NCBI GenBank assembly: GCA_013349295.1
Contig: DUZW01000003.1
Location: forward strand, 62,001-126,000
Origin: Deltaproteobacteria bacterium
GTDB taxonomy: Bacteria > Desulfobacterota > Desulfobulbia > Desulfobulbales > Desulfurivibrionaceae
DNA: 64,000 nt
Direction: 5' to 3'
How positions within the stretch are numbered: the stretch's first letter is position 1; each line of letters starts with the position of its first letter. The position numbers and the translations under genes are program-made. Positions 1-64,000 of this stretch are shown here, piece by piece. The notes beneath the pieces are model-generated. The model ran no database searches, was not told where the DNA came from, and saw only the letters and a program-made list of their open reading frames with translations.

Positions 1-669
1 TGCCACAACCCCTACCTGTCCCACGACTGGCTGCCCAAGAAAAATGAACATTTCGCCTTTGTGGAATGCGTGGTTTGCCATGCCCCTGAAGCACCACGCC
101 ACATCCAACTCACTTTTTTTGATCTGGTGACCAACAAGATGTACTCCGGACAGGAAATTCTCAAAATTCTCGGCATAGCCGAAAATGAGTTCATGCCCAT
201 GCTGGATATAAACAAGGATGGCAACATCAACATCAACGAGTTTGAAAATCTGGAACTGATGCTCAAGCAAAAGAACGTCCATGCAATTTTCCATGCCGAA
301 CTCGTTGTGGAGATGCAAGCCATGGCCCATCAGGTGAACAAAGGAACAGCGGAAAGAGATTGCAAGACCTGCCATGCCGCCGATTCCCCGTACTTCAAGG
401 CGGTTGTCCTTTTGCTTACCAAGGATGACGGCAGCGCGAACCACTTCCAGGTGGACAGGACCGTACTGGAAAGTTTCAGCCTGAGACATTTTTACGTTTT
501 GGGCGGCACGAGAATGAAACTTATCGACAAGATCGGATTTCTGCTCCTGGCCGGAGGTTTATCCGTGGTGCTCGTGCATCTCACCGTGCGGATCGCCACC
601 ATCCCCCTGCGCAGAAAGAATGAATGCGACGACAAACAGTTAAGCCTGGAGAAGGAGGTTTCCCAATGA
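1..669 (+). CDS. Membrane-anchored multiheme cytochrome c with EF-hand (5' truncated)
   Basis: The reading frame is open from the first base, so the N-terminus lies outside the window; 222 residues are visible. It begins with the CH of one heme motif and has two complete CXXCH motifs (CVVCH near residue 23, CKTCH near residue 122), so at least three c-type hemes. Between them lies a canonical EF-hand calcium loop, DINKDGNININE. A hydrophobic helix near residues 177-200, followed by basic residues, anchors the C-terminus, leaving the hemes in the periplasm. The stop overlaps the start of the b-type cytochrome gene (ATGA), so the two probably form one quinone-linked complex. The exact family is not recognised; the EF-hand between hemes is unusual. 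Confidence 0.85.
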   Translation, partial: CHNPYLSHDWLPKKNEHFAFVECVVCHAPEAPRHIQLTFFDLVTNKMYSGQEILKILGIAENEFMPMLDINKDGNININEFENLELMLKQKNVHAIFHAELVVEMQAMAHQVNKGTAERDCKTCHAADSPYFKAVVLLLTKDDGSANHFQVDRTVLESFSLRHFYVLGGTRMKLIDKIGFLLLAGGLSVVLVHLTVRIATIPLRRKNECDDKQLSLEKEVSQ

Positions 670-1286
670 CCCATGAAAAACTGATCTATATCCATCCAAC
701 CCCGATTCGCGTCTGGCATTGGCTCAATGCGGCAGGAATCGTCCTGCTGGTTATCACGGGTTTCCAGATCCGCTATGCGGAAGTGCTCAATCTCATGCCG
801 TTAAAAGAGACCATAACCCTGCATAACTATGTCGGTTTCGGCGTAATCGCAGCCTATTTCCTCTGGCTCTATTACTATCTGAGCACCGACAAAATCACCA
901 TTTACTTTCCGAATCTCAGCACCTTTGTCGCCAAGGCAGTGAAGCAGGTTAAATTTTACGGCTATGGGATTTTCCGTGATGAACCCAACCCCCACATCAT
1001 GACCCCGGAAAACAAGTTCAACGTCCTGCAACAGAAAGCGTATCTGGGCATCATGTTTGTCCTCCTGCCGGCACAGATGATCTCAGGAGTTTTTCTCTGG
1101 AAGGTGAAGGGGTACTCGGACTACATCCATCTGCTGGGCGGGATACGGATAATCGACACGATCCATGTCCTTTTCTTTTTCTTCTTTGCCTCATTCCTGG
1201 TGGTGCATTGTTATCTCGCCACACTTGGACATACCCCGCTTGCGCATTTCAAGGCAATGATCACCGGCTATGAAGAACACCGTTAA
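666..1286 (+). CDS. Cytochrome b561-family membrane subunit
   Basis: 206 residues with about four membrane helices, matching the cytochrome b561 / Ni-Fe hydrogenase cytochrome b / thiosulfate reductase gamma fold. Candidate heme-binding histidines lie in the HPTPIRVWHW start, in TLHNYVGFG and in the last helix region (VLFFFFFASFLVVHCYLA). The start at 666 is chosen because it overlaps the preceding stop as ATGA and follows a GAAGGAGG ribosome-binding site; an in-frame upstream start at 624 would overlap the cytochrome c gene and lacks this. Such proteins pass electrons between the quinone pool and a periplasmic partner, here presumably the upstream multiheme cytochrome. Direction of electron flow cannot be read from sequence. 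Confidence 0.88.
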   Translation: MTHEKLIYIHPTPIRVWHWLNAAGIVLLVITGFQIRYAEVLNLMPLKETITLHNYVGFGVIAAYFLWLYYYLSTDKITIYFPNLSTFVAKAVKQVKFYGYGIFRDEPNPHIMTPENKFNVLQQKAYLGIMFVLLPAQMISGVFLWKVKGYSDYIHLLGGIRIIDTIHVLFFFFFASFLVVHCYLATLGHTPLAHFKAMITGYEEHR

Positions 1287-1337
1287 GCGCCACTCTGACG
1301 GACCGGGCAAATACGACACCCTACGGTGCAGAAACAC

Positions 1338-1371
1338 AAAAGGAGGGTTGCCCTTGGGCAACCCTCCTTTT
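1338..1371. terminator. Bidirectional rho-independent terminator
   Basis: A 13-bp perfect stem (1341-1353 with 1356-1368) is flanked by AAA on the left and TTT on the right, between the convergent cytochrome b gene and the sigma-54 activator gene. It can terminate both transcripts. Confidence 0.85.
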
Positions 1372-1397
1372 GTTATCCTTTAAGACACACTGAAATG

Positions 1398-3260
1398 TTA
1401 TTTAATCGCAGCCGAAAAGGTAATGCCGTATTTCTTCATCTTCCGCCACAATGTTGTCTTTTCGATACCGAGGTAGGCTGCCGCCTTGCCTCGATGGCCG
1501 TTAAAGCGTTGCAGGGCCTCAAATATCGTACTCGATTCCGCGTTGAGCAGAGGATTAGCCTCAATGCGCAGATTTTCATGGTGATCATCCTCGCCACCCA
1601 TTTCCCGAAGCAAGCCCTCCGGCAGATGATACCTATCGATCGTCTCCCCGTGACAGAGAACAAAGCAGTACTCGATGATATTTTCCAGCTCCCGCACATT
1701 ACCCGGATACTCATGACGCATGAGAATACTAAGGGCATCAGGAGACAGCGTCTTTATCTTCTTGTGACTCAACGCATTGAATTTCCTAATAAAATGATGG
1801 GCAAGCAGAGGAATGTCCTCGCGACGCTCAATCAGGGGCGGCAAAGAGATTCTGATCACATTAAGCCGGTAGAAGAGATCGGCGCGAAACACCCCTTGGT
1901 CCACTTGCTCCTTCAGGTTCTTGTTGGTGGCGGCAATAACCCGGACATCCGCCTTGTGGGTGGTGGTGCAGCCCAGCGGCTCGAATTCCTTTTCCTGCAA
2001 AACCCGCAGAAGCTTTAATTGCAAGGCAGGAGAAATATCTCCGATTTCATCAAGAAAGATCGTACCCTTTTCGGCCAGGGCAAACCGGCCCGGCTTATCG
2101 CTTTTGGCGTCGGTAAACGCTCCCTTCTGGTAGCCGAACAGCTCCGATTCCAGAAGGGTGTCGGGAAGGGCTCCGCAGTTGAGGGCGATGTAGCTCCCCT
2201 TGCGCTGGCTCAAACCGTGAATGGCCTTGGCGAAAAGCTCCTTGCCCGAGCCGCTCGGCCCTTCGATGAGCACCGTACTCGCGCTCCTGGCAATGTCGGG
2301 GAGGGTGGCGAATATATTTTTGATCTTATGATTCTTGCTGATGATATCCTTAAAGCTGTATTTTTCGGAAATTTCCTTGCGCAGGACCTCCAAGGCGGAG
2401 ATATCCCGAAAGGTTTCCACCCCGCCGATGATTTCACCCAGCTCGTTACGCAGGGCCGAGGTGCTGACACTGATGGGAATGACATCATCCTCGACATCCT
2501 GAATGTAGACCTTTTGATTGAACACATCCATGCCGGTTTTGATGGATCTTTTCAGCGCGCAGGTATCCTGGCAGATATCCGCACGCATCACCTCGTAACA
2601 TTTCCTGCCCATTGCCTCGCTGCAGTGAACCCCGGTGATATCCTGAGCCGCTCGATTGAAAGAGGTGATCCGCATATCCGTATCCACGGTGAAAGCACCA
2701 TCGGCAATGGAATCGAGGATAAAATCGCCGAGGGAAATCTCCTTGCGCAGGGTCTCCAAGGCGGAAATATCCCGAAAGGTTTCCACCCCTCCGAGGATTT
2801 CGCCCTGCTCGTCGCGCAGGACCGAGGTCTTGACGCTGATCGGAATGTCCCGACCATCGCTGTTGCGGATATTGACATCGAGGCTGATGATCTCTCCTCC
2901 TGTCTCGATGGATTTTCTCAGGGCGCAGTTGGAAACACAGATATTTGCACAGAGAACCTCATGGCACTTTCTGCCGATGGCTTCACTTCTTTTGACTCCG
3001 GTAATTTTTTCGGCGGAAAGGTTGAACGAGACGATCCGCCAACCCTGATCAACAGTGAAAACCCCATCGGTGATGGAATTGAGCACGATGTCGTTCAGTG
3101 ACGGAAAAGTTTTTTCTGGGTCGGTTCGATGCATGGCCGCGAAAATAGTATTTCCCAGTGGATAATTGTCGCAGAAGATCAAGGCCTTCCGCACAAGGAC
3201 GGAATCCTCATTCATATGTGCCAGAGAGGGGGTAAAATGGCAAGCCAATCCTGCCTTCAC
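1398..3260 (-). CDS. PAS-PAS sigma-54-dependent transcriptional activator
   Basis: 620 residues. Two PAS domains (about 50-165 and 175-290) are followed by a sigma-54 AAA+ domain with Walker A GPSGSGKE (about 334), Walker B LDEIGD (about 400), and a C-terminal Fis-type helix-turn-helix. There is no receiver domain, so it senses a signal directly through PAS. Each PAS domain carries a similar cysteine-rich segment, for example RKCHEVLCANICVSNCALRK, which suggests a redox or metal ligand. The sigma-54 contact loop reads GAFTDA instead of GAFTGA. The first start is GTG at 3260, 24 bases after the plsC stop; internal ATGs at 3215 and 3131 are possible, and none has a clear ribosome-binding site. 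Target genes are not evident nearby. Confidence 0.9.
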   Translation of the reverse strand: MKAGLACHFTPSLAHMNEDSVLVRKALIFCDNYPLGNTIFAAMHRTDPEKTFPSLNDIVLNSITDGVFTVDQGWRIVSFNLSAEKITGVKRSEAIGRKCHEVLCANICVSNCALRKSIETGGEIISLDVNIRNSDGRDIPISVKTSVLRDEQGEILGGVETFRDISALETLRKEISLGDFILDSIADGAFTVDTDMRITSFNRAAQDITGVHCSEAMGRKCYEVMRADICQDTCALKRSIKTGMDVFNQKVYIQDVEDDVIPISVSTSALRNELGEIIGGVETFRDISALEVLRKEISEKYSFKDIISKNHKIKNIFATLPDIARSASTVLIEGPSGSGKELFAKAIHGLSQRKGSYIALNCGALPDTLLESELFGYQKGAFTDAKSDKPGRFALAEKGTIFLDEIGDISPALQLKLLRVLQEKEFEPLGCTTTHKADVRVIAATNKNLKEQVDQGVFRADLFYRLNVIRISLPPLIERREDIPLLAHHFIRKFNALSHKKIKTLSPDALSILMRHEYPGNVRELENIIEYCFVLCHGETIDRYHLPEGLLREMGGEDDHHENLRIEANPLLNAESSTIFEALQRFNGHRGKAAAYLGIEKTTLWRKMKKYGITFSAAIK

Positions 3261-3284
3261 ATGTACGAATACCCGGAACCCTGC

Positions 3285-4001
3285 TCAACGCCCGGCCAGT
3301 AAATCCGCCACCTTGCCCTGCAACCGCTCGGCCAATTCCTGTTTCTGCTTGACGGTGTACTCACTGGTGAGAATGGGCGCGCCTACCCGGATTTCCACCC
3401 GGCCCGGCCTGACCAGAAGCCTGCCCTTGGGCAAAATCTGGTGGGTGCCGATAATGGCCACCGGGACCACCGGAACCCCGGCCTTGATTGCCAACACCAT
3501 GGTCCCGGCCTTGAACTGCCCCAGCTTGCCGTCCGGACTTCTGGTTCCCTCCGGGAAGATGATGACCGAAGTGCCGTCGGCGATGCGACGAGCCGCCTCG
3601 TCCAGACTCTTAAGCGCCTTGCGGCCATGCGCCCGGTCAACCGGGATATAGCCGGCCAGATGCATGGCCTGGCCGAACACGGGGATCTTGAACAATTCCA
3701 GTTTGGCCAGCCAACGAAAATCGCAGCCCAGATATCCCTGGAGCACAAAAATATCAAACTGGCTCTGGTGGTTGGCGGCAAAGATGTAAGGCCGCCCCTG
3801 CTCAAGAAGCTCGGCACCGCGCATGCTGACCGAAACTCCGCTGAGCCGGGCAACAATCCTGCCCAGAGCGCGGGGCAAAAACTGAACATCTGCCGCAGAT
3901 CGCCGAAAGATGAGAATCATAATGATGGCCATGATGCTGACCAGCCCGGTGAGCATGGGGGCGAGCAGTAGAACCAGAACACCTCGTAAAAAAGTAAGCA
4001 C
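3285..4001 (-). CDS. plsC: 1-acyl-glycerol-3-phosphate acyltransferase (PlsC family)
   Basis: 238 residues, usual PlsC length. An N-terminal membrane helix (about 4-30) precedes the catalytic NHQSQFD motif (HX4D), then the IIFPEGTRS motif for glycerol-phosphate binding and a PVVPVAIIGTH segment. The enzyme transfers an acyl chain to lysophosphatidic acid at the inner membrane in phospholipid synthesis. I chose the GTG start at 4001 because GAGGAA lies seven bases upstream; a longer frame to 4094 adds 31 residues with no supporting signal. It is read in the same direction as the sigma-54 activator downstream, but a functional link is not obvious. Confidence 0.9.
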   Translation of the reverse strand: MLTFLRGVLVLLLAPMLTGLVSIMAIIMILIFRRSAADVQFLPRALGRIVARLSGVSVSMRGAELLEQGRPYIFAANHQSQFDIFVLQGYLGCDFRWLAKLELFKIPVFGQAMHLAGYIPVDRAHGRKALKSLDEAARRIADGTSVIIFPEGTRSPDGKLGQFKAGTMVLAIKAGVPVVPVAIIGTHQILPKGRLLVRPGRVEIRVGAPILTSEYTVKQKQELAERLQGKVADLLAGR

Positions 4002-4094
4002 GTTGAATTCCTCGGTATCTTTATGGTATCGTGTCGAAAAAACGGCCTGCCGTCTTGTAACTATCCAGCTGGATTTTGACGAAAACCACGGCAC

Positions 4095-4197
4095 GTAACT
4101 GTTCAGCAGTGGTACCGATGCCAGGGAGAGGCCTGCGAAACGGCTATTGCACTGAGCAGGCCGATGGCAAAGCGCATGTGCTGCGGCTGAAAGTTAC
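4095..4197. repeat. Palindromic intergenic repeat, copy A
   Basis: About 103 bp in the 305-bp gap between divergent plsC and the DUF748 gene. Outer arms start GTAACTGTTCAG and end CTGAAAGTTAC; inner arms are GGCCTGC (4130-4136) and GCAGGCC (4156-4162). The core GAGGCCTGCGAA ... GAGCAGGCCGATG is shared with copy C at 55811-55916 and, more loosely, copy B at 52627-52706. The rest of the gap shows no gene. Confidence 0.8.
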
Positions 4198-4306
4198 ACC
4201 GTTTTTACTTTTGTTTTCCCTCAGGACTGGTATCTTAGCATTCCTCCGTGCTCCTGCCAAGCACTGACCACAAACACCGGATAAATCCTTTCCGGCAGGT
4301 TGAACG

Positions 4307-5275
4307 ATGATACGCATTACCGATACGCCAAAACCACAAAACAGATTCGGCGCCATCCCCATCCGCGATGGCAAGACCATGGGAAATCCCTCCTCGGAGC
4401 CGCATCTGTCCCTGCGGCTAAAGAGATCTCTCCTCCGGATCTGGCTCAAGGGAATCGTGACCATTCTGCTTGGACTGACGATCCTCCTCGGCCTTGGCAG
4501 CCCTCTGCTGGTTCCTTATTTGGCCACCACCATCCTGGCCGAAAAAATGGCCGCCTCCCTGAATCGTTCGGTGACCATCGCAAGGGGAGAATTCAACCCG
4601 CTCACCTGCACCCTGACCCTGCACCATCTTATTATCGGGCCAAAAATTTCCGACCCCAATGATCCGGTGGACCCGCTGCTCTCCGCAGGCAGGATGTCCT
4701 TTGATTTTGCACCGAAACGTCTGCTGCAAGGAGAGATCGCATGCAATCTGTTGATGGAAAACTTCTTTCTGCACCTGGTCCACCAGAGGGACGGCAGCTA
4801 CAACCTCGCTCAGGCCCTGGATAATCTCCTGCCCGGCAAGCCGATTCTTCCTGTGCGGTTTTCCTGCAACACCATTGCCGTCAGCAACAGCCGTCTTATT
4901 TTTGACGATGAGCAGACCGGCAAAACCGATCTTGTCGAGGAGATCATCCTTGCCGTCTCCCCTCGCACCAATGGGCAGGAACAGGCAATCCCCTCCGGCT
5001 TTCAGGCCAAGATCAACGGCACCTTGATCACCATGCACGACCTTGCAAGCCTGACCTCCGGACCAGCCCAAGCCCCGCCCCAGCTTCCCGTCAAATCAGA
5101 GCCGACGGAACCCGGAGAGGAGGGCGGCGCCCCAAGCATCCCTGATGACTCAGCATTAAAAACGGCGGAGGCGATAGCGCTTCTCCAGACTCTTACCCAT
5201 GCCGCCGAACAGTACCTGCAAAATACCGTCAACCTGCCGGTCGAGCACCGGACGAAACCTCTTCTTTCCCCCTGA
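4307..5275 (+). CDS. DUF748/AsmA-like N-terminal protein, short form
   Basis: 322 residues. A cytoplasmic N-terminus is followed by one membrane helix (about 45-75), then a segment resembling the start of DUF748/AsmA-like proteins: after the helix, a SLNRSVTIARGEFNPLTCTL pattern, a LSAGRMSFDFAPKRLLQGEI pattern, and NLLMENFFLHLVHQRDGSYN. Members of this family are usually around 1000 residues and sit in the envelope; here the protein stops soon after the first repeat unit, ending in a Pro/Glu-rich low-complexity stretch. It may be a natural short form or a truncated remnant. The stop is 14 bases before the PrmA-like gene, suggesting cotranscription. Start ATG 4307 is chosen; ATG 4379 is an alternative. 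Confidence 0.7.
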   Translation: MIRITDTPKPQNRFGAIPIRDGKTMGNPSSEPHLSLRLKRSLLRIWLKGIVTILLGLTILLGLGSPLLVPYLATTILAEKMAASLNRSVTIARGEFNPLTCTLTLHHLIIGPKISDPNDPVDPLLSAGRMSFDFAPKRLLQGEIACNLLMENFFLHLVHQRDGSYNLAQALDNLLPGKPILPVRFSCNTIAVSNSRLIFDDEQTGKTDLVEEIILAVSPRTNGQEQAIPSGFQAKINGTLITMHDLASLTSGPAQAPPQLPVKSEPTEPGEEGGAPSIPDDSALKTAEAIALLQTLTHAAEQYLQNTVNLPVEHRTKPLLSP

Positions 5276-5289
5276 CCCGGATACCGCCC

Positions 5290-6102
5290 ATGCTCCGCCC
5301 ACCTTATACCTGCTACAGCCGCCTCTACACCTACCATCTCGACCTCAAGGATCTCCCGGACATCGACGACCCGGACCTGATCGGCACTTGGATCGAGGAC
5401 GAGACCGCCATTCTTTTTTTCCACCGGCCCAAGGAACGACTGGTCAGAAGTCTCTGCGAGGCATCAGGGGCCAAGGTCATCTATGAAGCGGATCTGGATT
5501 ATACGGATTGGGAGGCGGGCCGGGAAATCGGGACGTTCACGGTGGGCGGCCTGACCGTGGCGCCGGTCTGGGAAAAAACCACAGCGGACATCACCCTGGA
5601 TCCCAGCGTGATCTTCGGCAGCGGCTTTCATCCCTCCACCCGCCTCTGCTTGGAAGGGCTGCTCAAGTACACCGAGAGCCCGGAAATAGCCATCAATACC
5701 GCCCTTGACCTGGGCTGCGGCACCGGGTTGCTGGCCATTGCCGCAGCCAAACAAGGGGTAACCCGGATTACCGCCTGCGACAACAACCAACTGGCCTGCC
5801 AAGTGGCCCGCGCCAACTGTCAAAGCAACGGAGTACAGGACCGGGTTACCGTGCTGGAGGCCGACCTTCGCCGACAATGCCCGGACACCCGGGTAGACCT
5901 GGTGATGGCCAATCTGTATAAGGGCTTGATGCTTGAACTTTTCCAGAATCCAGATTTCTGGCAGGCAAAGCTCTATCTTCTCTCTGGCTTTATCTCCGGC
6001 ATGGAAGAGGATCTGCTCGCTGCCCTGCCGCAGAGCGGAATCACTTTCCTGGAAAGAAGGCGGAAGGACCGCTGGTGCAGCTGGGCACTGTTACGACAGT
6101 GA
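5290..6102 (+). CDS. prmA: Ribosomal protein L11 methyltransferase-like (PrmA family)
   Basis: 270 residues. The SAM-binding signature LDLGCGTGLLAIAAAKQG lies at about 139-156, preceded by the PrmA-typical FGSGFHPSTRLCLEGL segment that in PrmA reads FGTGxHPTT. Acidic loop and motif IV (DLVMANLYKGL) follow. PrmA trimethylates ribosomal protein L11; the N-terminal domain binds the substrate. The N-terminal part here is divergent and about 20-30 residues shorter than in E. coli, so a related protein methyltransferase is possible. No strong ribosome-binding site is seen at ATG 5290; translation may be coupled to the upstream gene. Confidence 0.78.
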   Translation: MLRPPYTCYSRLYTYHLDLKDLPDIDDPDLIGTWIEDETAILFFHRPKERLVRSLCEASGAKVIYEADLDYTDWEAGREIGTFTVGGLTVAPVWEKTTADITLDPSVIFGSGFHPSTRLCLEGLLKYTESPEIAINTALDLGCGTGLLAIAAAKQGVTRITACDNNQLACQVARANCQSNGVQDRVTVLEADLRRQCPDTRVDLVMANLYKGLMLELFQNPDFWQAKLYLLSGFISGMEEDLLAALPQSGITFLERRRKDRWCSWALLRQ

Positions 6103-6122
6103 ACAAAGAAATCCCCCGCGTT

Positions 6123-6440
6123 TCAGCGAGATTCTCTGCCGCGCCGCTGATACACCGGGCATTGCCTGCGTTTTTCCCCGGGACAGTCGGCAACCTCCCA
6201 GCACGGGGCATAGTGCAACAGCTTGCCCATGGAGGCAATGGTGATGCCGCCGTCATGGATCATACTGAAAAGACATCTGATCCAGGCAATATCATCGGCG
6301 CTGTAATACCGCCATTTTCCTTTGCGGCTTGGGGTGACAAGCCCCGCTTTTTCATAATTGCGCAAGGTTCGCGGGTGCAGATCAAGCATCTCGGCCGCCG
6401 CGGAAATCCGGTAGACCGAAGGGCAGCTTTGACATCGCAT
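6123..6440 (-). CDS. MerR-family regulator with cysteine-rich tail
   Basis: 105 residues. The N-terminal winged helix-turn-helix (about 8-75) has the MerR/HspR signature LRNYEKAGLVTPSRKGKWRY. The C-terminal 30 residues contain PCWEVADCPGEKRRQCPVY, a Cys-Trp...Cys...Cys pattern resembling the small CW-type cysteine motifs of delta-proteobacterial sensory proteins. No long dimerisation coiled coil or effector domain is present. Start ATG 6440 follows AAAGGA at good spacing. It converges with the PrmA-like gene (20 bases apart). A metal or redox response through the cysteines is an inference. Confidence 0.8.
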   Translation of the reverse strand: MRCQSCPSVYRISAAAEMLDLHPRTLRNYEKAGLVTPSRKGKWRYYSADDIAWIRCLFSMIHDGGITIASMGKLLHYAPCWEVADCPGEKRRQCPVYQRRGRESR

Positions 6441-6541
6441 GGAAAATCCTTTTTTTCTCTATAAATTTTGCTGAAATTGCGGACAGGTGTCAGCGTTCAA
6501 TCTTATTTCGATCATCCGGATGTGCAACAAACGCGTTCGGC

Positions 6542-8884
6542 TCAGTCACCCTTCACAGGAAAACTGAACGTTATCCTGGTATATTTTCCTTCTTCCCCGC
6601 TGATCAGCAAAAGGCCGCCATGCTCTTCGACAATCCCGCGGCAGACGGCAAGCATTTGCCCCCAGTTTCGGGACCGGGCATCCTTGCCGGATCCGAGTTT
6701 AGACAGGCTATCCGGCGGAATCACTGCTCCGTAATCCATGATAGTGATCTGAAATACCCGACCCTGAACGTTCTCCACGATGGTTTGCGTGGCAATGGCG
6801 ATTTTTTTCCGCGGGTCCCGGCCGGCAAACCTCTCGGCAAGAACGGTGCGGATGCTGCTGATAATGCCCAGAAAAACCTGTTGCATCTGCTGGGCATGCA
6901 CCGGAACCAACGGCGGCTCCGCCTCCAAATCGGTCTCAAGCTGGATGCCCTCGCTCTTTAAATGATAGCCGATGAGCAACAGGGCATCCTCCAGCACAAC
7001 AGCCACCGACAGGAACTCTCCCACGGCTGAGCCCTCTTCCTGTCCATACAGGATGAACTTGCGGACTATTTCCGCAATACGTTCACCAGCCCCAATGATC
7101 TTTACGAGCAACTCGTTCTGCGGTTGGCTCGGCCTCTTGAGCTGCTCCTCATCGGCCATCACCTGGGCATAGTTGATCAGTCCGTTACTGAGATCGCTCA
7201 CCTCATGCGAGACTCCGCCGGCCAGGGCCGCGATCATTTCCAACCGCATGCTTACATCCACTCCCCCAGCAGCCTCCTGCCCGACAAGGGGATAGCCGGC
7301 CAAAATCAGGCGCTCATGCTCCCCACCCATCTCCCGGTCCGGGACAACCCGGCACAAAAACCGACGGGCAGGGGTGCCCTCGGAAAGCACCAGTTCAACA
7401 CCCTCTTCCGAGCGTAGTTTTTCCAGCAGCACAACAGGAGCATCGCCGGCCATGACCGGCTGAGCCGGCCCCAAGAAATCACGCCAGGAGCGACCGGAAA
7501 CCTGGTCGCCGGCAAGGCCGGTCAGGTTTGCAAAAACCGTATTTGCCTCAATGATTCCCCCTGTCGGCGACAGGGTCAGCTGGATCACATGCAGGGCCTC
7601 AAAAAGTCGGCCATGCAAGTTCTCCCTGCTTGCCAAATGCTGCTGCCCCTCAATAGTGTAGAGGGCAAGACCGAGATCGCCTGCCAATCCTTCGAGCAGT
7701 TCCATCTCCTTGTCGTCAAAATCAGCGGGAGAAAAACCGTAGATGGAAAGCACGCCATACACTGTATTTTGCCAGATAATCGGCAGGGCGGCACAGGCCG
7801 CATGCCCATCGGCCAAGGCTGTTCCCTTAAGCAAACCCTTGGGAATCCCGGCCAGGATATCCATGCGAACAACCGGGGTCCTGGATCGCAAGGCCAGGGC
7901 CGCCGGATTCTGCTCCTGCCCCTTTTCCTCAGCTTCGGTAAGCAATAGAGCCATGCAGGCATCGCATTCATTATTGCTCATGGATGTCGCGCCGTCCGCC
8001 GCCACCGGCATGATATCCCCGGTTTCATCTTCTTGGCCTATCCAAACCAGGCAATACTCATGATTCGCAAGCAACGCCCGGCAAACCTCCTTAAACAGGG
8101 AATCCCGGGTTTTGCTCCTGGCGATTGCCAGCTGCGCCCCTTTAACCACCGAGGCCACCCGCTGGAACTTTGCCAGTCCCTGGGCCGTGATGTCGCGGGC
8201 CATCAAGAGGTCGTGGAAAGAATAGGCCAGCTCGGAAATCTCCCCGCTTCTCCCGGCAATGGAAAGCCCGGCCCGGTTACCGGAAGCAACTTCTTTCACC
8301 TGCTCAACAAGATCCAGCAACGGATCAATCAAACGTCTCTGAAAAAAAAGAAGCAGAATGATGATCAGGCTGACCACCATGGCCAGAGCGCCGATCACCA
8401 CATTCTGAAAACTGATCAGCTCTCGCTTGCCATGTTCGACCAGCACCCGGTCGAACAGCATGAGTCTCTCTCCCAGGGTGCGGATTTCCGTGTTGAGTTG
8501 CCGGAGGTATTCAGGCCTGACCGGTCCGGTGCTGATTTTTCTCACCAGGAGGACAAGACCGGGCAGATCAATGGCGTTGGCCAACGTAAGCTTGTAATGA
8601 TCGTCTATGAATCGATTTCTGATAACGGTTGCCAGATTGAGATTGAGTTCCTCCAACTCCGCACCCACCGAAGCCAGCCCGGCATACTGCCCTTCAAGAA
8701 GGTTTTCACTCACATGCTCCCGGATGACGGAAAACTGAAAAATAAGTTTTTCGGTCTGTCGGCTGACTTCGACATGATTTCTGTACAGTTGATACTGCCT
8801 GACACCCAGGCACAACAGAACCACAAGAATCACCGAGACCGTGACTGCGGTGGCATGGATTGTTTTCTTCAGAGGAAATGCCAT
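6542..8884 (-). CDS. Membrane histidine kinase-like protein with degenerate ATP-binding domain
   Basis: 780 residues: membrane helix (about 10-30), periplasmic sensor, second helix (about 163-183), HAMP, GAF (about 245-415), PAS (about 425-540), then a phosphoacceptor-type region ALAGGVSHEVSDLSNGLI in which the histidine is kept. The catalytic domain is eroded. The N-box reads VFLGIISSIRTVL where the kinase at 17154-19199 reads VFLNLLSNSRHAL, so both asparagines are lost. G1 reads DYGAVIPPD instead of DHGEGIPPD. The F-box is missing, and G2 reads GSGKDARSRNWGQ in place of a GTGLGLS motif. ATP binding is doubtful. It lies 68 bases downstream of the nrfD-like gene on the same strand and may belong to that operon. 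Confidence 0.85.
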   Translation of the reverse strand: MAFPLKKTIHATAVTVSVILVVLLCLGVRQYQLYRNHVEVSRQTEKLIFQFSVIREHVSENLLEGQYAGLASVGAELEELNLNLATVIRNRFIDDHYKLTLANAIDLPGLVLLVRKISTGPVRPEYLRQLNTEIRTLGERLMLFDRVLVEHGKRELISFQNVVIGALAMVVSLIIILLLFFQRRLIDPLLDLVEQVKEVASGNRAGLSIAGRSGEISELAYSFHDLLMARDITAQGLAKFQRVASVVKGAQLAIARSKTRDSLFKEVCRALLANHEYCLVWIGQEDETGDIMPVAADGATSMSNNECDACMALLLTEAEEKGQEQNPAALALRSRTPVVRMDILAGIPKGLLKGTALADGHAACAALPIIWQNTVYGVLSIYGFSPADFDDKEMELLEGLAGDLGLALYTIEGQQHLASRENLHGRLFEALHVIQLTLSPTGGIIEANTVFANLTGLAGDQVSGRSWRDFLGPAQPVMAGDAPVVLLEKLRSEEGVELVLSEGTPARRFLCRVVPDREMGGEHERLILAGYPLVGQEAAGGVDVSMRLEMIAALAGGVSHEVSDLSNGLINYAQVMADEEQLKRPSQPQNELLVKIIGAGERIAEIVRKFILYGQEEGSAVGEFLSVAVVLEDALLLIGYHLKSEGIQLETDLEAEPPLVPVHAQQMQQVFLGIISSIRTVLAERFAGRDPRKKIAIATQTIVENVQGRVFQITIMDYGAVIPPDSLSKLGSGKDARSRNWGQMLAVCRGIVEEHGGLLLISGEEGKYTRITFSFPVKGD

Positions 8885-8904
8885 TTCAATCCGCCCGGAG
8901 TTGC

Positions 8905-8936
8905 GGCAGGGCCGAAGATCCGGCCCTGCCTTTTTT
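8905..8936. other. Strong intergenic hairpin with T-run on the plus strand only
   Basis: A 10-bp perfect stem (8905-8914 with 8921-8930) followed by TTTTTT is a textbook terminator in the plus direction, yet both flanking genes are on the minus strand. Read in the minus direction it has the stem without a U-tract, so it may act as an mRNA-stabilising or attenuating structure between the nrfD-like gene and the kinase gene. Confidence 0.65.
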
Positions 8937-8952
8937 CATCACTGACACCGTC

Positions 8953-10203
8953 TTACTTTTTTTCCTTCCAGGTGTAGAGGATCGGCATTCTTGCCAAAAC
9001 CGCACGATAAACAACGATATAGGTGGCATATACGGTGATGACGATTACCAGTTCACGCCAGTGGGGGAGTTCCTGATACAACTTCCAGTTGAAGGCAATG
9101 AGCGCCGTATTCAACCGGTTCAGGGCAAGACCGAATACCGCCATAAAGGCGCCCAAACGGGCCAGGGAAGCGTTGCCGTTCCGCACCGCCGTGGTGTAGA
9201 AAACCAGCGGCAAAATAACCCCCACCACCATCTCGAACAGGAACCAGGCGCCCCAACCGCTGAGCAGATACTGCCAGTTGTTGTCATGAGCGATCCCGAT
9301 AATCTTGATAACCAGATAGGTGATCAGGGCCAAGGAAGCTCCCTTGGCCAACCCCAGGGTCAGTTTACTCAGGTTGCCCAGATAGTTTTCATCACACCGC
9401 CAACGCATGAACCACTTGGTGAAAGTGCTCACCACAATGAGCATGGACAATCCGGCAAAAACCGCGGAAACGAAAAAATGGAGCCATTGGAAGGGCGAGG
9501 AATACCAAAGCGGATGCACCTTGCCCGGCGCATAGGTGAACAACGCCCCCAAAGCTCCCTGATGCAAGGTGGAAAGGATGATCCCGGCAATGGTCAGACC
9601 AAGCACGATACTCTTGATAAACTTCTTAGCCCGGGGAAAGCCCATCCACTCGCCAAAGGCGGGCACCAGCTCCGCCACCTGACAGCTAAGATAGGTGGCC
9701 ACATGCCAGGCCACGAGAAACAACACCGCCGCCGGGCCCAGGGATACGAACATGGGATAAATCAGACGCCAGGGCTGACCAAGATCCACCTGCAGAAACA
9801 TGACCGCGAACAGATATCCCAGAAGCCCGTTCAGCAGACCGAGCCGCTCGATGGGTTTGAAATCCTTGCGACCAAAAAGCTCCACGGTGGTTCCCATCAT
9901 GAAACCGGAAGCGGAGAGCGGCACCATGGTGAACAACCCCCAACCCAAAAACAACCCCCAGGGATAGTCATAGGAGGAATGGGTAACCCAACCCAGACCA
10001 AAAATAAAACGGCCGACCAGAATCGGCAGACCTACGGCATAGATGGCCCAGAGCACCCAGTTAAATGGGTTGCGGAGCTGAACCGCCATGTACTCCTTGG
10101 GGCTGAGCCCCAGCATGATCTTCTCTTTTACGGTCCACTCGCTCCCATCTTTCTTGAGATCGGAGACAACAGGGGCGAACCCTTGTGATTTTAAGCTATT
10201 CAT
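8953..10203 (-). CDS. NrfD/HybB-like quinone-interacting integral membrane subunit
   Basis: 416 residues with about ten membrane helices and the NrfD/polysulfide-reductase C pattern: a polar N-terminus, then FNWVLWAIYAVGLP, YPWGLFLGWGLF, FLQVDLGQPWR and SPFQWLHFFVSAVFAG. This family exchanges electrons with menaquinone at the inner membrane and always partners with a periplasmic four-cluster Fe-S protein, which is encoded 16 bases upstream, and often a multiheme cytochrome, encoded one gene further. The trio resembles the cytochrome c / HybA / HybB-type modules of sulfate reducers and Geobacter, but no catalytic molybdoprotein is present, so it probably moves electrons between the quinone pool and periplasmic cytochromes. 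Confidence 0.9.
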   Translation of the reverse strand: MNSLKSQGFAPVVSDLKKDGSEWTVKEKIMLGLSPKEYMAVQLRNPFNWVLWAIYAVGLPILVGRFIFGLGWVTHSSYDYPWGLFLGWGLFTMVPLSASGFMMGTTVELFGRKDFKPIERLGLLNGLLGYLFAVMFLQVDLGQPWRLIYPMFVSLGPAAVLFLVAWHVATYLSCQVAELVPAFGEWMGFPRAKKFIKSIVLGLTIAGIILSTLHQGALGALFTYAPGKVHPLWYSSPFQWLHFFVSAVFAGLSMLIVVSTFTKWFMRWRCDENYLGNLSKLTLGLAKGASLALITYLVIKIIGIAHDNNWQYLLSGWGAWFLFEMVVGVILPLVFYTTAVRNGNASLARLGAFMAVFGLALNRLNTALIAFNWKLYQELPHWRELVIVITVYATYIVVYRAVLARMPILYTWKEKK

Positions 10204-10219
10204 CGTCGTCCACCTCTCC

Positions 10220-11146
10220 TCAGCTGTTATTCTGTTCGTTTTTCGCAGCGTCCTTCCGGTTGCTCAGCAAATGGAAACCGGTAAACAGCGCAGGCCAGAT
10301 GGTGAGAACCATCGGCACTATGGCAAGGAACTCTTTGACATAATTGATGATCGGCTGGGTTCCCAAATGGGTGTCATAGCCGATCTGATCAAAGGGCACA
10401 TCGGACATATACAGCCAGGCCGTTCCTCCGACCTCGGTTTCGCCATATACATGATCCACATATGCCTCCGGCTTCTCGCTGATCCGCTGATGGGCGAGCT
10501 TAAGAAGATCCTTACGCTTCCCAAAGGTCATGACTTCCTGGGGACAAGCCTCGACACAGGCCGGGGGCCGGCCGAATTTAAGGCGGGTTTCGTAGCACAT
10601 GATACATTTTTTCACCACAGGATTGGTGGCGCTTGAATAGCTGTAGGCCGGGATATAGAAAGGACAGGCCACCATACAGGTCCGGCAGCCGACGCACACG
10701 GTCGGGTCGTACATCACTGCGCCTTCCGGGGTCTTCCGGTAAGCATTGACAAAACATGAGGTCAGGCAAGCAGGTTCGTTACAATGATTACACTGCACCT
10801 TCCGAAAAAGCGGATGCTCCCTCCCCGGCACATCATATTTCTGTACCACGGTGTAAGCCTTTTCCGAAGTCCTTCTCGGCAGCCCTCCCTCGCGCCTTTC
10901 ATCAAACACGGAAGGATCGTCAAAGGGTTTGTCCGGCTCCGGCAACCCCTGCTCCTTGTTACAGGCAGCCTCGCAGGTCCGACAGCCTACACACTTGGTA
11001 AGATCAACAAGCACCCCCATACTGTCCGGGTAGCCGCCAAAGCTCTGCGTCCCGGCCAAGGCCTGTTTGCTTGTTCCGACGGCGGCGATGGCAGCGCCAC
11101 CGGCCAGCCCGCCTTTCAAGAAACTTCTGCGGTTTAACATTTTCAT
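10220..11146 (-). CDS. Tat-exported four-cluster ferredoxin subunit (HybA/DsrO-like)
   Basis: 308 residues. A twin-arginine signal NRRSFLKGG sits at the N-terminus, so the folded protein is exported. Four cysteine groups, each able to hold a [4Fe-4S] cluster, follow: CVGCRTCEAAC, CNHCNEPACLTSC, CVGCRTCMVAC and CIMC...CVEAC. A C-terminal hydrophobic helix (about 266-290, FLAIVPMVLTIWPALFTGF) anchors it, as in HybA. ATG 11146 follows AGAGGG. It would wire the quinone-interacting NrfD-like subunit to the cytochrome encoded just upstream. Confidence 0.92.
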   Translation of the reverse strand: MKMLNRRSFLKGGLAGGAAIAAVGTSKQALAGTQSFGGYPDSMGVLVDLTKCVGCRTCEAACNKEQGLPEPDKPFDDPSVFDERREGGLPRRTSEKAYTVVQKYDVPGREHPLFRKVQCNHCNEPACLTSCFVNAYRKTPEGAVMYDPTVCVGCRTCMVACPFYIPAYSYSSATNPVVKKCIMCYETRLKFGRPPACVEACPQEVMTFGKRKDLLKLAHQRISEKPEAYVDHVYGETEVGGTAWLYMSDVPFDQIGYDTHLGTQPIINYVKEFLAIVPMVLTIWPALFTGFHLLSNRKDAAKNEQNNS

Positions 11147-11303
11147 AGTTTAACCCTCTGATATCGTTTCAACGTAAGCCGTTGTTAAAAACAACCGTGC
11201 TGTTTTCCTGACAAAACCGGCATAAAGAGCCTTAACTGAGCAGTGCTAACGGTGATGGCTATTCAGTAACTGCTCCCAGACTCCAAGCCTCGGAGACCTT
11301 CAA

Positions 11304-11837
11304 TCAATGCCCTCCCCCATGCCCCCCGGAAGCGGTTGGAGCCGGGGCATATTTGCCCGAATTAAAAAAGGCGTCTCCCTTGTCGTTGCGGGTATGACAA
11401 TCCTGGCAGCCTGTTGGTCCGCCCATGGTGGTGTGACAGCCAAGACATTTCCGATGGTAGGCCCCTTTCAAACCAGGTTTTCCCTTATGAAACAGCTGCG
11501 GACTCCCTTCGATTTTTGCCAGGTCGGCCGCTGAAAATCGATTATCCGAATGGCAAGACTTACAGGCCACACTGCCTGCTGTTGCCCCGGCTTCATGGCA
11601 GCGGGCACAGTTCGGGTCTGTGGGTGCAACACCGGTTGTGTGGTGATGGCACTCAGCACAGCTTGCAGCCACCCCGGTATGCATGGCATGATCAAAGGTC
11701 ACTGCCGAATAATGATTTGCCAGGCTGCCCAGCTCCACAGTACCAGGACCGTCCCCGGCCCAACTCTTCCCGGCAAGTGGCGCGGTCAGTAGCATAAGCG
11801 CCGCCATCCCCAAGAGTGTCTTCTTCCTTCCTCCCAT
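11304..11837 (-). CDS. Periplasmic pentaheme cytochrome c (cytochrome c3/c7-like)
   Basis: 177 residues with a signal peptide (about 1-27, cleavage near KSWA-GDG). Five CXXCH motifs occur at about residues 60, 77, 92, 131 and 144 (CAECH, CARCH, CKSCH, CLGCH, CQDCH), and a VTFDHAMHTG segment supplies distal histidines typical of class III cytochromes c. The tail is Gly/His-rich. The ATG at 11837 is chosen because AAGGAGA lies eight bases before it; a longer frame to 11879 adds 14 residues with no such signal. It is first in an operon with the Fe-S and NrfD-like genes. A candidate sigma-54 promoter lies about 140 bases upstream. Confidence 0.92.
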   Translation of the reverse strand: MGGRKKTLLGMAALMLLTAPLAGKSWAGDGPGTVELGSLANHYSAVTFDHAMHTGVAASCAECHHHTTGVAPTDPNCARCHEAGATAGSVACKSCHSDNRFSAADLAKIEGSPQLFHKGKPGLKGAYHRKCLGCHTTMGGPTGCQDCHTRNDKGDAFFNSGKYAPAPTASGGHGGGH

Positions 11838-11976
11838 GTTGGTCTCCTTCTGAAAAGGTAATCTCGTAAAAAAAAACAAACTTCGTTTGCTTATTCCGTG
11901 CGGCAGGAAATTCCATTTGCCAAAGCCGGGCTTACGACCTTGTCAAACGGCGTCCCGATGATTCCGCCAGCTGATT

Positions 11977-11994
11977 AAGCACATCCTGTGCCAA
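11977..11994 (-). promoter_or_regulatory. Candidate sigma-54 promoter for the cytochrome/Fe-S/NrfD operon
   Basis: On the minus strand the sequence TTGGCACAGGATGTGCTT fits the -24/-12 layout: GG, ten bases, GC. The -12 element is GTGC rather than TTGC. It lies 140 bp before the cytochrome start and about 250 bp from the palindrome at 12218-12265. The same string TTGGCACA-N3-TGTGC occurs at 14921-14940. It also contains a GCACA/TGTGC inverted repeat, so a separate operator is an alternative reading. Confidence 0.6.
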
Positions 11995-12153
11995 GGGTTT
12001 TTTCGATAGGCATTAACGGCGGCAAACACACTCCGAAACTTGACCCCATGCCATACGCTATCAGAAAAAGCAGATGAAGAGAGACGAAAAAAACAGACTG
12101 TCAGGGGAGAATGACAATGTCGGATGATTTCAGGTGGGGGATTATCTAAAACA

Positions 12154-12197
12154 GATAAAAAAAATGCATCGCACTGATTTTTACCAGTGCGATGCAT
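12154..12197 (-). terminator. Rho-independent terminator after ftsH
   Basis: A 13-bp perfect stem (12164-12176 with 12185-12197), followed on the minus strand by an uninterrupted T-run (plus-strand A-run at 12156-12164), lies about 90 bases after the ftsH stop and closes that transcript. Confidence 0.85.
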
Positions 12198-12217
12198 GAT
12201 GCGACGCAGCAAAAAAA

Positions 12218-12265
12218 GTGTTGCATGCAACAGATGTGTTGCAACACATCTGTTGCATGCAACAC
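12218..12265. promoter_or_regulatory. Perfect 48-bp palindrome, candidate enhancer for a sigma-54 activator
   Basis: Positions 12218-12241 are the exact reverse complement of 12242-12265. It contains two outer TGTTGCATGCAACA sites and a central TGTTGCAACA. It starts within 25 bases of the ftsH stop and has no T-run, so it is not simply a terminator; a separate terminator follows. The same half-site TGTTGCA/TGCAACA forms the palindrome at 15206-15231. Placement about 250 bp upstream of a sigma-54-like promoter suits binding by the response regulator encoded at 15232-17016. The rest of the 450-bp gap (11838-12287) holds the terminator and promoter listed separately; no gene is seen. Confidence 0.75.
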
Positions 12266-12287
12266 ATCCAACAGAAATGGGGACGAG

Positions 12288-14099
12288 CTACCCGGACAAA
12301 CCGGTAATCTCCTTGTTTTCTTCGGTCAATTTGTGACAGGTCACTATGATATCGACCTCTTCCGCATCAATGGTCTCATGGAGCAGCAAGACTTCGGCCA
12401 GCTTATGCAGAAAGGTTATTCTCCCTTCAAGCACAATGAGCGCGTCCTGATAGCACTCAGCAATAATCCTGCTGACTTCCTCATCAATTGCCTTGGCGAT
12501 CTCCTCACTGTAGGGGCGCTGGTTCGACCCGTTGCCGAGAAAACCCTTATCGGAGGTGACAAAGGCCCGTGGTCCAAGCCGTTCGCTCATCCCAAATTCA
12601 CAAACCATGCGGGTGGCGATATCCGTGGCAGCCTGCAAATCGTTGCTGGCCCCGGTGGAAAGTTCATTAAAAATAATTTCCTCCGCAGTTCTGCCGCCAA
12701 GCAGAATCGTAATCCTGTTTGTCAGATATTCCCTGGAATAAGCATGGCGATCATCAATGGGCACCTGTTGCATAACCCCCATGGCCTGGCCCCGGGGGAT
12801 GATGGTAATCTTGTGTACTGGATCGGTGTTGGGCAAAATCTTGGCAATAATCGCATGCCCGGCCTCATGGTACGCCGTGACCTTGCGCTGCTGTTCGCTG
12901 ATAACCAATCCCGTCCTTTCGGCCCCCATGAGAATCTTGTCCTTGGCATCCTCGATATCGCTGAGCTGAATTCCTGCCTTGCCCTTACGTGCCGCCATCA
13001 AGGCGGATTCATTGATGAGATTGGCGAGTTCGGCGCCGGTGAACCCCGGCGTGGACTGAGCCACAACCTGCAAATCAACGTCCGGATCCATGAGTACGTT
13101 TCGGGAATGCACCTCCAGTATCTTGCACCGCCCTTTGACATCGGGAGGCATGATGGTGACCTGGCGATCGAAGCGGCCGGGGCGCATCAAGGCAGGATCC
13201 AGGACATCCGGCCTGTTGGTCGCAGCAACGATGATAACGGTTTGATCACTTTGAAATCCATCCATCTCAACAAGCAAGGCATTGAGGGTCTGTTCCCGCT
13301 CATCCTGCCCGCCCATGGCCCCGGCAGCCCCACGGCTGCGGCCCACAGCGTCTATTTCATCAATAAACACAATACATGGCGCACTTTTCTTGGCCTGTGC
13401 AAACAGATCCCGCACCCGTGAGGCTCCGACCCCTACAAACATCTCGACAAAATCAGAACCGCTGATACTGTAAAAAGGAACACCTGCCTCACCGGCAATG
13501 GCCTTGGCCAACAAGGTTTTCCCTGTTCCAGGGGGGCCTTGCAACAAAACACCCTTGGGAATCTTGCCGCCGAGCCGCGTGATCTTCTTGGAATCCTTCA
13601 AGAAGTCCACTATCTCGACAAGCTCCTCCTTTGCCTCCGGAATGCCTGCAACGTCGGCAAAAGTTACCTGCTTGGCCTTGTCAGGATCCATGGCGACCTT
13701 TTTTTTGCCGAAACCGCTGCTCCCCCCCCCCTTCTGACCGCGAAGCATGAAAAACATCCAACCACCCATGAGCAGCATTACCGGGAAGGTTGTTGACCAG
13801 AAAGGCGACACCGCCCGAGCCGGCCCGGCTGAGATACGAACATTCTTGCTCTCAAGTCTGGGGAGCAGTTGCTGCACATCCGGGGCATAGGTCAAGAAGG
13901 ATTGGCCATAAATGTCAGTGCCGATGATCTCCTGTCCCTGTATTCGCACCGCCTGTATCTCTTTATTTTCCAGCTTGGTCAGGAAAGCGGAATATTCAAG
14001 CTTGGGCTGTTGGCTTTCAACGATCCAGACGTTGTAAACAACCACAGCCAGAGTTGCCACCAACATGAGCAATAGATAATTTCGCACGTATTTGGCCAC
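12288..14099 (-). CDS. ftsH: ATP-dependent zinc metalloprotease FtsH
   Basis: 603 residues. Two membrane helices (about 5-25 and 103-123) flank a periplasmic domain; then come the AAA+ module with Walker A GPPGTGKT, Walker [12 protein letters not shown], and the second region of homology ending in RPGRFDR. The M41 protease zinc site HEAGHA follows. FtsH degrades misfolded and short-lived membrane proteins. The GTG start at 14099 follows AGGAGGA at five bases; a longer frame from 14159 has no such signal. It sits alone between two regulated membrane/redox units with its own terminator on each side, and TGTTGCA half-sites occur in its upstream region. Confidence 0.95.
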
Positions 14100-14145
14100 A
14101 ATTTTCCTCCTGGGCAGAATGAATGCAATGCAAAGTGAAAGCGCT

Positions 14146-14168
14146 GTGCAACAGGACATGGTGCAACA
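14146..14168 (-). promoter_or_regulatory. Direct TGTTGCAC half-sites upstream of ftsH
   Basis: On the minus strand TGTTGCAC occurs twice with a 15-bp period (14146-14153 and 14161-14168), 47-70 bp before the ftsH start. The same half-site builds the palindromes at 12218-12265 and 15206-15231. This suggests, without proof, that ftsH responds to the same regulator. Confidence 0.4.
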
Positions 14169-14209
14169 TCCGGACCATGCATCTTTTTCAGCCTACCATG
14201 CCCCTTGGG

Positions 14210-14238
14210 AAAAAAAAAGCCCGGGCGAACCCGGGCTT
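14210..14238 (-). terminator. Rho-independent terminator after the small membrane-protein genes
   Basis: On the minus strand a 7-bp GC stem (14230-14236 with 14219-14225) and a four-base loop are followed by a run of eight or more T, 24 bases after the stop of the gene at 14262-14570. It separates that operon from ftsH. Confidence 0.9.
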
Positions 14239-14261
14239 CAGAGGGAGGAGAGAAAAGGTTA

Positions 14262-14570
14262 TCAGTGCTGGCTGGGAACCGTAACCTTCGGAGTGTTGAC
14301 ATACTTGAAAAAGACCGGGAAGGCGCCGAAGAAGGCAACACAGACCAGGTACTCAACGCCTTTGATGTGGGTGTAAAAATCCACCAAGGTGGCCTGCTCA
14401 CCGATCAGGCCGACAGCAACCATGTACTGTCTAACCACTTCTCCCAAGCCTGCCTTGGAGAGACTGAAGCTCAGCGCGGCAAACGCCCACAATCCTACTG
14501 CCGCACCGATACCGCCGACTACCGCCATGAAAACCCCTGCGCCCTTCTTTTCCGTCATTGACTTTGCCAT
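14262..14570 (-). CDS. Small membrane protein of unknown function
   Basis: 102 residues with two predicted membrane helices (about 10-36 and 70-90). The ATG at 14570 is supported by AAGGGGA seven bases upstream. The segment GLWAFAALSFSLSKAGL then R...AVGL parallels GAWGIACLIGGMSKMGG then R...AVTG in the upstream small protein, so the two appear to be related. Not recognised as a known family. Second gene of a two-gene unit behind a candidate sigma-54 promoter and ended by a strong terminator. Its role could be as small subunits of, or adaptors for, the cytochrome/NrfD complex regulated by the same elements; that is inference from context only. Confidence 0.8.
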   Translation of the reverse strand: MAKSMTEKKGAGVFMAVVGGIGAAVGLWAFAALSFSLSKAGLGEVVRQYMVAVGLIGEQATLVDFYTHIKGVEYLVCVAFFGAFPVFFKYVNTPKVTVPSQH

Positions 14571-14639
14571 GATATTTCCCCTTATTAAATTCGGTTTCTT
14601 TATGATCACGTTATGATCGCAACCTTATTTTTCGCCTGT

Positions 14640-14855
14640 TTACATCCCTGTCACTGCGGTGAGCCAGCAGCGGCCCAGCTCCATGATCCCGCCCATCTTG
14701 CTCATCCCGCCGATCAGACAGGCAATACCCCATGCGCCGATCAATGTTGCCAACGCAAGGATGATACCCATACCCGCTTGGGAGATTCCCTCACCGATTG
14801 CTGCTTGATCAAGTTGGCCAAGACCCATTGCTTGTTTTTGTATTGTATTTTTCAT
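14640..14855 (-). CDS. Small glycine-rich membrane protein of unknown function
   Basis: 71 residues: a polar N-terminus, then one or two hydrophobic segments rich in Gly and Ala (about 25-50 and 58-71), with GAWGIACLIGGMSKMGG at its centre. AGGAGG lies six bases before the ATG at 14855, an excellent ribosome-binding site. It shares a G.W..A...SK.G....R...AV.G pattern with the next gene (14262-14570), so they may be paralogues. No family is recognised. It is the first gene after the candidate sigma-54 promoter at 14921-14940. Confidence 0.8.
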   Translation of the reverse strand: MKNTIQKQAMGLGQLDQAAIGEGISQAGMGIILALATLIGAWGIACLIGGMSKMGGIMELGRCWLTAVTGM

Positions 14856-14920
14856 GACGAGCCTCCTATGGCTTTGTTTTTTCGTTTTTATCTTGATACC
14901 GTCCTCGTTTGATTAGGATA

Positions 14921-14940
14921 CATTGCACAGGGTGTGCCAA
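14921..14940 (-). promoter_or_regulatory. Candidate sigma-54 promoter for the two small membrane-protein genes
   Basis: On the minus strand TTGGCACACCCTGTGCAATG has GG, ten bases, GC, as required for -24/-12, with GTGC at -12. It lies 66 bp before the 14855 start and about 290 bp from the palindrome at 15206-15231. It matches the element at 11977-11994 in TTGGCACA-N3-TGTGC. Confidence 0.6.
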
Positions 14941-15144
14941 CAGAGCCAAGGAGACGGTGAAACATTTCCAATCCAGAGCTATAACTGGCTGATTAGAAAC
15001 GAAATAAAAAAAGAATGCCACTTGCGGAAAACAGGGAGCGGACAAGTCCCACAACAGACAAAAAATCTTTGAATATCAAAACATTACATGAAAATCGAGG
15101 GAGGGATCGCAGAAGACCCACAATCAGAGCGGTCGCAGGGAGGA

Positions 15145-15189
15145 GAAAAACAAAAAGTGTGGCGCAGCGGATTGTGGCGCCACACTTTT
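15145..15189 (-). terminator. Rho-independent terminator after the response-regulator operon
   Basis: A 13-bp stem (15153-15165 with 15177-15189), 11-base loop; on the minus strand it is followed by TTTTT-G-TTTTT. It lies about 40 bases after the response-regulator stop. The remainder of the 376-bp gap (14856-15231) holds the palindrome and promoter listed separately; no gene is seen. Confidence 0.82.
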
Positions 15190-15205
15190 ACTGTTGCATG
15201 TGTGG

Positions 15206-15231
15206 CAGAGTGTTGCATGTGCAACACTCTG
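15206..15231. promoter_or_regulatory. TGTTGCA palindrome, candidate enhancer
   Basis: 12-bp perfect arms (15206-15217 and 15220-15231) around a two-base spacer, centred on TGTTGCA-TG-TGCAACA. A further half-site TGTTGCATG lies at 15192-15200. It abuts the response-regulator stop, lacks a T-run of its own, and is followed by a true terminator. It shares its half-site with the 48-bp palindrome at 12218-12265, each 250-290 bp upstream of a sigma-54-like promoter. Confidence 0.7.
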
Positions 15232-17016
15232 CTATTCCAGTCCGTATGCCTTCATCTTACGGTACAGGGTGCTGCGGTCAATACCGAGCAACCGGGCAGC
15301 CTTGGCCTTGTTGCCGTCGGTCTGGGCGATAACACTGACGATATGCGCTTCCTCGTTTTCCCGCGAGACAGGGGCGAAACCTCCAGCCTCGGCGGAAAAC
15401 ACGGTTTCAGTTCCGGCACCATTTGCTGATGCAGCGACAACACGGTCACCACTGCGCACCTCCTCCGGAAGATTAGCGGTTGTGATCGTGTCGTCCGTAC
15501 ACAACACGCAGGCCCGTTCCACAACATGCTCCAACTCCCGTACATTTCCGGGCCAGCGGTAGGCGGTTAGCAACTGCAAAGCCTGATCGGAAATCCCGGT
15601 GATGTTCTTGTTCAGTCGTTTGCTGAAACGGGCGAGGAACAACTCCACCAGGATGGGCAGATCCCCCTGCCGGTCCCGCAACGGGGGCAGACTGATATCT
15701 ATCACCCGCAGCCGGTAGTAAAGATCCTCTCTGAATTCACCCCGCTGAACCTTCTGTTTCAGGTCGGCATTGGTGGCCGCCACCACCCGGACATCCACAG
15801 TAACCGGCCTGTCCTCGCCAACCGGGTAAAAGGTGCGCTCTTGGAGAAAACGCAATAAGCGCAGCTGCATGAGCGGCGAGATGTCGCCTATCTCATCGAG
15901 AAACAGTGTGCCTCCGTCCGCTTGAAGAATCCGCCCTTCCCGGTTGCGATCCGCTCCGGTGAAGGCCCCCTTCTTATGACCGAACAGCTCACTTTCCATG
16001 AGATTTTCCGGAATGGAAGTACAGTCGAATTTCACCAGAGGCATTTCCCGGCGCGGGCTTTCCGCATGCAGGGCTTCGGCCACCAACTCCTTGCCGGTTC
16101 CGGATTCTCCGGTGATCAGAACCGAGGTGTCAACCTGGCCAACGTTTTCGATGAGGGTGTACACCGTCTGCATGGCCCGACTCACTCCGGCCAGCCGGTG
16201 AAAATAGGTACGCTTACCCCGCTTTTCCAAGTCTTCCAGCCGACTCACATCCCGGAACACCAGCACCACCCCGAGGAAGCCCTTATCCTGTTGACTTTCC
16301 AAGGGGGATGCGCTGATCCGGAAAACAACATGGCCGCCTGTCTCCAGATTGACCTCGATACGATGCTCACTCACCGCTTCCTGGCATTCCAGGACCTTCT
16401 GCACGTCTGCGGCAAACACGGCAAAGGAATCGGCCACATCCTCAAGATTAGTGCCGATGGCAAGGCCGGGCATGTGCGTTGCCGCCCAGTTCTTCGCCTG
16501 ATCATTCATCTGCACCACCCGCAAATCATGATCAACGGTGACAATCATGTCCCGAACGCTACGAAAGATTGTTTCGAGGTATTGCTGGTAGCGCTCCTTT
16601 TCAACAGTCAACCTCTCCTTCTCCTTCCAGAGGGAGTACTGCTGCAAGGCCATGCGCGCGGTGCGCAGCAGATCGGCCTTTTTCACCGGTTTAGCCAGGT
16701 AATCAAAAGCCCCCAACCGCACCGCCTCGGAAGCGGTGTTGATATTGGGATAGCCGGTCACCATGACCATCGGACACTCCAGGCCCAACTCCCGAACCCG
16801 CAGCAAATCGATGCCCGAGGCCCCCTCCATGACGATATCACTGATAATCAGATCAAAAGTCTGCTGCTCGATGAGCCCCATGGCTTCCTCAAAGGTCGAG
16901 GCGGTCACCACCGGCCCGTATCCTTCCCGGCCCAGGAACATCTGAAAGGTCAAGCGCAGGCTTTCCTCATCATCGACCACCAGAATGGAGGTCTCGGATT
17001 TTTCCAGATCTATCAT
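15232..17016 (-). CDS. Sigma-54-dependent response regulator (REC-PAS-AAA+-Fis)
   Basis: 594 residues. Receiver domain (about 9-125) with phosphoacceptor Asp in DLIISDIVMEG and the conserved KP pair; a PAS domain (about 150-260); AAA+ activator domain with GESGTGKE, an intact GAFTGA sigma-54 loop and LDEIGD; and a C-terminal Fis-type helix-turn-helix (KAARLLGIDRSTLYRKM). The ATG at 17016 is chosen for its AGGGGA site; the frame extends to 17070. The cognate kinase is almost certainly the next gene upstream. It is the last gene of the operon that starts with the DsrE-like gene. Palindromes on TGTTGCA immediately downstream, and again at 12218, are plausible binding sites. Confidence 0.93.
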   Translation of the reverse strand: MIDLEKSETSILVVDDEESLRLTFQMFLGREGYGPVVTASTFEEAMGLIEQQTFDLIISDIVMEGASGIDLLRVRELGLECPMVMVTGYPNINTASEAVRLGAFDYLAKPVKKADLLRTARMALQQYSLWKEKERLTVEKERYQQYLETIFRSVRDMIVTVDHDLRVVQMNDQAKNWAATHMPGLAIGTNLEDVADSFAVFAADVQKVLECQEAVSEHRIEVNLETGGHVVFRISASPLESQQDKGFLGVVLVFRDVSRLEDLEKRGKRTYFHRLAGVSRAMQTVYTLIENVGQVDTSVLITGESGTGKELVAEALHAESPRREMPLVKFDCTSIPENLMESELFGHKKGAFTGADRNREGRILQADGGTLFLDEIGDISPLMQLRLLRFLQERTFYPVGEDRPVTVDVRVVAATNADLKQKVQRGEFREDLYYRLRVIDISLPPLRDRQGDLPILVELFLARFSKRLNKNITGISDQALQLLTAYRWPGNVRELEHVVERACVLCTDDTITTANLPEEVRSGDRVVAASANGAGTETVFSAEAGGFAPVSRENEEAHIVSVIAQTDGNKAKAARLLGIDRSTLYRKMKAYGLE

Positions 17017-17153
17017 TGCTGTTCCCCTGTTTGCCTTATGAATAATAGTTGCAACTATCCAGCAGAGCACATCTGCGACACTGCCGAACAGTTACATTTC
17101 CTGGTTTTTTTTGATCCAATCCCGGCATTACGCCGAACAGTCAGCAACAATCT

Positions 17154-19199
17154 TCAGCCGGCTTCATTTGCCGGTATATCAACGGTCATGGTGGTAAAAC
17201 TGCCGGGTTCGCTGCTGGCACTGAGAAAACCATGAAAGTCTTTCACGAGACCCAGGCTGATGGAAAGCCCCAGCCCGGTCCCTTCTCCTGGATTTTTCGA
17301 AGAAAAGAATGGCTCGAAGATGTGCGAGATGATATCGGGCGGTATCCCTTCTCCGTGATCCGTAATCTCCGTCCTTACATAAGCTTTACCCTCTATCTGC
17401 ACGGCGCTGCACCGGATTTCCAGTTTCTTGCCCGGATCGCGACCTGAATACCTGTGATTCAGGGCATGTCGGGAGTTACTGAGCAAGTTCAGGAAAACCT
17501 GCTGCAGCTGCTGATGGTTCACCTTTACCTCCGGCAGATCCGTGGGGATCTCCACGGAAATAAGCACACCGTCCTTCTGAAACTGGTGCTTTATCAGGGC
17601 AAGGGCATCATTGATCACCGTCTCGATTTCGACCAGATGCGCATCCTCGTCTCTCTGCCGGGCAAAAAAGAGCAGATTTCTGACAATGTAGGCAACGCGC
17701 TCGCCTTCCTTGATGATCCGGTCAAGCATCTCCCGTTGAATCGGATTGGCCCCCTCACCCTCCAAGGACACCTGGCTTGAGTCATCAATTAAGACCTGGG
17801 CATAGTTGATGATGCCGTTGATGGGGTTATTGATCTCGTGGGCCACGCCGGCGGCAAGCTCGCCAATGGAGGCGAGTTGCCCGGCCCGCATGGTTTCGGC
17901 GCGATATTTTTTCTCCTCGGTAACATCCCGAAGCAGAATCAGGCACTTGGCCTCTCCGTCAACATCGGTGAATGGCACATAGCTTTGCTCATAGTGACGC
18001 ATGTTGGACATGATCTCTTCCGTACGCTGCACCTCACTTTGCTCGATGGCGGCTTGCATCCGGCAAACCTCACAGGGCTCGTCCCGCTGCTTGTAAACCC
18101 GGTAGCATTTCTCGCCGATCTTGTCGCCGAAGATCCTGCGCAGTACCTCGTTTTGATATTCGATGATGAAATCATGATTGAGGATGTGCATACCCTGATC
18201 CAGGGCGGCAAGAATCCCACGAAACTTATCGCGTTCGGTACGCAGCTGCCTATCCATATCCTGCTGCACCGTTATGTCTTCAAAGCTTTCCACCGCGCCG
18301 ACGACCATACCGTTCGCGTCCCGAAGGAGATCAGCACTCTTGGAAATGACCCTTATCCGGTCATCCTTGGTCTTGATATGACAAATCCGGTTGATTATCG
18401 GCTTGTCGACCTTTTCGGAATAGACACCGCATCCTATTTCCGAGCAGGGATGCCGGGCAAAAATGCTGCACGTCTTGCCGATGACCTCCTCTTCCGTATA
18501 TCCGGTTACGCTTTCAGCCTTCTTATTCCAGCTGGTGATATTCCGCTTCAAGTCGACGGTGAAAATGGCGCTGGGAATAACACTGTAAACCAGCTCGGCC
18601 TGCTCCAAGGACTGAATGAGCTGGTCCTCGGCCCAGCGCCGCTCATCAATCTCAAGGCGCAGGGAATTATTAGCCTTCTTCAGTGCAAGAGTCCGCTCCT
18701 CAACCCGGCGCTCAAGCTCGTCATGACTTTTTCTCAAGACCTCTGCGGCAAGATTGCGCTCGGTGACGTCACGCAAAATCTCGATGATGCCGAGGAGCTC
18801 ATTATTGGCACCCCTGAGGGGGGAAGCAAACACCTCGTAATGACGAAGCGCGCCGGTTTTCAGAGTAATAGTTCGAGAAACCGTGACCGGTTTTCCGGTT
18901 TCAAGAACCTCCATGAGCGGACATTCGCACCCTCCCTGATCACAGGCATGCTCCCTGCCGAACAACACCCGGTAACAATGGGCGTTTCCAGCACACTTCC
19001 TGCCCTTTCCACGGTCAACAGGGAAATCCCGGCCTGCCTGATTAATGAGTTTTACCCGCATATCCGTCCCGATCACCAGGACCGGATCAGTCACCCCGTT
19101 GATCACCGACTGGAGAAAACGAAGGTGATCAAGCAACATACGGCCGGTGGCCCGCCTATCCTCTTTTGCGCCCCTGCGGTCATGCATTTTCCAAGTCAT
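17154..19199 (-). CDS. Cytoplasmic PAS histidine kinase with cysteine-rich PAS domains
   Basis: 681 residues and no membrane helix. Three PAS domains (about 25-150, 200-320, 325-440) precede an intact kinase core: H-box AGVAHEINNPINGIINYA, N-box FLNLLSNSRHAL, G1 DHGEGIPPD, F-box FEPFF and G2 GEGTGLGLS. Every PAS domain has a cysteine cluster: KCAGNAHCYRVLFGREHAC then CEC; KTCSIFARHPCSEIGC; and EKCYRVYKQRDEPCEVC. These could hold an Fe-S cluster, heme or metal, or form redox disulfides. ATG 19199 follows CAGGAG. It sits 26 bases after the rhodanese-ferritin gene and 137 bases before the sigma-54 response regulator. Confidence 0.92.
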   Translation of the reverse strand: MTWKMHDRRGAKEDRRATGRMLLDHLRFLQSVINGVTDPVLVIGTDMRVKLINQAGRDFPVDRGKGRKCAGNAHCYRVLFGREHACDQGGCECPLMEVLETGKPVTVSRTITLKTGALRHYEVFASPLRGANNELLGIIEILRDVTERNLAAEVLRKSHDELERRVEERTLALKKANNSLRLEIDERRWAEDQLIQSLEQAELVYSVIPSAIFTVDLKRNITSWNKKAESVTGYTEEEVIGKTCSIFARHPCSEIGCGVYSEKVDKPIINRICHIKTKDDRIRVISKSADLLRDANGMVVGAVESFEDITVQQDMDRQLRTERDKFRGILAALDQGMHILNHDFIIEYQNEVLRRIFGDKIGEKCYRVYKQRDEPCEVCRMQAAIEQSEVQRTEEIMSNMRHYEQSYVPFTDVDGEAKCLILLRDVTEEKKYRAETMRAGQLASIGELAAGVAHEINNPINGIINYAQVLIDDSSQVSLEGEGANPIQREMLDRIIKEGERVAYIVRNLLFFARQRDEDAHLVEIETVINDALALIKHQFQKDGVLISVEIPTDLPEVKVNHQQLQQVFLNLLSNSRHALNHRYSGRDPGKKLEIRCSAVQIEGKAYVRTEITDHGEGIPPDIISHIFEPFFSSKNPGEGTGLGLSISLGLVKDFHGFLSASSEPGSFTTMTVDIPANEAG

Positions 19200-19225
19200 T
19201 AGCGCTCCTGCTTACCAGCCACGCC

Positions 19226-20068
19226 TCACAGGCTTTGGCTCAATAGCTTATCCATCTCATCAGCCAGATAGGAAAGATGCAGTTTTTCTTCATCCGCCAG
19301 ACGCAAAAACAACGCCTTGGTTTCTTTTTTTTTACTTTTTTGCCCCAGACGACTGTAAAGATCAACGGCCTGGGTCTCAAGAGCCATGGCCAGCACCAGG
19401 ATATCCTGCTTGGTCTGCAGATGAGCATCGACCCGAGCGATAAAATCCTCCACCTTGCCGCCGCCCTCCATGGGTCCACTGGATCCACTCTCCCCTTTGC
19501 CCGGCATGACCTCAATGCCTTGCGCTTGCCTGAACTCGGCAAGAAGTCGAGCCTTGTGCTTATCCTCAAAGCCCACCAAGCGAAGATAAAGCTGCCGCTC
19601 CTCCTCACCTTCTACCCGTCCGGCCATGGCCCGATAGAACTCCTGCAGGCCATTTTCCATGGCATAGGCAAGACTCACCCCATCCTCATACTCTTCCTGG
19701 CCGGTAAAAAATTCCAATCCAACCTCTTCCGGCCCCTTGGCCTGAGGCCCCTCCCAAGCCTTGATACCTCCGGTCATATTGTAAACACTTGCAAAATCCT
19801 TGCCAGCAAGCAGCTGAGCCGCCGCCTTACTTCTGCCACCGACAGCGCAATAGACAATAACCGGCTTTTCTTTATCAAGCTCACCGAGCCGTCCCGGCAA
19901 CTCCCTAAGCGGGATGAGGATAGCCCCGGGAAGATGGCCATCCTCATACTCCTTGGGTTGACGGACATCCAGCAACTGATAGGCATCCGCACCTCGAGCC
20001 GCCATGTACTCCCTTGCCTGGGACACGCTGAAATCCTCACCCGGAACAAACAGGTTCTTCCAGTTCAT
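19226..20068 (-). CDS. Rhodanese domain fused to a ferritin/rubrerythrin-like domain
   Basis: 280 residues. Residues about 1-110 form a rhodanese domain with LLDVRQPKEYEDGHLPGA and active-site Cys near 74 in VIVYCAVGGRS, which can carry a persulfide. Residues about 130-280 form a four-helix ferritin-like domain with carboxylate and ExxH-type ligands (FEDKH near 168, ALETQ, DEEKLH), as in rubrerythrin-type di-iron proteins, but without the C-terminal rubredoxin cysteines. The fusion suggests sulfane-sulfur handling coupled to oxygen or peroxide detoxification. It is flanked in an operon by a hydroxylase-like gene and the PAS kinase. Confidence 0.88.
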   Translation of the reverse strand: MNWKNLFVPGEDFSVSQAREYMAARGADAYQLLDVRQPKEYEDGHLPGAILIPLRELPGRLGELDKEKPVIVYCAVGGRSKAAAQLLAGKDFASVYNMTGGIKAWEGPQAKGPEEVGLEFFTGQEEYEDGVSLAYAMENGLQEFYRAMAGRVEGEEERQLYLRLVGFEDKHKARLLAEFRQAQGIEVMPGKGESGSSGPMEGGGKVEDFIARVDAHLQTKQDILVLAMALETQAVDLYSRLGQKSKKKETKALFLRLADEEKLHLSYLADEMDKLLSQSL

Positions 20069-20117
20069 TGCTTACTCCACTCTTTTTTTTATATTTCCCA
20101 CCTCGGCCACAAACCAC

Positions 20118-20903
20118 TCACGGGGTGTTCCGCGTGAAGGGCAGCACCAAAAGGCGCCAAAACCCCAGCTGCCCAATCTCCCGATGCGAACCAATGCCGA
20201 TGACGATGCCTTCCTGTACAACCCCCGTGGTCAGGGTACCCAGCATCCGGTCCCAGATGGAAAAGGTCACCCCGTAATTTGAGTCACGCTCCCTGATCTT
20301 CACAGAATGATGAATACGGTGCAAAAAAGGCGGGACAAAGAGGAGAGCCCACAACCTTTCAAACCAAGGCGCCACCTTGATGCTGCTATGATGGAACTGC
20401 ACGGACAGGTTCACGAAAATTTCAAACAGGATATAGGCTGTCAGTCCGATGCCGAAGGTATAAACCACCGCCAGCCTGATCAGGCCGGTAAACAGAAATT
20501 CTCCCAGATGGAACCGGTTGCCCGTGGTCACGTCCATGTTCAAGTCGCTGTGGTGAACCCGGTGAAACCGCCAGAGGAAGGGCAGCGCATGGGTAAGCAG
20601 ATGCCACAGATAGATGGAAAAATCCAGGATCAGGATGCCTGCAACAATCTTGAACCACTCGGGCAAGATCCAGACATTGAGCAAACCGATATTTTTCTCC
20701 TGCCCGGCGAGAATCATGGCGACAATGGCGCTGGTGTACAGTAAATGGTAGATTGCACCATTCATGACGGAAAGCGGCAGGTTTGCAAGCCAACGCCTGG
20801 CGCGGCCCACGGTGGGCTCCCGGTAGGAAAAACCCTGCTCGGCCAGCAAAAAAATACAAACCCCACCCCAGTAAATGTAGGGCTTGATCGCATAAAAATC
20901 CAT
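20118..20903 (-). CDS. Sterol desaturase/fatty-acid hydroxylase family membrane protein
   Basis: 261 residues, four or more membrane helices, and the histidine boxes of this di-iron family: HLLTH (about 103), HRVHH (about 114), and HRIHH (about 197), with extra histidines in FHHSS. Members hydroxylate or desaturate lipids using oxygen, which is odd in an anaerobe and fits the di-iron protein encoded next to it. The substrate cannot be inferred. It is 29 bases after the DsrE-like gene and 49 before the rhodanese-ferritin gene. Confidence 0.87.
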   Translation of the reverse strand: MDFYAIKPYIYWGGVCIFLLAEQGFSYREPTVGRARRWLANLPLSVMNGAIYHLLYTSAIVAMILAGQEKNIGLLNVWILPEWFKIVAGILILDFSIYLWHLLTHALPFLWRFHRVHHSDLNMDVTTGNRFHLGEFLFTGLIRLAVVYTFGIGLTAYILFEIFVNLSVQFHHSSIKVAPWFERLWALLFVPPFLHRIHHSVKIRERDSNYGVTFSIWDRMLGTLTTGVVQEGIVIGIGSHREIGQLGFWRLLVLPFTRNTP

Positions 20904-20932
20904 GCCAAGACCTCCCTTGTCCGCCCTTCTAC

Positions 20933-21283
20933 CTAGATGGTAATGACCGTATAGCCTGCCTCCAGATAACGTGCCATGGCCGGATGCCCCTGCATCTCGT
21001 CGGCCAGGGGCAAACCCTGCGCCTCGGCCGCAGCCAAGGCCCCCATCTTGTTAGCGCAGGCCCGACAAACGCAATCAATAAGCCCGGCCTTTCTCGCCTT
21101 GGCGTAGAGGGGAGCAAAGGGTGCGTCCAGCTCTCCCAGCTCTCGAATAAGGGCTGTGGCCCTCCCTTCAATAACGAGCTTTACATCCCACCCCCTGGCC
21201 TGCATATCCAAGCCGTTCAACAGAGCATGGGCAAAACAGGCCGGTTCGCCGGCAAAGGCAACAATAACAAATTTTTGATCCAT
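20933..21283 (-). CDS. DsrE/TusD-like sulfur-relay family protein
   Basis: 116 residues with the DsrE-like alpha/beta fold pattern: an N-terminal FVIVAFAGEPACFAHALLNGL strand-helix, VKLVIEG, and a C-terminal strand YTVITI. A cysteine pair in DCVCRACANKMG occupies the place where DsrE-type proteins carry their persulfide cysteine. Known relatives (DsrE, TusD, YchN) carry or transfer sulfane sulfur, but the family is broad. GGAG lies six bases before ATG 21283. First gene of the operon with the hydroxylase-like, rhodanese-ferritin, kinase and response-regulator genes. Confidence 0.8.
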   Translation of the reverse strand: MDQKFVIVAFAGEPACFAHALLNGLDMQARGWDVKLVIEGRATALIRELGELDAPFAPLYAKARKAGLIDCVCRACANKMGALAAAEAQGLPLADEMQGHPAMARYLEAGYTVITI

Positions 21284-21303
21284 GACGTTCTCCGCTCAGC
21301 CAC

Positions 21304-21309
21304 ATTATA
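21304..21309 (-). promoter_or_regulatory. Candidate -10 box for the DsrE-to-regulator operon
   Basis: On the minus strand TATAAT lies 20 bp before the DsrE-like start. No good -35 hexamer is seen at the right distance. The rest of the 271-bp gap up to 21554 shows no gene, palindrome or TGTTGCA site. Confidence 0.4.
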
Positions 21310-21554
21310 CAGATGAGGTTTCCGCTTCTCTTAAAAAATTACCACGCTTTTCCCTAAAAACGAAAAAAATCATGTTTTACCCGTATCAGTTAAACGGGAA
21401 GCAAGGGAGGGGGGAGATCGTGGCGAGCACCGCCGACACCATCTCGGAAAACTGCACTACCAGAGGGACTGCGTGAATAAAAGGGGAAGGACCGCGCCGG
21501 GAAACCAGGATTCGGGATTTTGGTCGACAACAAACCGACCGGATTCGAACGAAA

Positions 21555-23435
21555 TCAGGCCAGCATCTTGCGGAGCTTGATGGCAAGTTCGCCTGGCGAA
21601 AGGGGCTTACTGATGAAATTGGCGTGCATTCGGGAAACGCCGTGTTCTTCGAGCATGGAATCGGTATAACCGGACATGAACAGCACCCGTATCCGGGGAT
21701 CGACTGCCTGCGCCATGGTGGCCAAGCCATGCCCGGTCATCCCCGGCATGACCACATCGGTCAGCAACAGATCGATCTTTTCCCTGCCATCTTCAACAAG
21801 GAGCAAGGCCTCCTCGGCGGATGCCGCCGTAAACACGGTATAGCCCATGGCCTCAAGGGAATGGCGGATAACGGCCAGGATTTCCGGTTCATCATCAACC
21901 ACGAGAATGGTTTCGCTTCCCTGCAACACCTCCAGAGCCGCGCAAGTCACCGCGCTCTCCACCGGGGCCTCTACCTTGGGGAAATAAAGACGAAAGGTAG
22001 TTCCTTTACCAGGCTCACTCTGGACCACGACATAGCCGCTATGCTGCTTGACAATACCGTAGGCCGTGGCCAACCCGAGGCCCGTTCCCTTGCCTTGTGG
22101 CTTGGTGGTAAAAAAAGGCTCGAAGATATGCTCCTGCACCTCTCTGGTCATACCCTCCCCGGTGTCGCTTACCACCAGGACCACATACCGCCCGGGCGCG
22201 ATATTGTCAAAACTGGAAAACCGGTTCTTGTCCAGAGCCTCCTCAAAACAGGAAATGGACAAATCTCCTCCGTCCGCCATGGCATCCCGAGCATTGATGG
22301 CCAAGTTCAACAACACCTGTTCGAGCTGATGCCGGTCGGCAAGAATCCGCTCCTGTCCGCCGGGCGGGACCTCCACCGTAAAATGAATACCGGGCGGAAT
22401 CAAGCGCCGGATCATGGTGCTCAAGCCCGAGACAACGCTGCTCAGGTCGATAACCCGCATATCGACGACCTGATGTCGGCTAAAGGTGAGCAGTTGGCGA
22501 GTCAAGGCCGCCCCTCTGATCCCAGCGTCACGAATGGAGCGCAGGGCGTCGGCCATGGGATCGCTGTCCGGCAGACGTCTCAGATACAACTCGCTGTAAC
22601 TTAAAATGGTGGTGAGCAGATTGTTGAAATCGTGAGCCACGCCGCTGGTCAGTCGCCCGATGGCTTCCAATTTTTGGGATTGCAGCAATTGGGCCTGCAA
22701 CCTTTTTTCCTCGGTAACGTTGCGGAAAATGCAGCGGGTAAACTGGGGCTTGCCGTTTTCGTACCGGCAATTAGCCGCGCCCTGAATCATGATCTTGGCG
22801 CCATTTTTCGCGACAAAAGTCGTTTCTATTTTGTCGACTCGCCCCTGCTCCATAACACGCTGAAAGGTCTTCATGCAGTGATTGGTGCAGTCCGGATCTA
22901 TGAGATCAAAGATGGTGAGCTGCTCGATCTCTTCCGCCGAATAGCCAAAGGTGCTCCGCCAAGCCGGATTGACAAGAAGAAAGCTACCATCAGGACGAAC
23001 AAACTGGATGAGATCGCTGGCGCTTTCAAAAAGATCGCGGTATTGCTCCCCGCTTTCCAGCAGAGCCGTTTCCATGCGCTTACGTTCGGTGATATCCCGG
23101 ACAAAGGCGCAGAGATAGTCGGTCGTTCCAAGGGTAATACATACTGCGTCGACTTCTTTCTGAACAATCTGCCCGCTCTTTGTTCGATGGATGGTTTCAA
23201 GATGCAGATTGCTTCGGGTCTTCCATTCCGGCCAAAGCTGCCTGAATCTGGGACCAAATTCAGGATCAATATCGGCAAGACTTAACGAAAGAAGCTCCGC
23301 CTCGGAATAGCCGAGATTTTCGGCTGCAGCCTGATTCACATAGCCAAACCCGCCCTCGGCGTTGATCAGATAAAATTCAACACTTGCCGTATCGACAATG
23401 CGTTTAAACAGTATGTACAACTCCTGATTATCCAC
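21555..23435 (-). CDS. Hybrid PAS histidine kinase with C-terminal receiver
   Basis: 626 residues, soluble. Two PAS domains (about 10-118 and 128-245), H-box [20 protein letters not shown], ATPase with [26 protein letters not shown] and GKGTGLGLA, then a receiver domain (about 505-625) with Asp in [11 protein letters not shown]. This architecture typically feeds a phosphorelay. It is the first gene of its transcript, apparently monocistronic. The start is GTG at 23435, with only a weak ribosome-binding site. A TATAAT on the minus strand lies about 60 bases upstream. No partner regulator is adjacent. Confidence 0.9.
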
Positions 23436-23596
23436 GCGGCATCCGACTTTCTTACCCCATTGACAATATTCTAACCAAAAGGCGACCCTGTGGAATTATA
23501 CCCCACCTCCTGCCTTTTGGCGAGAATTTGAAAACACGGCGTTTTTTTGTTTTTTTGACGTATATTCGGTTGTCGGATTACAGAACCAAGATGTTT

Positions 23597-24205
23597 TCAG
23601 CCCTTCGCCCGGATGAGCGCCTCAAGCTCCTGCCACTCTACGGCGCTTTGCCGACAGTTACAATCCTTGAGCAAACATACTTGGGGAATAACCTTGAGGC
23701 CATGCCTCCCCAGAGAACCCTCCAACGAAACATTGGCGGAACGAAGATATTTTTCCCGCAGATCACGGGTACACAGACAACCCAGCACCGCACGCGGCTG
23801 GTGTTGCCCGATCTGGCGCACCAAGAAATCCCGGCTGCGCAACACTCCATCCTTCTTATGCACTCTGCCGCTCACTACCACTAAAACATCCCGGTAGCCC
23901 AAGGCCAAAGCCATCTCCCGCATCTCCCGCAGACGGCAAGGGATGCGACAATCAGCCTGACACAACAACCCCTTTTCCTGATCGATAACTGTGGCACACC
24001 CTTCGGCCCGCAAGCAGTAGGGCAAAAACAGCATTCTTTCGGCATAGGGTGTCCGGACAAATCTCTGCCGAAAAAACCGGTTTCCCACCGCCACGACCCT
24101 GCGGACATAAACATCCTTGTCCATCTTCGGAAAAAACCAAGCCAAGGGCCTGTAAAGAAAAACCAAAACGGGAAGGCTCAGCCAGGATGGAAGGGATAGT
24201 GTCAT
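23597..24205 (-). CDS. DUF116 family cysteine-rich protein
   Basis: 202 residues. An N-terminal hydrophobic stretch (about 8-24) is followed by the DUF116 cysteine pattern: FLPYCLRAEGC, then CQADCRIPCRLREM, an SGRVHKKDGV segment, LGCLCTRDL, and QVCLLKDCNCRQSAVEW near the end. The function of DUF116 is not known; the cysteines could hold an Fe-S cluster. It lies downstream of the FliS-like gene on the same strand and upstream of the hybrid kinase. Confidence 0.85.
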   Translation of the reverse strand: MTLSLPSWLSLPVLVFLYRPLAWFFPKMDKDVYVRRVVAVGNRFFRQRFVRTPYAERMLFLPYCLRAEGCATVIDQEKGLLCQADCRIPCRLREMREMALALGYRDVLVVVSGRVHKKDGVLRSRDFLVRQIGQHQPRAVLGCLCTRDLREKYLRSANVSLEGSLGRHGLKVIPQVCLLKDCNCRQSAVEWQELEALIRAKG

Positions 24206-24311
24206 GATCTCGATGGGTGTAATATTTTTTCTTACGGGCGGACAACGGAAATCTTCAACAGCACAATTTTATTTATCTTACCACAATATCCCCATCTCCG
24301 GCAGACAGATT

Positions 24312-24713
24312 TCAAGGGCTTGATCCAGCCGGACCCTGATTCTCACCGCCGGGCGCAATACCCTGCCACGCCCTCAGCAGCCCGACCAGCCATTTCTCGG
24401 CCTGCCCCAAGGCTTCCAGGGAATTTCCGCTGTTGGCAAGACTCAACTGGGCCAGAATCACCTGATAGCTTCGGTGCAACGATTGCGCGGTTTTCGGCTC
24501 GGCGGAATCAAGGGTATTGTCCAGATAAAACAAAATATCCATGGCCTTGCACAGGCTTTCCGACTTGAGGGCAATCTCTCCGGCGGCAAGACTTTTCCGC
24601 GCACTCCTCAAGTGAGACAGGCATTTCTCGTACAATGCGATGATATTGCGTACCGGACTTGCGGTCTCCACCATAATTTTCAGATACTGCTGCCCGGGCT
24701 GTTTCGTATCCAT
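24312..24713 (-). CDS. fliS: FliS-like flagellar export chaperone
   Basis: 133 residues. The pattern MVETASPVRNIIALYEKCLSHL followed by four helices, LSLANSGNSLEAL and LLRAWQGI is that of FliS, which binds the flagellin C-terminus before export. ATG 24713 follows AAGGAAAAAG; a longer frame to 24752 adds 13 residues. No other flagellar gene is in the window, so it is a lone copy, possibly serving another secreted helical protein. Confidence 0.72.
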   Translation of the reverse strand: MDTKQPGQQYLKIMVETASPVRNIIALYEKCLSHLRSARKSLAAGEIALKSESLCKAMDILFYLDNTLDSAEPKTAQSLHRSYQVILAQLSLANSGNSLEALGQAEKWLVGLLRAWQGIAPGGENQGPAGSSP

Positions 24714-24987
24714 CTTTTTCCTTGCCTCTGCCTGGGGATCTTCCCCGCCCATCGCCCCATCGTTTTGTTTTCATCCTCGCATATCAGGACAAAATTCCAT
24801 AGCGTCTTTTTGCAAAAGAAGTCTTTCCTTTCCTGAACCCCCAACAACATTTCTGCATACACAGACAGCAGACAATGGTGTTCACGGAAAACCAACGAAT
24901 GTGGTATCCTGTTGTTCAGGAAAACAGCGGCGTACCCTTCTTGCACGGCCAGCCCCTAAAAAACATCCTTCATGAGTGGAAACAGAC

Positions 24988-26070
24988 ATGCTGAAGCTTA
25001 TTAAAACCACCTCACGAAAAGCCGGGCTTCCTCCGGGCAGCCCCGTTTTCATCGGAGAAAAAGTCACTGAAAAATTCGGCTTGGACATGGTCGATTACGA
25101 TGCCGAGAACATTTCCCTCAGCACCCCCGTCAGACTTGACGAGTTCCGCCTGCTGAAACAAACTCCGAGCAACACTTGGATCAGCGCCCACGGCCTGCAC
25201 GAAGCCGAAGCCGTGAACAGGTTCTGCCTCGGCTTCGGCCTGCATCCCCTTACCATTGAGGATATTCTCCATACCGGACAGCGTCCGAAGATTGATCATT
25301 ATGATGATTACCTGTTCCTGGTTATCAACCTGATCCACTATGATGACACCACCAGGGAAATGAGCATGGAGCAGATCAGCTTCGTGCTTGGTCCCAGCTA
25401 CCTGATCTCCTTTCACGAAAAAAACGACGATATTTTCGATGATGTCCTGGCCCGTCTCCAGACCAACAAGGGCCGCATCCGGAAAATGGGGGTCGATTAT
25501 TTGTTGTATTCCCTGCTCGACAGGGTGGTGGACAATTTTTTTTCCGTGCTTGAAAAAATCGGCGAGGAAGTCGAGGATCTGGAAGAGGAGCTGATTGCCG
25601 ACCCTTCCCCGGAAACCCTGCAGTCCATCCACACCCTGAAAAGGGAAATGATCCTGTTGCGCAAATCGGTCTGGCCGCTGCGAGAGGTCATCAGCGGGCT
25701 GCAACGGGATGAGACCGTCTTCATGGGGGAAGCAATCCGGGTCTATCTCAAGGATCTTTACGACCACACCATCCAGGTGCTTGATACGGTGGAAACCTTT
25801 CGAGACATCATCTCCGGCATGATCGACATCTACCTTTCCTCGGTGAGCAACCGAATGAATGAAGTAATGAAGGTTCTGACCATCTTCGCGGTGATCTTCA
25901 TCCCCCTTACCTTCATCGCCGGGCTGTACGGCATGAATTTCAACACCAGCCAAAGCCCCTTCAACATGCCTGAGCTCAACTGGTACTTCGGCTACCCCTT
26001 CGCCCTCTCGCTCATGGCGGCAACAACCCTATCCATGCTGATTTATTTCAAAAAGAAAAAATGGTTCTAA
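24988..26070 (+). CDS. corA: CorA-type magnesium/cobalt transporter
   Basis: 360 residues. A long cytoplasmic N-terminal domain with a helical region is followed by two C-terminal membrane helices (about 300-320 and 332-352) linked by the family signature YGMNF. The lysine-rich C-terminus KKKKWF matches the basic sphincter. CorA pentamers admit Mg2+ along the membrane potential. I start at ATG 24988; an in-frame GTG at 24976 is possible, and neither has a strong ribosome-binding site. It is transcribed away from the fliS-like gene. Confidence 0.93.
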   Translation: MLKLIKTTSRKAGLPPGSPVFIGEKVTEKFGLDMVDYDAENISLSTPVRLDEFRLLKQTPSNTWISAHGLHEAEAVNRFCLGFGLHPLTIEDILHTGQRPKIDHYDDYLFLVINLIHYDDTTREMSMEQISFVLGPSYLISFHEKNDDIFDDVLARLQTNKGRIRKMGVDYLLYSLLDRVVDNFFSVLEKIGEEVEDLEEELIADPSPETLQSIHTLKREMILLRKSVWPLREVISGLQRDETVFMGEAIRVYLKDLYDHTIQVLDTVETFRDIISGMIDIYLSSVSNRMNEVMKVLTIFAVIFIPLTFIAGLYGMNFNTSQSPFNMPELNWYFGYPFALSLMAATTLSMLIYFKKKKWF

Positions 26071-26129
26071 AAAACCTGCAACCTGGAATAACCCCATTTT
26101 TTAGCTGTTATTTTTTTAAAGAAATACCC

Positions 26130-26160
26130 TTGCCACCTAACTGCGCATCTATGATATAAT
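26130..26160 (+). promoter_or_regulatory. Candidate sigma-70 promoter for the RND efflux operon
   Basis: TTGCCA (26130-26135) and TATAAT (26155-26160) are spaced by 19 bp, longer than the ideal 17. It lies 169 bp before the TolC-like start in an AT-rich gap. Confidence 0.4.
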
Positions 26161-26328
26161 GGTCAGCGGCCACGGAGCGCAACCAAGATCCATCCCCTCG
26201 CAATCGAGCAAAAAAGAGAAAAAAATATGTGGCGGACAAATCGGTTTGTAATTATATAATTAAATACTAAACACCATCCGATTTTACCTTTGCGTCCGAA
26301 TGCATTGCAACCTAGAGACCACGGAACC

Positions 26329-27768
26329 ATGACCCATCGAACACCAACCGCCGAAGATACCGGTCGCTCCCTCGCTTCCCCGCGCAGGATCACTTTTCTC
26401 TGCGCCTGTATCCTGCTGCTGGCCGGATTTTCCCAGGCCGCCGAGACCAATGACACCACAGCACCTCCCGAGATATGGACACTCCGCAATGCTGTGCGCT
26501 TTGCCGTGCGAAACAACCCGGACAGCAGGATGGCCCGCAATCGGATCGAGGCGGCCCAGGCCGCCATCACCATGGAGAAATCCTCGTTTTACCCAAGGCT
26601 TGACCTGAACTCCCGATATGACCAAACCAACAATCCCATGTACTCCTTCGGCAATATCCTGAACCAAGGGGGGTTCAACCAGACCATCGATTTCAATAAT
26701 CCCGGTCGCACCGACAACCTGAACCTGGGGGTGCGCCTTGGCTACCGCTTTTTCAACGGCGGCCGCGACCTGGCCGGGCTGAAGGCCGTCGAGGCCCAAA
26801 CGGTTTCCTCACAGATGGAACTCGGTGCAGTGCAGGCCCAACTTGCCTTTGAGGTGGTCCGAACCTTTCAGCTCATCGTCCAGACGGAGGATCTCATCAA
26901 GGCCCAGGAATCCGCGGTGGAAGCAATCAGCGCTTCACTCGCTGTGGCACAAGCCCGCTACCAGGAGGGGATTTTACTCAAGGCAGACCTCCTCGACTTG
27001 GAAGTGCAACAGGCAAAGGCGCGGGAAGGCCTGATTCAGACCAGGCACAGCCTCCAGGTGAGCCGCAGGATATTCCTCAGTCTGATGGGGCTGCACGATG
27101 GCCCGGTAATCCTCGACCCGGCCCAGGGCAGCGGCCAGGAAATTCCGCAAGCCGCCGACCATGCCCAGCGGTATGAGTTGAAAAGCCTGGAAGCCATGAT
27201 CCGTGCGGCCAAGGCCCGGGTCCGGCAGGCCCAGGGCGGTTATTACCCATCCCTCGAAGGATTTGCCGGCTACGATGTCGACAAAGGCTATGTCACGGAC
27301 GGCTCGGGCGATTCGTGGCAGGCAGGCATCAAATTACAGTACAACCTCTCCGAGGGAGGCCGAACCTCCGCCGAGATTGCCAGGGCTTCATCCCTGCTTG
27401 CCGAGGCACAGGAAAGGAAACGTAAAACCGAACTGGCCATCACCCTGGAGGTGAAACAGGCGGAGTTTGCCGTACAAGACGCCAAGGAGCGTTTGCAGGT
27501 TACGGAAAAAAGCGTCACCCAGGCCCAGGAAAGCGCCCGCATCAATCGGCTCCTTTTCGCCGAAGGAAAGCTGCTTTCCTCGGATCTCATCGGGGTGGAA
27601 AACCGGTTGACCGACGCCCTGGTGCGGCGCATCGTGGCGGAAACCTCCCAGCGCATCGCCATTGCCGATCTGCGGCGCGCCCTCGGCCTCCCACAGTTCC
27701 CGGAAACATCGAACGAACCCCAATCTGAAAAAACAGACTTCCCAATAAGCCATGAAACAGGAAATTAA
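26329..27768 (+). CDS. TolC-family outer membrane efflux protein
   Basis: 479 residues. A signal peptide (about 20-43, ending FSQAAET) leads into two repeats of the outer-membrane efflux domain, visible as long alanine/glutamine-rich helices (for example EAAQAAITMEKSSFYPRLDL and ARVRQAQGGYYPSLEGF). The protein forms the outer-membrane duct of a tripartite efflux pump. ATG 26329 is taken rather than an upstream TTG at 26290. The adaptor gene follows after four bases. Confidence 0.92.
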   Translation: MTHRTPTAEDTGRSLASPRRITFLCACILLLAGFSQAAETNDTTAPPEIWTLRNAVRFAVRNNPDSRMARNRIEAAQAAITMEKSSFYPRLDLNSRYDQTNNPMYSFGNILNQGGFNQTIDFNNPGRTDNLNLGVRLGYRFFNGGRDLAGLKAVEAQTVSSQMELGAVQAQLAFEVVRTFQLIVQTEDLIKAQESAVEAISASLAVAQARYQEGILLKADLLDLEVQQAKAREGLIQTRHSLQVSRRIFLSLMGLHDGPVILDPAQGSGQEIPQAADHAQRYELKSLEAMIRAAKARVRQAQGGYYPSLEGFAGYDVDKGYVTDGSGDSWQAGIKLQYNLSEGGRTSAEIARASSLLAEAQERKRKTELAITLEVKQAEFAVQDAKERLQVTEKSVTQAQESARINRLLFAEGKLLSSDLIGVENRLTDALVRRIVAETSQRIAIADLRRALGLPQFPETSNEPQSEKTDFPISHETGN

Positions 27769-27772
27769 ATCC

Positions 27773-28807
27773 ATGTCGCACAAGCTTCTTTTTCCCACGC
27801 TTCTCGTGTGTTTGCTCCTCGGCGCCGCCGGTTGCAAAGAACCCGCCCATGACGGCGCGGACAAATCGCCGCTCCCCACCACGGAGGTGCGGGTAATCAC
27901 CGTGACCGACCAAGCGGCCCAGCAGCAAAACGAGGTAACCGGGGCCGTCGAGGCGGTCCAAAGGGCGACCATCGCCGCCAAGCTCACCGGATCCATCGAG
28001 GAACTGCCGGTAACCTTGGGCTCTGTGGTAAAAAAAGGGGCGCTCCTGGCAAAAATCAGCGCCGGTGAGATTACGGCCAGACTGTCCCAGGCGGAGACAC
28101 AACTCGCCCAGACACAACGGAATTTCGAACGCGAAAAGCGGTTACTTGAAAAAGATGCCTCCACCCGGGAAACGGTCAAATCCATGGAAGACGCCTACCG
28201 AGTGGCTGAGGCCGGCGTACGCGAAGCCAGGACCATGCTCGGCTACACCATGATCACCGCCCCCTTTACCGGAATCATCTCCCAGAAAATTGCCAATGCC
28301 GGGGATCTGGCCACACCAGGAATGCCTCTCCTTATACTGGAAAACACCGAGCAATTGCAGGTGGTGGCAGCCGCACCGGAGACTTCGGCCCTGAAAATCA
28401 AGAGGGGGGATGCACTTTTGGTAAACATCCCGGCTGCCGAATTTTCCCAAGCCGGAACCGTGACCGAGATCAGCCCTGCAGCGGACACCGCCTCGCGGAC
28501 CACCCTGGTGAAAATCCGCATCGACAACAGCGCTGCTTTGCGGCCTGGACAGTATGCACGGGTGGCCCTTCCCGGCGCCGCTGGGGTCAATACCATCATG
28601 GTTCCGGAAACGGCGCTTTTCCGCTTCGGCCAGATGGAACGGATCTTTGTGACACAAAACGGTACGGCTCAGTTGCGCCTGGTACGCAGCGGAGAACACC
28701 GCGACGGCCAGGTGGAAATCCTTGCCGGTCTCAATGGAGGAGAGCAGGTCATTGTTCAGGGAGGCGAGCGGCTTGTTGATGGACAATCCGTACGCATCGT
28801 GCAATGA
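27773..28807 (+). CDS. RND efflux periplasmic adaptor (membrane fusion protein), lipoprotein
   Basis: 344 residues. The N-terminus has a lipobox LLGAAGC, so it is probably lipid-anchored. The biotinyl-lipoyl-like halves (about 55-90 and 150-185), a coiled-coil hairpin ([20 protein letters not shown]) and beta-barrel segments match the HlyD/AcrA family. It joins the RND pump to the TolC-like duct. ATG 27773 follows AGGA; an earlier in-frame ATG at 27752 would overlap the TolC gene. The stop overlaps the pump start. Confidence 0.92.
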
Positions 28808-31800
28808 TGAACCAGCCCCCCGAGAAACAACACGGTTTTGCCGGCAGACTCGCCTCGGTTTTCGTTGAATCCAGGCTGACCCCCATCTTGATCATCGCTT
28901 CCCTGCTTCTCGGCATCATGGCCGTTGCCATGCTGCCAAGGGAGGAGGAGCCGCAGATCAAGGTGCCGATGATCGACATCATGGTCGCCATGCCCGGCGC
29001 CACCCCCAAGGAAGTTGAGCAACGGGTTTCCATCCCCATGGAAAAGCTCCTCTACGAAATTCCGGGGGTAGAGTACATCTACAGCACCTCCATGCCGGGG
29101 CAAACCCTGCTTATCGCCCGTTTCTATGTGGGCGAAAAGATGGAAGATGCCCTTGTCCGTCTCAACCAGAAGCTGGCCACCAATTTCGACCGCATTCCCA
29201 ACGGCGTCCTGCCGCCCCTGGTCAAACCGCACACCATTGACGACGTACCGGTGCTGGCCCTTACCTTGCACAGCCCGCACTATGACCACTACACCCTCCG
29301 GCGTCTCGCGGCCCAGATCGACGACGCCGTCAAGAACATCCACGAAGTGGCCGAGACCAAACTTATCGGCGGGGCACGGCGCCAGGTGCGGGTTCTTTTC
29401 GATCCCGCGCGCCTTGCCGCCCATCGGCTGACCGCAACGGAAATCATCCCCAGGCTGCAACAGGGCAACCAGCAATCATACTCCGGCAACCTGCAATCCC
29501 TGAACAAGGAAATCCTCCTGCAAACCGGCCAATTCCTCACCTCGGCCAAGGAGATCGGTCGCATCGTGGTCGGCGTTTACGGTAGCAAGCCGGTGTATCT
29601 CGACGAGGTGGCCAGCGTGATCGATGGGCCGGAAGATCCCACCAGCTATGTGCTTTTCGGCCAGGGCAAGGGCAAGGCGGAAGAGGCGGCGGTAACCCTC
29701 TCCCTGGCCAAACGCCCGGGGGCAAACGCCGTGCAGGTTGTGGAAACGGTGCTGGCCAAGATCGACAGCCTCAAGGGGACCCTCATCCCCAGCGACGTCA
29801 CCGTTAGCGTGACCAGGAATTACGGGGAAACCGCAGCGGAAAAATCCAACGAACTGCTGTTGCACATGGGCATAGCCGTCTTCGGGGTGACCTTGCTCAT
29901 TCTTTTCTTCCTGGGCTGGCGTGAGTCGATCATTGTCATCCTTGCCATCCCCTCGACCCTGGCGCTGACCCTCCTTCTTTTTTACCTGTACGGCTACACC
30001 CTGAACCGCATCACCCTATTTGCCCTGATCTTCTCCATCGGCATCCTGGTGGACGACGCCATCGTGGTGGTGGAAAACATCGTCCGCCACCTCCGGCTGC
30101 CGGAAAACGCGCATAAACCGATGCTCACCATCGCCATCGAGGCGGTCAACGAGGTGGGCAACCCGACCATCCTCGCCACTTGGGCGGTGATCGCCGCCAT
30201 TCTGCCCATGGCCTTTGTCGGAGGGTTGATGGGACCGTACATGCGACCCATCCCCATCGGCTCCTCAGCGGCGATGATCTTTTCGCTGATCATCGCCTTC
30301 ACCGTCACGCCGTGGGCCGCCGTAAAGGTACTGAAAAAGAAAATTTCCTCGAACGGTTCCTCCGCCACGGATATGCCGAACTTACCGGACCACGACCACG
30401 CTCCGACGGATTTTTTTACCCGTCTCTATCACCGGGTCATGGATCCGCTTCTCGCCCACGCCCGCTGGCGGTTCCTCTTTTTCCTGAGCATTGTCGTCCT
30501 GCTCCTCGGCTCCTGCTCCATGGTCTATTTCGGGCTGGTCAAGGTCAAGATGCTGCCCTTTGACAACAAGAGCGAATTCCAGATCATCCTGAATCTGCCC
30601 GAAGGCTCTACCCTGGAAAAAACCACCCAAGCGGCCCGGGAGATGGCCGCGGTCATCGGCCGGGAGCCGGAGGTAATCAACTATCAAGTGTACGCAGGGG
30701 CTGCCTCGCCATACAATTTCAACGGACTGGTCCGCCATTACTACCTGCGCAACAGTACCAACCTGGCGGATATTCAGATCAACCTGCTGCCCAAGAGCGA
30801 ACGCAAAGCCCAGAGCCACGATATCGCCAAACGCATCCGGCCTCATGTTTCGGCCATCGCTGAAAAATACGGCGCCGCCGTGGCTGTGGCCGAGGTGCCG
30901 CCGGGACCTCCGGTGCTGCAGACACTGGTCGCCGAGATTTACGGTCAAACCGATGCCCAGCGGCTGAAGCTGGCCGGCAGGGTCAAGGAATTCCTGGCCG
31001 CCACCGATGGGGTCGTCGATGTGGACTGGTACCGGGAAGCGGAACGAGTCAAGACCGTCATCACGGTGGACAAGGAAAAGGCCGCCATCAACGGCATTTC
31101 CGAAGGAGAGATCACCCAAACCGTCGATCTGGCGGTTACGGGTTTACCCATCACCCTGTTCCATCAGCCCGAAGACAAAGAGGGAAGCAATATCGTGCTG
31201 GAGATGCCCCGTGCGCAACGGGCAAGGATTGAGAGCATATTGAACATCCAGCTCCGCTCCGGCCTGAATCCGTCCGGGCCGCTGGTGCCCCTGCGGGAGT
31301 TGGTCACGGTCAACGAGGCTCCTATTGACCAGCCCATTTACCGTAAAAACCTGAAGCCGGTGATCTATGTGACGGGCGACGTGGCCGGGGCCGCGGAAAG
31401 CCCGGCCTACGCCATCTTCGCCCTGAACAAAAAACTTGCCGAACTCGATGGCCGGGAATACGGAGGCGACCGAAAAGAAATCACGGTCTACAACCTCAAA
31501 CAGCCTTTTTCCGATCTGGAACCGGCGATCAAGTGGGACGGCGAATGGCATATCACCCTGGAGGTCTTCCGGGATCTCGGTCTCGCCTTCTGCGCGGTGA
31601 TGATCCTCATCTACATGCTCATGGTGGGCTGGTTCAAGGATTACTCCGTGCCGCTGGTGGTGATGGCCGCCATCCCCTTTTCGCTGATCGGCATTCTCCC
31701 GGCCCACTGGGCCTTTGGCGCCTTCTTCACCGCCACTTCCATGATCGGATTCATGGCCGGAGCCGGGATCGTGGTGCGCAACTCCATTATTCTCGTGGAT

Positions 31801-32088
31801 TTCATCGAGCTGCGCATCAGCCACGGCCTGCCGCTTGGAGAAGCAGTGGTGGAAGCCGGAGCCATCCGCTTTCGGCCCATGCTCCTAACCGCGCTGGCCG
31901 TGGTGGTCGGGGCCTCGGTGATCCTGGCCGACCCGATCTTCCAGGGGCTCGCCATCTCGCTGATGTTCGGGGAAATCGCCTCGCTCTTGATCAGTCGGAT
32001 GGCGGTGCCGGTGCTCTACTTCATGCTGCGCACACGCCATCATCCCTCCGCTGATGCGGCCGGTCGGATAGCCGGCAAGCAACCATGA
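28804..32088 (+). CDS. RND efflux transporter permease
   Basis: 1094 residues, close to the family's usual 1020-1070. Twelve membrane helices in two halves with two large periplasmic domains; the second half opens near 31540. The proton-relay aspartates are visible in the fourth helix ([17 protein letters not shown]), and the periplasmic porter repeats begin with [18 protein letters not shown] and [20 protein letters not shown]. It exports drugs, solvents or other small molecules by proton antiport; the substrate cannot be read from sequence. ATG 28804 overlaps the adaptor stop, and its own stop overlaps the DUF599 start, so the operon is tightly coupled. Confidence 0.95.
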
Positions 32089-32729
32089 CCCTGACGGCCT
32101 CCGAAATAACCCCGTTTACGGCGGCCGCCTTTCTGCTGTTAGGCGTCTACCATCTGGGGTTATTGGCCATCAAACAACGTTTTCCAGAAGCAACGATCTA
32201 TGCCCGCAACGCCGAAACCAGGGCGGCCTGGGTTCGTGAGATGATGGAAAAAGAGCAGGGCCTCCTGGCCGTGCAGACCTTGCGAAATTGGACCATGGCT
32301 GCAAGCTTTCTTGCCTCCACGGCAATCCTCATCGCCCTGGCCCTGCTCAATATCATCCTGACCACAGGCCACCCGGCTGACGCCATCGCGCAGTCCTTCA
32401 GTTTCATGGACAAAAGGATCGAGAGTTTTCACCAGATCAAGCTTCTCATCCTTTCGGTGGATTTCTTCTTCACCTTCTTCAATTTCACCATGGCGGTCCG
32501 CTATTACAATCATGTGGGGTTCATGATCAATGCCCCCTCCGATTCTCCGTCCTCGGCACGTACCTCGGTGATCGAGGCAGTCCAGCACGGCGCCACCCAC
32601 TACACCTTGGGCATGCGAGGCTATTACCTCTCCGTACCCTTGGCCCTCTGGCTTTTCGGACCTGGCTGGCTGCTGGTCGGCGCCCTGATCATCATCGCCA
32701 CCCTCTGCCATGTGGATCGCACCGGCTAA
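32085..32729 (+). CDS. DUF599 family membrane protein
   Basis: 214 residues with about four membrane helices and the DUF599 features [16 protein letters not shown], the W-containing [20 protein letters not shown], and the [18 protein letters not shown] segment. Its function is unknown; it may assist the pump because its start overlaps the RND stop by four bases. Last gene of the efflux operon. Confidence 0.85.
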
Positions 32730-32959
32730 TCCTTTTACCGGCCACCTGATGGGCTTCATTTTTCTTTTTTACCGCCCCGCAAGACCAGCTCCAGCATAAT
32801 TTTATACTGGCAAATACCTCGAATTTCTGGTATCGGGCTATGTAAGAATTAATTCGTCCGGCTCCCGTAAATTCATAGGGTTACAGGTACACGCCTTACA
32901 CCTTCCCCCATTGTTTAGGACTTCACCAACCAATGCGCCCGTCGCACACGGAGGAGATC

Positions 32960-33820
32960 ATGAAAAAAGTTGCCCTGACCTTGGGCCTGCTGCTCGTAAC
33001 CGCGATAAGCGGTTGCGATTCCACCCCCTCGCAACAATCCGCGCCCATCCAGAACATTTCCATCAAGGGTTCCGACACCATGGTCCATCTGGTGAGTTCC
33101 TGGACGGAAGAATTCATGAAAGGACATGCCGAGACTGACATCTCTGTGACCGGCGGCGGCTCCGGCACCGGCATCGCCGCCCTGATCAACGGCACCACCG
33201 ATATCTGCGCGGCCTCCAGAGGCATGAAGGAAAAAGAACAGAAGCTTGCCGAGGAAAACAAGATTTCTCCCGTGGAAATCCCGGTGGCCCGCGACGGCAT
33301 CGTCCTGGTCGTGCATCCGGAAAACCCGGTGAACAGCCTGACCATTGACCAGCTGCGCCTGATCTATACCGGCAAAACCACCAACTGGAAAGATGTCGGC
33401 GGGCCCGACGCTCCCATTCTCCTGTTGTCCCGCGAGTCCAGCTCCGGAACCTTTGTTTTCTTTCAAGAGCATGTCCTGAACAAGGAGGACTTCAGTCCCT
33501 CCGCCCGGTTGCTGCCCGGTACCTCGGCCCTCATGCAGGCCGTGGCCGCCGACCACGGGGCCATCGCCTATGTGGGCCTTGGTTTTGCAGCGGAAGCGAA
33601 GAACACAGCAAAAACCCTTGGGATTCAGGCCAGCGGCCAGTCCGAGCCGGTGATCCCCAGCGAGGAGACAGTCCGTTCCGGAGCATACGCTGTTTCCAGG
33701 CCGCTGTTCTTCTACACCAACGGCGAACCGAAGGATTCAGTGAAACAATTCATTGATTTTTGCCTGAGTCCGGCAGGTCAGAAAATTGTGAGAGAAACGG
33801 GATATGTCCCGGTCTCGTAA
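32960..33820 (+). CDS. pstS: Phosphate ABC transporter substrate-binding lipoprotein
   Basis: 286 residues. A lipoprotein signal peptide ends in the lipobox AISGC (about 16-20). The PBP-like II fold shows the phosphate-site segments KGSDTMVHL, GGGSGTGIAALINGTTDI and SRESSSGTFVFF. GGAGGAG precedes the ATG at 32960; an in-frame upstream ATG at 32933 is possible. It binds inorganic phosphate in the periplasm for PstCAB. The gene overlaps pstC by 17 bases. No convincing Pho box is seen in the 230-bp upstream gap. Confidence 0.93.
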   Translation: MKKVALTLGLLLVTAISGCDSTPSQQSAPIQNISIKGSDTMVHLVSSWTEEFMKGHAETDISVTGGGSGTGIAALINGTTDICAASRGMKEKEQKLAEENKISPVEIPVARDGIVLVVHPENPVNSLTIDQLRLIYTGKTTNWKDVGGPDAPILLLSRESSSGTFVFFQEHVLNKEDFSPSARLLPGTSALMQAVAADHGAIAYVGLGFAAEAKNTAKTLGIQASGQSEPVIPSEETVRSGAYAVSRPLFFYTNGEPKDSVKQFIDFCLSPAGQKIVRETGYVPVS

Positions 33821-34691
33821 ACAGCACATAACCGACAGGCTGATGCGGCTGCTGCTGGTCGGCGCCGCCTCGACCAGCGTCCTTATCGTCTGCCTGATTT
33901 TCCTCTTCCTGTTCAAGGAGGCAGGCCCGTTTGCGCTTAAACCCGGCTTGGGCAAGCTCTTGGACAGCCAGTGGATTCCGGTCTCCTTTCAGGAAGAGCA
34001 TTTCGGCGTTGGCCCCCTGCTTTCCGGCTCCGCCCTGGTAACCGCCCTGGCCATGCTGGTCACGGTGCCTATTTCCGTGCTGGTGGCCATCTACATCGCG
34101 GAAATCGCCCGGCCCGCCGAACGGGAGTTCCTCAAACCATTCATTGAAATCCTGGCCAGCATCCCCTCCGTGGTTCTGGGTTTTTTCGGTCTGCTGGTGC
34201 TAGCCCCTTTCATTAAAACGACCTTCGGCCTCAGTACCGGTCTCACCGCCCTGACCGGCGCCCTGCTTCTTTCGCTCATGGCCATACCCACCATCATCTC
34301 CCTTTCGGAGGATGCCCTGGTCAGCGTGCCCTATGCCTTAAAAAATGCATCTCTGGCCCTGGGCGCCAGCCACCTGCAGACCATTTTCCGGGTTACCCTG
34401 CCTGCGGCCCTGCCCGGGATCGTGGCGGCGGTCATGCTCGGGATCGGTCGGGTTATCGGGGAAACCATGGCGGTGCTGATGGTCACCGGCAACTCAGCTA
34501 TTCTCACCTTCTCCCCTCTGGCGTCGGTGCGGACCATGACCGCCACCATCGCGGCGGAGATGGGCGAGGTGCCCTTCGGCAGTGTGCATTATCAGGCGCT
34601 TTTCTGGATCGGGATCATCTTGCTTGGCATCACCTTTGTCCTCAACATCATTGCACAACGCGTGCTGAAAAAATACGGCATGATGAAATGA
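33804..34691 (+). CDS. pstC: Phosphate ABC transporter permease PstC
   Basis: 295 residues, six membrane helices, with the EAA-type loop PYALKNASLALGASHLQTIFRVTLPAALPG that contacts the ATPase. Starts inside the end of pstS and stops with an ATGA overlap onto a short ORF that fills the gap to pstA. Confidence 0.94.
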   Translation: MSRSRKQHITDRLMRLLLVGAASTSVLIVCLIFLFLFKEAGPFALKPGLGKLLDSQWIPVSFQEEHFGVGPLLSGSALVTALAMLVTVPISVLVAIYIAEIARPAEREFLKPFIEILASIPSVVLGFFGLLVLAPFIKTTFGLSTGLTALTGALLLSLMAIPTIISLSEDALVSVPYALKNASLALGASHLQTIFRVTLPAALPGIVAAVMLGIGRVIGETMAVLMVTGNSAILTFSPLASVRTMTATIAAEMGEVPFGSVHYQALFWIGIILLGITFVLNIIAQRVLKKYGMMK

Positions 34692-34813
34692 AGACGATCT
34701 TGCCCAAGAAAAAACATGACGCAAGGCCACTGAACGCCGACAAGAAGAAGCAAGCCCGCACCGTCGGCGGAGCGGGCTTGCGCAGTCATACTGCGTGCGA
34801 GGCCGACAAATGA
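34688..34813 (+). CDS. Possible 41-residue basic protein between pstC and pstA
   Basis: The frame starts with ATG overlapping the pstC stop (ATGA) and stops with TGA overlapping the pstA start (ATGA), filling the 118-bp gap exactly. The product is highly basic (about eleven Lys/Arg among 41, beginning MKTILPKKKHDARPLNADKK) with one Cys, and has no membrane helix. Part of the frame also forms a hairpin (CAAGCCCGC with GCGGGCTTG, 34751-34759 and 34772-34780). No ribosome-binding site is seen, so translation would be by coupling. Not recognised; could also be a non-coding spacer with chance overlaps. Confidence 0.45.
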   Translation: MKTILPKKKHDARPLNADKKKQARTVGGAGLRSHTACEADK

Positions 34814-35658
34814 ACAATACCGCTGATAAATTCATTCTTCTTTTTTTGCGGATTATCACCTACGCCATTGTTTTGATAATCGGCTATATTTTGTTCGACA
34901 TCATCAAAAACGGGTTCACAGCCCTCAACTGGCAGTTCGTCAGCAGCTTTCCCCGGAGAAGCGGAGCGGCGGGCGGCATCTTTCCGGCCATTATCGGAAC
35001 CCTGTATCTGGTGGTGGGCACCATCGCCGTTTCCCTGCCGCTTGGGATCGGCGGGGCGATCTATCTTGCCGAATATGCCGACCAGGGCAGGTTCAACAGC
35101 CTGATCCGGTTGGCCATCGTTACCCTGGCCGGGGTTCCCTCCATTGTCTTTGGTCTCTTCGGCCTTGGCGTTTTTGTCCTGTTTTGCGGCTTCGGACCCT
35201 CCATCCTGGCGGGCAGCCTGACCCTGGCCTGCATGGTCCTGCCCACTATTATCGTAGCCAGTGAAGAGTCGCTGCGCGCCGTACCCAAAGGATTCCGGGA
35301 TGCCAGCCTGGCCTTGGGGGCCACCAAGTGGGAGATGATCCGCACCAACATCCTGCCCTATTCCATTTCCGGCATGATAACCGGCTCGATCCTGGGAATC
35401 GGCAGGGCGGCGGGGGAAACCGCCCCCATCCTCCTGACGGTGGCCGCCTTTTATCTCCCCAAGCTGCCCAAAACTGTTTTTGACCAAGTGATGGCCCTGC
35501 CCTATCATCTCTACATCCTTGCCACCCAGCATCCGGAAGCGGACCGGATCAGACATATGCAATACGGCACAGCCCTGATTCTTCTTCTGCTGGTTTTGGG
35601 CTTAAGCCTAGGCGCGATACTCATCCGAAAACATTTCAGGAAAAAATTCCGATGGTAG
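34810..35658 (+). CDS. pstA: Phosphate ABC transporter permease PstA
   Basis: 282 residues, six membrane helices, with the EAA loop [33 protein letters not shown] 34810 follows GAGG at seven bases; a GTG at 34795 in the same frame is less likely. The stop overlaps the pstB start by seven bases. Confidence 0.94.
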
Positions 35659-36437
35659 AACAGTCGATTTATCCCAAAAACATGGAGATGGTAATTACCA
35701 CCAGCCAGGTCAACTTTTTTTATGGACCAACCCAGGCCCTTTTTGACATCTCCCTGCTGATCCCGGCCCAACAGGTTACCGCCTTGATCGGGCCATCCGG
35801 CTGCGGCAAGTCCACCTTTCTCAGATGCCTGAACCGGATGAACGACACCATCCCCCACAGCCGGGTGGAGGGAGAAATCTCCATCAACCGGAAAAATATC
35901 TATGCACCGGGCACCGATGTGGTGGAACTCCGCAAGGAGGTGGGGATGGTTTTCCAAAAATCAAACCCCTTCCCCAAGTCCATCTTTGACAACGTTGCCT
36001 ACGGCCCCCGGATTCACGGCGAGAAAGACCATAAACGCCTCTCGGAAATCGTTGAGCAAAGTCTGCAACAGGCGGCCATCTGGGACGAGGTCAAGGACCG
36101 GCTCCACGCCAATGCCATGGGGCTATCCGGTGGCCAGCAGCAACGGCTCTGCATCGCCAGAGCCCTGGCTGTCGGGCCGAAGATCCTGCTTATGGACGAA
36201 CCGGCCTCCGCCCTTGACCCAAAATCAACCATGCGGATCGAGGATCTGATCGGTGAGCTGCGCACCAACTACACCATTGTGATCGTCACCCACAACATGC
36301 AGCAGGCCGCCCGGGTTTCCGACTACACCGCTTTCTTCTATGAAGGGCACCTGATTGAATGTGATGCAACATCGAAAATATTCACCAACCCTCGTCAGAA
36401 ACAAACAGAGGATTACATAACCGGCCGCTTCGGATGA
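35652..36437 (+). CDS. pstB: Phosphate ABC transporter ATP-binding protein
   Basis: 261 residues. Walker [11 protein letters not shown]-loop [12 protein letters not shown], signature LSGGQQQRL, Walker [13 protein letters not shown] and H-loop VTHNMQQA are all intact. Length and the RCLNRMND segment are characteristic of PstB, which energises phosphate import at the inner membrane. Confidence 0.96.
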
Positions 36438-36491
36438 AAAGGGACAACGACTCTCCCGCCTGAATCCAAAATTAAACGTAAACCAGGGGAT

Positions 36492-36529
36492 GCAACTGCT
36501 CAGCAGTGACATGAATACTGGACAGTTAC
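36492..36529. repeat. Short palindrome sharing the outer arms of the intergenic repeat
   Basis: GCAACTGCTCAG at the left and CTGGACAGTTAC at the right are imperfect inverted arms of a 38-bp element between pstB and phoU. The left arm matches the left arm of repeat copy A at 10 of 12 positions, while the repeat core is absent. It may be a collapsed copy. Confidence 0.4.
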
Positions 36530-36544
36530 CCAGGAGTAGAAATT

Positions 36545-37213
36545 ATGCCAAAACACATGCAACACGACATCGACAAATTGAAGGCAAAGATCATCGCCAT
36601 GGGCGAAGCCGTGGAAGACCGGGTCTATCAGGCCACGCTTTCCGTGATCAACCGTGATCCCTCCAAGGCCAATGCGGTGATCAAGGGGGATCGGGAAATT
36701 GATGACATGGAGGTGGATATCGAGGAGGATTGCCTGAAGATTCTCGCCCTGTATCAACCGGTGGCCATTGACCTGCGGTTCATCGTGGCGGTCCTGAAAA
36801 TCAACAGCGACCTGGAACGGATCGGGGATCTTGCCGTCAATATCGCCGAGCGGGGGTTATTCCTGGCCGGGCAGGGAACCTTTGAAATCCCCTTCGATCT
36901 GACGGCCATGGTCAGTCTTGCCGAAAAAATGGTCACGGAAAGCATCGACGCCCTGATCAATCACGACGTCCGCCTGGCCCATCATATCCGGGCGGCAGAC
37001 GACACCATGGACGCCATGAACCGTGAAATGTACACCCAACTCAAAGGGATGCTCACCACCGATACCGAGCATGTGAACAACCTTCTCCATGTCCTCTCGG
37101 TGGGGCGTCATCTGGAAAGAATTGCCGACCATGCGACCAACATCGCCGAGGATGTCATCTACCTGGTCGATGCCCAGATCATCCGGCACACGCCCGAGCT
37201 CTACGACGAATAG
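36545..37213 (+). CDS. phoU: Phosphate signalling protein PhoU
   Basis: 222 residues forming two three-helix repeats with the PhoU metal-binding motifs in helices such as NAVIKGDREIDDMEVDIEED and the second-half DDTMDAMNREMYTQL. PhoU links PstSCAB activity to the PhoR kinase and controls phosphate uptake. CCAGGAG precedes ATG 36545. Last gene of the pst operon; no phoBR pair is adjacent in sequence, although an OmpR-type pair lies 4.5 kb away. Confidence 0.95.
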   Translation: MPKHMQHDIDKLKAKIIAMGEAVEDRVYQATLSVINRDPSKANAVIKGDREIDDMEVDIEEDCLKILALYQPVAIDLRFIVAVLKINSDLERIGDLAVNIAERGLFLAGQGTFEIPFDLTAMVSLAEKMVTESIDALINHDVRLAHHIRAADDTMDAMNREMYTQLKGMLTTDTEHVNNLLHVLSVGRHLERIADHATNIAEDVIYLVDAQIIRHTPELYDE

Positions 37214-37227
37214 CCAGGCGACTCAGC

Positions 37228-37261
37228 AGACGGAGCATGCCCATGCAGGATTGCTCCGTCT
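37228..37261. terminator. Hairpin between convergent phoU and cmoA
   Basis: A 10-bp perfect stem, AGACGGAGCA (37228-37237) with TGCTCCGTCT (37252-37261), ends at the cmoA stop codon. The T-run is poor in both directions, so termination efficiency is uncertain. Confidence 0.5.
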
Positions 37262-37995
37262 CATTTCGCCCCCTTGCGCACGATATATCCGCAGAAATTG
37301 TACCATCTAAAAAAAATCTCGCATTCACTGAAGCCGTTCTGCAAGACAAGATCCTCGTTTTCCTGCACCCGGTAGGGAATAAGGACATTCTCCAGGGCCT
37401 CACGCTTCTGGCTGATCTCAAGCTTGCTGTAGCCGTTTGCCTCCTTGAAATCATAGTAGTACTTAATGAAAAACCGGTTGAGCAGCGAATCCCGGCTTAG
37501 CACCTTTTCAATGAGGATCAAACAGCCGTTTTCATTGACCCCCTTGGCGATACTCTGAATCAAGCGATCCCGGTTCAGAGGCCGAACAAACTGCAAGGTG
37601 AGGTTCATGATCACCACCGAGGCGTTTTCGATCCGCACCTCCTTGTTGAGATCCACGCACTCCAAGGTAAAATCATGCTGCATGCCGGATTCCTTCATCT
37701 TCTGCCCGGCTTTTTTCAACATATCCTCGGAATAATCGCACCCCACCAAGCGCACCCCTTCGGGCAGGATCGGATCGAGCTGGATCAAGGTCGTTCCGGT
37801 GGAGCAGCCCAAATCGTAAACATTGGTTCCCGGCACGGCAAAATCCCGGGCCAGTTCGGACATCATCCGCTGCACTTCAAGATAAAAAGGGACCGACCGG
37901 ACCAACATGTCATCAAACACGGAGGCTGTTTTGGCGTCAAAACTGAAATCGACCACCGTGCCCTTTGGTGTTGCAAAAATTTTATCCTTACCCAT
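37261..37995 (-). CDS. cmoA: Carboxy-S-adenosylmethionine synthase
   Basis: 244 residues, close to E. coli CmoA (247). SAM-binding loop VYDLGCSTGTTL and the CmoA-specific segments NLTLQFVRPLNRDRLI, KEANGYSKLEISQKREALEN and the C-terminal RWYNFCGYIV are present. CmoA converts SAM and prephenate to carboxy-SAM, which CmoB uses to make cmo5U34 in tRNA. No cmoB is in the window. ATG 37995 is the likely start; a frame to 38082 adds 29 unconserved residues. Confidence 0.9.
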   Translation of the reverse strand: MGKDKIFATPKGTVVDFSFDAKTASVFDDMLVRSVPFYLEVQRMMSELARDFAVPGTNVYDLGCSTGTTLIQLDPILPEGVRLVGCDYSEDMLKKAGQKMKESGMQHDFTLECVDLNKEVRIENASVVIMNLTLQFVRPLNRDRLIQSIAKGVNENGCLILIEKVLSRDSLLNRFFIKYYYDFKEANGYSKLEISQKREALENVLIPYRVQENEDLVLQNGFSECEIFFRWYNFCGYIVRKGAK

Positions 37996-38099
37996 GGGAA
38001 CTCTCTCTTTCTTCCTCCGATAATATTCCTGAACCAGCAACAAGCGTGCGACACAGACCGAATGCCTCCTAGCTTGCTGCAAACCGAATTATTCCGTTA

Positions 38100-40190
38100 T
38101 CACAAAGCGTGGCGAGAATTCATGCTTCTCACTTTTTCCCCACTCCCAGGCCGCAATCCCGTGACCTCGGACCGGCTGAGCAGGGGGATGGGTGGAGGAG
38201 ACTCTTCCCGCGACGACCAGTGCCCCAACCCCCTCTGGTACTCTAAGCTGGCACCCTGATAAAAACAGATGGCCTTCCAGCTCAGTTCCTTTTTCTCGGG
38301 AATCGGAACCAACACCGCATCATGCATGGTTTCACTGACCACCTGATACTGGGTAATACCCTGCCGTTCATTGAGGATGGCAAGATACCCATCCTCCAGG
38401 TAACCGAGCCGCTGATAGTTCCCGATAAAGGCACGGGGGGTGAAATCAGAAGCCAGGATGTCCTTGCCGAAAAACTTGCTGTTGTATTGCCAATGCAGAA
38501 GACCAAACAGGGTGGGCCCCAGGTCTACTTGGCTTGCCAGGGTATTGTTCACTCCCGGCTGAATAATCCCCGGCCCATAAAAAATCAAGGGGATATGATA
38601 GCTGTGCACCGGAATTTCCTGGCGACCGGCGCTGCCGGCACAATGATCCGCGACCACAATAAAGATGGTGTTGTCAAACCAGGAATGATGCCGCGCCTCT
38701 TCGATGAACCTGCCGATGGCATAATCGGCGTATTTAACTCCCCCAACACGCCCGGTTTGGGGAGGGATATCTATTTTCCCCTCGGGATAGGTAAAAGGTC
38801 TGTGGTTCGAGGTGGTCATCACATAACCGAAAAATGGCTTCTTCCTGCTCGCGGACTGGTCAAATTCCCGCAGAGCCCGGCCCAGAATATCCTCATCGCA
38901 CACGCCCCAGATGTTGGCAAAGGTTATCTCTTCCGCACCGAGATTGCCGCGATCGGTAACATCAAAGCCGCTACCGCTGAAAAAGGCGTTCATGTTATCA
39001 AAATATCCGAACCCGCCATAGAAAAATCGGGTGTCATACCCTTTATCCCGGAACACGAACCCCAAAGAAAAGAGATTGGCATTATCGGGCCGTTTGACAA
39101 TGGACTGCCCGGGGGTCGGCGGCACGGAAAGGGTGACTGCCTCCATCCCGCGAACAGTCCGGGTGCCGGTGGCATACAGCCGATTGAACAGCAGACCGTC
39201 CTTGGCCAGGGCGTCAAGATTGGGGGTAAGACCTGCGGTGTTGCCGAAGGCGCCGAGATACTCGGCGCTCAGGCTCTCCACCATGATCAACACCACATTA
39301 TGCCGTTTTTCCGGGGCCGAGGAGGTAAGCACCCGCTCTATATCCGCTGGGTTGCCATCGACATAGCGGCTATTCTTGGTCTTAAGCAGGGTGCGCAAGC
39401 CACTGAAGGCCTCATTTTCCTCCATGTTTTTATAAAAGGTCGCGTAGTCCAGGCTGTTGTTGCGAAAGGCGGAAAACAGTTGATATATCCCATTATCCGA
39501 CAGTTCTTTTTCATAGCGATTAGCAAACGCTGCGCCAGCCAGGGAGCCCTCCGCTGTCAAAAACAAAAGAACGGGCAGCAACAGGAAAGCGCCCCCGACA
39601 CCCAAGCGGGCGGCCGGCCCCGAGGTTGGCCGCCCCTGTTGCCGCATCGTGGAGATGACCGCTTCTATCCGGGGCCGAACGACAAGAAAGATCATAGCTG
39701 CCGCAAAGCCGACAATGGTGAGAAGCAAGGGTACAGGATAGGATTCACGAATATTTCCTATCACCTCATGGGTATAGACCAGATAGTCCACGGCAATAAA
39801 ATTAAATCGCACACCAAACTCATCCCAAAACAGCCATTCAGCCAAGGCTGAAAAAACCAGGCCATAAGACAGGGCAAAAACAAAGGGATACAGGATAAGC
39901 CTCTGCCAGCGGCTGACTAAAAACCGATGGGGCATGACCATCAGATACAGGACAAGGGGAATAACAAAATACGCGGCGTTGATCAAATCAGACAACAGGC
40001 CGACAAGAAAGATGGCGCCCACGGTCAGAGGCGAATGCCCGATCTGAGGCCAGCTTTTTAAAAGTAACGCCAACCTCACCCCGAAGGCATACAGACTGTA
40101 CCAGATAAAAAAAAGGCGGAGGAGCTGAAAACGGCGCAGAGAAGGAAGGCTGAAGAATCGAGAAAACCTGGCATATATACTCTGTAACAT
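38100..40190 (-). CDS. LTA-synthase-type sulfatase-fold membrane enzyme
   Basis: 696 residues. Five membrane helices (about 25-190) are followed by an extracytoplasmic alkaline-phosphatase/sulfatase domain: VVLIMVESLSAEYLGAFG near 297, the nucleophile region GTRTVRGMEAVTLSVPP and the metal-binding VVADHCAGS. Relatives transfer phosphoglycerol or phosphoethanolamine to surface lipids or glycans. ATG 40190 starts 24 bases after a weak site. It lies beside an OmpR-type two-component pair, beyond which is a second enzyme of this fold (42756-44507). Confidence 0.87.
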   Translation of the reverse strand: MLQSIYARFSRFFSLPSLRRFQLLRLFFIWYSLYAFGVRLALLLKSWPQIGHSPLTVGAIFLVGLLSDLINAAYFVIPLVLYLMVMPHRFLVSRWQRLILYPFVFALSYGLVFSALAEWLFWDEFGVRFNFIAVDYLVYTHEVIGNIRESYPVPLLLTIVGFAAAMIFLVVRPRIEAVISTMRQQGRPTSGPAARLGVGGAFLLLPVLLFLTAEGSLAGAAFANRYEKELSDNGIYQLFSAFRNNSLDYATFYKNMEENEAFSGLRTLLKTKNSRYVDGNPADIERVLTSSAPEKRHNVVLIMVESLSAEYLGAFGNTAGLTPNLDALAKDGLLFNRLYATGTRTVRGMEAVTLSVPPTPGQSIVKRPDNANLFSLGFVFRDKGYDTRFFYGGFGYFDNMNAFFSGSGFDVTDRGNLGAEEITFANIWGVCDEDILGRALREFDQSASRKKPFFGYVMTTSNHRPFTYPEGKIDIPPQTGRVGGVKYADYAIGRFIEEARHHSWFDNTIFIVVADHCAGSAGRQEIPVHSYHIPLIFYGPGIIQPGVNNTLASQVDLGPTLFGLLHWQYNSKFFGKDILASDFTPRAFIGNYQRLGYLEDGYLAILNERQGITQYQVVSETMHDAVLVPIPEKKELSWKAICFYQGASLEYQRGLGHWSSREESPPPIPLLSRSEVTGLRPGSGEKVRSMNSRHAL

Positions 40191-40366
40191 GATGGGGACT
40201 GGCCCGCTCCTTTACGAAAGTCTTCCCCGTGGTTACGGTCGGAATAACCGCGCATTTATTCCAGGGGAAAAGCACTGCTTCGGCTCACTCTAGCATGGAA
40301 AGAATTACCAGAAGATTTCATGAACCTTACAAACGTGAAAGGTTAGGTTTTAAGGAGAACAACGAA

Positions 40367-41782
40367 TCAGGACTGCGGTGGGGCATCGACAGGCAAACGC
40401 AAAATAAAAGTCGAACCCTGACCGGGGGCGCTTTCCACCTCGATGGTCCCGGCATGGGCATGGATAACCGCCTTGACCAGACTCAACCCCAGTCCCAGCC
40501 CCCGTTGACTGCGGCTGTGATCTCCCCGATACAAACGATCAAAAATCAAGGGCAAATCCTGGGGCGGGATGCCTGCCCCGGTATCCTGTACCCGAATTAC
40601 CACTTTTTCAGCCTGACGGACGCAGTTGAGTCCGATACGGCCACCGGTCGGGGTATGCTTCAGGCTATTATCCAGAAGGTTGCCGACAACCTGCCGCATC
40701 CGATCGATATCCGCCATCACCGTCAGATTCGACGGACCGGAAACAGAAACCGCCAGCCCCTTTTCCTCTGCCACATACTGGTACAGATCCACCACCTCGG
40801 CAAGCAGCGAAACAACATCAATGGGTTGCCTGCGCAACTTCATCACCCCTGTCTCCGCCTCGGAGATGTCCATCAGGGTATTGAGCATGGTGATGATCCG
40901 CTCCGACTCTTCGGCACAGTCCAGCAGAGCCTCGCGTAAAACCTCGGCCGTGTTCTCAGACTGCAGCGCGGTTTCGATTCCGGCCCGCAACCTGGTCACC
41001 GGGGTGCGCAGATCATGGGCCACATTATCCAGAGCCGCCCGCATGCCGGTAAGCAGCTGCTCGATCTTTTCCAGCATGGTGTTGAAGAGGCGAACCAGCT
41101 CGTCCAGTTCATCGCCGGTCTGTCGCGATGGTACCCTGGCATCCATTTTTCCGATATCGATGCTGCCCACGATCTGAATAAGATCACGCACCGGTCGCAG
41201 GGAACGGTAAGCCAGAAAAAAACCGCCGGCAAAACCAAGGATAACCAACGGCAGCATGATTCCCGCAAAAACCTGCCCGAAATATTCCAAAATTTTTTGC
41301 CGTTCCCCGGACCCCCTGCCGATCTGAAGCAGATACCCGCCAGCCAGCCGTCTGCCGACAATCTCAAGGGCATCACCGCGCCCCTTTGCCGGAAGGGCGA
41401 CCCAGCCATCGGTCCCGACCACGCTAAGACGCAGGGGCGAAAACTCACTGTCCAGCTCACGCCATTGCGGGGGCAGAGAGACAATGAGCGACTGGCCGGT
41501 GGGATCGGCCACCCGCACAAAAAATCCCGCCTGTTTATTGTGATCATCCTCGAGACGGATCTCGGCAAGCATTGCCTGAAGGCCAAGTTGCTGCTCCTGC
41601 AGAGCATACTCGTTGAGTTTGGCCAGGATGATATTGCGATCCTTTTCCATGATCGCGGAACGCAGGGGGAAATAGAGCAGGGCAAAGAGCAGGAGCGAAC
41701 TTGAGATAAAAATAAGGGAATACCACAGAGCCAAGCGAAATCCCGTGGTTTTAGCCAATTGCCTAATCCTTGCCAAGGACAT
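40367..41782 (-). CDS. Membrane sensor histidine kinase (OmpR-type partner)
   Basis: 471 residues: helix 1 (about 16-40), a periplasmic sensor, helix 2 (about 175-197), HAMP, H-box NVAHDLRTPVTRLRAGIE, N-box VVGNLLDNSLKHTP, G1 DTGAGIPPQD and G2 RGLGLGLSLVKAV. All catalytic motifs are intact. Its start overlaps the end of the response-regulator gene by 20 bases, confirming the pair. The ligand is unknown. Confidence 0.94.
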   Translation of the reverse strand: MSLARIRQLAKTTGFRLALWYSLIFISSSLLLFALLYFPLRSAIMEKDRNIILAKLNEYALQEQQLGLQAMLAEIRLEDDHNKQAGFFVRVADPTGQSLIVSLPPQWRELDSEFSPLRLSVVGTDGWVALPAKGRGDALEIVGRRLAGGYLLQIGRGSGERQKILEYFGQVFAGIMLPLVILGFAGGFFLAYRSLRPVRDLIQIVGSIDIGKMDARVPSRQTGDELDELVRLFNTMLEKIEQLLTGMRAALDNVAHDLRTPVTRLRAGIETALQSENTAEVLREALLDCAEESERIITMLNTLMDISEAETGVMKLRRQPIDVVSLLAEVVDLYQYVAEEKGLAVSVSGPSNLTVMADIDRMRQVVGNLLDNSLKHTPTGGRIGLNCVRQAEKVVIRVQDTGAGIPPQDLPLIFDRLYRGDHSRSQRGLGLGLSLVKAVIHAHAGTIEVESAPGQGSTFILRLPVDAPPQS

Positions 41783-42437
41783 AGCCGACTCCGCGAATCG
41801 TCTGAATCAGCTTGCGCCCGAAATCCCGGTCGATTTTATTGCGCAACCGACAGATAAGGACATCCACCACATTGGTCTGGGGATCAAAATTATAATCCCA
41901 GACATGCTCCAGAATCATGGTTTTCGAGATAACCCGACCCTGATTGCACATGAGATATTCGAGAAGAGAAAACTCCCTGGGCTGAAGATCAATCTTGCGG
42001 TCGCCCCTGTAGACCTCCCGTTTCAGCTTATCAAGGGACAAATCCCCCACCCGCAGGAGTGTGGCTTCAGGCGCGGCGCCTGCCCGGCGGATCAGGGCCT
42101 GCACCCTGGCCAACAGCTCGGAAAAAGAAAAAGGCTTGGTGAGATAATCGTCCCCTCCGGCCTGCAAGCCCTTGATCCGATCCTCAACCGAACGTTTGGC
42201 GCTCAGAATGATCACCGGGGTATTGACCTGCCGGCAGCGGAGCTGATCAAGCAGGGCAAGGCCGTCGAGCCTGGGCAACATTATATCGAGAACGGCAAGG
42301 TCATAGGAGCCATCCAGCGCCTGAACAAGGCCATCTTCGCCATTGTCGGCAAGATCAACGGAAAAACCCGCCTGCCGGAGGCCCATACTGATAAAAGAGG
42401 CAATTTTAGGATCATCTTCGACTACGAGTATGCGCAT
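41763..42437 (-). CDS. OmpR/PhoB-family response regulator
   Basis: 224 residues. Receiver domain with Asp in DLAVLDIMLPRLDG and the conserved Lys in DDYLTKPF; C-terminal winged helix (about 130-222) with LQPREFSLLEYLMCNQGRVI and NVVDVLICRLRNKI. Partner of the kinase encoded downstream. Metal-tolerance systems of the CusR/CopR type have similar architecture, but no metal genes adjoin, so the regulon is unknown. Confidence 0.94.
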   Translation of the reverse strand: MRILVVEDDPKIASFISMGLRQAGFSVDLADNGEDGLVQALDGSYDLAVLDIMLPRLDGLALLDQLRCRQVNTPVIILSAKRSVEDRIKGLQAGGDDYLTKPFSFSELLARVQALIRRAGAAPEATLLRVGDLSLDKLKREVYRGDRKIDLQPREFSLLEYLMCNQGRVISKTMILEHVWDYNFDPQTNVVDVLICRLRNKIDRDFGRKLIQTIRGVGYVLGKD

Positions 42438-42755
42438 GGACCGCCTTAGCTTAAAAAATCCCGGTCGCGCTCACAATTGGAGGCATGAGACCGTAAGTTC
42501 CGTCCATTGCCCCCACACCCGGGCCTGGACTTCAGCCAAAAAGCTTTTATAACAGTAGCAGGGGCGCAACCGACCGGCAATCAGAACTTTACCGGGGAAG
42601 AGAAGCGCGCAGGCACCCAAAAAAAGAATTATGTGCGGAGAGGCCTGGCACTATGGTATATTTAGCTGCTTTTTTCTTTTCCTGCCCTTCAGCTCCTTGT
42701 TACCGGAACATACCGGGATTACCGTCGGCGAGATCTCTTTTCCCCACACAATGCC
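42438..42755. other. Divergent intergenic region without a gene
   Basis: 318 bp between the response-regulator start (minus) and the second sulfatase-fold gene (plus). An AAAAAGCTTTT palindrome near 42540 and an AT-rich TATATTTA near 42658 could be promoter parts, but no convincing -35/-10 pair was found. No ORF or RNA recognised. Confidence 0.5.
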
Positions 42756-44507
42756 ATGACCCCAACCTTACTCTCATATCTCTCCCGGCTGAAGGTGATG
42801 ATAAATCGCTATACCGTCTTCCTGCTCTTTCTGCTCGGATATACGGAGATTCTTCAACAAAACGGCGGCCTGCCATCATTACTGCAGGCCTGGCGCCTGG
42901 AAATCCCCCTGCTCCTTTATCTCTATTTCCTGCTCAATCAGCTCCTCCGCAAATCACGCCTGCAACCACTGATAGCCGCGGTACCGCTCATCTTGGTTTA
43001 CGCTGTGTTCGATGCCTACCACATCATGTTCGGCCGAATGCTGCGCATCACCGAAATAACCGAACTGCCGGAGATGTTCCAGGTGCTCCCCCCCCTGGCC
43101 ATCGCCTTGGCCGTCGCGCTGCTCGGACTTCCCCTGCTTACATTTATGACTTCACTAGAATTTCGCCATCGCCGAACGGCAACGGCCATCGCCTCGTTGC
43201 CTCTCCTGACACTGCCGCTGATGGTGGAAATGACCCCGGATTTCTTCATGACGGCGTTCCAGGAAACACAACAGGAAATCCTCCTCTATTCCGACACGGC
43301 CAGCGCCCGCAACAACGGTCGCCTGAGCATGATGCTTTACAATGAAGCTCGACGGAAAAGCTTCCATGACAAAATTGCCGGGCATCAGATGAACCCAGCG
43401 TCCCTGGCCGATTTCGACAACGTGATTACCGGACTCAAAGAGCAACCAAAAAAAAGGAATATCCACCTGATCGTTCTTGAGAGCTTTCTGGACCCAGGAC
43501 TCTTGAAAAATGCCCAATTTTCCCGCAACCCTGCCCATCCCTCCTTCAGCAAACTGTTTGCCAAAAAAGGGGGCATTTCCATCTCGCCGGTGTTTGCCGG
43601 GGGCACGGCCCAGGCCGAGTTTGAGGTTCTCTGCGGGGCTCCGGCCCTGCGGGAATTTTCCGGCATTGAATTTGATGTATTCACCGGGGCCAAGGCCCCC
43701 TGCCTGCCCCTTATTCTCTCCCAAGGCGGCTACGAAACCAACGCCACCAATGCCTACAAGCCTGATTTTTTCAACTCAACCAACGCCTACACCGGAATCG
43801 GCTTTGAAAAAAGATATTATCCCCAGGAATTCGCCTCGGGCTACGACACGTATTTCTCCACCGGAGACGTGACGGATGAGGATTACATATTCGACGGCGT
43901 GCTTTTTTCCCAGAATCTGGAATTCATCACCAAGCGGATCAAGGAAAACCCTACCCTTCCCATCTTCAACTATATTATCGGCATGTACGGCCACACCCCC
44001 CACGACCTCAATCTTGACAAACGGCCAAAGGTCATCGAAATGCTCGGGAAATTCAGAGACGAAGGGCTGGAAAAAGCGGCCAACCAATACTACTACCGCA
44101 CCGAGGCCATTGCCACCTTTGTCAAGGGGCTGATCGCGGCAGACCCGCAATCACTGATCATCGTGGTAAGCGACCATCTGCCAAGCCTCTCTGGAAGCCA
44201 AACTTACAAGGATCTCAACTACCTGGGCGGAACCGTGGAGGCCACCTTTCGCAACCGGATCTACATCATCGAAAACGGCCACCCTGTCCGACAGAACACC
44301 ATCCATCATTTCGACATTCCCCGCATCATCCTCAACTACGCGACCAGGGGAAAATACTGTAAGGAGCATGACTGCAACTTCGCCGCCCACGATACCCCGG
44401 TTGCCAAAACCGCCTACCGGCACGACTACCTTGACATCATGTCCCAGGCCATGGATGCCGCCTCGCCCATCCGCATGATCGGCGCCAAGACGCAGTGCGT
44501 GCAATAA
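42756..44507 (+). CDS. LTA-synthase family sulfatase-fold membrane enzyme
   Basis: 583 residues. About four or five membrane helices (15-165), then a sulfatase-fold domain: NIHLIVLESFLDP near 235, nucleophile region FAGGTAQAEFEVLCG, and a metal-binding VVSDHLPSL near 465. Likely a phosphoglycerol/phosphoethanolamine-type transferase acting on surface molecules. It differs from the enzyme at 38100-40190 and so is a distinct family member. ATG 42756 is used; ATG 42798 is possible. A terminator follows. Confidence 0.87.
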   Translation: MTPTLLSYLSRLKVMINRYTVFLLFLLGYTEILQQNGGLPSLLQAWRLEIPLLLYLYFLLNQLLRKSRLQPLIAAVPLILVYAVFDAYHIMFGRMLRITEITELPEMFQVLPPLAIALAVALLGLPLLTFMTSLEFRHRRTATAIASLPLLTLPLMVEMTPDFFMTAFQETQQEILLYSDTASARNNGRLSMMLYNEARRKSFHDKIAGHQMNPASLADFDNVITGLKEQPKKRNIHLIVLESFLDPGLLKNAQFSRNPAHPSFSKLFAKKGGISISPVFAGGTAQAEFEVLCGAPALREFSGIEFDVFTGAKAPCLPLILSQGGYETNATNAYKPDFFNSTNAYTGIGFEKRYYPQEFASGYDTYFSTGDVTDEDYIFDGVLFSQNLEFITKRIKENPTLPIFNYIIGMYGHTPHDLNLDKRPKVIEMLGKFRDEGLEKAANQYYYRTEAIATFVKGLIAADPQSLIIVVSDHLPSLSGSQTYKDLNYLGGTVEATFRNRIYIIENGHPVRQNTIHHFDIPRIILNYATRGKYCKEHDCNFAAHDTPVAKTAYRHDYLDIMSQAMDAASPIRMIGAKTQCVQ

Positions 44508-44531
44508 AAAATATCCGCAGGACAAAAAAAA

Positions 44532-44562
44532 GGGTGTCAACCGAAACGGTTGACACCCTTTT
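44532..44562. terminator. Bidirectional rho-independent terminator
   Basis: A 12-bp perfect stem (44532-44543 with 44547-44558), three-base loop and TTTT tail; an A-run on the left gives a T-run on the other strand. It closes the sulfatase-fold gene and the opposing tRNA-Pro transcript. Confidence 0.9.
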
Positions 44563-44570
44563 GCTATTGC

Positions 44571-44647
44571 TGGTCGGGATGAGAGGATTCGAACCTCCGG
44601 CCCCTTGAACCCCATTCAAGTGCGCTACCAGACTGCGCTACATCCCG
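44571..44647 (-). tRNA. tRNA-Pro (GGG)
   Basis: 77 nt including encoded CCA. Acceptor CGGGATG pairs with CATCCCG; the anticodon loop is ATGGGGT, giving anticodon GGG; the T-loop carries GGTTCGAATCC. U33 is normal here. Confidence 0.96.
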
Positions 44648-44679
44648 GACTAAATATTTTCACACAACAAGTTGGCCCC

Positions 44680-44708
44680 TATTTAGCATGGCCAGAGGCG
44701 CCTGTCAA
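44680..44708 (-). promoter_or_regulatory. Sigma-70 promoter for tRNA-Pro
   Basis: On the minus strand TTGACA (44703-44708) and TAAATA (44680-44685) have exactly 17 bp between them, just upstream of the tRNA-Pro 5' end at 44647. Confidence 0.8.
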
Positions 44709-44730
44709 GCTGCACTCTCTTCCAACGACC

Positions 44731-45123
44731 TTATTCCTCGAGAATCTTCTGCAATGCCAACAATTCGGCCTTGAGCTGCCCAAAGATATCCGCCGGGTTC
44801 ACAGCCGGCTCCTGCTCCTGACCGCCGCCATCCTTGGCCAGGGCTTTTTTGGCGCCGCTGATTGTAAAGCCTTCATCCTTGAGCAACCTTTTAATCGCCA
44901 GAACCGTTTCCACATCAACCCGGCGATAAAGTCGCTGTTTGGACTGAGCCCGTTGCGGATGGAGAATCCTGAATTCTGACTCCCAGTAGCGAAGCACATG
45001 CTGCTTCACCCCGGTTATCGCGCACACCTCGCCGATCTTGAAGTACCGCTTCTCAGGAATCCCAGGCAAAACCTGAGCTACCCCATGAGCATCATCAAAA
45101 ATCCCGCAAGATGGTTTGGTCAC
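44731..45123 (-). CDS. MerR-family regulator next to ihfA
   Basis: 130 residues. N-terminal winged HTH ([20 protein letters not shown], then LRYWESEF, then [12 protein letters not shown]) followed by a short coiled-coil tail. A MerR gene after ihfA is a common arrangement in proteobacteria. The start is GTG 45123, nine bases after the ihfA stop, with AGGA six bases upstream. Target and effector unknown. Confidence 0.88.
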
Positions 45124-45132
45124 TCTGTTCCT

Positions 45133-45426
45133 TTACTCCTTGTTCAGATTCTCCCGAACCACCTTGCTGGGCCTGAAGGAAACCATATGCCGTTTGGAAA
45201 TCTCCATGGTTTCACCGGTCCGGGGGTTACGTCCCACCCGCGAGGATTTCTTCCGCACGGTGAAGGTGCCGAACTGCACAATCTTGATGGCCTCCCCCTG
45301 AAGCAGGGTTTTCTTAAGCACATCAAAAACAGCATCAACCATTTCCCCGGCGCTCCGCTGCGAAAAACCCATCTTCTCGTTGATGGTCTGCGAGAGTTCT
45401 TTTCTGGTAAGATTGGATCGTTTCAT
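45133..45426 (-). CDS. ihfA: Integration host factor alpha subunit
   Basis: 97 residues with the HU/IHF fold and the DNA-bending arm (GRNPRTGETMEISKRHMVSF). Placement directly after pheT identifies it as alpha. IHF bends DNA and is often needed for sigma-54 promoters, so it may matter for the sigma-54 circuits in this window. Three bases separate it from the pheT stop. Confidence 0.95.
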   Translation of the reverse strand: MKRSNLTRKELSQTINEKMGFSQRSAGEMVDAVFDVLKKTLLQGEAIKIVQFGTFTVRKKSSRVGRNPRTGETMEISKRHMVSFRPSKVVRENLNKE

Positions 45427-45429
45427 CTA

Positions 45430-47862
45430 TTATGCCTCACGTAGCTGACCGTTAAAACGGGAAATCATCATCTCTATATTTTTTTTGTGAACCTTGCCGA
45501 CTGTTTCGTCATCCAGAGTTCGATCGCTTGCCCGATAGGTAATGGAAATTGCGACACTCTTTTTCCCTGTCTCAATATTCTTCCCCTGGAACACATCAAA
45601 AATCTCGGCTTTTTCGATAAGCTTTTCCCCGCACTCATCAATGGCGGAAAGCATTTCCCCGGCGGCAACCCCCTCCGGCACGATAAGAGCCATGTCCCAT
45701 TTCACAAAAGGAAACTTGGGCAGCGGTGCAAAGGTCTTTGACTGAGGAGAAATACCGGCGAGCGCGGCCAGATCAATATCCACGAAAAAGGCTTCCTGCT
45801 TGACCCCAAAACCCTTCAAGGTTTTCTGACTGAAAGCCCCGCACCAGCCCAATATTTTTCCCCCTCCCATGACTGCTAAAACAGTGCCGGGTTCGGCAAA
45901 GGGGAGTTCCTGGGTGGCGACACCCGCCTGGCAGGTGATAGTCTTGCCGAGCTGCAGCCTGTCAAAAATTTGCGCCACAATCCCGGTGACATCAAGGAGG
46001 TCAGCCGGGGTTTCCCCGGCATGGAGAATAGGCGCCCCCGGATTCCTACGGCCGGAGATAACCGCGGCCAAACGGAATGGCTCTTCAGGCTGCCGACTCC
46101 CTTGGGGATGAAAAACCTTGCCGACTTCAAAAAGCCGGACATCATAGCTCTGATGATTAACATTGCGCCGCAGGTTTTCAAGAAGCCCGGGCAAAAGCGT
46201 GGTCCGCAAAACACTCTGATCTTCCGCCAGAGGATTCAAAAGATGCACGGTCTGGCGCCTGATGTCTTCCTCGGCCAAACCCAGCAGATCGCCATGTTGC
46301 GGGCTCACGAAACTGTAATTAATTGCCTCGTAAAAACCGAGAGCGGTAAGGGTATCCGCCACTTTTTTTCGTAACTCCCGAAGCGCATCCTGCTCGGAAA
46401 AACTCATGGGCACCATGGGCAGCGTGGTGGGCAACAAGTTGTAACCCACGATCCGGGCTACCTCTTCAATAAGGTCAACCTCCCGCTCAAGATCAACCCG
46501 AAAACTCGGCGGGGTCACCCGAAGGGTATCGTCATCGATCCTTTCCACATCAATCTCAATGCATGTCAGAGCTGCGGCAATCTGCTCAAGAGTAAGATCC
46601 ATGCCCAACAGGGAGCAGGTCCGGTTTCGCCGCAGGATAATGGGAACCGGGGCGACAACACCCGCACTGTAATCAAACCCTCCCGCAACAATCTCCCCGC
46701 TGCCCAGCGCGGCCATGAGCTGAACAGCACGCTCCATGGCCTTGGGCACCCCCTGAGGATCAACGCCCCGCTCGAAACGGTAGGACGACTCGGTGCTCAT
46801 ATTAAGCCTGCCGGCGGTGCGCCGGATACCGATGGCTGAGAAACAAGCGCTTTCCAGAAGAATGTCACAGGTTCCGCCGTCGACCTCGGAATTGGCGCCG
46901 CCCATAATCCCGGCCACGGCCACCGGTCGCTCAGCATCGCAGATCATCAGCATCTCGCTGTCAAGCTGGTGCTCGGCCCCATCCAGGGTGGCAAGACTCT
47001 CACCTGCCCTTGCCCGACGGACCACGATCCTGCCGCCTGCCAGCTTGTTGAAATCAAAGGCGTGCAAAGGCTGGCCGTATTCCAGCATGACAAAGTTGGT
47101 GATATCGACAATGTTGTTGATCGGACGCATCCCCACGGCCAGCAACCGTTGTTGCAGCCACCAGGGTGAAGAGGCGATTTTTACATTTTTAACAAGGCGG
47201 GCTGCATAGCGCGGGCAATCGGTGGATGATTCAACCTCAACGCTGAAGGGCAGATTCTCGCCGGTCAACAGAGGGAGCGGCTCGGCAATCTGCAGCGGCG
47301 GCTTGATCCGCTTGCCGATAACCCCGCCAACCTCCCGGGCAATACCAAGGACACTGGCGCAATCCGGCCGGTTCGGGGTGAGATCGACCTCAATCATGGT
47401 GTCCACCAACCCCAGAGCCTGACTGAGCAACTGCCCAGGCTCCAGGTCCGGGCTCAGCTCCATGATCCCGACCTGCTCCTCGGTAATCCCAAGCTCCTTG
47501 GCGGAACAGAGCATGCCGCAGGATTCCTCCCCACGAATCTTGGCCGGCTTGATGGTGAATCCTGCGGGCAATACCGCACCGGGCAAGGCAAGGGCCGTGA
47601 CCAATCCGGCTCGCGCGTTGGGAGCTCCGCATACCACCCGCTTACGCTCATGACCCACGTTAACATCACAGAGGACCAGCTTGTCCGCGTTGGGATGGGG
47701 CTGAACCGCTTCGATTCTGGCAACCACAACCCCGGTCAGATCAGGATAACACGGAACACATGCATCCACCTCAAGACCGAGCATGGTCAGATGGTCGGCA
47801 ATCCGCACCGGTTCCAAGTCCGTATCAATGTATTCGCGCAACCAGTTGAACGTAAACTTCAT
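45430..47862 (-). CDS. pheT: Phenylalanyl-tRNA synthetase beta subunit
   Basis: 810 residues, standard length. The N-terminal tRNA-binding domain (VVVARIEAVQPHPNADKLVLC), B3/B4 editing domain, B5 domain and a C-terminal ferredoxin-fold anticodon-binding domain (FPFVKWDMALIVPEGV...) are all present. With PheS it charges tRNA-Phe. No clear ribosome-binding site before ATG 47862; the 129-bp gap to pheS has no recognised gene. Confidence 0.97.
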   Translation of the reverse strand: MKFTFNWLREYIDTDLEPVRIADHLTMLGLEVDACVPCYPDLTGVVVARIEAVQPHPNADKLVLCDVNVGHERKRVVCGAPNARAGLVTALALPGAVLPAGFTIKPAKIRGEESCGMLCSAKELGITEEQVGIMELSPDLEPGQLLSQALGLVDTMIEVDLTPNRPDCASVLGIAREVGGVIGKRIKPPLQIAEPLPLLTGENLPFSVEVESSTDCPRYAARLVKNVKIASSPWWLQQRLLAVGMRPINNIVDITNFVMLEYGQPLHAFDFNKLAGGRIVVRRARAGESLATLDGAEHQLDSEMLMICDAERPVAVAGIMGGANSEVDGGTCDILLESACFSAIGIRRTAGRLNMSTESSYRFERGVDPQGVPKAMERAVQLMAALGSGEIVAGGFDYSAGVVAPVPIILRRNRTCSLLGMDLTLEQIAAALTCIEIDVERIDDDTLRVTPPSFRVDLEREVDLIEEVARIVGYNLLPTTLPMVPMSFSEQDALRELRKKVADTLTALGFYEAINYSFVSPQHGDLLGLAEEDIRRQTVHLLNPLAEDQSVLRTTLLPGLLENLRRNVNHQSYDVRLFEVGKVFHPQGSRQPEEPFRLAAVISGRRNPGAPILHAGETPADLLDVTGIVAQIFDRLQLGKTITCQAGVATQELPFAEPGTVLAVMGGGKILGWCGAFSQKTLKGFGVKQEAFFVDIDLAALAGISPQSKTFAPLPKFPFVKWDMALIVPEGVAAGEMLSAIDECGEKLIEKAEIFDVFQGKNIETGKKSVAISITYRASDRTLDDETVGKVHKKNIEMMISRFNGQLREA

Positions 47863-47991
47863 GGGTCGTATCTTATTTGGGTCGTCGCCCCAAGGGGGGC
47901 TTAAGCCGTTATTTGAAAACGGCAGCAGTGTTAACGGCGTTAAAAGCCAAGCAGCAACAGCAGCCTAGCGATGCTGATGCCGTAACAATTC

Positions 47992-49011
47992 CTAAAACTG
48001 GGAAAGAAACCGCAGGTCGTTTTCGTAGAAAAGCCGAATATCGGTGATCCCGTACTTCAACATGGCAATCCGTTCGATACCAAGGCCAAAGGCAAAGCCG
48101 CTATACTCTTCCGGATCGTAACCAACCTTTTTAAAGACCTCGGGGTCGATCATGCCGGCGCCTAAAATCTCAAGCCAGCCGGTGTGTTTGCACACCCGGC
48201 ATCCCTTGCCGCCACAGATCACGCAGCCGATATCAACCTCGGCGCTCGGCTCGGTAAAAGGAAAAAAACTGGGGCGAAAACGAATGGGGGTATTTTTCGC
48301 GAACATCTTGGTGATGAACACGGAAAGCACTCCCTTGAGGTCGGCAAAAGAGATTTTACGATCAACGAGAAACCCTTCCACCTGATGAAACATAGGGGTA
48401 TGGGTAATATCAGAATCACAGCGGTAAACCTTGCCCGGCGCAATCATCCGCAGGGGCGGCCGCTCCTTCTCCATGATCCTGGCCTGCATGGGTGAGGTAT
48501 GGGTTCTGAGCAGCAGGCTGTCACTGATATAGAAAGTGTCATGCATGGCCCGAGCCGGGTGATGCGGGGGGATGTTCAATGCCTCGAAATTATAAAAATC
48601 GACCTCGACATCCGGGCCCTCAGCCACCGCAAATCCAAGACCTTCGAATATGGCGCAAACCGTATCCATGACTTGGGTCACCGGATGAAGCTTGCCAAAA
48701 GGGAGAGTCCGCCCTGGCAGAGTCAAATCGACGGTGGGTTGTGAGGTCCCGACACCAGATTGTGCAAGTATGGCTTCCCGTTCGGCAAAAGCAGATTCAA
48801 GCTCCTGCTTTATCTCGTTGGCAAGCTGTCCGAGCCGAGGACGATCTTCCGGAGGAGCCTGACCCAATTGGCGAAGAACAAGGGTAAACTCCCCTTTCCG
48901 GCCCAGATATTTAACTCGAAACGACTCAAGCTCGCCGATCTGGGAGATTGAAGCGAGCTCATCACCGGCAGCGGCTTTTAAGCGAAGCAGTTCATCGTGC
49001 ATGCTGGGCAT
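47992..49011 (-). CDS. pheS: Phenylalanyl-tRNA synthetase alpha subunit
   Basis: 339 residues. Coiled-coil N-terminus, class II motif 2 and 3 regions ([38 protein letters not shown]) and the [15 protein letters not shown] stretch are seen, the last adding a Zn-like cysteine cluster. The start is ambiguous: GTG 49023, ATG 49011 and ATG 49002 lie in frame, none with a ribosome-binding site. The gene follows rplT in the operon. Confidence 0.95.
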
Positions 49012-49031
49012 AACAGAGGGCACGGCAACAA

Positions 49032-49385
49032 TCAGTTGCTAGCGCCAGCGAGCTTGGCAACCTGGGTAAAGGCCCCCGGATCAAGAACTGCCAGATTGGC
49101 AAGAACCTTACGGTCCAACTCAACATTTACCTTCTTCAAGCCGCCCATCATCCGGCTGTAAGTGCTGCCGTTTTCATGGCAAGCCGCCCCGATCCGGACA
49201 ATCCACAACTTCCTGAAATCACGCTTTTTCTGACGACGATCACGATAAGCATAGCATAACGCCCGATCAACGGCTTCCGTTGCTGATCTGTACAGACGAT
49301 TCCGACCACCGATAAAACCACTGGCCAAATTCAAAACCTTTTTTCTTCTCCGGCGCGCTTTAAATCCACGTGTTACGCGAGGCAT
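49032..49385 (-). CDS. rplT: 50S ribosomal protein L20
   Basis: 117 residues with the basic N-terminus [18 protein letters not shown] and conserved C-terminal globular part. GGAGAAG precedes ATG 49385. Binds 23S rRNA early in assembly and commonly represses its own operon. Confidence 0.97.
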
Positions 49386-49485
49386 CGTACTTCTCCTTAT
49401 TGACATTCTCCGACGTTTTCTGAGCGTCGGCAGTATTTATAACCTGATATATTGCCTTGAGGCGGACTGTCAGCCCTGCCGTTTT

Positions 49486-49683
49486 TTACATATAGGGCAA
49501 CAGACGCTTGATCCCCTTGACATTGGTATCATCAACGATACCGGACTGTCGCAGATTTCTTTTCCGCTTGGTGCTCTTCTTGGTGAGGATATGGCTGGTA
49601 AAAGCCTTGCGGCGGACAATCTTGCCGGTGCCGGTACACTTGAACCGTTTAGCAGCCCCTCTGTTTGTTTTCATCTTCGGCAT
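49486..49683 (-). CDS. rpmI: 50S ribosomal protein L35
   Basis: 65 residues, the usual length: [20 protein letters not shown] followed by a basic tail ending [15 protein letters not shown] precedes ATG 49683. Lies between infC and rplT as in most bacteria. Confidence 0.97.
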
Positions 49684-49769
49684 GGTGTTCTCCCTTTTTC
49701 ATATCTTCGCCGGTAGAACCGCACCGGCCAGTAGTACTCTATGTTTATCCGCCAACCTTGGCAGAACTG

Positions 49770-50312
49770 TTATTTAGGTCCGACAAACATGGCCATTTGC
49801 CGCCCTTCCATCTTGGGGGACTGCAAGATAACCGCGTCTTCCATCAACTCCTGGGCAACCTTGTTCATGACCTCCATACCAAGGGTATCGGCATAGACAA
49901 TCTCACGGCCACGGAAACGCAGGGTGATCTTTACCTTGTTCTTCTGCTGCAGAAACTTCTTGATATTCTTGATCTTGAATTCAAGATCATGTTTCTCGGT
50001 TTTAGGCCGGAGCTTGATTTCCTTGACCTCGATAACCGTCTGCTTCTTCTTGGCTTCCTGCTGTTTCTTGCTCTGCTCGTAACGAAATTTACCAAAATCC
50101 ATGATCCGGCAGACCGGAGGATCGGCAGCTGCCGAAAGTTCAACAAGATCCAAACCAGCCGCCTCTGACTTTGCCAGCGCTTCGCGGACAGGCACAACTC
50201 CTACCTGTTTCCCTTCCTCATCAATAAGACGGACTTCCTTGCAATCAATCTCTTGGTTGATTCTGGCACGCACTTCCCGCTCTGGTCGGTCGCCAACTTT
50301 TTTCCCTTTGAT
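49770..50312 (-). CDS. infC: Translation initiation factor IF-3, probable AUC start
   Basis: 180 residues from the proposed start, the same length as E. coli IF-3. N-domain (RINQEIDCKEVRLID, PPVCRIMDFGKFRYEQ) and C-domain (KITLRFRGREIVYADTLGME, EGRQMAMFVGPK) are typical. I place the start at codon ATC, 50310-50312: GGAGGT (50319-50324) ends six bases upstream, and the protein then reads (M)KGKKV, like E. coli (M)KGGKRV from its AUU start. An ATG at 50316-50318 is in frame but touches GGAGGT with no spacer. A rare start codon is the usual basis of infC self-control. Confidence 0.93.
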   Translation of the reverse strand: MKGKKVGDRPEREVRARINQEIDCKEVRLIDEEGKQVGVVPVREALAKSEAAGLDLVELSAAADPPVCRIMDFGKFRYEQSKKQQEAKKKQTVIEVKEIKLRPKTEKHDLEFKIKNIKKFLQQKNKVKITLRFRGREIVYADTLGMEVMNKVAQELMEDAVILQSPKMEGRQMAMFVGPK

Positions 50313-50401
50313 ACTCATACCTCCGTACAGATTATTCTTGAAACAGCGCACATGATGCAACGCGTCCGCACGCTGAAATATATCATAATACTCTGAATCA
50401 C

Positions 50402-52342
50402 CTAGCTATTGCAAGCGCCAGTTCGACCTGCTTCATTTTCCCTGGCAATCAACGCGACAAACTCGGGGATTGACATAGCCGGAAGGTTTTCGCCGTTACG
50501 TATCCGAACCGTGACCTGCCGCGCTTCCATTTCCTTGTCGCCGATGATCAGCATGTACGGAATCTTCTGCATCTGGGCTTCACGGATCTTATAATTGAGC
50601 TTTTCGTTGCGGATATCCTTTTCAACCCGCACCCCAGCCCTCCGCAATTCCGAATATACCTCTTCCGCATAAGCGAGTTGCGCGTCGGTGATATTCATGA
50701 TCCTGGCCTGAGCCGGAGCAAGCCACACCGGAAAGGCTCCGGCGTAATGCTCGATGAGCACCCCGATAAAACGCTCCAGAGAGCCCATGAGCGCCCGGTG
50801 GATCATAATCGGCTGATGTTCCTTGCCGTCTTCCCCGGTATAGGTCATCTCAAAACGTTCGGGGAGATTGAAATCCACCTGGATTGTTGAACACTGCCAG
50901 CTGCGCCCCAGAACATCCTTGATCTTGATATCAATCTTCGGCCCGTAAAAAACCCCTTCGCCGGGGTCGACCTCGTAAGCAAGACCCTTTTTCTCCAAGG
51001 CCAGTTTAAGGGCGGTGGTGGCCTGTTCCCAGTGCCCATCGTTGCCCACATACTTCTCCGGCCTGGTGGAGAGGTAGATATCGTAGCTTTCAAAACCAAA
51101 GGTTTTGAGGATGTGCATGTTCAGGTCGAGGATATTAAAAATTTCCTCTTCCAGATTATCCGGTCGACAGAAGATATGAGCATCATCCTGGGTAAAGCCC
51201 CGAACCCGCATAAGACCATGCAGGGCACCGGTCTTCTCGAAACGATAAACGGTCCCGAGCTCACACCAGCGCAAGGGAAACTCACGATAGCTGCGCTTGC
51301 GGGTATTATAAATCCCGATATGAAACGGACAATTCATCGGCTTGAGCTGGTAACTCACCTCCTCGATGTCCATGGGGGAAAACATATTCTCCCCGTAAAA
51401 ATCGAGGTGACCGCTGGTCTTCCACATGTCGCGCCTGGCAATATGCGGGGTAAAGAGCAGCTCATAACCGTTTTTATAATGTTCGTCGCGCCAGTGATCC
51501 TCAATGATCTTCCGAAGCAAAGCACCCTTGGGCTGCCAGAGGATCAACCCCGGACCGACCTGATCGGAAACGGCAAACAACTCCAGTTCCTTGCCGAGCT
51601 TCCGGTGGTCCCGTTTTTTTGCCTCTTCAATCTGGTGGAGATAAGCCTTCAGATCCTTGGCATCAAAAAACGCCGTGCCATAGAGGCGCTGGAGCATCTG
51701 ATTTTTTTCATCACCGCGCCAATAGGCACCGGCCTGCTTGATAACCTTAACGGCCTTCAGCCAGCCCGCATGCGGCAGATGCGGACCGCGGCAGAGATCA
51801 ACAAAATCTCCCTGCCTGTAAAGCGAAACGGTCTCAACGGCCAAGTCCTTCAACAACTCAACCTTGTAGGTCTGCCCACTCTTTTCAAAAAGCTCAATCG
51901 CCTGAGCGGCAGACATGGTCTCCCGGCTAAAAGGAGCGGCAACAGCGGCAAGCTCCTGCATTTTTTCTTCAATCCGCACAAGATCGTCTGGCGTGAACGG
52001 CTCCACGCGATCAAAATCATAGTAAAACCCATCGGCGATGGCCGGTCCGATGGCAACCCGCACCTCCTTGCCGAACAGGGCAAGAACAGCCTCGGCCATG
52101 ACATGGGCCGCACTGTGCCGTAAAATCTCCAAGGCCTCGGGACTGTCAACGGTAACTGGCGCAAATACCGCATCGGCGTCGATGGGTGCCGAAAGATCCA
52201 CCAACCTGTCATTCAACTTGGCGGCAATGGTTTGCTTGCGCTCTTTATTGGAAACCAGTTCTTTCAGGGCCTCGGCCACAGTGATCCCCGCAGGGACTGT
52301 TTTCTGCTCCCCGGAAGGAAGTGTAAGAGATATTTCCGCCAT
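50402..52342 (-). CDS. thrS: Threonyl-tRNA synthetase
   Basis: 646 residues. TGS domain at the N-terminus (TLPSGEQKTVPAGITVAEAL), editing domain with HSAAHVMAEAV and the DLCRGPHL segment, class II core (YQLKPMNCPFHIGIY, RVRGFTQDDAHIFC, PIMIHRALMGSLERFIG) and C-terminal anticodon-binding domain. ATG 52342 is used; an upstream TTG at 52375 is possible. The first gene of the thrS-infC-rpmI-rplT-pheST-ihfA series. Confidence 0.97.
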   Translation of the reverse strand: MAEISLTLPSGEQKTVPAGITVAEALKELVSNKERKQTIAAKLNDRLVDLSAPIDADAVFAPVTVDSPEALEILRHSAAHVMAEAVLALFGKEVRVAIGPAIADGFYYDFDRVEPFTPDDLVRIEEKMQELAAVAAPFSRETMSAAQAIELFEKSGQTYKVELLKDLAVETVSLYRQGDFVDLCRGPHLPHAGWLKAVKVIKQAGAYWRGDEKNQMLQRLYGTAFFDAKDLKAYLHQIEEAKKRDHRKLGKELELFAVSDQVGPGLILWQPKGALLRKIIEDHWRDEHYKNGYELLFTPHIARRDMWKTSGHLDFYGENMFSPMDIEEVSYQLKPMNCPFHIGIYNTRKRSYREFPLRWCELGTVYRFEKTGALHGLMRVRGFTQDDAHIFCRPDNLEEEIFNILDLNMHILKTFGFESYDIYLSTRPEKYVGNDGHWEQATTALKLALEKKGLAYEVDPGEGVFYGPKIDIKIKDVLGRSWQCSTIQVDFNLPERFEMTYTGEDGKEHQPIMIHRALMGSLERFIGVLIEHYAGAFPVWLAPAQARIMNITDAQLAYAEEVYSELRRAGVRVEKDIRNEKLNYKIREAQMQKIPYMLIIGDKEMEARQVTVRIRNGENLPAMSIPEFVALIARENEAGRTGACNS

Positions 52343-52476
52343 GGTTGTTGAATCAGCCTTTCCGCAAATGCACAAACAAAAACAAGCACATTGACCTGGT
52401 CAATCTGCCTGCACAATAAGACTTAGCAAAAAGCTCTGCAAAGCCTCGCGACGCCAAGATATTCGTGTATGTACTC

Positions 52477-52553
52477 TGGTAGGCGCGGGCGGATTCGAAC
52501 CGCCGACCTCTTGCGTGTCGGGCAAGCGCTCTAACCAACTGAGCTACGCGCCT
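52477..52553 (-). tRNA. tRNA-Val (GAC) with C33
   Basis: 77 nt including encoded CCA. Acceptor AGGCGCG pairs with CGCGCCT; anticodon stem CTTGC/GCAAG encloses loop CCGACAC, giving anticodon GAC. Position 33 is C where almost all elongator tRNAs have U. D-arm (GCTCAGTTGGTTAGAGC) and T-arm (GGTTCGAATCC) are normal, so the gene is otherwise well formed. Confidence 0.9.
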
Positions 52554-52626
52554 AAAAAATAAGAAAGCACATCGCCTCCCGGCGACAGCTCGTTGTTATT
52601 TTCAAGACAAAACTTAACTTTTTTTT

Positions 52627-52706
52627 GTGCCACAGATGCAAGGAAAAGGCCGGCGCAGGATGCTATCGCACGTGTAGCGGCCAATGACAAAGCAGATGTG
52701 GTGCCA
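52627..52706. repeat. Palindromic intergenic repeat, copy B (diverged)
   Basis: About 80 bp between recR and tRNA-Val. It keeps the frame AAAAGGCCGGCG ... GCGGCC then AATGACAAAGCAGATG, matching copy C's GATGACAAAGCAGATG, but the inner arms are altered and the outer arms are not clearly palindromic. Confidence 0.65.
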
Positions 52707-52803
52707 ACGACAAATTACAACAAAACTTCCAAACGGCAACGAAATACCAACAATTCGTTCGGGTGTCAAGGACAAATAGTTGCCAGCGATTGTCGGCACC
52801 AGC

Positions 52804-52860
52804 AAAAAAACACAATCAGACACCTGCCCAGACACATCCCCCCATCAGGAACAGGTGTCT
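52804..52860 (-). terminator. Terminator overlapping the end of recR
   Basis: The arms AGACACCTG and CAGGTGTCT (52818-52826 with 52852-52860) are complementary; on the minus strand the stem is followed by GATTGTG and TTTTTTT. The upstream arm lies within the last codons of recR. Confidence 0.7.
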
Positions 52861-53453
52861 TTTCGAGATTCAATGGCCCGGCTCAAGGTGAGCTCGTCGG
52901 CATACTTAATGTCCATACCCATGGGAATCCCGCAGGCCAATCTGGTCACTTTGACCGCGACCTCTTCCTGCAACCGCTTGATGAGATATGCAGCCGTCGC
53001 CTCCCCAGGCACCGTAGAACTTGTGGCAATCAACACCTCCCGCACCTGCTGCTTCCTGATTCTTTCCAGCAGGGCATCCGCCTTGATTTCCTCCGGGCCG
53101 ATTCCATCCATTGGAGAAAGCACCCCATGAAGGATATGATACTTTCCCTTGAAGGCTCCGGTTTTCTCGATGGCCATGAGATCAGCGGATTCCTCCACCA
53201 CGCATACCAGCCCACCATCGCGGTCGGCGTCTTTACAGATGGCGCAGGGATCGCTTTCCGCAAAAGCGAAACAGCCGCTGCACAGTCTGATGCTCCGGTG
53301 CAATTCCCCAAGATCCCTGGCCAGACTCTGGGCCTCGCAGGCGGGTCGCCGCAGGATATGCAGGGCCAGTCGAGTCGCGGTTTTCATGCCGATCCCCGGC
53401 AACCGGTTCAGATCTGTAATAAGACGGCTCAAGGCCGGAGGCACGACATTCAT
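52845..53453 (-). CDS. recR: Recombination protein RecR
   Basis: 202 residues. N-terminal helix-hairpin-helix (LPGIGMKTATRLALHIL), zinc finger CSGC...CAIC (about 58-73) and Toprim domain (VVEESADLMAIEKTGAF) are intact. RecR works with RecF and RecO to load RecA on gaps. dnaX-ybaB-recR is a conserved order. Confidence 0.97.
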   Translation of the reverse strand: MNVVPPALSRLITDLNRLPGIGMKTATRLALHILRRPACEAQSLARDLGELHRSIRLCSGCFAFAESDPCAICKDADRDGGLVCVVEESADLMAIEKTGAFKGKYHILHGVLSPMDGIGPEEIKADALLERIRKQQVREVLIATSSTVPGEATAAYLIKRLQEEVAVKVTRLACGIPMGMDIKYADELTLSRAIESRKDTCS

Positions 53454-53543
53454 ACGATAACGGTAAAAGGCGAAAGGTAAAAGACAAAACGAACGGACAA
53501 ACGCGACATTACACTCTTCATCTTTTCACCTTGCACCTATCTT

Positions 53544-53852
53544 TTAAAACATCCCGGGAATCTTAATTCCGCCGGTAAGCTTGGCCATCTCACTCTCGAT
53601 CATCGCCTGGGCCTTGCGCATGGCCTCGTTCACCGCGGAAACCACAAGATCTTGGAGCATCTGAGGGTCCGCAGGGTCCACCACCTCCTTGTCGATGGTC
53701 AGACTGACCAGCTCATGCCTGCCATTCACCGTGGCGCTCACCATACCGCCGCCCACCGTGGCGCTGACCTGCCTGGTCGCCAACTCCCCCTGCATCTCCG
53801 TCATGCGCTGCTGGAACTGCTGCGCCTGCTTCACCATCTGTTTCATATCCAT
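53544..53852 (-). CDS. YbaB/EbfC nucleoid-associated protein
   Basis: 102 residues. Coiled N-terminal helix (KQMVKQAQQFQQRMTEMQGE), the central GGGMVSATVNGRHELVSLTI strand region and the C-terminal helix with KAQAMIESEMAKLTGGIKIPG are typical. ATG 53852 is chosen for spacing from GGAG; two more in-frame ATG codons lie within 12 bases. Confidence 0.93.
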   Translation of the reverse strand: MDMKQMVKQAQQFQQRMTEMQGELATRQVSATVGGGMVSATVNGRHELVSLTIDKEVVDPADPQMLQDLVVSAVNEAMRKAQAMIESEMAKLTGGIKIPGMF

Positions 53853-53943
53853 ACGCATATCTCCGGCATTGACTTTTCGATACACTGCGCCGACAACCGG
53901 AGTCATGATTCCCCAGCAGTCCTGCCCAGTCACTCTTTTACCC

Positions 53944-55710
53944 TTATAGCTCCCTGCCCTTGGTTCCGGTACGAATACTGCCGACCTGGCCGGCAAAAAT
54001 CTCGGTGGCCATCTGCACCATGGGATCATTGGCCAGAACCCGCCGCTCGGTAAGAAGAGCCTCGGCCTCGTCGCCTCCGCCCTCCTCTGCGGCCTGGGCG
54101 CCACGCAGCCTAAAAACAACCCGGAAATCGTGCTGAAAAAAATCCAGGACAAAGGTCTGGAGGAGCTTCAGATTATCATGTTCCTGCAACAACTTACAGT
54201 CTGACGGGTCATCAAACTTCAGGACCAGCTCCCCCCCCTCGTCACGGGCCATGGCACACAGTTGCAACACAGGAGCCATCCAGCGCTTGCGCTCCTTGAC
54301 ATACTCAATAAACGCCTCCCAATGTTGCCGTACCTCCCGGCGCGCTGCCGCAGGGGCAACAGTCGTTGTAGGAGAGGATTGCCCACTTGACTGCGGCGAG
54401 CGCATGGGCGCGCTCACTGTTTCATTTTTTTTTTGTTCTTCCGTCAACGGAACCGAAGAAGAGGCAGATTCCGATTGCCGGGGCACAGACCTGGGCACGG
54501 ATAGTTCCGGTTCCGCCGTGGAAATCATCGGGGAGCCTGGTCGCCCTGCCCCCTGCGATGACTGGGCGACTCCAGCCAACAACCCGTCAAGACGCCCAAG
54601 CAAGGTAGCCGTCGGCACGATCTGACCGGCCTGGGTAGCCCGAACAAAAGCCATTTCCAGCGCCAATCGGGGACGGGACGAGTACTGCATTTCCTCACTC
54701 CCTTTTAACAACATGGCAAAATACTGATAAAGCGTTTCCTGGCTGGCGGTTGCGGCAATATCCTTGATGGCAGCAAGCTCCTGATCGGAAAGATCCAGCA
54801 GTTCCTCGGGACGGGCCGCAACCTTGGCTATCAGCAAGGCTCGAAAAAATCCCAGCAAGTCGTTGGCAAACCGTTTGAGGTCCATGCCCGCGGCATGGCT
54901 TTGTTCGAATATATCGAGGCACGCCGCCAGATCAGACGCCAGGAGAGCCCGGGCCAGGTTTTCATAAATCCCGCGGTCAACCAGCCCCAAAACCTGTGCC
55001 ACATCACCATCGCTGATCTCCTCGCCGCCGAAAGAAAAAATCTGATCAAGAAGACTCAAGCCGTCGCGTACGCTGCCTTCGGCCTCCCGGCCGATCATCT
55101 CCAGAGCACGGGGCGAAATAGCAACCTTTTCCGCCCCGGCGATCCTGGCAAAAAACGCAACCAGTTCGGCAAAAGGCACCCGCTTGAGCTCATAGCGCTG
55201 ACAACGGGAGAGGATGGTGATCGGGATCTTGTGCAGCTCGGTGGTGGCGAACATGAAATAAACATGGGCCGGCGGCTCTTCCAGTGTCTTCAACAGGGCG
55301 TTGAAGGCCTCGGTGGTGAGCATGTGCACTTCATCGATGATGATAATCTTGTAGCACCCCTTGGCGGGGAAAAAGCGGATGTTTTCCTTGAGTTCGCGGA
55401 TCTCCTGGATGCCGCGATTGGAGGCACCGTCGATTTCATGGAGATCCATGGCGTTACCGTTCATGATCTCCAAGCATGACTCACACTGGTTGCAGGGCAC
55501 ATCCGGCGCGCCCTGCCCGCAGTTGAGCGCCTTGGCCATGAGCCTCGCCAAGGTGGTTTTTCCAACCCCGCGCACTCCGGAAAAAAGCATGGCATGGGCC
55601 ACCCGGTTCCGAGTGAGCGCATTGCGCAAGGTACGCACCACGGCCTGCTGCCCGACAACCTCATCAAAATTCTGGGGACGCCATTTTCTGGCTAAAACAA
55701 GGTAGGACAT
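53944..55710 (-). CDS. dnaX: DNA polymerase III subunit gamma/tau
   Basis: 588 residues. AAA+ clamp-loader module with Walker A GVRGVGKTTLARLM, zinc-binding CGQGAPDVPCNQCESC, Walker B IIIIDEVHML and SRC sensor ILSRCQRYELKR, then domain III and a C-terminal tau region. No programmed-frameshift slippery string was obvious. Starts near 55710 with the SRP RNA upstream. Confidence 0.97.
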   Translation of the reverse strand: MSYLVLARKWRPQNFDEVVGQQAVVRTLRNALTRNRVAHAMLFSGVRGVGKTTLARLMAKALNCGQGAPDVPCNQCESCLEIMNGNAMDLHEIDGASNRGIQEIRELKENIRFFPAKGCYKIIIIDEVHMLTTEAFNALLKTLEEPPAHVYFMFATTELHKIPITILSRCQRYELKRVPFAELVAFFARIAGAEKVAISPRALEMIGREAEGSVRDGLSLLDQIFSFGGEEISDGDVAQVLGLVDRGIYENLARALLASDLAACLDIFEQSHAAGMDLKRFANDLLGFFRALLIAKVAARPEELLDLSDQELAAIKDIAATASQETLYQYFAMLLKGSEEMQYSSRPRLALEMAFVRATQAGQIVPTATLLGRLDGLLAGVAQSSQGAGRPGSPMISTAEPELSVPRSVPRQSESASSSVPLTEEQKKNETVSAPMRSPQSSGQSSPTTTVAPAAARREVRQHWEAFIEYVKERKRWMAPVLQLCAMARDEGGELVLKFDDPSDCKLLQEHDNLKLLQTFVLDFFQHDFRVVFRLRGAQAAEEGGGDEAEALLTERRVLANDPMVQMATEIFAGQVGSIRTGTKGREL

Positions 55711-55810
55711 TTTCAGTCCTCAGGTGTCAGGCACCGGCGTTGCTGGGGATATGGCAGAGGGTCGCGAAGGGTCGGACACCCAGAACGCGCCTCCCAGAGA
55801 TATCAAAACC

Positions 55811-55916
55811 ATACCTGCTCATCAGTGCCGCAGATGCGCGAAAGAGGCCTGCGAAGTGTGCTAGTGCACATGAGCAGGCCGATGACAAAGCAGATGCGGT
55901 GCTGATGAGCAGGTAT
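55811..55916. repeat. Palindromic intergenic repeat, copy C (most complete)
   Basis: 106 bp between dnaX and the SRP RNA gene. Outer arms are perfect over 14 bp (55811-55824 with 55903-55916). Inner arms are GGCCTGC and GCAGGCC, enclosing a smaller GTGTGC/GCACAT hairpin. The core GAGGCCTGCGAA...GAGCAGGCCGATG is shared with copy A at 4095-4197. Confidence 0.85.
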
Positions 55917-55928
55917 AAAAAAATGATA

Positions 55929-56022
55929 GCCAGGCACCCCTGCGGCACACAAAGTAACTCACTACCGTTGCTTCCTCCCGGACCTGGCGGGGTTCGCAAG
56001 TCTTTGTTGCGCAGGACCCGGC
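55929..56022 (-). ncRNA. ffs: Signal recognition particle RNA (small SRP/4.5S)
   Basis: About 94 nt. On the minus strand the conserved apical motif CCAGGTCCGGGAGGAAGC, which binds Ffh, is present, and the two ends (GCCGGGTCC and GGTGCCTGGC) pair into the long hairpin typical of 4.5S RNA. It lies between tRNA-Ser and dnaX, the usual proteobacterial place. End coordinates are approximate. Confidence 0.88.
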
Positions 56023-56041
56023 TATCAAACCGGAAAATATC

Positions 56042-56127
56042 TGGCGGAGAAGGTGGGATTCGAACCCACGGTACTCGCGTACACACGCGTTCCAGGCGTG
56101 CACCTTAAGCCACTCGGTCACCTCTCC
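56042..56127 (-). tRNA. tRNA-Ser (GGA)
   Basis: 86 nt with encoded CCA and a long variable arm. Acceptor GGAGAGG pairs with CTTCTCC; anticodon loop CTGGAAC gives GGA. A candidate promoter TTGCAA-N16-TAAAGT lies upstream. It is 19 bases upstream of the SRP RNA gene. Confidence 0.95.
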
Positions 56128-56285
56128 AGCTTTCTCAAAACAAACAGGCACGCTGGCCAATGGGGCACCACTTTACATCACCTGCTCCCTCTTGCAAAGA
56201 ACAAAATAACCAAGATAGAGAGATGTCATTCTCTTTAAATAAATTCTCCAACGATTTCAGAACGATACCACAACAAAAGCAAGGC

Positions 56286-58184
56286 TCACCCTTTAGGCAG
56301 GACGGATCCGCTGACCTGGGCTGTATACTCGGGGATCACCTTGACAAGCTCGGCTTTTATTCCCTCTGCATCATGGGTTGAAGCAAACCGCTTGAGGTTT
56401 TCCAGAGACTCATGCAAGTCCTCCAGGGAAGCAGCGTTTCCCCGCAGCACCATGATCTTCTCATGACCGGTCTTCACAATCCCCTCGCCCTCGGTGATCA
56501 GCTCCTCGTACATCTTTTCGCCGGGACGGAGCCCGGTATACCTGATTTCGATCTCCGTATCCGGCTCCTTGCCGCAGAGCTGGATCAAATCGCGGGCCAT
56601 CTGACCGATCCGCACCGGGGTTCCCATCTCCAGGATAAAAACCTCCCCGCCTTCACCCATGGTCGCGGCCTGAAGAATAAGCTGACTCGCCTCCTCAATG
56701 GACATAAAGTAGCGGGTCATATCCGGATGGGTGACCGTAACCGGACCGCCCAATTCAATCTGCCTTCGGAACAGAGGGATGACCGAGCCAGAAGAGCCGA
56801 GAACATTGCCGAATCGCACCGCCATGAACCGGGTTCCCGCCCCTGCCGACCTGGCCTTTTCACAGAAACCCTGCATGAGGATCTCGGTCATCCGTTTGGT
56901 GGCGCCCATGACATTGGTGGGCCGCACCGCCTTGTCGGTGGAAATCAGAATAAAACGCTCCACGCCGTACCTGAGCGAAACTTCCATCAGCCGCTTGGAA
57001 GCAAATATATTATTATACACCCCCTCCCAAGGATTGCCCTCGACCATCGGCACATGCTTATAGGCTGCGGCATGAAAAACCACCGTTGGCCGATAATGAG
57101 AAAACAACGACTCCAGTAAAGTCTTGTCCTGCACCTTGCCGAGCACGGCTACATAATCTCTGAAGCCGTATTCATGGAGCAGCTCCATCTCGATTTGGTA
57201 CAAATTCTGTTCGCTGGCATCCATGAGGATGAGAGTGGCGGGATGAAAGCGCACAATCTGACGGCAAAGTTCCGAACCAATGGATCCCCCTGCCCCCGTA
57301 ACAAGAACCGTATTTGCTGCCATAATCTTGCCGATCTGGTCCAGCTCAAGACGCACCGGAGGCCGGCCAAGAAGATCCTTGTAAGAGACATCCCGAATAG
57401 TCTTGATGGAAACCCGATCGCTGATCATCTCCCCCAAGCCCGGAAGGGTCTTGAACGGAATTTCACAAGTTCGACACAGCTCGACAAACCTCTGCATCTG
57501 GTCACGGTTGGCCGAGGGAATGGCAATGAGCACCTCCTGGGCCTTGGTCTTGAACACAAACTCCGAAATATCCGCAATGGGACCGAGAACCGGAATACCA
57601 TGAATCTGCTGTCCGATCTTCGCGGCATGATCATCGAGAAACCCGACCACCATGTAGGGCAAGGCCTGGTTGCTGCTGATCTCCCGCGTTATCTTTTCGG
57701 CCGCGTCACCGGCCCCGATGATGAGCAACCGCCTGCGGCGCTGCCGCTTGCAGGCGTCATCCTGAAGAAAAGGCAAACAGAAAGCACTTTGACAAGAGAT
57801 TCTGAGACCGATGCGGAACCCGGCGATAAAAAGAAAGGTCAACAGAGCATCAAGCACGAAAACAGCCCGAGAAAAACCAGAGAAGCGGTTAAGCAGCAGA
57901 ATCGCGCTCAAGGTCATGAACCCGGCTACCACACAGGCCTTGAGGATGTTCACCAGGTCCGACAGGGAGGTGTACCGCCACATCCCACGATACAACCCAA
58001 AAAAATGAAAGAGCAACAGCTTGGCGGGAAGAAGAAAATAGAGGACGGAGATGTTGGCCAGATGCTCCCGCGGCACAGCGCCATCAAAACGAATGACATA
58101 TGCCAACAGGTGCGCGGCGACCAGCAACAGCAGGTCAACCCCAAGCACAATCCAAAAGTTCAGCTTACGAATCTGGTGTTTCAT
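56286..58184 (-). CDS. Membrane nucleotide-sugar 4,6-dehydratase (CapD/PglF/WbpM-like)
   Basis: 632 residues. Four membrane helices (about 10-130), a first Rossmann-like segment, then an extended SDR domain with VLVTGAGGSIGSELCRQI near 300 and the signature STDKAVRPTNVMGATKRM near 430, which belongs to the WbpM/PglF/FlaA1 group. These convert UDP-N-acetylglucosamine to 4-keto-6-deoxy sugars for surface polysaccharide or glycosylation. It overlaps the upstream glycosyltransferase by four bases (ATGA). Confidence 0.93.
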   Translation of the reverse strand: MKHQIRKLNFWIVLGVDLLLLVAAHLLAYVIRFDGAVPREHLANISVLYFLLPAKLLLFHFFGLYRGMWRYTSLSDLVNILKACVVAGFMTLSAILLLNRFSGFSRAVFVLDALLTFLFIAGFRIGLRISCQSAFCLPFLQDDACKRQRRRRLLIIGAGDAAEKITREISSNQALPYMVVGFLDDHAAKIGQQIHGIPVLGPIADISEFVFKTKAQEVLIAIPSANRDQMQRFVELCRTCEIPFKTLPGLGEMISDRVSIKTIRDVSYKDLLGRPPVRLELDQIGKIMAANTVLVTGAGGSIGSELCRQIVRFHPATLILMDASEQNLYQIEMELLHEYGFRDYVAVLGKVQDKTLLESLFSHYRPTVVFHAAAYKHVPMVEGNPWEGVYNNIFASKRLMEVSLRYGVERFILISTDKAVRPTNVMGATKRMTEILMQGFCEKARSAGAGTRFMAVRFGNVLGSSGSVIPLFRRQIELGGPVTVTHPDMTRYFMSIEEASQLILQAATMGEGGEVFILEMGTPVRIGQMARDLIQLCGKEPDTEIEIRYTGLRPGEKMYEELITEGEGIVKTGHEKIMVLRGNAASLEDLHESLENLKRFASTHDAEGIKAELVKVIPEYTAQVSGSVLPKG

Positions 58185-59221
58185 AGGGCTTCCCGCGCAT
58201 TTCTGATCTCTTGCTCACGCCTCCCTGCACCTGCAAAGACAACCCCTAACGCCAAAGGGGCATAGGCCAGCACCACCAGCCCCCACGCCCATTCCGGACA
58301 AAAAAACAAACAGCCCCAGGCCAACGGCGCCAACCAGAAGATATTGATCCCAGCCGCAAGAAAAATCAACGGCCGATGCCCTCCAAAACGCCTGGCCAGC
58401 CGCTGGTAGGCATGGGTTCGATGCGCCTCATGCCATCGCTCGCCTTGCGCCATACGCCTGACCAAGGTCACTGTCGCATCCGTAACAAAAACCGCAGCCA
58501 GAATGAGCCAGACCGGGTAGCTCAGCCAACCCGCAAGCACCGTGGCCAAACTAAAAAAAACAATCATAAACGCCAAGTAAGTGCTGCCCACGTCACCCAT
58601 GAAAATCCGGGCAGGCGGCCAGTTGAGAAACAAGAATCCCAAAGTTGCCGCGGCCAGACAGAACATCCACGACACAACGGGGTGCGACATCGCTTCCGGA
58701 TGCCCACCTGCCACCAGAACAGCGGCCGCGACGAGCATGAACACCGCCTGTTGTCCGGCAAGACCATCGACGCCATCCATGAAGTTGAACAAGTTGACCC
58801 ACCACACACCCGCCAAGAGCAACAACGCCGAAAAAAACCAACTCCCAGAGGCGGACGGCACACCAAACAGCTCCAGCAGCAAGCCGCCGCATCCCACCAC
58901 CTGCACCCCAAAACGCACTGTCGCCGGAAGAGGACGGACATCGTCCCACAGCCCCACGACAGCAATCAACAGGGAAAGCGCGATCACGACACAAAGCCGC
59001 ACATCCATGGATGCCTGTTCCAGGACGAGCCAGCCACCGGACAGCAACCCCGCCAAGACAATCCCCAACCCGCCGCCACTGGGTGTCGGCAATACATGAG
59101 AGGAACGATGGTTGGGCGCGTCAACCAAACGCAACTGTTCGGCCTGACTGCACACCCAGGCCGTAACCGCCCAAGAAACAGCCAACGGGACGAGAACAAA
59201 CAATAATCGACTAATTATCAC
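58181..59221 (-). CDS. Undecaprenyl-phosphate glycosyl-1-phosphate transferase (WecA/WbpL family)
   Basis: 346 residues, about ten or eleven membrane helices, with the aspartate motifs of the MraY/WecA superfamily: VVGLWDDVRPL, VNLFNFMDGVDGLAG, ARIFMGDVGSTYLAF and the HRTHAYQRLARR loop. It starts lipid-linked glycan synthesis by adding a sugar-1-phosphate to undecaprenyl phosphate. Coupled to the dehydratase gene downstream. Very rich in Leu, Val and Trp. Confidence 0.92.
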   Translation of the reverse strand: MIISRLLFVLVPLAVSWAVTAWVCSQAEQLRLVDAPNHRSSHVLPTPSGGGLGIVLAGLLSGGWLVLEQASMDVRLCVVIALSLLIAVVGLWDDVRPLPATVRFGVQVVGCGGLLLELFGVPSASGSWFFSALLLLAGVWWVNLFNFMDGVDGLAGQQAVFMLVAAAVLVAGGHPEAMSHPVVSWMFCLAAATLGFLFLNWPPARIFMGDVGSTYLAFMIVFFSLATVLAGWLSYPVWLILAAVFVTDATVTLVRRMAQGERWHEAHRTHAYQRLARRFGGHRPLIFLAAGINIFWLAPLAWGCLFFCPEWAWGLVVLAYAPLALGVVFAGAGRREQEIRNAREAL

Positions 59222-59493
59222 TTGTTCTCACCAACTGCTCATTGCACTTGCGACGCCAGAAAATACATGGGGGTTTTCGCCGGCAATTCATCCACGGAAG
59301 CCTCTTGATTCTTCCAAGCAACGTCAACTTAACTGGTAAAAATTACGCATTTCAAGTTGTTCTGTTTTACCCGCGATTCCCGCAAATGAATTAACGAAAC
59401 AGATAATGATAACCGAGCGGATTGAGGCGCTGACGCCTCCGCCTTCTACTTAAAGAACCGGCGCTGATTTACACTTTTTCAGCCTGCCTCTAT

Positions 59494-59585
59494 TGGCGGA
59501 GAGGGTGGGATTCGAACCCACGGACCTGGTCTCCCAGGTCAAGCGATTTCGAGTCGCTCCCGTTCGGCCACTCTGGCACCTCTCC
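59494..59585 (-). tRNA. tRNA-Ser (CGA)
   Basis: 92 nt with encoded CCA and a long variable arm. Acceptor GGAGAGG pairs with CCTCTCC; anticodon loop CTCGAAA gives CGA. It starts 12 bases after the tadA stop, so it is probably cleaved from that transcript. The 272-bp gap upstream of it (59222-59493) is on the other side and shows only a short GAGGCG/CGCCTC hairpin. Confidence 0.95.
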
Positions 59586-59597
59586 GTTTCACGAAAA

Positions 59598-60095
59598 TTA
59601 TCGCGACTGAAGCCGCTCCTGCCCTATGCCCGCAGCTGCCCCGCCCCTTCTCTGCCGGAAAAAAGCCCGCAGCAGGGTAGCGCATTCATCTGCCAGCAAG
59701 CCACCTTCCACATCCAGCAGATGATTGAGCCGAGTGTCCTGCCCGACCTGAAAAAGGGAGACAACTCCGCCGGCCTTAGGGTCGACAGCCCCATAAACCA
59801 AGCGGCTTACCCTAGCGTGTACCAAGGCCCCGGCACACATAACACAAGGTTCAAGGGTAACATAGAGGGTGGTGTCGAGCAATCGGTAATTCCCCCGCAA
59901 CCGGCCAGCCTGCCGCAGCACCAGCATTTCCGCATGCGCTCCGGGGTCGCAGAGCTCGATGGTGCGGTTGCCGCTTTGAGCGATCATCTGTCCACTGTTG
60001 TCCACCAGCACCGCGCCGATGGGCACCTCGCCCCGCTCCGCCGCAAGCCGTGCCTCGGCCAGAGCGACTGCCATATACTGCTCAGGGGAATCCAT
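59598..60095 (-). CDS. tadA: tRNA-specific adenosine deaminase
   Basis: 165 residues. Zinc site HAEM with catalytic Glu and PCVMCAGALVHARVSRLVYG are typical; makes inosine at position 34 of tRNA-Arg(ACG). ATG 60095 gives the usual N-terminus (MDSPEQYMAVALAEARLAAE). It follows the thioredoxin-reductase-like gene by 19 bases. Confidence 0.93.
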   Translation of the reverse strand: MDSPEQYMAVALAEARLAAERGEVPIGAVLVDNSGQMIAQSGNRTIELCDPGAHAEMLVLRQAGRLRGNYRLLDTTLYVTLEPCVMCAGALVHARVSRLVYGAVDPKAGGVVSLFQVGQDTRLNHLLDVEGGLLADECATLLRAFFRQRRGGAAAGIGQERLQSR

Positions 60096-60114
60096 CGTCA
60101 AGGGAACCGACACG

Positions 60115-61038
60115 TTAAGCGCTTTTCTGAATACGCTTAAGCCGGTTGGCATGGTTGGCAGCCTCCCAGCCGGCCACGCACCCTTCGCCCACCGCCTTGG
60201 CCATCTGCCAAGGCGGCCCGGCGATGTCGCCCGCCGCGTAGATGCCGATGATATTGGTCTCCTGCTTCTTGTTGGTCTCGATATAGGAAAAGGTGTCCGT
60301 GTCGAGCATAACGCCGATGCTTGTGGCCAACTCCATGGCCCCCTTGGCCCCGAGTTCGACAAAGACCCCGTCCACGGCAAGGATCTCGCCGCTGTCCAGC
60401 AGGAGTCCGCTCACCGCTTTTTCGCCATGGATCTCCGTGGCCCATGTCCCCTTATGCACGATAACGGAGCTGGCTGCCAGCTTTTCGCCAAGCTCCTTGG
60501 TGACCGCCATATCCTTACAAACCAGATGAACCTCGGCGGCATATTTGGTAAGGGTCAGGGCGCCGTCCACCGCGGCGGATTCGTTGCCCACCACAGCCAC
60601 CTTGGCATTGCGATAAAAATTGGCATCGCAATCCACGCAATAACTGACGCCACGGCCCAACAATTCTTTCTCTCCCGGCACCTTAAGCTTTTTGCGCGAG
60701 GTCCCGGTGGCAAGGATCAGGGTCCGGGCCGTGATCTGCCGCCCGCTTTCCACTTTTACCGTGAAAAACTCACCTTCCTGATCAAGATGCAGGACATCCT
60801 CCGACCACACCTGCGCGCCAAAACGGGTGGCCTGAGCCAGGGCGATCCGGAGCAACTCAGCGCCATCGGTCACGCCATCGACACAGAGATAATTCTCGAC
60901 ATGGGCCGGATGAATACTGCTGTTTTCCAAACGGCCCAAAACAAGCACCGAGGCTTTTTTTCGGACGGCATGCACGGCGGCCTGCAACCCAGCAGGACCA
61001 GCGCCGATAATCACCACGTCTATTATCTGCTCAACCAT
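60115..61038 (-). CDS. Thioredoxin-reductase-like flavoprotein
   Basis: 307 residues, the normal size. FAD-binding GAGPAGLQAAVHA at the N-terminus, redox-active CXXC as YCVDCDANFY, NAD(P)-binding VVGNESAAVDGAL (a divergent GxGxxA) and the C-terminal GIYAAGDIAG. In ordinary TrxB the pair is CATC and the nucleotide loop is GGGDSA, so the partner or cofactor may differ. ATG 61038 is selected over the frame start at 61083 because GGAGACCGG precedes it. Confidence 0.88.
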   Translation of the reverse strand: MVEQIIDVVIIGAGPAGLQAAVHAVRKKASVLVLGRLENSSIHPAHVENYLCVDGVTDGAELLRIALAQATRFGAQVWSEDVLHLDQEGEFFTVKVESGRQITARTLILATGTSRKKLKVPGEKELLGRGVSYCVDCDANFYRNAKVAVVGNESAAVDGALTLTKYAAEVHLVCKDMAVTKELGEKLAASSVIVHKGTWATEIHGEKAVSGLLLDSGEILAVDGVFVELGAKGAMELATSIGVMLDTDTFSYIETNKKQETNIIGIYAAGDIAGPPWQMAKAVGEGCVAGWEAANHANRLKRIQKSA

Positions 61039-61317
61039 TTCCGGTCTCCCTCTTTTTAAAAACATTCGAAATGAAGTGGTCATTATATAGCGATTTTTTC
61101 AAGGGAAGGCCACCCCTTTTCCACAGAGAAGCCATCGACAAAAACAACGAGAATATTTGCCGGACTTCACCGGCATAAGGAGTCATAATAAAAGAGGGCC
61201 AAGAACGCACATATTGCGTGGTAACGGCTCCCAAATAGGACATGGACAGGAAGAGTGATTCTGTGTACTCTTTATTAGTTCCCGTCGATTTTTCACTCTT
61301 GGGTTGGCAACGAAAAA

Positions 61318-64000
61318 ATGCGCTACATCGCTGATCTCCACATCCATTCCCCCTTTTCCCGCGCGACCAGCAAGGCAGGCAACCTGCAAGGCCTTGCCGC
61401 CTGGGCCATGGTCAAGGGCATCCATCTGCTCGGCACCGGGGACTTCACCCATCCCGGCTGGTTCAGTCAGCTCAAGGAACAGCTTGTCCCCGCCGAACCG
61501 GGATTCTTTAAGCTCAAGAATGAGACGATCCCCCAGGCCCTGCCGCAGGTAACGCCGGAAGCGCTTCCCATCCGATTCCTGCTCACCGCCGAAATCAGCA
61601 GCATATACAAACGACACGGCGCGGTGCGCAAGGTCCACAACCTGCTCTATGTGCCTGATTTCGCTTCGGCGGAACGAATAAACAGTGTTCTGGCCGGCAT
61701 CGGCAACATTGAGTCGGACGGCCGCCCCATCCTGGGCCTTGACTCCCGCGACCTGCTCGAAATCCTGCTCGAAAATGCGCCGGAGGGGTTCCTGGTTCCA
61801 GCCCACATCTGGACACCATGGTTCTCCCTGTTCGGCTCACGATCCGGCTTTGACACCATTGAGGAATGTTACGGCGATCTCAGCCCACACGTCTTCGCCC
61901 TGGAAACCGGTCTCTCCTCGGACCCGGACATGAACCGACTCATTCCTGCCTTGGATCGCTTCGCCCTGATCTCCAACTCCGATTGCCATTCCCCCTCCAA
62001 GCTGGGCCGGGAGGCCAACATCTTCAATACCGGTTTCAATTTTTTTGATCTGCGGCAGGCCCTGAAAAATCCCCTGACCGACGCCTTTTCCGCAACGATA
62101 GAATTCTACCCGGAAGAGGGCAAATACCATTGCGACGGCCACCGTAACTGCGGGGTCTGCATTGAGCCGATTGAAACACGAAAGCTCGGAGCCATTTGTC
62201 CGGCCTGCCATAAACCCCTCACCGTGGGGGTGCTGCACCGAGTAATGGAGCTGGCCGAAAGAACAGAGCCCTACTACCCGCCAGGCTCGCCCGGTGTGCA
62301 CAGCCTTATTCCGCTGCCCGAGGTGTTGGGCGAGATTCTCGGCGCAGGCCCTGCCACCAAGGGAGTGATGGCCCTGTACTCCAAGGTCGTTGCCCGCTTC
62401 GGTTCGGAATTCAATCTGCTGATCAACACGCCGGTGGACGAGATCAACCTGATGTCCCCGGTATTGGGCGAGGCGGTGACCCGCATCCGTGCCGGCAATG
62501 TCATTCGCACCCCTGGCTATGATGGCGAATTCGGCGTAATCCGGGTCTTTGCCGAGGGTGAGCGGGAGGAGCTGGCCGGCCAGATCAGCCTGTTTTCCGG
62601 AAAAAAGACCAAATCCCCCTCAAAAAAAAAGGACCGCACCCCGCTGCCCCTTGAAAAAAAGCCCTCTCCCTCCGCCGATAAGCCCCAGCCTCCGCGAAAG
62701 CCCAATCCGGAACAGCTTGCCGCCATCGCCTGCAAAGCCGAAACCATCCTGGTGGCTGCCGGGCCGGGCACAGGCAAGACCTTTACCCTGGTGGCCAGAA
62801 TCGAACATTTGCTGACTGCGGAGAATGCCCGTCCAGAGGAGATGGTGGCCATCACCTTTACCAACCGGGCAGCCCGTGAGATGCAAACTCGTCTGGACCG
62901 GGATCTCGGCGCAGCAGCCCAAGCCATCTTCGTGGGCACCTTCCATGCTTACTGCCTGAGCCTGTTGCGCGAGGAAAACCCTGATTTCATAGTCATCGGC
63001 GAGGATGACCGCGACCTCTATCTGCGCAAGATGCTCCCGGACTTATCCCCGGCCGAACACCATATCCTCAAAAAACAACTGACCTCCTACGTTGAGCAGA
63101 TAAATAGGGGGACACTCCCGACGGACACCGCTCTGCCGGGTCTCCTCCAGCGTTATCTCGCCTCGTTTATGCCAAACCGGGCCATTGACCTCGATCTGCT
63201 CATCCCCTGGTGTGTGGAGCGCCTCAGGGACGACCCTGCCTTTGCCATAACGAACCGGGCAAAAGCGTCACTGATCCGCGAAAGAGCCCGGGTAGCCCAT
63301 CTCTTTGTTGACGAATTCCAGGACCTCAACCATCCGCAGTACCAGCTGGTCCTGTTGCTCGGCGAACAGGCGCGGATATTTGCCATCGGCGACCCCAACC
63401 AGGCCATTTACGGTTTTCGCGGCAGCGACCTCACCTTGTTCCAGCGATTCCGCGAAAGGGAAGGCGTCACCACCCTGTCCCTGATCCGCAACTACCGTTC
63501 AGCCCCGGCCATTATCGATGGCGCATCGGCCCTCATCCGCCGGAACCGGCAAAGCGGCGACACCCAACTCTTGCCAGAAAGCACCGGCACGGCGCTCATC
63601 GAATGGCACAGACCGGCAAACGCCCAAGCCGAGGCGGAGTTTATCGTGCGCCGCATCGAAGAGGGATTGGGCGGTATCAGCAGCCTCTCCCTCCCCACTG
63701 GTCGAAACGGCGACCAACCCCGGAGCTTTGCCGACTTCGCCGTACTTTACCGGCTCAGCCAGATGGCCGAACCCATTGCCGAAGCCCTGCACCGCAAAGG
63801 CATCCCCTTCCAACTCGTCGGCGCCACCCCATTTTATCTGAAGCCCGCCCTGAAGGCCGCCTGCCATTTTCTGCTGGCCAGCGTGGCGGACGCAAGCTTG
63901 CACGAACATCTCCTGCTGATTGCAGACCTTCCAGGGGTCGGAGAAGCGACCATCTCCCTCCTTGAGAAAGAACTCCCTCTCCGTTGCCCTGATTTCCATG
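61318..64000 (+). CDS. PHP-domain/UvrD-type helicase fusion (3' truncated)
   Basis: About 894 residues are visible and the frame is open to the window end. Residues about 1-400 form a PHP-type metal-dependent phosphoesterase domain (ADLHIHSPFSRATSK, SNSDCHSPSKLG) with a cysteine-rich segment (CDGHRNCGVC...CPACHK). A lysine/proline-rich linker (about 425-465) leads to a superfamily-1 helicase: Walker A AGPGTGKT near 480, VDEFQDLNHPQY, GDPNQAIYGFRGSD and the NYRS motif. Such fusions occur in several anaerobes; a repair or DNA-end-processing role is likely but unproven. Confidence 0.93.
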   Translation, partial: MRYIADLHIHSPFSRATSKAGNLQGLAAWAMVKGIHLLGTGDFTHPGWFSQLKEQLVPAEPGFFKLKNETIPQALPQVTPEALPIRFLLTAEISSIYKRHGAVRKVHNLLYVPDFASAERINSVLAGIGNIESDGRPILGLDSRDLLEILLENAPEGFLVPAHIWTPWFSLFGSRSGFDTIEECYGDLSPHVFALETGLSSDPDMNRLIPALDRFALISNSDCHSPSKLGREANIFNTGFNFFDLRQALKNPLTDAFSATIEFYPEEGKYHCDGHRNCGVCIEPIETRKLGAICPACHKPLTVGVLHRVMELAERTEPYYPPGSPGVHSLIPLPEVLGEILGAGPATKGVMALYSKVVARFGSEFNLLINTPVDEINLMSPVLGEAVTRIRAGNVIRTPGYDGEFGVIRVFAEGEREELAGQISLFSGKKTKSPSKKKDRTPLPLEKKPSPSADKPQPPRKPNPEQLAAIACKAETILVAAGPGTGKTFTLVARIEHLLTAENARPEEMVAITFTNRAAREMQTRLDRDLGAAAQAIFVGTFHAYCLSLLREENPDFIVIGEDDRDLYLRKMLPDLSPAEHHILKKQLTSYVEQINRGTLPTDTALPGLLQRYLASFMPNRAIDLDLLIPWCVERLRDDPAFAITNRAKASLIRERARVAHLFVDEFQDLNHPQYQLVLLLGEQARIFAIGDPNQAIYGFRGSDLTLFQRFREREGVTTLSLIRNYRSAPAIIDGASALIRRNRQSGDTQLLPESTGTALIEWHRPANAQAEAEFIVRRIEEGLGGISSLSLPTGRNGDQPRSFADFAVLYRLSQMAEPIAEALHRKGIPFQLVGATPFYLKPALKAACHFLLASVADASLHEHLLLIADLPGVGEATISLLEKELPLRCPDFH

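Follow-up and report, generated by a model that had tools for sequence, protein, structure and literature searches.

Dispersed intergenic hairpins of Desulfobulbales are mobile insertions, probably non-autonomous relatives of the ISBst12 group of IS66

The palindromic repeats dispersed between genes of a deltaproteobacterial genome of the order Desulfobulbales are mobile insertions, flanked in clear cases by 8-bp target duplications and absent from the corresponding sites of relatives, and they carry an elaborate hairpin. In our judgement they are probably MITEs, DDE transposons without a transposase of their own, that belong to the ISBst12 group within the IS66 family, and their fold appears to be under selection. 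The features on which the analysis is based are located in the window, i.e. the whole stretch of 64,000 nucleotides that was analysed, as follows:

4049..4056, no strand: left target duplication of copy A (GCCGTCTT); the empty site in genome G006 reads CTGCCGTTTTTGC
4057..4197, + strand: copy A, full element, with leader 4057-4094 (GTAACTATCCAGC) and palindrome 4095-4197
4198..4205, no strand: right target duplication of copy A (ACCGTTTT, decayed), from the sequence and the empty-site comparison
about 17051..17145, - strand: copy D, deletion derivative with leader and ends, most of the palindrome gone (model match, 22 bits)
about 36447..36529, + strand: copy E, deletion derivative (nhmmer, E 0.006)
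52480-52553, - strand: tRNA gene, copy B lying just outside it
52614..52718, + strand: copy B, decayed palindrome, leader not recognisable (covariance-model match)
55811..55916, + strand: copy C, palindrome only, with perfect outer arms, adjoining the T-tract that follows the SRP RNA gene on its 3' side
55925..56023, - strand: SRP RNA gene (ffs), neighbour of copy C (Rfam RF00169, 78.2 bits)

Copies A, B and C had been described in a first-pass annotation made from the letters alone, and all three were confirmed. A blastn search with copy C as the only query (55800-55925), independent of any model, matched about 40 places in the 2.9-Mb MAG, with E ≤ 2e-16 except for C's own reverse complement. 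Copies A (4095-4196), B (52614-52717) and C (55811-55915) scored 83.5, 82.0 and 125.2 bits, respectively, with a covariance model; the model was trained on 37 hairpins of the same genome, these three among them, so their matching is partly by construction. Of the boundaries proposed earlier, the end of A at 4197 was retained, its start was moved to 4057 to take in the leader with GTAACTATCCAGC, and that of B was moved to near 52614. The outer arms of C are indeed long and perfect, and they extend over 22 consecutive pairs instead of the 14 bp given before. Copy C folds with -73.7 kcal/mol (z -13.8 against shuffled sequences); the folds of A and B, both of which are decayed, are only mildly better than shuffles (z -2.4 and -1.7).

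A family limited to these three copies, the outcome that the first-pass annotation had named as speaking against its proposal, was not what the searches returned. Iterated nhmmer, with duplicates removed, found at least 53 distinct places in the MAG, shortened copies included, and the covariance model, searched in the genome and its relatives, revealed a far larger family, with matches at E ≤ 1e-4 in 86 of the 116 genomes sampled from the order; of its 49 sampled genera, 42 are represented. Many genomes have at least 34 matches. The complete genome G019 has 147 at a looser cut-off, a figure that may include reverse-strand readings, since palindromes score on both strands with the model and weak counts are approximate. 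Beyond the order, matches were obtained in 13 genomes of the phylum sample; a few of these genomes contain 9-16 copies, and some share the layout of leader plus hairpin. A scan of named genomes for the exact pattern gave matches in MAGs titled Desulfobulbaceae, Desulfobacteraceae and Deltaproteobacteria. A description of the family was not found in the literature on Desulfobulbales/Desulfobulbaceae repeats and IS66 MITEs that we searched, preprints and most subscription journals lying outside its coverage.

The statement that the copies never lie inside genes holds broadly, with the exception of about ten that overlap a neighbour's stop codon. Among the 36 own-genome copies that are faced by a long open reading frame, it is in about ten that the TAA of the terminal GTAA serves as the stop of the neighbouring gene (L003, L010, L011, L023, L032, L033, L040 and others). 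A facing stop codon at a distance of up to about 13 bp is more frequent at the right end than at the left, as far as crude gene calling and uncertain leader starts permit such a comparison.

Alignment of the flanks delimited a mobile unit of about 150 bp, composed of a leader of about 45 nt, starting with GTAACTATCCAGC, and an imperfect palindrome of 106 nt, ending with GCTGGATAGTTAC. The palindrome reads GTAACTGTTCAGCAG ... CTGCTGAACAGTTAC, many copies carry the leader GTAACTATCCAGCTTGATGCCGGAATTGAACAAAAACCACGAAAT upstream of it, and nothing is conserved beyond the final TTAC. The terminal inverted repeats lie where the leader begins on the left and where the palindrome ends on the right (GTAACTATCCAGC / GCTGGATAGTTAC; for example L021 and L132), which sets the length of the mobile unit at about 150 bp. 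From left to right, the unit thus starts with the left terminal repeat GTAACTATCCAGC and the 45-nt leader; a further terminal repeat, in the interior, and a structured core come next, and the right terminal repeat, which is inverted, closes it. The outer arms of the approximately 106-nt hairpin are formed by the internal terminal repeat paired with the right one. Variants of this arrangement were also seen. In L137, L144, L151, L186 and L214, inserts of 20-40 nt, often a small palindrome (e.g. TGTCAATCGTCGGCAGCAGTGCCGAC), are nested in internal hairpin loops and leave the remaining fold intact, and L075, L076, L077, L078 and L082 are deletion derivatives without most of the palindrome, several of which keep target duplications.

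Exact repeats of at least 7 bp abut both ends in 11 of 45 copies, compared with 1.6% of mismatched end pairs. The duplications sit at the element boundary and measure 8 bp in the clear cases; perfect ones were found both in the own genome (CTTACCCC, CTCCTTAT, TGAATCAC) and in other genera (CCGCTCAG, GAAATTTC, GTCCGGGA, TGTTTTTT). In G011 neither site A nor site C is occupied, and G006 likewise has an empty site A, in each case with continuous flanks; site B is without the element in G001, G005, G007 and G015. By contrast, G013 and G005 have an element at site A, where remnants persist in other species of the genus, and site C is filled in 12 other species. The duplications, together with the empty sites in relatives, indicate that the repeat is transposable, and a MITE rather than a REP. 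Of the two kinds of mobile repeat that the first-pass annotation had offered as alternatives, the MITE is therefore borne out by terminal repeats, target duplications and empty sites, whereas a 106-nt palindrome within a 150-bp unit with target duplications gives no support to a REP, since REPs are units of 20-40 bp without such duplications. REPs with their RAYT transposases resemble the present repeat in being dispersed extragenic palindromes, but it is much longer and has target duplications and IS66-type terminal repeats.

The same observations bear on the idea that the element is REP-like or of IS200/IS605 type, with a Y1 transposase or RAYT moving it in single-stranded form. The asymmetry of the fold between strands and the dispersed, intergenic palindromes would fit such an element, which is nonetheless contradicted by the 8-bp duplications, as Y1/RAYT single-strand chemistry makes none, and a hand count of the matches listed for G019 revealed no replication-strand bias (16 plus and 16 minus on one arm of the chromosome, 18 and 21 on the other). 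We consider this origin highly improbable. Integron attC sites were rejected as well: the RYYYAAC / GTTRRRY core sites are absent, and the copies end in GTTAC followed by unconserved sequence.

The assignment to the ISBst12 group is based on the ends. The terminal repeat begins with GTAA, as is typical of ISBst12, and group members such as ISDge4 share with our repeat both the terminal repeat (GTAACTGCTCAGCA versus GTAACTGTTCAGCA in the arm) and the 8-bp duplication, but differ from it in that the repeat has no transposase gene, is 150 bp long and contains an extra internal terminal repeat and a structured core. For ISDge4, ends GTGACTACTCAGCA / GTAACTGCTCAGCA and an 8-bp repeat were reported (PMC12898284), and the ends of our repeat are identical to them at 13 of 14 positions. 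The mechanism of the ISBst12-type transposase is poorly characterised (PMC12898284). An element with matching ends was found in G046, which belongs to another genus and another family of the order: locus L119, picked out among 30 IS66 loci fetched, contains an element of about 1.73 kb with GTAACTATCCAGC at both ends and the 8-bp duplication GAATATTT, and it encodes a 475-aa protein matching NCBIfam NF033517 'IS66 family transposase' (289.7 bits) and Pfam PF03050. The terminal repeat is identical to the ends of this element over 13 of 13 bp. The same genome holds about 33-39 matches to the repeat model, and the leaders of two of its repeats (L269, L275) have 19 bp, GTAACTATCCAGCTTGCGC, in common with the element's left end. 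ISBst12-like elements with related ends (GTAACTACTCACCCC, GTAACTACTCAGCC) and 8-bp duplications are also present in G118 and G122.

Several observations count against the IS66-MITE reading. A co-resident autonomous element with the same ends is usual for a MITE, if not strictly required, and the IS66 transposase (PF03050), present in 39 of the 116 genomes of the order, is absent from the whole of our MAG, a type of assembly that can miss insertion sequences, and from all 17 genomes of the genus. Moreover, none of the IS66 matches listed falls in G027, G029, G033 or G037, which have 29-80 repeat matches each, so the source element is not generally co-resident. Two loci with a leader match that no hairpin follows (L078, L081) were considered as autonomous copies and rejected as truncated ones. 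The core is also more conserved between families than are the terminal repeats, the opposite of what is seen in an ordinary MITE. On balance, a MITE that descends from the ISBst12 group of IS66 is the most fitting classification of the repeat, for which only the co-resident parent is lacking in this genus.

A plausible course of events under this MITE assignment would involve an IS66-type transposase that acts in trans on the two outer ends and thereby moves the repeats, the source transposon having presumably been lost from the genus or present there only transiently. The folded top strand itself might then be selected, the simplest reason being that the hairpin could make insertions tolerable in compact intergenic spaces by serving as a 3'-end, insulating or RNA-processing structure, and some copies, above all those behind ffs, may have been retained for their structure. 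Such selection on the fold is not general, because the copies at sites A and B have been lost or have decayed in several species.

At the ffs site, a hairpin of the family with its right end facing ffs occurs in 13 of the 14 species of the genus examined (G011 being empty). These hairpins fall into at least five sequence types, in which the arms differ yet are complementary and which may have arisen by repeated insertion, conversion or in-situ compensation. Three further genera have a hairpin at ffs (G019, G052, G075); those of G019 and G075 have arms that have lost their likeness to the terminal repeat and still pair, with one mismatch each. Most of the remaining ffs loci of the order sample gave no match. 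Retention at ffs suggests a local use for the structure.

The fold is accompanied by strong covariation. At least one double change was found in 21 of the 27 predicted pairs of the own-genome alignment. In the order-wide alignment (46 copies), 97.2% of cells were paired compared with 77.6% in shuffled controls, double-change cells numbered 207 against 42, and 24 of 27 pairs showed double changes against 14; these exact figures lean towards structure, as the alignment was fitted to the covariance model. Shifting the pairing partner by 1-3 columns abolished the signal. The earlier suggestion of a structured RNA family is partly borne out by this covariation of the fold, but the units are mobile insertions. 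To judge from the sequences, it is possible, if short of likely, that the hairpin is a functional RNA structure, regulatory or acting at 3' ends, which was spread by transposition and whose function in cis would explain its conservation. Compensatory changes throughout the hairpin are consistent with this, as are the complementary arms of the hairpins that G019 and G075 have at the ffs site. In 38-39 of 46 copies a tandem U-G/G-U pair is retained, and G-U cells outnumber A-C cells (80:12 order-wide, 61:22 in the unfitted own-genome alignment), which suggests constraint on one single strand; the conserved CAGAUG/GCAGAUG segments can, by their sequence, form a tandem G-A/A-G motif. On the other hand, the model to which the order-wide alignment was fitted favours G-U, two pair positions supply about half of the own-genome excess, and copies at sites A and B decay or are deleted. 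The repeat also had no Rfam match, in the window at the gathering threshold or in six loci searched at E ≤ 5, which gave sub-threshold matches only.

Complementarity of the arms could also be produced by mutation instead of selection, through template switching at a quasi-palindrome or arm-to-arm conversion. The outermost five pairs, with many double changes and not a single G-U in about 230 cells, are what such correction would leave, but it would also erase the inner wobbles and mismatches (the tandem U-G/G-U, GA/GA), and these persist; we regard it as a doubtful explanation. It seems similarly unlikely that the folded top strand, as RNA or single-stranded DNA, is the unit that is both recognised and selected, with an internal motif that outlasts the transposon ends and with hosts that repeatedly captured the hairpin as a 3'-end structure, especially behind ffs.

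Correia/NEMIS, ERIC (RU-1), RUP and YPAL MITEs (PMC2229807) are likewise short, gene-free intergenic palindromes, mobile, present in many copies and able to fold as RNA. Our repeat has other ends and another sequence, is spread order-wide with a sparse presence in further families of the phylum, and shows strong covariation between copies. MITEs usually die along with their parent transposon and, to our knowledge, are usually not conserved between genera. Ordinary MITEs are unlike the present family, which persists across the order, contains an additional internal terminal repeat, conserves its core better than its ends and changes in a way that preserves the structure. An elaborate hairpin kept over such long evolutionary distances is unusual for a MITE-type parasite. 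One leader-plus-hairpin architecture with the same motifs recurs across the 42 genera, mostly without a matching transposase and with stems changing compensatorily, and makes it practicable to study whether hairpins that move can turn into working RNA structures. Many palindromes that lie unannotated between genes in genomes of the order are explained by the family, and the repeat is a ready substrate for testing ISBst12-type trans-mobilisation.

A separate observation concerns the sites themselves. At site B of G014, the tRNA gene is directly followed by an independent insertion (L248) that points the other way; it too adjoins an A/T tract, a hint that terminator-like T-tracts may be preferred. 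In other species of the genus these intergenic positions have received an inserted repeat of a different, unrelated kind (GGAGCCGTTACGRAATAA ... TTCTGTTACGGCTCTTTATGCCG ...), at site A in G010 (L204) and at site B in G009 and G004 (L246 and L249).

Follow-up and report, generated by a model that had tools for sequence, protein, structure and literature searches.

The gap between ftsH and a multihaem cytochrome c gene in the window (the whole 64,000-nucleotide stretch of DNA analysed here) contains a 48-bp palindrome, and the question is what reads it: a protein bound to the duplex, the RNA transcribed through it, or both. We consider it, with a probability of about 0.8, a candidate compound enhancer (UAS) of the regulator encoded at 15232-17070, which probably serves also as an RNA hairpin at the 3' end of ftsH. 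Judging by the sequence comparisons below, it is very probably a landing site of the neighbouring activator protein in this sulfate-reducer-type bacterium.

The palindrome and its gene neighbourhood

The sequence of the palindrome is GTGTTGCATGCAACAGATGTGTTGCAACACATCTGTTGCATGCAACAC, identical to its own reverse complement, with two outer sites and a centre, just as the initial annotation had described it. The palindrome is real and far beyond chance: the runner-up within the window has 20 bp, and in 30 first-order Markov copies (64 kb each) the longest palindrome does not exceed 22 bp. Rfam yields no match above the gathering score for the palindrome, with sub-threshold hairpin matches only, e.g. 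to microRNA models. Two further long perfect hairpins of the window, at 1336-1373 and 44528-44562 (arms of 18 and 16 bp, respectively), are terminator-like.

All nearby genes are on the minus strand (Table 1), their starts being those given by ORF calling. Read in this direction, the ftsH stop codon is followed after 22 nt by the palindrome. The best NCBIfam matches of two downstream genes are HmcB and HmcC, resembling the Hmc transmembrane redox complex; unlike in Hmc, both genes score below the curated cut-offs, and the cytochrome has 177 aa and is not the 16-haem HmcA. The small genes m1 and m2 sit together between the regulator gene and ftsH in many relatives.

Table 1. Features of the palindrome locus, listed with the positions and strand in the window.
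Feature	Positions	Strand	Remarks
Perfect 48-bp palindrome, three-dyad array (UAS2), 3' of ftsH	12218..12265	-	seen in the sequence; geometry conserved
Outer dyad D1, TGTTGCATGCAACA, first on the coding strand	12251..12264	.	
Outer dyad D2, TGTTGCATGCAACA, 32 bp from D1	12219..12232	.	
Central dyad TGTTGCAACA, two half-sites with a common GC	12237..12246	.	TG..GC..CA invariant in 22 arrays
T7 tract abutting the palindrome on the coding strand	12211..12217	-	sense-side T bias in 22/22 relatives
Second terminator-like hairpin (15 pairs), then T8	12164..12197	-	
Sigma-54 promoter P2, TGGCACAGGATGTGCT (-24/-12)	11978..11993	-	near-invariant in the genus
Sigma-54 promoter P1, TGGCACACCCTGTGCA	14924..14939	-	
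Second array UAS1, seven TGTNGC/GCNACA half-sites, two hairpins, 3' of the regulator gene	15153..15232	-	
NtrC-family response regulator (receiver, PAS, AAA+ with GAFTGA, HTH_8)	15232..17070	-	proposed binder
Small protein m1, first gene after P1	14640..14855	-	no Pfam or NCBIfam match
Small protein m2, conserved beside m1	14262..14609	-	no Pfam or NCBIfam match
ftsH (AAA+/M41 protease)	12288..14159	-	
Multihaem cytochrome c (c3/c7-like), first gene after P2	11304..11837	-	
HmcB-like Tat-exported iron-sulfur protein	10220..11146	-	405.7 bits vs curated cut-off 420
HmcC/NrfD-like membrane protein	8953..10203	-	350.7 bits vs curated cut-off 550
Sensor histidine kinase (GAF, PAS, HATPase)	6542..8884	-	likely partner

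Arrays and sigma-54 promoters in related genomes

The palindrome has the features of a sigma-54 UAS. It lies upstream of a -24/-12 promoter of the GG-N10-GC type at a looping distance (about 225 bp from the array edge to P2, conserved in most of the genus), its repeated dyad half-sites are conserved together with the promoter across species, and the genome encodes both RpoN and a candidate cognate activator with an AAA+ domain carrying GAFTGA and an HTH.

The compared genomes, many of which are draft metagenome assemblies, contain the same kind of array in the gap between ftsH and the cytochrome gene in the relatives examined, and the gene order is common to named Desulfurivibrio, Desulfobulbaceae and Candidatus Desulfobia assemblies. 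The order-wide form of the array is TGTNGC-AT-GCNACA, 4 bp, TGTNGCNACA, 4 bp, TGTNGC-AT-GCNACA, the two outer dyads being spaced by 32 bp. Exactly this spacing is seen just past ftsH in almost every genus member that has the locus. A search of 257 genomes of the order with the exact-geometry pattern gives matches in 21, compared to none for the reversed pattern used as a control. The array is thus well conserved in close relatives, and the poor conservation that had been named as evidence against a binding site is not seen. In 11 of 13 genomes of the genus, the near-invariant, canonical sigma-54 box TTGGCACAGGATGTGCTTA follows the first dyad at a distance of 269-276 bp, and the remaining two have longer gaps, 448 and 557 bp.

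The middle site TG..GC..CA is kept in all 22 arrays without covariation, as expected of a DNA site. Half-site spacing varies (half-sites sharing 2 bp, or separated by 0, 2 or 4 bp), which is unusual for one dimer geometry and speaks against the enhancer reading, and helical phasing of the half-sites is suggestive only (Rayleigh p 0.11 and 0.045).

The same half-sites, together with a sigma-54 box of its own, are present in the gap between the regulator gene and m1. This second array overlaps the stop codon of the regulator gene, and its last half-site pair is framed by AAAAG...CTTTT in most relatives examined.

Gene order varies across lineages, which provides a natural test of array-promoter pairing. 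Two gaps per cluster were scored, with an array defined as at least 4 half-sites within 90 bp and promoters scanned for by a simple consensus: 40 gaps have both, 13 neither, 11 only a promoter without a dense array, and 4 only an array (Fisher p 8e-5), while control gaps between the cytochrome and hmcB genes have neither array nor promoter in 45 of 45 cases. In distant families, the array is present where the sigma-54 promoter is present and absent where there is none. In particular, in G145, G087, G197 and G058 the sole promoter follows the regulator gene (that of G197 was missed by the simple scan), and half-sites are found there, with none between ftsH and the cytochrome gene. Conversely, in G026, G232, G240, G242 and G233 the only promoter precedes the cytochrome gene, and the array accompanies it, being absent 3' of the regulator gene. 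At the arrays of G030 and G049 the simple scan shows no promoter; these two cases, like the 11 promoters without a dense array, count against the enhancer reading. The joint loss of regulator and array in G036 was dropped as evidence, as an orthologue of the regulator is found elsewhere in it with its own half-site array.

The conserved array with its promoter, the half-sites at both promoters and the family-wide co-occurrence point to an enhancer of the adjacent regulator. The binding-site cluster for a response regulator, proposed in the initial annotation, is strongly supported by the conserved half-sites, the 32-bp spacing and the downstream sigma-54 promoter, and gains further from the half-sites flanking P1 and from arrays tracking sigma-54 promoters across families. 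For the cluster of Hmc-like redox genes and FtsH, which recurs across the order, this assigns candidates for one binding motif, two promoters and one regulator.

Several relatives show local rearrangements. About 280 extra bases separate the array from the promoter in L015/L048 (G016), with short inverted repeats TCCCCCTTTGTTAAAGGGGGA, resembling a small insertion element. In L040 (G004, 5467-7730), the sigma-54 box occurs in a further, identical copy between m1 and m2, accompanied by an additional TGTTGC...GCGACA dyad, as though the promoter region had been duplicated. L175 (G048) has no FtsH match between m2 and the cytochrome gene and has several extra arrays; in the same genome (C36, 36157-37326) two arrays with the exact 32-bp geometry, separated by about 1.1 kb, are found close to an m2-like match.

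Pairing across the array and T-tracts on the coding strand

Complementarity of the N bases in the half-sites spans the entire 46-bp array. In 22 arrays of fixed geometry, 40 of 44 pairs (position 4 with 43, and 11 with 36) are complementary, compared to 20.2 in shuffles, and inside single dyads there is no excess in these 22 arrays (10/22 and 8/22 vs approximately 9 expected). Similarly, the global structure has a covariation score of 0.187, compared to 0.081 in shuffled data and at most 0.055 with slid partners; the local dyads score 0.057 vs 0.051. Simulation of independent columns on the HmcB+HmcC protein tree, with rates fitted coarsely, yields p 0.0003 and 0.0007 for the 4-43 and 11-36 pairs; pairs of the linkers and the middle are not significant.

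The symmetry is not restricted to these positions. The palindromes of G224, G225 and G226 are perfect but differ in their letters, the arms of G222, G050, G087 and G197 match perfectly over 16-22 bp, and in 20 of 26 arrays, other arrangements included, the inverted repeat extends further than expected from half-site symmetry (p at most 0.05 each). Exceptions include the arrays of G120 and G233 and the post-regulator arrays of G158 and G032. Palindromy of the arms reaches into non-motif sequence, e.g. CACACCACAGAACC in G087, and G050 has a matching extra base in both arms. Isolated N positions between paired bases are matched in 91% of cases, compared to 45-82% at clustered mismatches of the linkers and the middle; the inner linkers, nearest to the fold-back, are the least symmetric part.

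As judged from these alignments, palindromy of the array as a whole is itself conserved with changed letters, a feature that independent protein dimers would not require. The array is also a clear case of bases outside the site consensus covarying across a whole candidate enhancer. The paired N bases may reflect either a selected hairpin (a terminator or a 3' end) or template switching, and both may act.

The run AAAAAAA next to the palindrome reads as T7 on the minus strand, and thus the palindrome scores as a terminator-like hairpin. The statement of the initial annotation that no T-run follows is therefore wrong on this strand, that of all nearby genes, while the separate terminator that it placed beyond the palindrome is confirmed as a terminator-like hairpin with T8. 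A stable stem-loop abutting a U-tract 3' of a gene, i.e. the arrangement of an intrinsic terminator, is formed by the palindrome and T7.

In relatives, the stem is kept by covariation. Of the 8 bases just past the array, a mean of 4.5 are T on the coding side and 1.9 on the opposite side, the coding side being richer in T in all 22 cases, which is what an RNA terminator or 3' end would show. The tract is weak in several families (G218, G216, G225 and the post-regulator arrays of G087 and G058), being little developed or absent at the arrays of G218, G087 and G058; hence, termination is possibly limited to some lineages. The location of the array in the 3' terminal part of the ftsH mRNA, its long inverted repeat and the T7 tract make an RNA hairpin there probable, and the second terminator-like hairpin already present in the window counts against this part of the interpretation.

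Possible mechanism, alternatives and related systems

Sequence, conservation, co-occurrence with sigma-54 promoters and covariation are established directly. Binding of the regulator, activation and termination are what we infer, in the following way. The phosphorylated regulator would bind the TGTNGC/GCNACA half-sites and assemble into an AAA+ oligomer, the intervening approximately 225 bp would be looped to P2, and the operon of the cytochrome c, HmcB-like, HmcC-like and histidine kinase genes would be switched on. The second array with P1 would act in the same way on m1-m2-ftsH. In the ftsH transcript, the array would form an RNA hairpin, helping to end or to protect the message. It is conceivable, though less likely than not, that such DNA has two readers, the activator recognizing its half-sites in duplex form and the RNA of the upstream gene folding it into a hairpin (or the DNA itself extruding a cruciform). 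This would be a class of sigma-54 enhancers maintained as long inverted repeats, in which pairing outside the half-site consensus is kept by selection.

A serious competitor, to which we assign somewhat less than an even chance, is an enhancer whose whole-array palindromy has no function: its inverted half-sites make up a quasi-palindrome, in which template switching at replication repeatedly copies arm onto arm and mends isolated mismatches. Template switching, by which an arm can be corrected to match its partner, has been proposed to maintain hairpins (PMC8794818). The arms extending beyond the motif in most arrays, even those without a T-tract and in the non-motif sequence of G087, agree with it, as do the extra base matched in both arms of G050 and the better matching of isolated than of clustered positions, which arm-to-arm correction predicts. 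Still, the sense-side T bias suggests that in some lineages the element acts in the RNA, and the least symmetric inner linkers are nearest to the fold-back. The array can be used to test whether selection for a hairpin or template switching alone homogenises palindromic regulatory DNA. It is quite unlikely that the element is merely the intrinsic terminator of the ftsH operon, with its likeness to binding sites a by-product of the palindromic stem: the perfect stem followed by T7, the T content in relatives and the short distance to the stop codon would fit, but the half-sites recur at the other sigma-54 promoter, there are no arrays between ftsH and the cytochrome gene where the promoter is absent there, the middle site is conserved in letters and not in pairing, and several long-armed arrays (G087, G058) have no T-tract.

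Binding by another protein, e.g. a repressor of the Hmc-like operon, is unlikely. Fis-type recognition helices are similar among NtrC-family proteins, which leaves room for such a binder, but the arrays adjoin sigma-54 promoters, orthologues of the regulator occupy the same locus across families with a nearly unchanged recognition helix (NKAKAARLLGIDRSTLYRK), and in most of them half-sites are found 3' of the regulator gene. Finally, a long palindrome in an intergenic gap could be a REP- or MITE-like dispersed repeat that landed there by chance, but this is extremely improbable: in the 2.9-Mb genome TGTTGCATGCAACA is confined to the two outer sites of the palindrome, the whole-genome count of one locus ruling out a mobile or dispersed repeat, and the position is orthologous across many genera.

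For the candidate enhancer, the closest described kind is the sigma-54 enhancer of NtrC-family regulators, as in passages on the Desulfovibrio vulgaris sigma-54 regulome (Kazakov et al. 2015, PMC4641369). According to these passages, TGT...ACA dyad half-sites there also lie upstream of a -24/-12 promoter adjoining the regulator gene, and the Ohc redox operon (DVU3142) is a parallel case. The TGT and ACA groups are separated there by 9, 11 or 12 bp, compared to 8 in our outer dyads, and the sites are mostly within 100 nt of the promoter, compared to about 225; whole-array palindromy is a feature of the present locus of which the regulome passages contain no description. The string GCAACA/TGTTGC is absent from the main texts of PMC4641369 and of the earlier response-regulator mapping (PMC3333781), and in a literature search for the motif none of the papers listed contained the longer strings, the matches listed for TGTTGCAACA being unrelated.

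For one motif possibly acting at two levels, the closest parallel is provided by the intrinsic terminators that Neisseria and Pasteurellaceae build from DNA uptake sequences (PMC1852404). There, too, a motif recognized at the DNA level occurs as an inverted pair and doubles as a terminator stem, but it is an abundant uptake signal, whereas here it is a local candidate enhancer site, restricted to this locus.

Similar-looking sequences were also observed in other lineages. The Bacillaceae L063, L072, L060 and L069 (Siminovitchia, Lentibacillus, Ornithinibacillus) have in common TGTGGCAAGCAACAAAAA...TTTTTGTTGCTTGCCACA or a variant of it, a long inverted repeat that looks unrelated. In Geomonas, TGTGGCATGCCACA-type pairs 32 bp apart occur in L059 (4164-4209), which has no match to the cluster, and in L071 (5757-5802), which has only a weak (33%) match to the regulator; these are possibly sites of a related regulator.
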